The notes beneath the pieces were generated by a model. The model did no database searches. It was not told the origin of the DNA and saw only the letters and a program-made list of their open reading frames with translations. From the IMG/VR virus record IMGVR_UViG_3300005101_000022, positions 1-29,529 of that record: 29,529 nucleotides of DNA; one strand, given 5' to 3'. The stretch is from a virus. The stretch's first letter is position 1. Each line of letters begins with the position of its first letter. Shown piece by piece: positions 1-29,529 of this stretch. The translations under genes and the position numbers were made by a program.

Positions 1-3000
1 AGCAACAGCAGGCCGTCGTTAGCAGAGAAGAAATTGTCCTGCATCCCCACAGAAAACTTGGTAGCGTCAACTGTACCGGCCTGGATGTTGCCGCCATCGA
101 TATTTGTGACACCAGAGCCGTCGCCAGCGATAGTGAGTGACGCTTCACTGGCGTCCCACAATATGTATTCTGAGCCTTGCCCAAGCAAGAAGTCACCCGC
201 GTCCAGGGGCTGGCCGCCCCAGGATTTACCTGCTACGGCACTCCAGCCCAAAGACTCATTACCGTTCTCGTCGATAGCCCATAGTCCTTCCTCATCAACC
301 CAAATCGGGACTTGAGTCGGCGAGCGCCAGACTTGGATTGACGTTTCCGCAAAAACCGGTGCATTGGACTCGTAAACGGCACGCACTTCGTCGGCAGTAA
401 GAGCACGATCAAGAATAAATAAATCATCTACCCAAACATTTGAAGCACCATCTGCTATCTCCAGTCGCAAATCTGCGCCCGCCCCAAAATCTGCGCCGGT
501 GGCACTTTCGCTGTCCCATGTACCCTGGGATGGACAACCGCCATAAATCGTGAATGCTGTCCCATCCCAAGTGAATGCTACAAATACCCATTCCATAGCT
601 TCATAGTTTGTATTCACTGACGCCTGTATTGTCCATGTTGCACCGGTGTTCACACACCCCTTGATAACAGATTGTGAGTGCCACTTCATTATAGAAATGG
701 ATGGATTGTTGTTGTATGAACCAATTTGTAAGACGCGACATGATTTTGTGGTTGATGTATCATTCTCGCCTAAGGTTGTTTTGAACCAACAGCCGACAGT
801 AAACGCACTGCGCGGCATTATATTGCTATATATAAGTTCGCCTTCGGAGCGACTACTCGTGCTCGCGTGCGCCGTGCCGCTCCAGGAGTGCCCATCGCCC
901 AGCGAGCCATCCAGGTATGGTACGGGATATGATGATTGTACTACCATCATTGCATCAACGTAGATATATTTGCCAGCAGATGCACCCGAAGTGACCAGCC
1001 GCCAGCCACCGGTTAAGTCACCCGCGTCGGGCGTCATCTGTGTCACCAATTGCACCCACTCACCAGTTGGGTCGCCGGTGTCCCACTTTTTTAGATACGA
1101 TTGGGATACTCCGGCTAGCCCAGTATCTCGTAGATACAAAGTGGTGCCGTCAAAATCGTCGGGCACCCAGACCCAACAACTCAGAATGTAATCGGCGGCT
1201 GTCCATGAAATGGTAGTGTTATAGAAGAGGTTGTCATTATCTTGGTATGTGACCAGCATGGAATAATCACCGACATATGCATGATCATCGGACTGCGCCA
1301 CGGTATTACTGCCGTATGGTAAATAGTTTGAAGTATCAATTTCAACGCTGGGATTCTCCAGCAAATTCGTGGACGCCTCGGCAATCTGCACCGCCTTGCC
1401 AAACTTCCCTGGCCGCCCGATGACGCCGCCTGATTGCGTTGAGGGTACTTGTCCCAGGTGTCCGGTTGTGTCAACCGTGTAGTCTGTCGCAAACGGGAAG
1501 GCCCCGTCAAAGTGCCAGATAGCCACGGCATCCGAGAATTGAAGGGCGTGCGGCCCAATCAAGTACTCGCCACGAATCGGGCCGTTTACGTCAAGGGCAA
1601 ACTGCGGGTCTGGTGAGTTGGTCATGATGCCGACGTTGTTCTGGGACTCATCGACCTTGAATACGACTGTTCCACCGTCGGTCACGGTCAGGTCACCATC
1701 ACTGATGCTTAGCGAGCCGTTCAACGCCAGTGACTCCAGTGTCAATCCACCAGCGGAAGTACTCGCTAGAATACTGGCGTTGCCGCCTGGATTGCTGCTG
1801 GTCGCAATGGCGTGCTCGTGATTAGCCCTTGCGAACGAAGTTGAGTTGCCCTCGGCGTTAGCGCTTGACACATCTAGCGTAACTGCGGTTGCCGCCGGGA
1901 TATTGTGGATGTGGTCACTGCGCGCAAACGACGTAGCGCTCCCTTCGGCGTTGGATTGATCGGGGTTGAGCGTTGTGGGTGCTGCTGTTGCGATGGCGTG
2001 CTGATGATCTATCCGTGCTGCGTAAGACGATGACCCACCGGCTGCACTGTCATCTGGCTGAATCGTAGTCGGTGTGCCAGACCAATCCAGTGCGATTAAC
2101 CCACTATTAAACACCAGGCCCGTATCCAGACGGGCACTCAGTGTTACGCTGCCATCCCCATCATCAGATACAGACACTCCGTTGCCAGTAGCAATCCAGC
2201 TGGTCAAATTGCTAACCGAAGCAAGTTCCTTCGATGCGTTAGTCGCCAGCAGGCGCGAGGCCGTTAAGTCTGTTGCGCGAACAGTGCCATTCACGTTCAG
2301 GTCACCGTCCAGGTCATAGCGACTTTCACTGTTGTCCCACATGAATACGTGGTTTGAACCATCGTCAAAGATCAACTGCTTATCACCGGCGGTCTGGTCG
2401 CCAATTTGGAGATAGTTTTCGAGTAAGGCGGCTCCAGGCACACTTAGTGCGGAACCGTCCCATGTCAGGCCCGTTGTGGTTTCAAGCCTACTATTGGTAG
2501 CGCTCCACCACGGAATGCCGGTATCAACGGGACTGTCTTCTCGCGTTGCGACGGCCTGCAAGGTTGTGCCCGATTCGCCAATCACCCACAAATCGCGAGC
2601 TTCGTCGAAGCCCCACTTATAATTTGTGAGCTTGCCACGGTCAGCCTCCCACCCGGCAAAACCAGCCGTAATACCCGCGCCAATCTCGCCACTGTTGATG
2701 ATGGCGAGGTTGTCGGCAAGCCGTACTGTTTCCGTATCGGCAATAAACTCAGTGCCCAAAACGGTGAGGTTGCCGATGATGCTCACGTCACCACCGACAC
2801 TTATGTCATTCTGGAACTCCCAAAGAGCCGCTGTGATCGTTTCGCTCTGGGCTAAGGCGGCATATTGTGGATGATCGTCGTCGCTTAATCCCGAAATGGA
2901 GCCGTGATCAATCTGCTCTTGAGAGATAGATAATTCTAGTGTATTGCTATTGGCATCAGCGTTAATTACGCCATCATCAGTAATTTGTATACGATTATCA

Positions 3001-3329
3001 GCAGCGGGAGAAACCACTGTGCCAGCATTGTCTTTTATTCCTATAAATGCTGCATGGTGGTTATCTTCGCCTATACCGCTGAAATTATCATGGCTTAAAT
3101 CGCTTTCATCGACAGAAATTGTATAAGAAGCGCCTGCGCCACCATCAGAAATGTCAATTCCGGTACTAGGAGTAAATTTACGCGCATTCGGCAAGACGCT
3201 TTGGTCAACAGATAAAACCAAAAAACTTTGGTTGTTTGGGTTGGTAGTATCGCGCCGCGTAGCGGATTCGGGAGTTGATAGATATGGTTTTAATTGTTCT
3301 ATATCTGGCTTGGCATTTCGGTTATACAT
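1..3329 (-). CDS. Tail fibre / receptor-binding protein with LamG-like domain (3' end outside window)
   Basis: An open frame runs from the ATG at 3329 to the window edge (1109 codons, no stop), so the C-terminus is missing. An AGAGG ribosome site lies just upstream, 9 bases after the preceding tail-tip gene. Visible parts: an N-terminal segment (about 1-140) likely to attach to the tail; a DDDHPQY motif near residue 155, common in phage fibres; three DHxH/ARxDHxH-type repeats at about residues 440, 468 and 500 (DHQH, DHIH, NHEH); and a LamG/concanavalin-A-like domain from about 600 (AIWHFDG) to about 985 (VDDLFILDRALTADE). A second module starting NLLENPSVEID interrupts that domain and resembles CBM_4_9-type sugar-binding modules. 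Role by inference: host surface glycan recognition at the tail tip. From about base 2880 towards base 1 the DNA is clearly more GC-rich than the N-terminal part. Confidence 0.85.
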   Translation of the reverse strand, partial: MYNRNAKPDIEQLKPYLSTPESATRRDTTNPNNQSFLVLSVDQSVLPNARKFTPSTGIDISDGGAGASYTISVDESDLSHDNFSGIGEDNHHAAFIGIKDNAGTVVSPAADNRIQITDDGVINADANSNTLELSISQEQIDHGSISGLSDDDHPQYAALAQSETITAALWEFQNDISVGGDVSIIGNLTVLGTEFIADTETVRLADNLAIINSGEIGAGITAGFAGWEADRGKLTNYKWGFDEARDLWVIGESGTTLQAVATREDSPVDTGIPWWSATNSRLETTTGLTWDGSALSVPGAALLENYLQIGDQTAGDKQLIFDDGSNHVFMWDNSESRYDLDGDLNVNGTVRATDLTASRLLATNASKELASVSNLTSWIATGNGVSVSDDGDGSVTLSARLDTGLVFNSGLIALDWSGTPTTIQPDDSAAGGSSSYAARIDHQHAIATAAPTTLNPDQSNAEGSATSFARSDHIHNIPAATAVTLDVSSANAEGNSTSFARANHEHAIATSSNPGGNASILASTSAGGLTLESLALNGSLSISDGDLTVTDGGTVVFKVDESQNNVGIMTNSPDPQFALDVNGPIRGEYLIGPHALQFSDAVAIWHFDGAFPFATDYTVDTTGHLGQVPSTQSGGVIGRPGKFGKAVQIAEASTNLLENPSVEIDTSNYLPYGSNTVAQSDDHAYVGDYSMLVTYQDNDNLFYNTTISWTAADYILSCWVWVPDDFDGTTLYLRDTGLAGVSQSYLKKWDTGDPTGEWVQLVTQMTPDAGDLTGGWRLVTSGASAGKYIYVDAMMVVQSSYPVPYLDGSLGDGHSWSGTAHASTSSRSEGELIYSNIMPRSAFTVGCWFKTTLGENDTSTTKSCRVLQIGSYNNNPSISIMKWHSQSVIKGCVNTGATWTIQASVNTNYEAMEWVFVAFTWDGTAFTIYGGCPSQGTWDSESATGADFGAGADLRLEIADGASNVWVDDLFILDRALTADEVRAVYESNAPVFAETSIQVWRSPTQVPIWVDEEGLWAIDENGNESLGWSAVAGKSWGGQPLDAGDFLLGQGSEYILWDASEASLTIAGDGSGVTNIDGGNIQAGTVDATKFSVGMQDNFFSANDGLLL

Positions 3330-3338
3330 ATTTAGCCT

Positions 3339-4760
3339 CTATCTAAATGCGTCGATGCGTGATAATAATGCGTCCAATCGATTGTCTTGAGTATCCAAAA
3401 CAAGCCGTAAGTTATTATCTCCTACACTATATTCCATAGTAGTTGCCTGACCGCTTTTAATGCCGTCTATACGGCTTGTTAAATCAGTAATAGATGCAAA
3501 TAGGTCAAAGGTGAAATATGATTTTCCATATTTAATTGGAAACCATAAAGGCTGCTTTTGTAGTGCATCGTTATAGATATAGGGAGAAGATATTTCAATT
3601 GGGCGTCCCATCTGAGGCTGCGAATATTTACCAAGATACATATCACGGTAAGTATTGGCAACATCGGGCACTGAATCGCCACCACTAATAATGGCTTCGC
3701 GCTCCCAATAAGTTGATTGACTATCGGTATTTTCAGCAGCGTCCGTGATAGTTAAGTAATTGCTATCTGCCATGTTACGGTATATAATTCTTACATTATT
3801 GCGCAATTCGTTGATATTGCGTGTTGCCGAAGATGATTTTGTCATCCATTTTTTAATGATCCAATCTGCTCGGCTATCTGTGGTTTGTGGCTTGAAGTAA
3901 GGTATAGGTAAAGTTGGCTTAACACCGTCTAGGCGTCCATTGACTACGTAATAATTCCATTGCCTATTTTGTGAATCTGACATAGAAGTCAATTTATCAA
4001 TTAGTTCAGAAGGATACATGCCGCCCTGTTCTATATCCGGCTCCCAGAATCCAATAACAGTGTTAGTTTCATCTATATTATTTTGGTTATCGCTTATAAA
4101 ATCTACTTCCCCTAGTGCTTCTTTTACAATTTCGGTAGTAGTTTTATGATCATAACATTTTGTTATTTCATAAACTGATGGTGTTTTATCAGTAGGATCT
4201 GCACCATTAAATCCAGCCGTGGTCAGCGCATAATCCTGATAAACGGCAATTGTCTGCCCACTGTTAGAGCTAGCTCCAGCAAAGCCCCAGGTAATTGAAT
4301 CGTCATCGTTGGTAATTTCTATCTCATAAACAGCATCGCCACTTGTTGTTTCCCACTCAGAGAAATCTTGTCCATCATCGGTAAAGTTGTTAGTACCATA
4401 TGATAGATTGCCTTGATGCTGATCTAGGATTGTTGTGTCAAAGGCATATTTTTTATCAGAGTGCCGGAACCAGGCGCACCTTGCAATGACATTTACTCCT
4501 GATGGCGTTATTGACATATCGGCAATGAAGCCATCCATCACAGGTATGTCTAGATATTGATCTACCACAATTAATCTTTTCCCTAAATGCTCTTTATAAA
4601 ATCGGTAGGCGTCATCATAATGGACGCCAAAGTTAATTTCGACACTTTGTCCGCCACCATTTAATTCCCAAATGAAGTTCATATCGCTAGTACGATATGT
4701 TATATTGCGTATAATCTTGGGATCATTTAAATCATTGGTGTAAATATAAGAGCTTAACAT
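3339..4760 (-). CDS. Minor tail / tail-tip protein
   Basis: A 473-residue protein encoded directly after the distal-tail-like protein. Its ATG overlaps the upstream stop as TAATG, which implies translational coupling. The N-terminal 110 residues are beta-rich with aromatic and Asp residues (DMNFIWELNGGGQ, VVDQYLDIPVMDGFIADM). The rest looks like a multi-domain beta protein, with a middle region rich in Thr/Asp. No peptidase or lysozyme motif is visible, so it is not a classical tail-associated lysin. Position between the Dit-like protein and the fibre suggests a baseplate hub or Tal-like N-terminal role that joins the distal tail to the fibre. The family is not recognised with certainty; function is inferred from order. 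Confidence 0.7.
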   Translation of the reverse strand: MLSSYIYTNDLNDPKIIRNITYRTSDMNFIWELNGGGQSVEINFGVHYDDAYRFYKEHLGKRLIVVDQYLDIPVMDGFIADMSITPSGVNVIARCAWFRHSDKKYAFDTTILDQHQGNLSYGTNNFTDDGQDFSEWETTSGDAVYEIEITNDDDSITWGFAGASSNSGQTIAVYQDYALTTAGFNGADPTDKTPSVYEITKCYDHKTTTEIVKEALGEVDFISDNQNNIDETNTVIGFWEPDIEQGGMYPSELIDKLTSMSDSQNRQWNYYVVNGRLDGVKPTLPIPYFKPQTTDSRADWIIKKWMTKSSSATRNINELRNNVRIIYRNMADSNYLTITDAAENTDSQSTYWEREAIISGGDSVPDVANTYRDMYLGKYSQPQMGRPIEISSPYIYNDALQKQPLWFPIKYGKSYFTFDLFASITDLTSRIDGIKSGQATTMEYSVGDNNLRLVLDTQDNRLDALLSRIDAFR

Positions 4761-6766
4761 TAGAACAACACCATTTCAGCTTGGTTGTCATAATCTCCTA
4801 ATATCAAATCTGTGCGGGGGCGATATGTAATTTCGAATTCACCCATTTTAGTACATGCGTGTTGATGATCATATATTGTATCTTTATATATTTCATGCAT
4901 GGCAAAGATTCTATTAAATCTGCTAGGTACGATTTTAATACGGGCACCGGCCTCTTGGCGTACAAATCCCACTAAGGAATCATCGTCATCATCTAGCCGA
5001 TACTCAATCATATCATCTTTGTCGCTAGGGATTTTTAAAATACCATAATATGTGCTGAAGTTGAAAGCCTCTGGCTGACAAATTAAATATCCATTGTCTA
5101 TTTGCCAGTATGTTATAAAATCAAGATTAAAAGTATGTGTTCCAGACGCACCGCTGTATTTAGCCGACATTCCAGCGCGAGGCGTTACATCTGTGCCACT
5201 ACCTGCGTCTTCGAACCAGCTGCTATCTTGTTGATTAGATACATGTATAGGCGGCAAGGGTGTAATGCGCCATTCATTTGTTGCTAAATCTGTAATATCA
5301 TAATCTGGTGATTCATAATCAATGGTTTCATAACCATTAAAGTATTCTTTAGAATCTGAAAAGTTAAATTCATTATAAATTGACCAAGTGATAAGATTTA
5401 CATCAGCGCTGGTAGAAGTTTTGAAACATATTAAAGGCAATATTGGCCCCTCTAGATTATTACCAACATTGAAATAATATGAGAATTCCGTTTCTCCGGA
5501 TACATCAACAGTTTTATAGAAATTGTTGCTTCTGCTTGAGTCTGATACTTCTGTTCCTGAACCACCACTAAGACTTGGTGATTCAAAATAAAATGTATTC
5601 TTAGCGATGTTTTTTCTTGAGCTGGCTGCCAAGAATAAACGTCTTAAATCGGTGATACCCTTAATATATATATCTGGATATACCGGATAATCACCCGCTA
5701 AATCTTGTATATCGAGATATGTAACAGTACCCTCGGTGTTTGGTTCTTCATAGCTATATAAATGTTTAGAGCTGACCCATCCGGTTGGTATTTTTGATAC
5801 CCCAACTTGTAAATAAGACTGATCAACAAAAAAGCCAGAAGATTCACTAGCGTCGCCACTATCTCTATATACGCTGAAACGAACTTGGGTTGAACTTGCT
5901 GATATATTGCTGCTTATTTCAATTCTTTTCCATGTATTGCCGTTATTGCCAGTTTTTGTTTCGCTAGCGCTGCTGTATGTAGATGTGCTAACTGAAGTCC
6001 ATGTCGAGCCATCATATTCTTCGATTTCAGCTGTTATTTCGTCAGAGCTTTGTGAATAAACCCAGGCATATCCTACAATACTTTTTCCACCATCTACATC
6101 CACAGCATCACTTTGAATGCCCTCTTTAGAAGACGCATCAAATTCTACCTTTTGGCTTTGACTGCCGCAAATATAATTTGTAGTATCAATTGATGTTGTC
6201 GGTGCACCTATCTTGCTCCATTGGTCTGCTAAACCATTATCGTTACTGTCCTTTTCAAAATGTGGAGTACCTAATTCATTACATAAAGTAATTTCTTCTC
6301 CATATCCAATGGGTTCAGTCTCAATAACAATTTGTAAACCATCATCAAAAATTAAATCCTGCGTGCTACGATTAAACCAATTAAATATCGATATACCATC
6401 ATATGAAATATCAACTATATCATAATAGGTAGGATTATTTATACCATCTAATTTAATATAAAGTTTAACCTTATCAACATCATCCTGTTGATAATAACGT
6501 CTAGCCGAATATGAAAATCGACTTAATTCATTAAGCAGTTTAGCCACGTCTGAATCACTTCCGGCCTCAGACGCTACTGAAAATTCCCATTGTCGATTAT
6601 TCATTTTTGATCTAACGAGATATTTGCCTTCTTGCCACGGGCTATTATGATATTGGTTGTTATGTTCTGCGATACCGAAACTAGCGCCATCGGCAATCAT
6701 AGAAAAATCAGAAGCATTGAGATGCAATTCATTTGTACCATCTGTAATTTTGATAATGTCAGCCAT
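4760..6766 (-). CDS. Distal tail (Dit-like) protein with inserted carbohydrate-binding module
   Basis: A 668-residue protein immediately downstream of the tape measure gene (2-base gap), the normal place of a Dit/minor tail protein. Residues 1-150 look like a tail-tube/Dit-type beta domain (EGKYLVRSKMNNRQWEFSV at about 47-65). Residues about 168-322 (starting PHFEKDSNDNGLADQWSKIG, ending GFFVDQSYLQVG) have the layout of a CBM_4_9-like carbohydrate-binding beta-sandwich. The remaining 340 residues are again beta-rich and end in a Dit-like C-terminal section (EFEITYRPRTDLILGDYDNQ). Likely role: distal tail ring with built-in glycan binding. The gene is markedly AT-rich. The Dit assignment rests on order and general fold pattern; the CBM call rests on motif resemblance. 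Confidence 0.7.
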   Translation of the reverse strand: MADIIKITDGTNELHLNASDFSMIADGASFGIAEHNNQYHNSPWQEGKYLVRSKMNNRQWEFSVASEAGSDSDVAKLLNELSRFSYSARRYYQQDDVDKVKLYIKLDGINNPTYYDIVDISYDGISIFNWFNRSTQDLIFDDGLQIVIETEPIGYGEEITLCNELGTPHFEKDSNDNGLADQWSKIGAPTTSIDTTNYICGSQSQKVEFDASSKEGIQSDAVDVDGGKSIVGYAWVYSQSSDEITAEIEEYDGSTWTSVSTSTYSSASETKTGNNGNTWKRIEISSNISASSTQVRFSVYRDSGDASESSGFFVDQSYLQVGVSKIPTGWVSSKHLYSYEEPNTEGTVTYLDIQDLAGDYPVYPDIYIKGITDLRRLFLAASSRKNIAKNTFYFESPSLSGGSGTEVSDSSRSNNFYKTVDVSGETEFSYYFNVGNNLEGPILPLICFKTSTSADVNLITWSIYNEFNFSDSKEYFNGYETIDYESPDYDITDLATNEWRITPLPPIHVSNQQDSSWFEDAGSGTDVTPRAGMSAKYSGASGTHTFNLDFITYWQIDNGYLICQPEAFNFSTYYGILKIPSDKDDMIEYRLDDDDDSLVGFVRQEAGARIKIVPSRFNRIFAMHEIYKDTIYDHQHACTKMGEFEITYRPRTDLILGDYDNQAEMVLF

Positions 6767-6768
6767 AT

Positions 6769-9700
6769 CTATCTCCTTCTAACATTTGTCATATCGCTAA
6801 TTTCGGTAGCGATGTCTTTTGCAAATTGACGACTTGCTTGACGATTTGGTACTACTACTCTTTCTACAATTGGGCCGCTTACATATACGTTATGTGTAAC
6901 TGCGCTAGTAGCAGGCGTGGCTCTACCAGATGCCATTGCCGGTGACATGGCTGCAAAGCCAGCCGTATCGCCTATAATATCTGTAGGCACACTGGCAAAT
7001 TTTTCCATGCCCAAAACAAGACCTTGCATAATATCACTGCCAATATCCATCATAACCCTGGACGGCGAGTGAGTGCTAGTCAATTGTTTTAATTGCTCAA
7101 TAGCATTTAACACTGGCCCTACAATCGCTTCGGCAATATTTTCAAGTTCGGCTTTAATGCCATCTTTCAAGCCCTGGATCAGGTCTTTACCGACCTGCTT
7201 CCATTTATCAATTTGCTCTTCAAGCCAAATTTTAATAGCATTGATTTTTTCTTGAACCTGCTCTTTGATAGTAAGAACTTTCGTAATTATGCTATTTTTT
7301 AAGTTCTCCCAAACTTCTACGGCTTTTGTTTTTATGTTGTACCATAATAATCTCAATTTGCTTTTTAATATGCGGAAGCGCACTATTACTTGATTTTTTA
7401 AATGTTGCGCCAAATCAAGGATAAATTGTACTCCGCTATTCCACAAATCTTTCATTTTCTCAATAAGATCCGGGATAATGCTATGGCCCACTATTTTGTC
7501 GTAGAGCTCTTTGAAATAACCTATGATACCCGTGATAATACCCCAGATAAGCGAGCCAATAGCCGCAAATGGGCCCGCGAACCACGCAATAACAGAATCA
7601 ATAAATCCCATAATGACTTTGCCGATACCATTAAATATTTGTTTAATTTTTAGATTTTTAATGCCATTCCAAATTTCTTTAAAGCCATCTCCCATTGAGA
7701 CTAAGCCGTCATGAAACTTCTTCTGAGTGACAATAATCCATCTAAAGGCTTTAACTAATCCATTAAGTACACCCGTTGCAACAGCAATTGCAGTAATGAA
7801 TATAGAACCTAAAACAGTAGCTAGGGCTTTAAGTTTTTGTCCCCAGTTAATATCGCCAGCCGCCTCTTTAAAAGTATCCCATAATTCAATTAGCGGCGGC
7901 TTGACAATCTCAATCGCTGGTGCCAACACGTCTTCAAAATAACTACCGACTTCCCCGACGGCATCCATAAATCCGCCGCCCTGGAAGAATTCGCTTACAG
8001 ATTCAATAATTCCTAAGAACTTTTTGCCATTTTCGCTAGATCCTAATAAATCTTCAGCGAAGCTCCTGAGCCCGCCAGATTCTTGCACGCCGTCGATCAA
8101 ACTTGTAACGCTATCAAGGATATTTTCTCCGGTGACCCATAGCGTATTGCCCGCGTCACTGGCGCGTATCCAATTTTCAATAACGGAGCCCAGGCCACCC
8201 GCTTCTTCTACGGCTGCAAATTGTCCCTGCAACGTACTTAATGAAGTTTGAAAATCACTACCTTCGCCAAAAGCATCGTTCCAGGATGTTTGTATTTGTT
8301 CAAGCGGATCCTCGAAGATTCCGCTTAGTGTTTCTTTGATACCAGCAATTCGTTTCGCTAGATCTGATGTGCCGGCTAGCGGCGTAGCCACATTGAACTC
8401 TGGCATAGATTGCATTAAATCACCAGCGCCGCCAGATCGTCCTTTGCGCCCTGCGCCACCGGACTTTTTAGCCATATCATCCATTGCTCGCAATAATAGA
8501 CGCATTAGATCTAATTGATCTCGCACGATTTTCTTGCGCGCTTCAAGGGTGTTAATTTCAGCCTCATTAGCCTTTAAGGACTTCTTGGTTGCCTTGACTT
8601 TATTTAACTGAGCGCGCACACCGGCGGGATCTTTGTTAAGTACTTGCAATTTGAATAGTTCAGTACGTTGTTCTTTGTAAGATTTTGTAAGTACTTTATT
8701 TAATTCTTTGGCTTTATTAAGCGCCCGATCCAGGCTGTCCAGGATGAACTCCATGTCTAATTGAGACATGCCTTTTGTCCATCCGGCTAGCGAATCGATG
8801 GCTGATTGGAACAGGGCGTCTTTGACTCCGCCCTCTAAAACCTTTTTGAGATCTCCTGCAATTTTAGGAAGCTCTTTTTCAATAGGGTAATTGAGCATTC
8901 CTTGTACCCATTCTCCCATAGCCTCTTCACCCCATACATCCAGCATAGGTGCGACCCTAGGCGGAGATCCGGGAGAAAGCCAATGGGCGAGTACCGAGGA
9001 TATCATGTTCATTGCAGCAACTACGGCAGCCGCGAAGCCCTGAATCATACCAGAGGCGAATTGCGCCATTACATTAGCGCCCCATGAGGCGGCATTAACG
9101 GCCCATTCTGCTGCATGATAGCCCATCATTTCACTGCCCTGTTTAATTGGCTGCATAGCCTGTTGTACAAATAGGGGCGACATACCAGCCATTTCTTTTG
9201 CCGCACGATCAACGGCACTTGGCATTTGGGCAAAGGCGTCCATGAACCCTTGAACCCAATTTAAAATTTTGGGCTTGGCATTATTTATGAAATCGTTAAT
9301 ATACCCAATAATCACTGTAAATAATGGAGCCACATCTGAGATAACTTCATCGCGCATATCTTTGAAGGATGATCCTAAGGCTTGTGTTTGGGTTTTCAGG
9401 AATAGTTGCGCATCTCCAACCTTGAGGATAACATCTTCGCCCTTGCGCATTAGCTCATTCAACATAGCTGTAACCCGTTGCTGGTGGGTTAAGGCGTCCG
9501 CGGTTGTGTTAATTTCTTGCGCGTATCTCTGATAGGCTTCAGTAGTAGATAAGGTAATACCTAAGTTATCTGCCCAGCGCGTGCTAAGGCGACCTGCCGC
9601 CTTGACAAGAGATTGGAACATGTAATCAAATTCTTGGCCGGTGGCTAGAGCCGAAGCCTGGGCTATTTGCAGCATCTTGGGCATATGAGTACCCGCTTGA

Positions 9701-10548
9701 TCACCAATCAGAGAGAAGGCGAGGTTCGCGTTCTTTAACATTGATGTAGTATCAAGCGCGCCATTGGTTATTTGCTGCATCTTTTTAATCATCGTATCAG
9801 CGCTTTCGTTGAAGCCGCTGATATGCGCCGTTGCTTGTTGCACAAAGTTTGCGAAGGTTACACGTACAGACTGAATTGCCCCAGTTTGTTGTCCCAGATT
9901 CTTAATACTGCGCCCAATACTACGTATGCCATGATAACCTATCATGCCAGCAATAATTGACATGATGTTACTATTGGCAAATGTATTGAAAAAAGCACGC
10001 AATGGAGCAGTAGGAATACGTGTAACAGCGCCAACTAAACTTTTAATTCCGCTGGTGGTTCTCTTAATAACTCCAATGACCTGTTTACCAAAGGCGCTAA
10101 CTAGAGTTTTACCGGCTTTAGCAGTAGCAGAGATTAAGCCGCGAGTTGCGTTAGATTGGATTTTGAGTAGGTTAGAAAAAGTGCCGCTAGATTTTGCAGC
10201 GCTTTTAATATTCGCGGCCAGGTTTTGATGTTTGGCGGCGTTGACTGTAATGGTTTTAGTACCAGTTTCATTGCGACGAATATTAACAGTAGCCTGGGTG
10301 TTTAGGCGCTTCATGGCTTGTGAAACTATTTCATAAGCCGCCGCTGTTTGTTCAGCCGTGGTGCTGGTGTTGCGCAAACTAACTGTAAAGCCAGAGAATT
10401 TATCGCTTGTACCTTCTGTCCTGGCACCAATTACAGTTTGAGTTACGCCTATTTCAGATAATTTCTGTTTGAGATTATCAATCTCATTAGAAATTATCTT
10501 GGAGTTGCTTGAAAATTTAAAATGAATGCGCCCTGTTCTATCGGCCAT
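6769..10548 (-). CDS. Tape measure protein
   Basis: At 1259 residues this is the longest complete gene in the window. It directly follows the G/GT chaperone gene, with its ATG overlapping the GT stop as TAATG. The protein is mostly helical, with Gly/Ala-rich hydrophobic segments at about 190-215, 915-950 and 985-1020 that could insert into membrane during DNA delivery. The motif typical of tape measure C-termini is present at about 1160 (HSPSRVMMDIGSDIMQGL). A related copy lies near 530 (SPGSPPRVAPMLDVWGEE). A Lys/Arg/Glu-rich coiled-coil stretch spans about 590-690. At the usual roughly 0.15 nm per residue it would set a tail of about 190 nm (inference). It is assembled inside the tail tube with help from the upstream chaperones. 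Confidence 0.92.
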   Translation of the reverse strand: MADRTGRIHFKFSSNSKIISNEIDNLKQKLSEIGVTQTVIGARTEGTSDKFSGFTVSLRNTSTTAEQTAAAYEIVSQAMKRLNTQATVNIRRNETGTKTITVNAAKHQNLAANIKSAAKSSGTFSNLLKIQSNATRGLISATAKAGKTLVSAFGKQVIGVIKRTTSGIKSLVGAVTRIPTAPLRAFFNTFANSNIMSIIAGMIGYHGIRSIGRSIKNLGQQTGAIQSVRVTFANFVQQATAHISGFNESADTMIKKMQQITNGALDTTSMLKNANLAFSLIGDQAGTHMPKMLQIAQASALATGQEFDYMFQSLVKAAGRLSTRWADNLGITLSTTEAYQRYAQEINTTADALTHQQRVTAMLNELMRKGEDVILKVGDAQLFLKTQTQALGSSFKDMRDEVISDVAPLFTVIIGYINDFINNAKPKILNWVQGFMDAFAQMPSAVDRAAKEMAGMSPLFVQQAMQPIKQGSEMMGYHAAEWAVNAASWGANVMAQFASGMIQGFAAAVVAAMNMISSVLAHWLSPGSPPRVAPMLDVWGEEAMGEWVQGMLNYPIEKELPKIAGDLKKVLEGGVKDALFQSAIDSLAGWTKGMSQLDMEFILDSLDRALNKAKELNKVLTKSYKEQRTELFKLQVLNKDPAGVRAQLNKVKATKKSLKANEAEINTLEARKKIVRDQLDLMRLLLRAMDDMAKKSGGAGRKGRSGGAGDLMQSMPEFNVATPLAGTSDLAKRIAGIKETLSGIFEDPLEQIQTSWNDAFGEGSDFQTSLSTLQGQFAAVEEAGGLGSVIENWIRASDAGNTLWVTGENILDSVTSLIDGVQESGGLRSFAEDLLGSSENGKKFLGIIESVSEFFQGGGFMDAVGEVGSYFEDVLAPAIEIVKPPLIELWDTFKEAAGDINWGQKLKALATVLGSIFITAIAVATGVLNGLVKAFRWIIVTQKKFHDGLVSMGDGFKEIWNGIKNLKIKQIFNGIGKVIMGFIDSVIAWFAGPFAAIGSLIWGIITGIIGYFKELYDKIVGHSIIPDLIEKMKDLWNSGVQFILDLAQHLKNQVIVRFRILKSKLRLLWYNIKTKAVEVWENLKNSIITKVLTIKEQVQEKINAIKIWLEEQIDKWKQVGKDLIQGLKDGIKAELENIAEAIVGPVLNAIEQLKQLTSTHSPSRVMMDIGSDIMQGLVLGMEKFASVPTDIIGDTAGFAAMSPAMASGRATPATSAVTHNVYVSGPIVERVVVPNRQASRQFAKDIATEISDMTNVRRR

Positions 10549-11353
10549 TAACTTTCCTTGTTATTTTTATTGCCGCTAATAGTTTGCATGAATTTTATCA
10601 TTTTCTCTTTTTCGCTTTGTCCGGATTTGGGTTGAGACTTTTTAGCAAGATTATGTAATCTCTCACTAGTTAGCTGATCTGAATCAATATCTAGGGCCTC
10701 GTCGTCACCGCTTAATGCAAACAGTATTCGCTGGCGATCAACCGGATCAACATTTTTAATATCGCGGTTGTATTCTTGTGCCAAATCTCGCCATCGCCTG
10801 ATGCGCAGTAGCTTTAATAACAACAGGCCATCCTCGTCAGCTAGCTCGGATGGTCTGCAATGGAGCAATTCAACAAGACTCAAGATGATAGCCGATATTG
10901 GAACTGCTCCCTCATCATTGATAATAGTTCGGACGAGGCTTACTGAGGGTTTGGGTTTTCTGTTCCGCCAGAGGCTTCCTCAAACCATGCCTGCACAAGA
11001 TATGAAATCTCGTCAATAGAAAAATTACAAATATCTTCAGCTGTTGGTTTATAGACTTTACCATTGCCAACAGGCTTGCCAACTACTTCGCCAGTACGCG
11101 GATTTGTCCACGTCCAGCTCTCAATAGCAGATTCCAAAGAATGGCTTAAATGGTCACGAATAAACTTCATGACCTCACGTTCATTATCTTCCTGGTCTGC
11201 CATTTCCTCATATTCAATGAGGGCGGTTAAATCGGAGAAGGGTAAGTAGCAAATAAAATTAACCTCTTCTCCTTCATGATATTTATATTCTTCTTCGCCA
11301 AATGATACAACGCAGTCGTCCGATTTGCGATTAGAGATTGGTAAATTTTTCAT
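10548..11353 (-). CDS. Tail assembly chaperone GT (made by -1 frameshift)
   Basis: The frame ending at 10548 is open upstream past its apparent TTG start (10883) into the end of the preceding gene and needs no start of its own. A -1 slip at the tandem heptamers at 10946-10958 joins it to the G frame, giving about 134 + 134 = 268 residues. That is close to the lambda gpGT length of 279. The T part is helical and charged (LHCRPSELADEDGLLLLKLL, then a Lys/Ser/Gln-rich tail ending SGNKNNKES). In lambda-like phages G and GT are made at a fixed ratio and load the tape measure protein for tail tube assembly. Gene order (tail tube, G/GT, tape measure) agrees. The join is inferred from reading frame and signal. 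Confidence 0.82.
10910..10938 (-). other. RNA stem-loop downstream of the frameshift site
   Basis: On the minus strand CCTCGTC (10938-10932) can pair with GATGAGG (10916-10910). The stem has seven pairs including one G-U, with a 15-base loop. It begins 7 bases after the second slippery heptamer, the spacing usual for a frameshift-stimulating stem or pseudoknot. Found by eye, with no energy calculation. Confidence 0.55.
10940..11353 (-). CDS. Tail assembly chaperone G
   Basis: A 137-residue acidic protein between the tail tube gene and the tape measure gene, in the place and of the size of lambda gpG (140 residues). It starts MKNLPISNRKSDDCVVSF and has a helical middle rich in Glu (about 45-75). 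It ends in TENPNPQ, whose codons form the slippery site for the GT product. An AAGGA-type ribosome site lies before the ATG. The primary sequence is not similar to any family I can name. The assignment rests on size, order and the frameshift signal at its 3' end. Confidence 0.8.
   Translation of the reverse strand: MKNLPISNRKSDDCVVSFGEEEYKYHEGEEVNFICYLPFSDLTALIEYEEMADQEDNEREVMKFIRDHLSHSLESAIESWTWTNPRTGEVVGKPVGNGKVYKPTAEDICNFSIDEISYLVQAWFEEASGGTENPNPQ
10946..10958 (-). promoter_or_regulatory. Programmed -1 frameshift site (tandem slippery heptamers)
   Basis: Read on the minus strand, the last codons of G are GAA AAC CCA AAC CCT CAG TAA. This gives two overlapping X XXY YYZ heptamers in the correct phase: A AAC CCA (10958-10952) and A AAC CCT (10952-10946). 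A -1 slip at either enters the T frame, which is open to 10548. The G stop follows only two codons after the second site. Confidence 0.8.
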
Positions 11354-11403
11354 TTATTAGTTCCTTTCTTCAGATATAGTTAAAAAAGGTTGATTTTAAA
11401 TTA

Positions 11404-11805
11404 TTATGCGCCGAAACCTAGTGTTTGCAGCTCGCCAGCGATAATTCCACCAAAATCGGCGGCCCACATATCGCCTGCTGCGCCCGATGCTTCCCAGGAT
11501 TGCATTTGTCCATCAAAGTACCATCCTGTTGTAACATCAGTACGGTCTGGGTAGATGGAAATAACACTTGTTGTAGTAGAAACGGATAATACCTCATCAA
11601 GCAATACTTTTGTTTCTGTATCAACTAGCGCCGATCCAGAAAACTCTCCACCATAAGGGCCCACGCGAGCAATTTTATACTCTTGGCCCATGATCGACTC
11701 TTCGGCTGTGTCTCTATCAATAGACACGCTGAGCTCTTGAACAAAATCAATCAATGAGCCATCTATATACAGCGCACCCTGAATACCAGTTTTGAATGTT
11801 GCCAT
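11404..11805 (-). CDS. Major tail (tube) protein
   Basis: A 133-residue protein just upstream of the G/GT chaperone genes, the standard place of the major tail protein in siphoviruses. The start MATFKTGIQGALYIDGSLID and the section with VQELSVSIDRDTAEESIMG fit the beta-sandwich tail-tube fold ("...G.L.ID....GV.d.siS.d..." pattern). The C-terminus is Gly/Ala-rich with Trp and Phe. A strong AAGGAG ribosome site precedes the ATG, as expected for an abundant virion protein. It sits directly downstream of the glycosyltransferase cassette, so it is a plausible glycosylation target (inference). The protein is at the short end for the family. Confidence 0.78.
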   Translation of the reverse strand: MATFKTGIQGALYIDGSLIDFVQELSVSIDRDTAEESIMGQEYKIARVGPYGGEFSGSALVDTETKVLLDEVLSVSTTTSVISIYPDRTDVTTGWYFDGQMQSWEASGAAGDMWAADFGGIIAGELQTLGFGA

Positions 11806-11853
11806 TAGTGTCTCCTTACATCAGTCATAAAAACTTGACCATTATCTATAATT

Positions 11854-12891
11854 TTAAGTGTTTTTCTGTCTGATGCCAACCTTACACAAGAACGCTTTGG
11901 CGCGTTCTGTGTAAGAATGCTTCTGGACAGCCGAATGTTGTTTTTTCGCTATTTCCCGTCGCTCATCGTCATGCTCAAGATAATAATGAATTAAAGAATC
12001 AAGCTCCGCGCCGGACTCAAATGTCACAGCGTTCTTCCCGAATAATTCATAAATACCAGGACGATACTCTGAAATAACTAAAGTGCCACAAGCAGCAGCC
12101 TCATATGGGCGTGCTGATAAAGAAACCGCTTCAGTTATTTTATGTTTGCCCTCGAAATCCTGAGATATACGATTAAGGTTGATCACAATCTTGCTACCGG
12201 CATAGTAGAGAGCTGCGATACGGTTGGGAATCACAGTCTCTTTATAATATGGCGCAAGCGGATGTCCGTAATCAATGGGATACTTACCGAACAATTTAAA
12301 ATCTATATCAGTCCAATCTACTTGTGAAAGTATTTGTATGCGTTCTGGGTATCCATTGCCTACAAATACCACGTCAGATTGGTAAGTATCTGCTACTGAC
12401 ATAGGGTGGTGGACTTCCTCATCATACCCAACAGGCAAATAAGGAACTCCCATAATTTCTGCACTATGTTTATCATTGACAAACATATAATCTGCAAATT
12501 TGTTAATCCACGCAACAATGTGATCGAAGTATGGACTTTCTGTGCCTATTACTATAGTTGGAATGCGCATACGGCGCATCCACAAATAAAAATCTTTATG
12601 AATAGAGCTACCATCTATAATGATGGTATAGTCCGGACTGTTTTCCATGACGCGCATTGCTGCTTCTAAAGAGGCTGATTTTACTATATCTTGTTGTGTA
12701 TATTGATAATTAGGATCACCTCTTGTTATTCCTCGAAAGCGATGATATTCTGTCCAATCAATAATCAATTGATTTAATTTTACAGTATTGGTATGATATC
12801 CTAATCCACGCAAGGCATTTTTGTAACCTTCGGCAACATCATAATTGCCACTCGATTGTCCAGGGTATACCAATGATAAACGCTCTTTCAT
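11854..12891 (-). CDS. Glycosyltransferase, group 1 / CgeB-like (GT-B fold)
   Basis: A 345-residue protein. The N-terminal half has an alpha/beta pattern with LVYPGQSSGNYDVAEGY at the start and HIVAWINKFADYMFVND at 124-140. A middle VVFVGNGYPER (174-184) opens the second Rossmann domain. Residues about 257-284 carry the donor-nucleotide signature of the Glyco_trans_1_2/CgeB group (LSARPYEAAACGTLVISEYR, then ELF). Role: transfer of a sugar from an activated nucleotide-sugar donor; substrate unknown. Its ATG directly follows the stop of the upstream GT-A enzyme (TAAATG), so the three glycosyltransferases form one unit. Phage enzymes like this are known either to glycosylate virion proteins or to alter host surface or DNA. 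The tail-module position favours virion modification (inference). Confidence 0.85.
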   Translation of the reverse strand: MKERLSLVYPGQSSGNYDVAEGYKNALRGLGYHTNTVKLNQLIIDWTEYHRFRGITRGDPNYQYTQQDIVKSASLEAAMRVMENSPDYTIIIDGSSIHKDFYLWMRRMRIPTIVIGTESPYFDHIVAWINKFADYMFVNDKHSAEIMGVPYLPVGYDEEVHHPMSVADTYQSDVVFVGNGYPERIQILSQVDWTDIDFKLFGKYPIDYGHPLAPYYKETVIPNRIAALYYAGSKIVINLNRISQDFEGKHKITEAVSLSARPYEAAACGTLVISEYRPGIYELFGKNAVTFESGAELDSLIHYYLEHDDERREIAKKQHSAVQKHSYTERAKAFLCKVGIRQKNT

Positions 12892-13665
12892 TTATACTCC
12901 GTATTCCGGATCAAAGCCATATATTTCTTTAAATTTGTAACGATTGATACTACGCTGTTTAATCCAATCAAAGAAATCCTCTAATCCTTTTTGGCGGCGT
13001 GAAAATAAATCATCACCGTGATCAAGGTGCTTAACGATTACATCTGTATCAATCGCAAATTTACATCCTGCTCTGTGACAATCATATGCCCATGCAATAT
13101 CTTCAAATCCCCAATTGTGATTAAACTCCTCCCGATGGTGTAGAGTCTTGGCGATATCCATAGGTAAACTAAATGCGTGCCCACTGGCATATTGCCAGCG
13201 TGATGTAATAGCCACCTCTTTGGGATTACTAATGCGTTCCCAAAATTCATCAACTTGTTTTTGTGTGCCGCGCTTGATGGCGTTTTCAATACGGTTATAA
13301 ACAAACCACGGCCCATCAGAACGTGATTGCCACCCAATATGACTTTCTACCCAATTGGGCGGATATACCACATCATCTTGTGTGCCAATGTAAATATCGC
13401 CCCGCGCTGCTTGTAGTCCCAAGTTATTTGCCGTTGCACGCGCTGGGAACCATCCTGGCGGACGATATGGCTCTTTTATAAATGTTAAATCAAAATCATA
13501 ATCCTGTTCAAGAATATATTGATAAACTAACCAATCATTGTCTGACGCTACTAATACAAGTTCAAAATCTTGTGTTGATTGCTTTTTCAGGCTTTCAAAT
13601 GATTGCTTGAAATATTGTAGCTTGCTATCAGCTACAACATCAATAATAGACGGACGGCACAACAT
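12892..13665 (-). CDS. Glycosyltransferase family 2-type (GT-A fold), chondroitin-polymerase-like C-terminus
   Basis: A 257-residue enzyme. The N-terminus keeps the GT2 pattern (YFKQSFESLKKQSTQDFELV, about 18-37) but lacks the usual first-strand PTYNR motif. A metal/nucleotide DxD-like site is present as TQDDVVYP (95-102). Near the C-terminus, NWGFEDIAWAYDCHRAGCKF (184-203) matches the acceptor/catalytic W-G-x-E-D-x-D region of galactosyl- or chondroitin-type transferases, followed by H213. The ATG at 13665 has an AAGGA ribosome site and overlaps the upstream gene by 34 bases. An in-frame stop just upstream excludes a longer N-terminus. It probably adds a hexose or amino sugar; acceptor unknown. 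Confidence 0.82.
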   Translation of the reverse strand: MLCRPSIIDVVADSKLQYFKQSFESLKKQSTQDFELVLVASDNDWLVYQYILEQDYDFDLTFIKEPYRPPGWFPARATANNLGLQAARGDIYIGTQDDVVYPPNWVESHIGWQSRSDGPWFVYNRIENAIKRGTQKQVDEFWERISNPKEVAITSRWQYASGHAFSLPMDIAKTLHHREEFNHNWGFEDIAWAYDCHRAGCKFAIDTDVIVKHLDHGDDLFSRRQKGLEDFFDWIKQRSINRYKFKEIYGFDPEYGV

Positions 13666-14273
13666 AGCATTTCCTTAACATCTTTTATTCCTAATTGGCT
13701 TTGATCATCTTTTATATATCCAACTGGCATATATTTAATTCGCATACCATATTTTTTTATCAATCCTAATATTTCAAAATTAGTGGCGTGTCCATTGCTT
13801 TTGACCCGATCTAAAATTGAATCAACAGTATGCAAATTATAAGTTCGGTATCCAAATGTTGCATCACGTATTCTTTCACCGACTAGTATAGACATAAGAA
13901 GTGCGGCTAAACGACTAAATATTTTGCGTTTAGTGAAACCCTCTAGGTTCCGTTGTCGCACTACAACGTCTGTAATTGGGCATACATCTTTTAAAATCCA
14001 TCTGGGATCACAAGTTCCTACGTCCATTACGGTAGCGTAGTCACACTGCATTAAGCGAGCATATTTAAGACCATCGATGATGGCCTTGCCATAGCCACGC
14101 TTTTTGTCACTTTCAAGCACAATAGCGCCTTTTTGCTGAGCAATTTCAGACGTGCGATCATCTCCATCTACTACAACGATAGTGCGCAAACCAATTTTGT
14201 TAATTTGGTCTAGTAATTTGCCTATTCTTTCTTCTTCATTGTATGCTGGTATAACAATCACATGCCTATACAT
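13632..14273 (-). CDS. Glycosyltransferase family 2, dolichol-phosphate-mannosyltransferase-like
   Basis: A 213-residue protein with a clear GT2 N-terminus (VIVIPAYNEEERIGKLLDQI, 6-25), a VVDGDDRT site (34-41) and a KRGYGKAIIDGLKYA segment (58-72) typical of polyprenyl-phosphate mannosyl/glucosyl transferases. The usual MDADxxHxP metal site appears as MDVGTCDP (83-90), so the second Asp of DxD is replaced by Gly. D84 is kept, and D89 could substitute. There is no C-terminal membrane segment. It could charge a lipid carrier or act directly on protein; substrate unknown. It overlaps the coiled-coil gene upstream by 8 bases and the next glycosyltransferase by 34, indicating an operon. Confidence 0.85.
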   Translation of the reverse strand: MYRHVIVIPAYNEEERIGKLLDQINKIGLRTIVVVDGDDRTSEIAQQKGAIVLESDKKRGYGKAIIDGLKYARLMQCDYATVMDVGTCDPRWILKDVCPITDVVVRQRNLEGFTKRKIFSRLAALLMSILVGERIRDATFGYRTYNLHTVDSILDRVKSNGHATNFEILGLIKKYGMRIKYMPVGYIKDDQSQLGIKDVKEMLCCAVRLLLML

Positions 14274-14787
14274 CTTCTAGTAACCTTTGCTCAGCCTCTT
14301 CTGCTCTTTGTTCAGCTTTGCGACGCTTTTGCTTTTCTCTTGATAGACGATTTTCTAATTCGCATATTTCGTCTTTGAGATCTTTTATCTCTTGATCATA
14401 TTTTTTGATCATCGATTGATTTTCCGCTTGCATCTTTGATAGCTGCTCACGGTATTCTTCTTGTAAATTATCGAGCCTAGCATATAATTTATTTAGCTCA
14501 TCTTCATAACGCTGGCGCAATTTTTTTCTTTCTTCGTAGCTCTGTTCGTAAATCATGTCTACGCGCCTACGCAGGTCTTGAATCTTTTTATCATATGCCT
14601 TAATTAGATTTTCATTTCTGGCATTGACGCGCTCCAGGCTGTCATAACCTTGTTTAATAACCTTTGCTCTATCAGCGGCAGAAGAGCTAATGACTTTAAA
14701 CAAAGCTACAACGAATACAATGGTGGCCCCAATCGCAGCAAACAAAGATTGCCACGTTAGGACTACGCCCCCTTCGAATTCCGGCAT
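14266..14787 (-). CDS. Membrane-anchored coiled-coil protein
   Basis: A 173-residue protein if started at the ATG at 14787, which overlaps the stop of the upstream 50-residue gene as TAATG. A longer start at 14802 is possible but less likely. One transmembrane segment lies at about 7-29 (WQSLFAAIGATIVFVVALF). An almost continuous Lys/Glu/Arg-rich coiled coil follows to the end (about 36-170), without Pro or Gly breaks. It lies directly before three glycosyltransferases, so it might scaffold them at the membrane. It might instead be an i-spanin-like lysis protein (N-terminal anchor plus coiled coil) or an unusual tail component. Function not determined. Confidence 0.75.
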   Translation of the reverse strand: MPEFEGGVVLTWQSLFAAIGATIVFVVALFKVISSSAADRAKVIKQGYDSLERVNARNENLIKAYDKKIQDLRRRVDMIYEQSYEERKKLRQRYEDELNKLYARLDNLQEEYREQLSKMQAENQSMIKKYDQEIKDLKDEICELENRLSREKQKRRKAEQRAEEAEQRLLEDV

Positions 14788-14939
14788 TATTCTTCGTACC
14801 AAACAATAATTGTCAACCCCTGGTTTGGTACATAAATTTCATTCATTCTTTGTACTACGATGTCGCCGCTGTCCAGGAAATCGTTGATCTTTTGTTGAAG
14901 GATAGATACATTATTGCTATATATAATTCTGCACTTCAT
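14787..14939 (-). CDS. Small 50-residue protein, unknown (Cse60-like pattern)
   Basis: A short gene filling the only gap in this part of the operon. It has an ATG at 14939 with GGAG upstream and a stop at 14787-14789 that overlaps the next ATG as TAATG. The protein starts MKCRIIYSNNVSILQQKIND and ends in IIVWYEE: a beta-alpha-beta-like layout with charged ends. The pattern (short beta strand, QxxINDFL helix, later strands ending in IxY/E) resembles the small Cse60/DUF2758 family, but the match is weak. Spacing, ribosome site and overlap argue that it is translated. Function unknown. Confidence 0.65.
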   Translation of the reverse strand: MKCRIIYSNNVSILQQKINDFLDSGDIVVQRMNEIYVPNQGLTIIVWYEE

Positions 14940-14942
14940 ATT

Positions 14943-15392
14943 CTACTCCAAAAAGTCGGGAGTATATAATTGCTCAACAGTAATATTTAACTGCCTATAC
15001 ATACCAACTTTAGTTCCTTGCTCTGTTACCATAGTAATTCTTTCAGCGCCGCTTACAAAAGCCTTTTCAACAGTGTTATCTAAACGATGATATTGGTCTA
15101 TTGTATCGCGTACATTTTGCACGTCTTCTCTAAGATTATTTGCGGTTTCGTCATGATAAGTGAATCTGCGCCATATTAGGGCATGAAAAACCCAGAGGTT
15201 GCGGTAGGCTCCCATATAAGCGTTATCTGGCCCAGATTCTTCTAGCGTTCCATCTGTAAAGATAACAGCAGTGTCTAAGCCAGAATTTAAAATACTAAAA
15301 TCATTTTTAGAAACATTTTGATCATCATAATTAGCATGGGTTTTTATGATTTCAACCATCTTGTCTAGAATTGTTTCATCTTGTGCTGTCAT
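14943..15392 (-). CDS. Tail terminator / neck protein candidate
   Basis: A 149-residue protein downstream of the HK97 gp10-like gene, with one base between them, in the usual place of a tail terminator (lambda gpU-like) gene. The N-terminal helix (ETILDKMVEIIKTHANY), a middle with FTDGTLEESGPD and a beta-rich C-terminus (QLNITVEQLYTPDFLE) fit the alpha/beta terminator fold in which helices pack on a sheet. No diagnostic motif is known to me, so the assignment relies on order and size. Expected role: a hexameric ring capping the tail tube and joining it to the neck. Confidence 0.6.
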   Translation of the reverse strand: MTAQDETILDKMVEIIKTHANYDDQNVSKNDFSILNSGLDTAVIFTDGTLEESGPDNAYMGAYRNLWVFHALIWRRFTYHDETANNLREDVQNVRDTIDQYHRLDNTVEKAFVSGAERITMVTEQGTKVGMYRQLNITVEQLYTPDFLE

Positions 15393-15393
15393 A

Positions 15394-15918
15394 TTATACC
15401 CTTTCTACGTAAGCAATGACGACTTCGCCATATTTGCGTCTAACGCGGTCAACTTCTTTTTGGCTTTCAGATGAATAAATTGTTAAAGTATCAAAAGGAA
15501 ATGCCATTGTGCCGCGGGTTCTTTGTTGATACATAGACGTACCAACTTTCTTGATTGATTCCTGGACGGCATAGGCGGCTTCAGCGTCTCCTAATTTTTG
15601 TTGCGCCCAGGGTTTTAAGTCATCTATTGATACTGTTCTGGGAGGGCCACCATGCAAAATATTATGGATAGTTTGCTCAGAATGTCCCTGGCTGGCAATA
15701 TTGGGCCCGATAGTTGTAGAAACCGTATCGCCATGCTCTTCAACGAAGAAACCAACTGAGTTTTCAAGCGCTCCGGTATATTGAATATCACGCATTTTAG
15801 TACGCATTATGCGTACGTGGCGTTTGCCTAATTGACGCATAAGCTTGCGCTTTGTGCGCTTGTCGCTGTTAAATATCGCCTCTTTTAAGCGATTAAGAAA
15901 TTCTATAATACCTTTCAT
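15394..15918 (-). CDS. HK97 gp10-like tail-completion / neck protein
   Basis: A 174-residue basic protein with an ATGA overlap with the gene upstream. The N-terminal helices are rich in Lys/Arg (KRTKRKLMRQLGKRHVRIMR, about 21-40). The phrase YTGALENSVG (47-56) matches the "tG.L..Si" signature of HK97 gp10-family neck proteins. TVSTTIGPNI (65-74) and HNILHGGPP (85-93) match the following strand-and-loop region of that family. Expected role: head-tail joining, between the DNA-completion protein and the tail terminator. Family level fairly sure. Confidence 0.75.
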   Translation of the reverse strand: MKGIIEFLNRLKEAIFNSDKRTKRKLMRQLGKRHVRIMRTKMRDIQYTGALENSVGFFVEEHGDTVSTTIGPNIASQGHSEQTIHNILHGGPPRTVSIDDLKPWAQQKLGDAEAAYAVQESIKKVGTSMYQQRTRGTMAFPFDTLTIYSSESQKEVDRVRRKYGEVVIAYVERV

Positions 15919-16895
15919 GTACGATCAAACATATTCATTTTGAATTTAGGCTGAATAATCGAATCGTCGTCACGAGTGTCATCGCGCTCATCGGTATCTA
16001 TATGCCCGGCGCTAGGCACTGCTAGTCCGCGATCTGCACTCTCGCTATCTTCGATGGCCCTTGCAATGCCCTCATTATTTAATAGAGCATCGCGCAATTC
16101 ATAAAATCGACTACGATATGCAGATGCAGGTGTATCGCCGTCTTGGATTGCAAATCCATCATTTGAATGGGCCATGTGCGCTGACATGGCTATACCCCAT
16201 AAAGCATATGGGTTCACTAAATTGATTGCGGCACTTGTAGACAGCGGAGTGTCAATACCCGCCCCGTCAAGCCAACCATCTATCATGTCAGATGTATCGT
16301 CCATGATGTCTACAATTTCTGCGACGGTGGGATTAGATTCATTGTTAAAAGCGCCGCGCTGACTCATGCGGCGCAATAAGGCTTCAACTTTATGCAGTTC
16401 TCCATATACGGTGCTACGACTTGATGAATATAATTTAAAACATATATCTGTTTCGGTGGTAATCGTCGCCCATCCACCATCATTGTCATATGCCGAACCA
16501 TATGTATAATATGGATCAGTCTGATCCGCGCTGACAGAAATATCATTACTCGCGTCTTGCGTGTAACCAGCGCTAGGCGTTAATACGATATAATAAGTTG
16601 TATCTGCGCTGAGAAAAGGGCGATTGCTCATATCAAATGAAAAATCCACCCACGCATAATCAGTATCAATATTAGATATTAAAACTGGATCTGATGTGCC
16701 GTTACTAATGGCGGCATTCGGGCCGCCGTCATCATCATAAATAGATACTTGTAAATACCCACCAGGAGATCCAGTACGTTTGAGATATAGCTGTATGCGC
16801 CCAATACTCATAGCCGATTTGAGACTAAACGCCTGGGCGTATTCGTTTTCTAATGTCAATTCATCATTATGGGCAACATACTGCTCAATTAGCAT
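15915..16895 (-). CDS. Head-completion (gp36/DUF1320-like) protein with extra N-terminal beta-sandwich
   Basis: A 326-residue protein with two visible parts. Residues about 18-158 look like the anchor-type beta-sandwich found in surface and fibre proteins (SIGRIQLYLKRTGSPGGYLQ, 31-50, then VSIYDDDGGPN and TTYYIVLTP). Residues about 188-282 are helical and resemble head-completion proteins such as Mu gp36: VAEIVDIMDDTSDMIDGWLD (191-210), NLVNPYALWGIAMSAHMAHS (226-245) and YRSRFYELRDALLNNEGIA (260-278). The last 40 residues are acidic and probably disordered. Gene order (head genes, this gene, gp10-like, terminator) supports a head-completion role. The N-terminal domain is unusual for this class and may decorate the neck (inference). 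Confidence 0.62.
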   Translation of the reverse strand: MLIEQYVAHNDELTLENEYAQAFSLKSAMSIGRIQLYLKRTGSPGGYLQVSIYDDDGGPNAAISNGTSDPVLISNIDTDYAWVDFSFDMSNRPFLSADTTYYIVLTPSAGYTQDASNDISVSADQTDPYYTYGSAYDNDGGWATITTETDICFKLYSSSRSTVYGELHKVEALLRRMSQRGAFNNESNPTVAEIVDIMDDTSDMIDGWLDGAGIDTPLSTSAAINLVNPYALWGIAMSAHMAHSNDGFAIQDGDTPASAYRSRFYELRDALLNNEGIARAIEDSESADRGLAVPSAGHIDTDERDDTRDDDSIIQPKFKMNMFDRT

Positions 16896-16896
16896 A

Positions 16897-17292
16897 TTAG
16901 TCCTCTAATAAGAAACCAACGCTCATTAAATCTTGCACAGAAAGACCATCTACAAAATCAAGCCCGCTTGGTTTTATAGGCATGAAATCGAGCTCTATTT
17001 CTGTATCAAGAACTTCTTCATATTCTGCGTTTAATTGTTCTCGGTTTTCTTCGGGAATTTTATATTCTTCCGATGAATTTTCAGCTGGCTCACCGTGTCG
17101 CTTGATTAACTCTCTCCGAGTTTCATGAATGTCATGTATAGCCTCAATGATAATGGGCAATACCCTGGAAATCTTGTACAGAGCAGAATAAGAAACACCT
17201 GTATCATCTACGCTTTCGCGCTTGGCCTGCATAATAGTAGAAATCGTTGGTTGGGCCTGCAAAAGTTCGCGGTTTGTTACGGTGATTTTCAT
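16897..17292 (-). CDS. Small acidic head/neck-region protein, unknown
   Basis: A 131-residue protein starting MKITVTNRELLQAQPTIS. It continues with a long helical middle (LYKISRVLPIIIEAIHDIHE, 38-57) and an acidic C-terminal part (PIKPSGLDFVDGLSVQDLMS, 105-124). The layout, a short N-terminal strand, a helical region with KISRVLP, and a C-terminal part ending in L/D-rich helices, recalls small phage proteins such as DUF1617, but I cannot assign it. It has an AAGGA ribosome site and sits 1 base from the next gene. It may be an assembly factor, since it is not beta-rich like the virion proteins around it. Confidence 0.7.
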   Translation of the reverse strand: MKITVTNRELLQAQPTISTIMQAKRESVDDTGVSYSALYKISRVLPIIIEAIHDIHETRRELIKRHGEPAENSSEEYKIPEENREQLNAEYEEVLDTEIELDFMPIKPSGLDFVDGLSVQDLMSVGFLLED

Positions 17293-17321
17293 AGAAATAT
17301 CCTTTCATATTGTTTAAAATA

Positions 17322-17768
17322 TTACAACGCGTTGATCCATAATGCGTACACTAATGCTTCTCCCGCGTCCGCATCTTCGTTTGTGCCCGTATATGTTGCC
17401 TGCATGGTAATCGGGCTTGTTCCTACGCTACCTAGATTAGACCATCCAGTCGCGGTTTGGCCTGTTGAGGAAACGTCTAAGTCGTTAATATAAGCATTGG
17501 CTGTTGTGCCGTTACCGATATCAAGAACTGCTGCCGTACCATCATTAAAGGCTGTTTGTACGTCAACATATAAAGCAACTAAAATAGCATTTGCGGGGAG
17601 ATCGAAAAGTTCAGTTGCAGTCGTATCTTCATACGTTACCGAAGCGCGACTAACACGCAAGAGACTACTAGAAGCATCCCCACCGGCCTTGACGATATCG
17701 CCAAGCAATTCAATATCGCCGGTTAAATATTGTTTGCCTCTTGTTTTATTCCCAAATCTTGCTCCCAT
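17322..17768 (-). CDS. Beta-rich head-region structural protein, unknown
   Basis: A 148-residue protein with a basic N-terminus (MGARFGNKTRGKQYL) and then a Thr/Ala/Gly/Asp-rich beta-type sequence. Examples are ELFDLPANAILVALYVDVQT (53-72) and TAAVLDIGNGTTANAYINDL (78-97). Low Lys, high Thr and alternating hydrophobics suggest a jelly-roll or immunoglobulin-like virion decoration protein. It lies 2 bases after the zinc-finger gene and shortly after the major capsid gene, so a capsid decoration or head-fibre role is plausible. The composition resembles the 161-residue protein encoded at 20895-21380. No named family recognised. Confidence 0.72.
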   Translation of the reverse strand: MGARFGNKTRGKQYLTGDIELLGDIVKAGGDASSSLLRVSRASVTYEDTTATELFDLPANAILVALYVDVQTAFNDGTAAVLDIGNGTTANAYINDLDVSSTGQTATGWSNLGSVGTSPITMQATYTGTNEDADAGEALVYALWINAL

Positions 17769-17770
17769 AT

Positions 17771-17998
17771 TTACTCCTTATGTACTCTTTCGTAGTGTAG
17801 GTGGCGCGCAGCCTCAGTTAAAAACTCCGCGCCACACTCACCACATTCTAGAGTACTTTTATCATTGTAATCACGGACTAGGCCTACCTCGCGGATGCGC
17901 CCATCATTGCGCATTCCTCTCAGCCGAAACACCTCACCCGGCACTCGTTTTTGCCCAGCATATCCAAAGGATCTCTTAGCAACTACCTGATGACTCAT
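17771..17998 (-). CDS. Small C2H2 zinc-finger protein
   Basis: A 75-residue protein between the major capsid gene and a decoration-like gene. The N-terminal 45 residues are basic and beta-like (VVAKRSFGYAGQKRVPGEVF). The C-terminus holds a regular C2H2 finger: C52, C55, H68, H73, with spacings C-x2-C-x12-H-x4-H (CGECGAEFLTEAARHLHYER). Such fingers bind zinc and may bind nucleic acid or protein. A ribosome site (AGGAG) lies upstream. In this place it could act in capsid assembly or be packaged, but nothing in the sequence decides. Confidence 0.75.
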   Translation of the reverse strand: MSHQVVAKRSFGYAGQKRVPGEVFRLRGMRNDGRIREVGLVRDYNDKSTLECGECGAEFLTEAARHLHYERVHKE

Positions 17999-18011
17999 TT
18001 AATTATTTCTC

Positions 18012-18983
18012 CTAGTCAGCTGCGTCGGATAAGAACAGCCCAGCATCTGTTACAAGGGCTTTTTGATCAAAGTAGCTGCGGGCCTCAATTACATCGCCGC
18101 CGCGCTCTTCGTCACGGTACTTGCGAATCCATTGTGGGCCAGTGTTTCCGTCGATGTTGGTTTGCCAGACGAAAGTATAACCGGCTGCTGGTGTCCAAAT
18201 GCTTGGGCGTTGGGGGAGATAAAGTAATAGTGCGTCGTCATCCCAGCTAGCGGAATAAGTAACCGAAGATTCAGATGTGCCTTCGTTGTCGCTTGTATAA
18301 ATAGAACGACCCACTAAGATTTTTTCTACACCGAACAAGGTGGCTAGTAAATCTTCATTAGCAACACCCATTTGAGTCACTGCAATGCGACCAATAATGT
18401 CTGGGTGTTCCATTAGGGCGTCATACACAAGATCGCCCAGCACTAATGTGTTAGGATCTTTGGAGATGCTGCGTCGGATGGTGCGCTTATAGGTGCGAAT
18501 ATCTTCGATGGGGCTTGAAGAACCAGCATCAGACCATTTTGTGAAGTCTGTGCCACCGACCTTATCTGTACCCCATACGCCGGTGCTCCAAAAGTCAGTA
18601 ACAAATTGGCGCTCTCTGCGCAATTGCAACTTATCAGTAACAAGCATCGTGGCTTCACGATCCGCGTCAAAGGGGTCGTCTTCGTTAATTCTGCGGTCAT
18701 CACTGATGAAGTGGCGTGCGCCGTAGCGAACGCAGTGGTAAGTATCTGATGTGTCAACATCATAACCGACGAAGGGGGCTACGCCAGTCTCGCCCAACAT
18801 TGCAGCTTCATCGCGGAAGAAATGACTCTTTTCTAACGCGGGGATAATATCAGTTTGTTTATTCACATACACTATTGGGAAAATATCATCAGCAATGTAA
18901 GTGTCATTCATATAACCGACTGAAACGCCGGTTAGCATTTTATTTACATGTACATCACTTGAGGATGGCATTAAAACAGGCAT
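18012..18983 (-). CDS. Major capsid protein
   Basis: A 323-residue protein after the protease-scaffold and cement genes, in the normal position and size for the coat protein. The N-terminus (SDVHVNKMLTGVSVGYMNDT, 9-28) matches major capsid proteins of the Mu/gpE-like HK97-fold group. Also visible are IADDIFPIVYVNKQTD, then a P-domain-like section (DKLQLRRERQFVTDFW) and the SKDPNTLVLGDLVYDALMEH segment, a frequent motif in this group ("P N t l v l g ... l ... h p ... i"). An AAGGAG ribosome site precedes the ATG. No N-terminal cleavage site can be identified. It forms the icosahedral shell. Confidence 0.85.
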   Translation of the reverse strand: MPVLMPSSSDVHVNKMLTGVSVGYMNDTYIADDIFPIVYVNKQTDIIPALEKSHFFRDEAAMLGETGVAPFVGYDVDTSDTYHCVRYGARHFISDDRRINEDDPFDADREATMLVTDKLQLRRERQFVTDFWSTGVWGTDKVGGTDFTKWSDAGSSSPIEDIRTYKRTIRRSISKDPNTLVLGDLVYDALMEHPDIIGRIAVTQMGVANEDLLATLFGVEKILVGRSIYTSDNEGTSESSVTYSASWDDDALLLYLPQRPSIWTPAAGYTFVWQTNIDGNTGPQWIRKYRDEERGGDVIEARSYFDQKALVTDAGLFLSDAAD

Positions 18984-19013
18984 AATAACTCCTTACTATA
19001 TTTTATATGTAGA

Positions 19014-19397
19014 CTATGCAGCGCGGCCACTAAGTTGTAGAACAATCTCAGCGATTTCGCCAGCGGCATCGGCAGCTTTGGTAACTGTGCCAACAATATA
19101 TTTGGTTGTGTCCGAACCCGGAGTGGCTGTAACTGCACGTCCGCTTGCATCGGGCATAACCTTATCATTTACTGACACTGGCGCGCCGACAACAACTTTT
19201 GTGTGCCCTGTTATGCGCACTAGCGCGGCCTGTCCAGACTCTGGCGCATTTTGTAGAACACCAATTGGGGCGTCCGTTGCGGCATCTACTAGATCGACTT
19301 TATCTGCGGCGCTGACATCAACCATGTAGTATTGTGAGGAAGACATGTCCTCGCCAGCTTCCATTGAAATATCTACTCCGCCATATTGCTTACCCAT
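19014..19397 (-). CDS. Capsid cement/decoration protein (DUF2190-like)
   Basis: A 127-residue beta-rich protein between protease-scaffold and major capsid genes. QYYMVDVSAADKVDLVDAAT (22-41), GVLQNAPESGQAALVRITGH (46-65) and VGAPVSVNDKV match the DUF2190 pattern ("...A.GvlqnaP.aG..a.V...G"). Members of that family are small capsid-stabilising cement proteins found beside the major capsid gene. AAGGAG lies ahead of the ATG. Alternatively it could be a head-fibre anchor, but the fit with DUF2190 is good. Confidence 0.82.
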   Translation of the reverse strand: MGKQYGGVDISMEAGEDMSSSQYYMVDVSAADKVDLVDAATDAPIGVLQNAPESGQAALVRITGHTKVVVGAPVSVNDKVMPDASGRAVTATPGSDTTKYIVGTVTKAADAAGEIAEIVLQLSGRAA

Positions 19398-19408
19398 TTA
19401 CATACTCC

Positions 19409-20821
19409 TTATCTTGAAATTGGTTTAGTTGCTTCTTTATCATACTCTTTGTACCATCCAGGGTGCTCTTTTCTTACGGCTTGCATGGCCTCATCATAAT
19501 TCATACCTTCGTTGACTTTGGACATGACTGCGTTTTCGAAGCGGCTCACTGGATCATTGCCATAGCTTTCTGTGCCGAACTCGGCAAAAAGATTAGCCAT
19601 ATTTTTTTGATTGTGCAAAGCAGTAATTACTTGCGTTACGCGCTTATAATGTTGCTCATTATTATCATGCAGCCACATCATAGTTTCTGCAAAATCATGA
19701 GTGTCCACTATAATGCCGGGCCACTCTTCAACCTGATCAGCAAATTCATTGAGACGTTGCTTGCGCTCTGCTTCTGCATATTGCTTTGATAATTTTGCAT
19801 TTCTGGCTTTTTCTTCTTCGAGTTGGTCTGAAAGCTCTGTAATTTCTGCTTCACGCTCTTCTAGGGCTTCACTAAATTCTTCGCGCAGTTTATTTTCTAG
19901 CTCATCAGCTAGTGCTTTTAATTCAAGATTTTCATCTTCTTGCGCTTCTTCTAGTTCCGCCTCTTCCTCAATATTATCTTCCAACTCAACTTCTTCGGCA
20001 TCTTCTAATTCTTCTTCCTCTAGAGAAGTATGATTTAAAAGCGTATCGAGTTTAGCGGTAAGATCATTGAGAATTTTTCGGAATTGGGTTTGTTCTTCTT
20101 GTACGTCTTCCATTCCATTCTCCTTATCATCTAAATTTTTCTCATAATCATCAAGGGAAGTAAATTGACCGTCTGAAAATACTAAGGTGTCAGCGCCCAA
20201 CCGTGGACGTGGTGTAATTGCCATGCCCAGCGCGACATTATTGTATTCTTGACCATCATATACCCCTGTATATCCTGAAAACATAACTTCCGGCGAAGCG
20301 TATCTATACCCTTTCTTTTTAAGCGCCTCTACTGCCCCCTCACGAAAGTTTGGGAGCCATTCAACTCCGCGCTCAGACAGGCGCATATTGGCAATGTTGC
20401 CATAAATCCCTGCGCTGTCGTCATGGCGCTCGTTGATGGGGAGAGGATAATCTGGTACACCCGCCTGGAAGTTGGAAACCATTTCTTCGCCACGCCCAAA
20501 ATCAAAATCTACCTTACTGCCCATATGATGAATAGATTTAAACGGCATATACAATCGCCAACCGTCATCGGACATTTCTTCAAATGGAATTAAAATATCT
20601 ACTGGTTCGCTCATATTGGATGTATCGCGTACCCATCGATCATTTTTAACAGTAAAGAGTTTTTTAAATTGAGCAATAGCCATCGCCCAAGCCTTTGATT
20701 CTTCGTTAGATTTGCTCATTTCATCGGCCCATTTAGCAATAAGATTCGCCTGTCTAAGAGTTACAGAAGGCTCAATTCCCTTTATTGCATTGTTGGCTTC
20801 TTTCAAACTGTTATAAGGCAT
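19409..20821 (-). CDS. Prohead protease fused to scaffold (Mu gpI-like)
   Basis: A 470-residue protein with three parts. Residues 1-65 carry a ChaB-like helical stretch (KAWAMAIAQFKKLFTVKNDR, 43-62). Residues about 75-220 match the Mu gpI-type protease: PINERHDDSAGIYGNIANMR (128-147) with H133, then RGVEWLPNF, and YRYASPEVMF (172-181) with S176 as probable nucleophile. Residues about 235-370 are an extremely Glu-rich coiled coil typical of scaffold. The C-terminus (NEGMNYDEAMQAVRKEHPGW) is the scaffold's capsid-binding end (inference). Its role is to guide prohead assembly and then degrade the scaffold. The AAGGAG site and a possible promoter are just upstream. Confidence 0.82.
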   Translation of the reverse strand: MPYNSLKEANNAIKGIEPSVTLRQANLIAKWADEMSKSNEESKAWAMAIAQFKKLFTVKNDRWVRDTSNMSEPVDILIPFEEMSDDGWRLYMPFKSIHHMGSKVDFDFGRGEEMVSNFQAGVPDYPLPINERHDDSAGIYGNIANMRLSERGVEWLPNFREGAVEALKKKGYRYASPEVMFSGYTGVYDGQEYNNVALGMAITPRPRLGADTLVFSDGQFTSLDDYEKNLDDKENGMEDVQEEQTQFRKILNDLTAKLDTLLNHTSLEEEELEDAEEVELEDNIEEEAELEEAQEDENLELKALADELENKLREEFSEALEEREAEITELSDQLEEEKARNAKLSKQYAEAERKQRLNEFADQVEEWPGIIVDTHDFAETMMWLHDNNEQHYKRVTQVITALHNQKNMANLFAEFGTESYGNDPVSRFENAVMSKVNEGMNYDEAMQAVRKEHPGWYKEYDKEATKPISR

Positions 20822-20833
20822 ACATGCTCCTTA

Positions 20834-20874
20834 GTCACAAATTATATTGTGTTAATAAGTATAAAGAAAATAGC
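20834..20874 (-). promoter_or_regulatory. Possible internal promoter with inverted repeat ahead of protease/capsid genes
   Basis: The 73-base gap between 20822 and 20894 is the largest in the minus-strand block. On the minus strand it holds a consensus TATAAT (plus-strand 20841-20846) inside an inverted repeat CACAA-N6-TTGTG (20836-20851). No good -35 box is seen at the normal distance. A transcript start near 20834 would put the AAGGAG site and ATG (20821) close behind. Confidence 0.35.
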
Positions 20875-20894
20875 ATCTAATCGCAAAGTTACAC

Positions 20895-21380
20895 TTAGCT
20901 ATCTCGTGTATAGTGTATATTCACTTTCAATAATTCATCATCAGCGGCATCACTGTTGATACTAGTTGCACTAGTTAAACGCCATACTAGATATAAATTA
21001 CTTACTGCGTGAAATGGTATAATTTGATCATCGATAGCGAGATAAGCGGCATTATCTTCACTAGACCAATCTGCTGCTGCTACATCTACAACACCAATTA
21101 AATTTTCCCATTCTGCGGCAGATATACCACTGCCATCATCTCCAGTGCTATGTCCAGGATCTGCGGAGAAAATTAACAATTGCCCAGCAGGAGTAAGGAC
21201 ATCTCCCCCAGAGCTAATAAAAACAAACGATGTTAAATTTCCGCTCCCGCTACCTATTGACGCAGGGGCAAATGACACGGCTTCAGAGAGTTGATTTTGG
21301 GCAACGGTTTCATCTGCACCGACTAATTCTAAAACATCCGATTGTCGTACTGGTTCCCACGGTTTAGTATAATTTGCCAT
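20895..21380 (-). CDS. Beta-rich head-region protein, unknown
   Basis: A 161-residue acidic protein rich in Ser, Ala, Asp and Gly and poor in Lys. Alternating hydrophobic strands are visible (FAPASIGSGSGNLTSFVFIS; GDVLTPAGQLLIFSAD; VSNLYLVWRLTSAT). It follows the 70-residue gene by 2 bases and precedes the protease. Composition and place suggest a virion surface or head decoration protein. It is not similar to any family I can name. It may be related in type, though not clearly in sequence, to the 148-residue protein at 17322-17768. Confidence 0.7.
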   Translation of the reverse strand: MANYTKPWEPVRQSDVLELVGADETVAQNQLSEAVSFAPASIGSGSGNLTSFVFISSGGDVLTPAGQLLIFSADPGHSTGDDGSGISAAEWENLIGVVDVAAADWSSEDNAAYLAIDDQIIPFHAVSNLYLVWRLTSATSINSDAADDELLKVNIHYTRDS

Positions 21381-21382
21381 TG

Positions 21383-21595
21383 TTATTCCTGTTTTTTAAG
21401 GTTGATAATATGCGTTTGTGCTGTTCCGAATTTTTCATCGTCGTCAACTGGCGCAACGCTCACACATCTACGCCCATGCAGCTTGATAATAAATCTTCCG
21501 TAGCCGTTTGTATGGTCTAAAAAGCGAGCCAGCGGGCCATAGCGGTCAATCCATTTTTGTACTGTTCCCATATTAACGATGTTCATGTTTTTCAT
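21383..21595 (-). CDS. Small 70-residue protein, unknown
   Basis: A short basic-to-neutral protein (VQKWIDRYGPLARFLDHTNG at 12-31, then GRFIIKLHGRRCVSVAPVDD). Its ATG overlaps the stop of the 31-residue membrane protein as TAATG, so it is probably translated by reinitiation. No membrane segment or metal motif is visible. Its place between portal and protease has no fixed counterpart in model phages. Function unknown. Confidence 0.65.
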   Translation of the reverse strand: MKNMNIVNMGTVQKWIDRYGPLARFLDHTNGYGRFIIKLHGRRCVSVAPVDDDEKFGTAQTHIINLKKQE

Positions 21596-21690
21596 TAAAT
21601 TACTCCCAACATAACTGCAACAATAGCCGCCGCTATAAAGGCGAAATAAATTAATAATCCAATAATTTCAAGTCTTTCATAATCTTTCAT
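21595..21690 (-). CDS. 31-residue single-pass membrane microprotein
   Basis: A tiny gene between portal and the 70-residue gene, joined on both sides by TAATG overlaps (portal stop 21690-21692 with ATG 21688-21690; its own stop 21595-21597 with the next ATG). The product is a short charged N-terminus (MKDYERLEI) and one 20-residue hydrophobic helix (GLLIYFAFIAAAIVAVMLGV), so it should lie in the membrane with the N-terminus in the cytoplasm. The overlap at both ends is hard to explain by chance. Possible roles: holin or antiholin, prohead-membrane anchor, superinfection factor. None is proven. Confidence 0.65.
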   Translation of the reverse strand: MKDYERLEIIGLLIYFAFIAAAIVAVMLGVI

Positions 21691-23738
21691 TAAAACACCC
21701 GTGAACGATATTTCCACTCTATACTGTGACGGCAATTGGGGCCACAACGCAAGCTGCCAATTGGAGCAGGATTTTTATGCCAACCCAATGACAACTCATG
21801 ATCGCAATCCTCACAGGTAACTTTATCATCAGGCCCCACATAACGCCCGACCAAATCCCCCTCTAACAAACCACTGTCCCAGTCCATAATTACATCTGCA
21901 TTTGGATAACGGGCCTTAATGTTTGTATATGATTTATAGGCATGTGCATGGTTGGCATGAATTTGGAAAATGGCACTAGCATATAAGGATACTCGATATC
22001 TAAAAGCAGCAATGGCTGATTCAATTAGGGCTTCTGCCGCATATAGAGGCATGGATTGTTGGGTTGCTTTTTGTTTTGCCTCTAAGACTTTACGTTCAAA
22101 ATCAGGGCGCAAGTGATTTCGCAAGCGATCTCGTTGCTCTGTCAGCATAGATACAATAACCACTAAGGCATCTGCATTGGGACGTTCTCCGGTAGTAGCG
22201 CGCCATGCGTTAAACGTACTTTCATAAATTTCATCTAACAATTCTTCGGCAACACGGTAGCCATGCTCAGATAAAATATCTGCTATTTCTGATTGTTCGG
22301 CACGGGCCAGGACAGCAGGAAGGTCTTTAGTGATTTTATCATAGCGCTGAATCAATAACATAGCTACATAATCTGCAAAGTCATCTGCATTACTACGATC
22401 TAAAACTTCGGCAAATTCGTATTTCTCCTCATTTTTAGATTCTTGTTTTTCATCTTGGGGTTCTTGTTTTTCGTCTTGAGATTCCTGCTTATCTTTTTTC
22501 AAATCAGGATTACGATTAGCCGCCATGTTTGCTTTCATCATGATGCCCGGCTCATCGATTTCGTGCAATCCAATTTTACGGCGCACTTCGTTTTCTGTGT
22601 CCATATCATAAGTGACAGCGCCAGAATCGAATAATTTGCGAATAACTTCGGCATAATCGCCTACATCAATTTTGGTGATTTGATCAAAATAAACTTTGGG
22701 GAATGCACCATCTTCAGGTTCAATACCATTAAGAGCTAAAAGTCTCGGAATGGCATGTTGATTAATAATTGCTGCGATGATGGATAAATATGTATTTAGT
22801 CCTTTGACATAAAGGGCACTTTTATCCTTGACCATAGCGTGAGATCCAGCATCCCCACCGCCCAGCAAAATGAAATCCATCAGAACAACAGTGGCAAATT
22901 CTTTTTGGTGGCGCTCAATAACCTTTCCAATATCAACCGGCATTCTACCGTTGGGCATTTCATACCGAAATTCATATCCGTCAGGTTCAACTAGGCCCAT
23001 ATCATCGCCTAGCTTGATATTTCGTACTACCTTTTCTGCTGCTGCGTAACCAGGATCATCCTCATCTACATCTGGGGGCAATTTCATAACGGGCGTACCG
23101 GCCATTCGCTCGCATACAATCGCTTCTTGAATAGATAAATTTTTAATAAAAAACCAGGGTGCATATGCGCCCTCGAAAATACTGCGCCCTTCAGGATTGT
23201 TCTTTCCTACACCGGTAGTTGTAAAGTGTAATAATTTTTCAATGGGGATCTCAACATCACCTCTGTCGGTGCGTTGTCGCATTCCTTGCAATCCACCATT
23301 TTCATCAAAAATCCAACGATCAAGCGTTACGGGGTGTCTTGGGGCCCACTTCTTCCATCCAATCTTGCCGTCATTGCGCTCTTTATAAACAATTTCAACA
23401 TCGAAGAAACCATAGGTCAAGAAGTGAACAATATCCCCCATGACCTCTTGCCATGATTTCGACATATCATTAAGACAGTGCTCAATAAAATCAGCAATCT
23501 CTATATCTTCATCGTCTTGGCTAGCCGGCGTAACGTGGATATCAGCGCCACGCAAAAAGATAGATGTGGTTTGCAAAACTGCCGCACCAGTTGAATCCAT
23601 GCGCGCCATTTCATCATAGGTTTGTACGCGTTTCGCGCTGGTGCGTAAATCATTGATCCATTGCTCAGATACTCTACCATGCCATTCGTCTAGACCGGTG
23701 TATCCGAGCTCTCTCGCTGCTTTAATCTTTTGTACCAT
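21690..23738 (-). CDS. Portal protein (DUF935/Mu gp29-like) fused to MuF-like minor head domain
   Basis: A 682-residue protein. Residues about 1-405 resemble DUF935/Mu gp29 portals: MARMDSTGAAVLQTTSIFLR (44-63), SWQEVMGDIVHFLTYGFFDV, FTTTGVGKNNPEGRSIFEGA, and the wing/stem part with ATVVLMDFILLGGGDAGSH. A hydrophilic linker at about 413-434 is three 7-residue repeats (KQESQDE, KQEPQDE, KQESKNE). The helical C-terminal region (about 440-682) ends with C642, C645, C665, C669 and H671 (KVTCEDCDHELSLGWHK, then SLRCGPNCRHSIEW), like the zinc-type end of MuF/minor head proteins. Portals form the packaging ring; MuF proteins bind to it inside the capsid. No separate MuF gene follows. The next gene upstream is holin-like. 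Confidence 0.85.
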   Translation of the reverse strand: MVQKIKAARELGYTGLDEWHGRVSEQWINDLRTSAKRVQTYDEMARMDSTGAAVLQTTSIFLRGADIHVTPASQDDEDIEIADFIEHCLNDMSKSWQEVMGDIVHFLTYGFFDVEIVYKERNDGKIGWKKWAPRHPVTLDRWIFDENGGLQGMRQRTDRGDVEIPIEKLLHFTTTGVGKNNPEGRSIFEGAYAPWFFIKNLSIQEAIVCERMAGTPVMKLPPDVDEDDPGYAAAEKVVRNIKLGDDMGLVEPDGYEFRYEMPNGRMPVDIGKVIERHQKEFATVVLMDFILLGGGDAGSHAMVKDKSALYVKGLNTYLSIIAAIINQHAIPRLLALNGIEPEDGAFPKVYFDQITKIDVGDYAEVIRKLFDSGAVTYDMDTENEVRRKIGLHEIDEPGIMMKANMAANRNPDLKKDKQESQDEKQEPQDEKQESKNEEKYEFAEVLDRSNADDFADYVAMLLIQRYDKITKDLPAVLARAEQSEIADILSEHGYRVAEELLDEIYESTFNAWRATTGERPNADALVVIVSMLTEQRDRLRNHLRPDFERKVLEAKQKATQQSMPLYAAEALIESAIAAFRYRVSLYASAIFQIHANHAHAYKSYTNIKARYPNADVIMDWDSGLLEGDLVGRYVGPDDKVTCEDCDHELSLGWHKNPAPIGSLRCGPNCRHSIEWKYRSRVF
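22440..22502 (-). repeat. Three 21-base tandem repeats in the portal linker
   Basis: A unit close to TTCTTGTTTTTC(A/G)TCTTG on the plus strand recurs every 21 bases (from 22440, 22461 and about 22482). It encodes the 7-residue acidic/polar linker repeats KQE(S/P)QDE in the portal fusion protein. Copies are imperfect, and the third is the most diverged. Confidence 0.7.
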
Positions 23739-23751
23739 GTTGCTCCTCAGA

Positions 23752-23775
23752 GGGGTGGTAGTAATTTACCACCCC
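23752..23775 (-). other. Perfect 9-base-pair hairpin ahead of the portal gene
   Basis: GGGGTGGTA (23752-23760) and TACCACCCC (23767-23775) are perfect inverted repeats with a 6-base loop, lying between the holin-like gene and the portal ATG (23738). On the transcribed strand the hairpin ends just before the GAGGAG ribosome site and has no T-run after it. It is therefore probably an mRNA processing, stability or translation-control element, not a rho-independent terminator. Confidence 0.65.
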
Positions 23776-23781
23776 CTGCTA

Positions 23782-24081
23782 TTATTCGGCTTTATCGAAT
23801 TTGTGCGCAACCTGAGATCCTAGATAAATTGATAATCCAATTTTCAAGCCGGTATATAATGAGCGGAAGTAAGGAGTTAGCTCTACTAATATATCTTTGG
23901 GTACAACACCCAATACTAACTGCGCTAAGACCGGCAGTCCAACCATCAAGCCAACAGTAATATATATCTTAGCCTGAGAACTTAATTTCTCGAATTTTCG
24001 GACACGCTCCAATAAAAATGCTAGCCCGCCGCCCGCTGAAAGAAATGTTAAAAACTCAATAAGTGTAGGTGTATTTTCCAT
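23782..24081 (-). CDS. Small membrane protein, holin-like
   Basis: A 99-residue protein with hydrophobic segments at about 7-26 (LIEFLTFLSAGGGLAFLLER), 37-60 (KIYITVGLMVGLPVLAQLVL) and 74-90 (YTGLKIGLSIYLGSQVA). Charged turns lie between them, with a charged C-terminus. The size and segment number fit a class I holin, which would open the inner membrane at lysis. It lies between terminase large subunit and portal, which is not the usual lysis position, and no endolysin is seen in the window. A packaging- or head-related membrane protein is therefore an alternative. Confidence 0.6.
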   Translation of the reverse strand: MENTPTLIEFLTFLSAGGGLAFLLERVRKFEKLSSQAKIYITVGLMVGLPVLAQLVLGVVPKDILVELTPYFRSLYTGLKIGLSIYLGSQVAHKFDKAE

Positions 24082-24092
24082 CTTTGAATCTC

Positions 24093-25748
24093 CTATCTAT
24101 GTGGGTTCCATTTATTACTTATATTTGAATAATTGCGCCATCCACCGGTACCAGACATTTGTCTGTCTGGATTCGGCAATGTACTGAATTTTTGTCTTCC
24201 GCCAACGATGGCATAACGCAAAGCATCGGCAAAGTCTCCCCCTTTGTTGGCCGGCCTATCGTGATCATATACCCCCTTAATTTGTTTACATTGGTATACA
24301 TTCGATATAACATTATCTAACATCGGGCAGCGCTCTGGATCAATGAACAGCTGTGAAACTCCGGCGTTATTTCTAATTAAATCGCGAATAACACCTAACC
24401 CATAAGCAACATTATAAACTTCCTTAGGAATGGTTTTCCCATGCAGATCCCTGGGCCAATCGCTCATTAAATCTTCCGCTGCCTTCTCAGCCCAGAAAAC
24501 GTTTAAATGCAAACCAAACTCCTCAAGCATTTGGTATTTAAGTCTTTGCGCTGCCTGAATGAGCTTATTGGGCGTACTGCTGTTATTATGCCATTCGGCA
24601 ATAGCCCAACGCTCAATAATTTCCTCTCCGTTATATACACGCGGCGGGCGCTCAGCAATTACAACAATGCGCCCCCTACTCCGCTGGTCAACTCCAGCAT
24701 AACAACTCCACTTCGAAAGATCCTCGGCATCCTCTGGGGGAAATGTTCTGCGATTGTCATCGCTGTATTGCGGATACACTAATCCTTGTTTAGACCCAGT
24801 TAATAAAAGATATTGTAAAGCAAAGTTATCTGCGCTTGTAGTTAAAAATTTTGTTACTACATCGCGATAACTATAATGTCCGTTTGCTTCCGCGCCGCGC
24901 CCTTTACAAAGCTCCTCTTCTTTCCCTGTATAGGGGTTGTTCCATTTATATAAGGGGCACTTTTCACATTCTGTTGGATATTCGTATCCACAAGATTGCA
25001 TGACATCGAAAATATCAAATTCATAAATAGCAATACCTTTTTCTTCGGCATCATCGATCATATCTTGCATTGTACCGGTAGAATGATATTGACTAGAAGC
25101 CATGACGATGAGAGATTCATAACCATTCTTTGACATAGGCATCTGTAAAGCAGTATCCAATACTAGCTTGTCCATATGGTCAATCTCATCAGCTAGAAGT
25201 ACTTGTGGGTGTGGGCCAGATACAGAACGAATAGAACCGCCGGTTCGAATCTCTAATTTACTTTGGTTCGTTAATACAGTTTTACTTACTTTCGGCTCAT
25301 CACCTAACAACTTGCTAAAATATGGCTTATGAATCATGCCAGAGATGCCATCAGAGCCTGGATCGCCAGCATAGTAGGCATATCCGTCTCTGGATTGCCC
25401 CTCGGTTCCCCCGATGTATACAATACTTATTTTCTTTTTAAAGACCGTTAGCAAAACTTCTAAGATCGCTAAAGATAAAGTCTTACCACCGCCGCGGCAA
25501 CCGCGGACTAGAATTAAACCGGTGCGCCCGAAAAAGGCATCTGCAATGAATTGAAACGGTGTTTTGTGTCCCTCGGTAGTTGGTTCGCGCACCATATCGA
25601 AACCCAAAACATCACGAATCCAAGTATGTAGTTCATCATTGTCTTGCGGTTCTACTAGGGCCTTATCGGACGTGCGTCTTTCTATTTCAGATTTTAGGTC
25701 TTGGAGTAATTGCCGTGCTATTTTTTCTTCGTATTCATTACTCTGCAT
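24093..25748 (-). CDS. Terminase large subunit
   Basis: ATPase-nuclease that pumps DNA into proheads and cuts it. Numbered from the alternative upstream ATG at 25754: Walker A GCRGGGKT (85-92), Walker B VLLADEID (185-192), coupling motif ASSQYHSTG (219-227), nuclease domain opening YAGVDQRSRG with D356 and a final nuclease motif GGDFADALRYAI near the C-terminus. A cysteine cluster (C255, C263, C266, C283; CEKCPLYKW) lies between ATPase and nuclease domains and may bind metal. The ATG at 25748 is favoured because GAGG sits 6 bases before it; the one at 25754 would leave no spacer. The gene overlaps the small subunit gene by 11 bases. Confidence 0.93.
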   Translation of the reverse strand: MQSNEYEEKIARQLLQDLKSEIERRTSDKALVEPQDNDELHTWIRDVLGFDMVREPTTEGHKTPFQFIADAFFGRTGLILVRGCRGGGKTLSLAILEVLLTVFKKKISIVYIGGTEGQSRDGYAYYAGDPGSDGISGMIHKPYFSKLLGDEPKVSKTVLTNQSKLEIRTGGSIRSVSGPHPQVLLADEIDHMDKLVLDTALQMPMSKNGYESLIVMASSQYHSTGTMQDMIDDAEEKGIAIYEFDIFDVMQSCGYEYPTECEKCPLYKWNNPYTGKEEELCKGRGAEANGHYSYRDVVTKFLTTSADNFALQYLLLTGSKQGLVYPQYSDDNRRTFPPEDAEDLSKWSCYAGVDQRSRGRIVVIAERPPRVYNGEEIIERWAIAEWHNNSSTPNKLIQAAQRLKYQMLEEFGLHLNVFWAEKAAEDLMSDWPRDLHGKTIPKEVYNVAYGLGVIRDLIRNNAGVSQLFIDPERCPMLDNVISNVYQCKQIKGVYDHDRPANKGGDFADALRYAIVGGRQKFSTLPNPDRQMSGTGGWRNYSNISNKWNPHR

Positions 25749-26283
25749 CAGCATCCTCTACTGGCAATGCCTCGACATCAATAATGTCACCAATGCCATG
25801 CCCCTGACTTAATGCATCTTGTACGCGCTGTACCATAATACGTAAATCATTATCAGACAAATCTGACAAATCAAATATTTGTTTGGCGTCTACGTTAGTT
25901 TGAGAGATATTAACATTGGTGCCCGCAGAAGGCTTAGTAATACTATGTGCGATTTTAATTAAATCCGCAGGGTCTTTATCAGTAAGAGGTTGTCCGGCCA
26001 TTCGCCTGCGCTCCATGCGCTCTTCAAGCATGGTTTGCAAATAGGCGACTTGCCGTACTGGGTTAGCTAATGGTACACGCTGTAATCTTTCATTTAGTTT
26101 TTTTTGAAAGCGCCTCGCGGTATCAGTATTCCCGCGCATTAAGTGATATATATATGATTCACTACAATCGCAGGCTTCTGCTACATCAGATGCATCTCCG
26201 GCCAATAAAGTGCCACCACGCGCTACCATTTCTTCTAATACGGCTAATTGTTTTTCTGTTAATGGTTTAATCGGTGCGGCCAT
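25738..26283 (-). CDS. Terminase small subunit
   Basis: A 181-residue protein that is first in the minus-strand operon and overlaps the large subunit gene. A helix-turn-helix lies in the N-terminal third (DASDVAEACDCSESYIYHLM, 30-49), as in DNA-recognition domains of small terminases. A helical oligomerisation region follows (LQTMLEERMERRRMAGQPLT) and the C-terminus is acidic (DVEALPVEDADAE), usual for the part contacting the large subunit. It recognises the packaging site and regulates the motor. A GGAG site lies 8 bases ahead of the ATG. Confidence 0.82.
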   Translation of the reverse strand: MAAPIKPLTEKQLAVLEEMVARGGTLLAGDASDVAEACDCSESYIYHLMRGNTDTARRFQKKLNERLQRVPLANPVRQVAYLQTMLEERMERRRMAGQPLTDKDPADLIKIAHSITKPSAGTNVNISQTNVDAKQIFDLSDLSDNDLRIMVQRVQDALSQGHGIGDIIDVEALPVEDADAE

Positions 26284-26297
26284 TTAGTCTCCATTCG

Positions 26298-26310
26298 TTG
26301 TAAGATTATA
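26298..26310 (-). promoter_or_regulatory. Probable promoter of the minus-strand terminase/structural operon
   Basis: A consensus TATAAT on the minus strand (plus-strand ATTATA at 26305-26310) lies 21 bases ahead of the terminase small subunit ATG. No convincing -35 box is visible, so an activator or phage factor may be needed. The leader would be about 15 bases and carries GGAG. Confidence 0.45.
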
Positions 26311-26394
26311 CATATCATAATATATTAAATAGACTACCGTAAAGGTTAAACAATTTGTCTAAATATAAATTTGCAAGATGTAATACATATAACC

Positions 26395-26413
26395 GTAAAA
26401 CCATTGCTTTTAC
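26395..26413. promoter_or_regulatory. Operator-like inverted repeat over the plus-strand -35 region
   Basis: GTAAAA (26395-26400) and TTTTAC (26408-26413) form an inverted repeat with a 7-base centre that overlaps the -35 box. ACCGTAAA occurs twice in this spacer (26336-26343 and 26392-26399), the second copy running into the left arm. A repressor or activator site is plausible. Confidence 0.4.
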
Positions 26414-26437
26414 ACACTTTTATGATATAATCTAATC
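26404..26437 (+). promoter_or_regulatory. Promoter of the plus-strand operon, probably giving a leaderless mRNA
   Basis: A -35-like TTGCTT (26404-26409) and perfect -10 TATAAT (26426-26431) are separated by 16 bases. The expected start is at about 26438, which is the A of the HNH gene ATG. No ribosome site exists between the -10 box and ATG. This fits leaderless translation. Confidence 0.6.
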
Positions 26438-26782
26438 ATGGGAAAACGAAAGAAAATAGTTAAAGCGTTAAAAGAAGATTTGGATGTCAGAGTTTTTAAC
26501 CGAGATCGCGGCTTATGTTTTCGTTGTTTGCATTTGTTCAATAAAAAGCGCTACGCCTGGGAAGTCCACGAACTAATTTCAAAATCACATTGGGCGACTC
26601 CTGATCTGCCGCGCTGTTTGCAGCCTAAGAATGCAATCTCTATATGCCGGGAATGTCATAATGAGATTCAAGGCATTAGAGAACATACAGCCGAGATGTT
26701 TAGGTTACTTGAAAAAATATATGGATACGACTATTCAAGTAGCCCGTTCAATATGTATATGAATTGGGGTGAGAATGAGTAG
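26438..26782 (+). CDS. HNH endonuclease (terminase-associated type)
   Basis: A 114-residue protein with a beta-beta-alpha metal HNH fold. Zinc ligands are C27 and C30 (CFRC) and C70 and C73 (ICRECH). Active-site residues would be H44 (VHELISKS), N65 (PKNAISI) and H74. HNH proteins encoded next to terminase, such as HK97 gp74, are known to stimulate terminase cleavage in cos-type phages. Here the gene lies beside the terminase but on the opposite strand and first in a different operon. The start has no ribosome site and fits a leaderless message. A homing-nuclease role is less likely because the gene is the head of an operon. Confidence 0.82.
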   Translation: MGKRKKIVKALKEDLDVRVFNRDRGLCFRCLHLFNKKRYAWEVHELISKSHWATPDLPRCLQPKNAISICRECHNEIQGIREHTAEMFRLLEKIYGYDYSSSPFNMYMNWGENE

Positions 26783-28187
26783 CTGGTGGAATGAAACAAT
26801 AGACGGCCTAGGGGTTACCGCGGAAGAGTATTTACGTAACAATTGGGAGGATATCAGCGATAGACAAATTGCAGAAAATTTAGAAGAACTTACAGGACAA
26901 AGTGTAAGCAAGCAAGCAGTACGCAGCAAGCGACGACGCATTGATCTGACTTATGCGCCAGGCGAAGAGCCTGATACATTAGAAGATGGCGAAACCCGTT
27001 TTGTGCAACGTAATAACAATATCGCATATGCAATTACCGCAGATAATGCAATTAAAACAGAAGAGCAGTTAATTGAAGCCTGCAATGTAGATCTCGAAAG
27101 GTGGACTAGAACTAGAGCCATTTTCAATACCTGGACAACTACCATGAAGGGGCCCGACAAAATGCCTCTTCAAGTGCACAACTGGCAAATCAAGGTCTAT
27201 TTCCGGGCTAAAGAGCCAGAGCTTGAATTCCCAGTTGTACAGCCCATCAATCCTGATTTTGTTTATTCGGATATAAAGAAACCGCAACCGCTTGATGGCA
27301 ATATCTTATCTATGGTGATTAGTGATCCTCATTTTGGGTTTCTTAAGAATGTTAAAAATGCCAAATTAAAGCCGTTTCATGACCGCGAGGCGCTGAGCAT
27401 TGCAGTGCAGGCGGCAAAAGAAAAACAGCCAGATCGTATTGATGTAGTCGGGGACTTATTAGATCTACCAGAGTGGGGTACATATACTAAAAAACCAGAA
27501 TTCATACAAACCACTATGCCCTCACTGCTTGAGGCCCACTATTGGCTGTTGGCTTTACGCAACGCCTGCCCAGAAGCGCGTATTATTTTGCACAAAGGTA
27601 ATCATGAGGATCGTGTACAGCGTGCTATTTATGATCACTTCGAAGCGGCGTCTGGTATCAAGCGGGTTGATATGTTGGATGGTTATGATGCCTTTTCTAT
27701 TCCTTTTTTGCTAGCCCTAGATAAAATTGGGGTTGAATGGGCAGAAGATGAAAAGGATTCCGCTGGTTGGATGGCAGAGGATATCAACGGCAGGCATGGT
27801 GATACGGCCCGCAAAAATCCTGGTGCTAGCGCGAGGGCCCTGTTAGACGAGGGGTCTGAGTCTAAGGTCGCTGGGCACAACCATCGTGTTGAGATGGTAC
27901 ATGACACTCAATGGGGGCGTAACTCTTATACGCCGAAATTCGCAGCCACCTTTGGTTGTATGTGTCATCTAGACGGACGTGTGCCAGGAACCAAGCTGCG
28001 TCAGAATTGGCAAAAGGGATTTGGATTCATGGAGTATAATACGAATCTAAGGCAACAGGGTATTAAATATCATACGTTACAATTTGTTTTGATTCATCGC
28101 GGGCAAGCAGTAATTGATGGGAAAACATATCAAGGTAAAAGCCATATTGAGGAAATTGCCCAATTAGACCCTGAGTACAATTGGTAA
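26775..28187 (+). CDS. Calcineurin-like metallophosphoesterase with N-terminal helix-turn-helix region
   Basis: A 470-residue protein starting at the ATG at 26775, behind a GGGGTGAG ribosome site and overlapping the HNH stop by 8 bases. A GTG at 26769 is the weaker alternative. Residues about 15-55 look like a DNA-binding helix-turn-helix (EDISDRQIAENLEELTGQSV). The phosphoesterase part has all the usual metal motifs: SDPHFG (D184, H186), GDLLD (D227), GNHED (N276, H277) and GHNH (H368, H370). It should bind two metal ions and cut phosphodiesters. Because the next genes include a nuclease and a RecA-like protein, an Mre11/SbcD-like DNA-processing role is possible, but no capping or coiled-coil partner is seen. 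Confidence 0.85.
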   Translation: MSSWWNETIDGLGVTAEEYLRNNWEDISDRQIAENLEELTGQSVSKQAVRSKRRRIDLTYAPGEEPDTLEDGETRFVQRNNNIAYAITADNAIKTEEQLIEACNVDLERWTRTRAIFNTWTTTMKGPDKMPLQVHNWQIKVYFRAKEPELEFPVVQPINPDFVYSDIKKPQPLDGNILSMVISDPHFGFLKNVKNAKLKPFHDREALSIAVQAAKEKQPDRIDVVGDLLDLPEWGTYTKKPEFIQTTMPSLLEAHYWLLALRNACPEARIILHKGNHEDRVQRAIYDHFEAASGIKRVDMLDGYDAFSIPFLLALDKIGVEWAEDEKDSAGWMAEDINGRHGDTARKNPGASARALLDEGSESKVAGHNHRVEMVHDTQWGRNSYTPKFAATFGCMCHLDGRVPGTKLRQNWQKGFGFMEYNTNLRQQGIKYHTLQFVLIHRGQAVIDGKTYQGKSHIEEIAQLDPEYNW

Positions 28188-28188
28188 A

Positions 28189-28710
28189 ATGAACGAAGCA
28201 TATATTACAACAGAGTGCAGTAGAACAATAGAGAGATATGGTTGGTATTCTGAGGTCACCCAAGATGCCACAATTTGTCCTAATTGTGGTACTTTGGTTT
28301 ATCCCAATGCCAAGCGCGGGACGTTCGATGTCCGTGTTGCTATTCCTAGATGGAACAAAAGGGATATGGCGTGGGTAGCAATAGAATTAAAATATGGCAG
28401 AACACGTATTCCATTTGATGCTATTCGTGATGCCCAGGTTAAGTGGGCCGAGGAGAAACAAGATGATTACTTGATGTGGCTGTGGTATGGAATCGGGAAA
28501 GATATACGACATAAAAAATATCCTCGCAAAACTTGGTTGTTCCCATATCGCCTATTGTCAAAATTAAAAACACAATATGATCGTAAATCAATACCATTTG
28601 ATTGTCCGCAATTAGATAAATTTGAATTACAATGGGAAGGTCATAATACGTGGTCAATTCCTAAAAAGCACTTATTTTGGAAGGAGATAGAAGCATGGGG
28701 AAAAAAGTAG
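28189..28710 (+). CDS. PD-(D/E)xK-type nuclease with N-terminal zinc finger
   Basis: A 173-residue protein one base after the phosphoesterase stop. The N-terminus holds C10 and a C30-x2-C33 pair (ICPNCGTLVY), perhaps a partial zinc site. FDVRVAI (D47), IELKYGR (E66, K68) and IRDAQVKWAEE (Q83) fit the D...ExK...Q catalytic core of the PD-(D/E)xK family, close to RecU-like Holliday-junction resolvases and VRR-NUC nucleases. The C-terminus is basic and aromatic and may bind DNA. It lies before a RecA-like gene, as expected for recombination or end processing. The exact substrate cannot be told. Confidence 0.65.
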   Translation: MNEAYITTECSRTIERYGWYSEVTQDATICPNCGTLVYPNAKRGTFDVRVAIPRWNKRDMAWVAIELKYGRTRIPFDAIRDAQVKWAEEKQDDYLMWLWYGIGKDIRHKKYPRKTWLFPYRLLSKLKTQYDRKSIPFDCPQLDKFELQWEGHNTWSIPKKHLFWKEIEAWGKK

Positions 28711-28868
28711 CACCGGTGCGCTTGGAAGAAAGCACAATAAAGGCACTCGATATGTTGGCAGAGTTTATAGGGACAAATCGATCTCAACTAATACGCAAGT
28801 ATATTCAAGTGGGAATGCACAAAGATATTGCAAACATACAAAAAGCAAAGGACAAACTGGATGAGTAA
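28695..28868 (+). CDS. Ribbon-helix-helix (CopG/Arc-like) DNA-binding protein
   Basis: A 57-residue protein from the ATG at 28695, which has AAGGAG 8 bases ahead. A TTG-started longer form (28677) is unlikely. The sequence KVAPVRLEESTIKALDMLAE (4-23), then FIGTNRSQLIRKYIQVGM (24-41), is a standard ribbon-helix-helix: one beta strand (VAPVRLE) and two helices. Such proteins dimerise and bind operators. It overlaps the nuclease gene by 16 bases and the RecA-like gene by 8. It may regulate the spacer promoter or the recombination genes. Confidence 0.78.
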   Translation: MGKKVAPVRLEESTIKALDMLAEFIGTNRSQLIRKYIQVGMHKDIANIQKAKDKLDE

Positions 28869-29529
28869 TGAGGATATTTATAAACGCCTAAAAAAATTCA
28901 AACCTAGCGATAGCGTGATCCACGGGCCGGATCAAGAATATCCTAATATAGAGTATATCTCAAGCGGAAGCGTGACCCTAGATTTAATGCTAGGGCCATA
29001 TGGTAAATTGTGCGGCTGGCCTAGAGGTATGATCTCCTCTGTGTGGGGGCAAGAAGGTACAGGCAAAACAACCCTAGCGGGTCACTTCATGGCGAATGCT
29101 CAAAAACTAGGGAAAAAAGTAGCCGTGATCGATACAGAGTTCAAGATGGATCGTGAATATCTTCAAAAACTAGGTGTAGATGTAGATAATAATTTCTGGC
29201 AAATCCAGCCCGATTATGGCGAACAGGGCGCAGAGATGCTAGAGCAATTAATTCGTAGCGGAGAATTTGCTGGAATTGTTATTGATAGTATCGGCGGGCT
29301 AGTCCCGCAAAGAGAAATTAACGGCGAGGTTGGCGAAAGTAATCCTGGCTTGCGAGCGCGACTTGTCAAGCAAATGCTCAACAAAGTTAAAAAACCTTTA
29401 AAAGATACCAATACGGCGCTCTTCATAACTAGCCAACGTTATTCTGTAATGGGCGGCGGTGGGTTTGGATACGAGCCCCAATATACACCTGAGGGCGGAA
29501 ATGCTTTAAAGTTCTACGCTGCTATAAAA
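28861..29529 (+). CDS. RecA-like recombinase (3' end outside window)
   Basis: 223 codons are present and the frame is open at the window edge. The ATG at 28861 has AAAGGA upstream and overlaps the previous stop by 8 bases. Walker A is GQEGTGKTT (63-71). The catalytic Glu is E93 in VIDTEFKM. Walker B is GIVIDSIGG (138-146). The sensor Gln is Q192 in FITSQRYS, where bacterial RecA has NQIR. The L2/next-strand region keeps PEGGNALKF (210-218). It should form ATP-driven filaments on single-stranded DNA for strand exchange. Divergence from cellular RecA at the sensor loop marks a phage-specific lineage. The C-terminal domain cannot be judged. Confidence 0.88.
   Translation, partial: MSNEDIYKRLKKFKPSDSVIHGPDQEYPNIEYISSGSVTLDLMLGPYGKLCGWPRGMISSVWGQEGTGKTTLAGHFMANAQKLGKKVAVIDTEFKMDREYLQKLGVDVDNNFWQIQPDYGEQGAEMLEQLIRSGEFAGIVIDSIGGLVPQREINGEVGESNPGLRARLVKQMLNKVKKPLKDTNTALFITSQRYSVMGGGGFGYEPQYTPEGGNALKFYAAIK

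Follow-up and report, generated by a model that had tools for sequence, protein, structure and literature searches.

Why does a phage carry three glycosyltransferase genes in the middle of its tail genes, and what would the encoded enzymes glycosylate? The question is raised by a 29.5-kb fragment of an uncultured phage from a virus record (the window, i.e. the whole stretch of 29,529 nucleotides that was analysed), whose minus strand encodes, in this order, terminase, portal, capsid, neck, tail tube, tape measure and distal tail proteins. Downstream of the neck/tail-terminator genes and ahead of the tail tube gene come, in the order of transcription, a 50-aa ORF, a coiled-coil protein, two GT-A enzymes (GT2a and GT2b) and one GT-B enzyme. 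The features of the region are the following:

11404..11805, minus strand: tail tube protein, 133 aa, likely acceptor (AlphaFold fold match; 55% identity to the tail tube of contig L014; Tyr signature)
11854..12891, minus strand: 345-aa glycosyltransferase of the GT-B type, central to the module (PF13524, 87.8 bits; GT4-like model; conserved beside the tail tube gene)
12892..13665, minus strand: GT2b, 257-aa glycosyltransferase of the GT-A type, motifs QDD and WGFED (PF00535, 31.2 bits; same order in L014 and L185)
13632..14273, minus strand: GT2a, GT-A glycosyltransferase, 213 aa, second Asp of the DxD motif missing (PF00535, 46.0 bits; similarity to polyprenyl-phosphate sugar synthases)
14266..14787 (to 14802 with a TTG start), minus strand: coiled-coil protein, 173 aa from the ATG, one N-terminal hydrophobic segment
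14787..14939, minus strand: 50-aa ORF whose stop overlaps the start of the coiled-coil gene (TAATG); family searches gave no match
14943..15392, minus strand: tail-terminator-like gene by position, 149 aa, upstream border of the block (30% identity to its positional counterpart in L014)

The initial annotation had described a coiled-coil gene and three glycosyltransferase genes at this place, two of the GT-A and one of the GT-B type. All four ORFs do exist on the minus strand, and the enzyme types were borne out by two matches to PF00535 (cut-off 23.3 bits) and one to PF13524 (cut-off 25 bits), all above the Pfam cut-offs; the ORF at 14787-14939 was absent from the earlier gene set. The ORFs of the cassette abut or overlap by 8-34 bp, and the genes at 14943-16895 are neck/tail-terminator-like as judged by synteny. 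The virion genes on either side span GC contents of 0.366-0.474, and since the cassette (0.375-0.402) falls within this span, there is no sign that it was imported recently.

The nearest relatives of the capsid and portal proteins of the window are found, at 34-38% identity, in phages of Arthrobacter, Microbacterium and Roseobacter. Just after the capsid gene, a small protein with a zinc-finger-like motif is encoded at 17771-17998 (minus strand), a position that is kept in many capsid-related contigs. The gene at 24093-25754 (minus strand) is TerL-like by position and sequence; it gave no PHROG or Pfam match and a single distant match in a cultured phage. Two genes at 10548-11353 (minus strand), between the tail tube and tape measure genes, are placed like tail assembly chaperones. 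A contig of a near-identical phage (L004, 7014 bp, capsid 99% identical) supports the assembly of the head region of the window; it ends inside the capsid gene and therefore stops short of the cassette.

The GT-B enzyme belongs to the CgeB-like family PF13524. Its structural model (pLDDT 93.6) has the two-domain GT-B structure and is GT4-like, the solved structures that it matches best being those of MshA and BshA, both of them retaining enzymes (E about 1e-12). Residues E118, R184, R241, R261 and E264, among others, are invariant in 31 members of the GT-B set. In one clade of relatives, dN/dS is about 0.12, which denotes purifying selection and, therefore, a gene kept functional in that clade. 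The CgeB family also includes the glycosyltransferases of Bacillus spore proteins, to which the full-family similarity is weak (22.8% identity for CgeB, for example); unlike them, the phage enzymes form a distinct clade linked to the tail tube gene.

When single proteins (GT-B, GT2b or GT2a) were used to scan viral contigs, the outcome was either no relative or one that was irrelevant, and for this reason the block looked like an orphan until alignments of the capsid and of the enzyme family were used. The capsid protein alignment yielded 80 related contigs, while the scan of IMG/VR with an alignment of four GT-B proteins yielded 71 loci. In 64 of the 66 loci with enough DNA, the tail tube gene begins between -61 and +555 bp from the end of the GT-B match. 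Since many of these loci are near copies of each other, the fair count is that of clusters, which is 23 of 25 at 70% identity and 16 of 18 at 50%. The exceptions are L185, where the tail tube gene is 6.7 kb away, and L197, where none was found nearby. In several loci (L260, L263 to L267 and L292) the stop of the GT-B gene overlaps the start of the tail tube gene, an arrangement that fits translational coupling.

It should be noted that the tail tube profile was built from neighbours of GT-B genes, and hence was partly trained on the loci being scored; for this reason, a reverse search was run, starting from the tail tube. An alignment of tail tubes retrieved 24 loci. Of the 23 whose upstream region was available, 21 encode GT-B there (E below 1e-110), and 13 of these 21 were on contigs not seen before; the independence of this search is limited, its seeds having been taken from GT-B loci. 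Searches of about 1,200 genomes belonging to three phyla found one pair of the phage type, again with overlapping genes, on a contig of a metagenome-assembled genome (L292). Remoter GT-B relatives in cellular genomes had no tail tube gene in the DNA fetched, about 1.5 kb on each side. Among cultured phages, tblastn searches with GT-B and GT2b of the window, the GT-B proteins of L219 and L193, and the tail tube of L200 gave no significant match. The literature search, in which Freeman et al. (2023) was represented by the papers citing it, returned no earlier description of the GT-B and tail tube pair. The suggestion of the initial annotation that the enzymes are linked to the virion is thus upheld and becomes more specific, in that GT-B lies nearly always beside the tail tube gene in diverse contigs. 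Homologues consistently located away from virion genes, or tied to modification of DNA bases or of the cell wall, were looked for, and this pattern was not observed.

The complete set of three enzymes was found in only three phages, i.e. in the window, L014 and L185. In L014, a 92.7-kb contig with a capsid 65% identical to that of the window, the same three genes lie in the same order between a tail-terminator-like gene and the tail tube gene, with identities of 44% (GT2a), 56-57% (GT2b), 44% (GT-B) and 55% (tail tube); since enzymes, order and place all recur, the cassette is more than a chance assemblage. In L185, the enzymes are again in the same order, with identities of 28-30%, 34% and 37% for GT2a, GT2b and GT-B, respectively; next comes a large gene that includes an M23 peptidase domain, and the tail tube gene lies 6.7 kb further on. 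The L185 record (G058, 64 kb) has seven places that match PF00535, two of which are the GT2 genes of the set.

Elsewhere, the partners of GT-B vary. It stands alone directly before the tail tube gene in L025 and is fused to a GT2 domain at the same place in L026; in L188, the gene preceding GT-B is a tail terminator (PF12691). Other partners are a separate GT2, an adjacent or fused methyltransferase, or a second GT-B. GT2 genes were present in 11 of 26 records with GT-B vs 4 of 46 capsid-related records without it (Fisher p = 0.0017, the samples not being random). This pattern would be that of a fixed initiating enzyme accompanied by changing finishing enzymes.

Several other genes were observed in these contigs. 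A methyltransferase domain is fused to GT-B in L292 (982-2580, plus strand), where the fusion gene overlaps the start of the tail tube gene, and a methyltransferase is encoded directly before GT-B in L237 (7126-7686, plus strand); both recall the methyltransferase domain of Che8 gp108. A GT41 gene, similar to O-GlcNAc transferases (PF13844, 104 bits), is located between the head and neck genes of L026 (12515-13981, plus strand), the record with the GT2-GT-B fusion and the only one of the 26 GT-B records with such a gene. In L015, a close relative by capsid (63%), two GT-A-like ORFs unrelated to the glycosyltransferases of the window lie just after the decoration gene (12060-12713 and 12933-13658, plus strand). 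In L273, the gene between GT-B and the tail tube gene (3689-4894, plus strand) encodes a second copy of the tail tube with a C-terminal domain of LamG-like appearance.

GT2b keeps a GT-A-like site (QDD and WGFED) in the window and in L014, and similar motifs are found in L185. GT2a resembles the models of dolichol-phosphate mannose synthase, AglJ and PpgS, as well as GtrB, over partial to near full length; however, it is far below the curated equivalog cut-offs (60.6 bits vs 375 for the best model), no flippase was found with it in 27 records, and its DxD motif is incomplete in all three phages (MDVG, MDVG and MDSG). The motif is present in 65 of 80 homologues of GT2a from genomes. GT2a may be metal-independent, repurposed or weak. 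In the search of cultured phages, the only hits of GT2a, together with a weak one of GT2b, were unverified and unannotated gut contigs, and these were set aside.

The protein encoded at 11404-11805 can be identified as the tail tube protein from its tail-tube beta-sandwich fold and from the position of its gene beside chaperone-like genes and the tape measure gene; its AlphaFold model (pLDDT 72.8) matches solved structures of tail tubes and of other tail proteins with that fold (monocin MttP, R4C and lambda gpV) with E of about 1e-6 to 1e-5. Tail tubes linked to GT-B have a Tyr-rich hairpin, xYxYP..YYYG. The Tyr before the Pro is present in all 23 dereplicated GT-B-linked tail tubes vs about 1 of 32 relatives that lack a GT-B link; for a Tyr in the N-terminal region, the comparison is 22 of 23 vs none. 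In the window, the signature consists of Tyr13 (11767-11769), Tyr85 (11551-11553) and Tyr96 (11518-11520). Two unpaired relatives found later, L276 and L277, have a hairpin of the LELR..KFSG type or alike, yet the N-terminal Tyr is present. On the tree of tail tubes the GT-B label has to change just once or twice, and the signature could therefore reflect shared ancestry; moreover, the scan went through every column for several types of residue, so that some differences are expected. The hairpin is best regarded as a lead to the acceptor site rather than as proof of it. Ser/Thr in the hairpin loop was considered as a universal acceptor and rejected, these residues not being conserved.

The closest precedent is provided by mycobacteriophages which, according to three reports (PMC12363180, PMC11600133, PMC12619734), glycosylate virion proteins, including the capsid and the tail tube, with glycosyltransferases of their own. 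Glycosylation of the virion in Che8 (gp108-110), Corndog and Myrna was described by Freeman et al. (2023), as cited in PMC12363180, PMC11600133, PMC11256854 and PMC12619734. The likeness to the window lies in phage-encoded glycosyltransferases whose genes are clustered in threes, in some cases together with a methyltransferase; tail tube and capsid are known targets in that system. The systems differ in that Che8 gp108-110 (GT2-methyltransferase, GT2-like and GT25 proteins) are encoded at the far end of the genome, whereas the core of the window is a GT-B gene adjoining the tail tube gene. The enzymes of Che8 and of the window showed no similarity by BLAST or HHalign and belong to different Pfam families. 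If the module works as its genes suggest, it would work like the mycobacteriophage system, while its enzymes would not be members of that system. As for O-GlcNAc transferases, a gene of this type is present in the virion module of L026 and absent from the window.

The initial annotation had gone further, and had proposed a self-contained four-gene system with a possible membrane scaffold. The search for the whole block in other phages, which it had recommended, was fruitful as regards the three enzymes, which recur in the same order in two further phages. The coiled-coil gene is not conserved, and the unit that recurs is GT-B with the tail tube gene, so that the proposal of a four-gene set is not supported. 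No homologue of the coiled-coil protein was detected in L014 or L185. The same place is occupied by helical proteins of different sequence, in L014 by an 85-aa membrane protein and a 196-aa protein, and in L185 by a 109-aa protein with a hydrophobic end. The protein itself has one hydrophobic segment near its N-terminus and gave only weak, sub-threshold matches to coiled-coil families, which were rejected as compositional. Judging from its distribution, the protein is probably dispensable to the system. That it might hold the three enzymes in a complex at the membrane is very unlikely in our opinion: the helical proteins found at that place in L014 and L185 speak for it, but they share no detectable homology, and a spanin-like or tail-accessory role would be equally likely.

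The enzymes could also act on something other than the tail tube. One possibility, which we regard as rather unlikely, is that they modify another virion protein (capsid, decoration, fibre or tape measure protein) and are encoded beside the tail tube gene for the sake of late and high expression. The mycobacteriophage enzymes modify the capsid as well as the tail tube, and the head regions of L015 and L026 contain other glycosyltransferase genes; nevertheless, late expression alone leaves unexplained why 16 of 18 clusters are beside one particular gene, and why the change of the tail tube hairpin co-occurs. A role in building or altering host glycans, either lipid-linked or at the cell surface, as in GtrB-like conversion or superinfection exclusion, appears distinctly improbable. 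It would account for the similarity of GT2a to polyprenyl-phosphate sugar synthases and GtrB; however, GT2a is present in only three of these phages while GT-B is general, the site is inside the late virion operon, and the arrangement of GtrA beside GtrB, as in surface glycan conversion of the GtrABC type, was not seen, the GtrA flippase (PF04138) being found in none of 27 records (with the window itself fragmentary). Least of all would we expect the enzymes to glycosylate modified bases of the phage DNA. Thymidylate-synthase-family genes are the usual source of hydroxymethylated bases. Such genes were found in just 2 of 27 records, fragments in which an absence weighs little, and an action on DNA gives no reason for the linkage with the tail tube. 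Phage glycosyltransferases acting on DNA are, on the other hand, known (PMC12619734).

We therefore favour, and consider reasonably probable, glycosylation of the tail tube by a dedicated GT-B enzyme to which GT2 enzymes are added. It is supported by the linkage observed from both sides, the shared set of three enzymes, the variation of the partners, the dN/dS value, the Tyr-rich hairpin and the mycobacteriophage precedent. Against it count the possible inheritance of GT-B and tail tube as one linked unit, the broken adjacency in L185 and L197, and the lack of a complete DxD in GT2a. The block would be a late-expressed, phage-encoded module for virion glycosylation, in which GT-B would use a nucleotide sugar of the host as donor and, in the cytoplasm, glycosylate freshly synthesised tail tube subunits, either ahead of tube assembly or while it proceeds. 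In the phage of the window, the glycan would then be extended or varied by GT2b and probably also by GT2a, whereas in relatives this place is taken by other modifiers, namely a GT2 fused to GT-B, a methyltransferase or an additional GT-B. The acceptor residue would be one of the hairpin tyrosines or else lie in the hairpin loop. That GT-B is catalytically active, that the tail tube is the acceptor, which residue is modified and in what order the enzymes act are inferences. The benefit might be shielding, stability or adsorption; the initial annotation had suggested possible effects on immune escape or virion stability. A bolder version, which we put forward tentatively and with some doubt, is that these GT-B enzymes are an undescribed, widespread family specific for tail tubes, fixed with its substrate as a two-gene unit and glycosylating the Tyr-rich hairpin, possibly by O-glycosylation of tyrosine, in uncultured phages of diverse kinds, the glycan being diversified by additional glycosyltransferases and methyltransferases.

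In the literature surveyed, glycosylation of phage virion proteins has so far been demonstrated only in a few mycobacteriophages. The module described here is apparently a widespread new variant of it, with enzymes unrelated to those of Che8. The presence of GT-B beside the tail tube gene in dozens of uncultured phages suggests a sugar coat on the tails, put there by the phages themselves, and a glycosyltransferase fixed to the tail tube gene across at least 16 clusters would, if the reading is true, make tail decoration a common trait of phages. Enzyme and likely substrate can now be named as a testable pair, which may offer small two-gene systems for the study of protein glycosylation.
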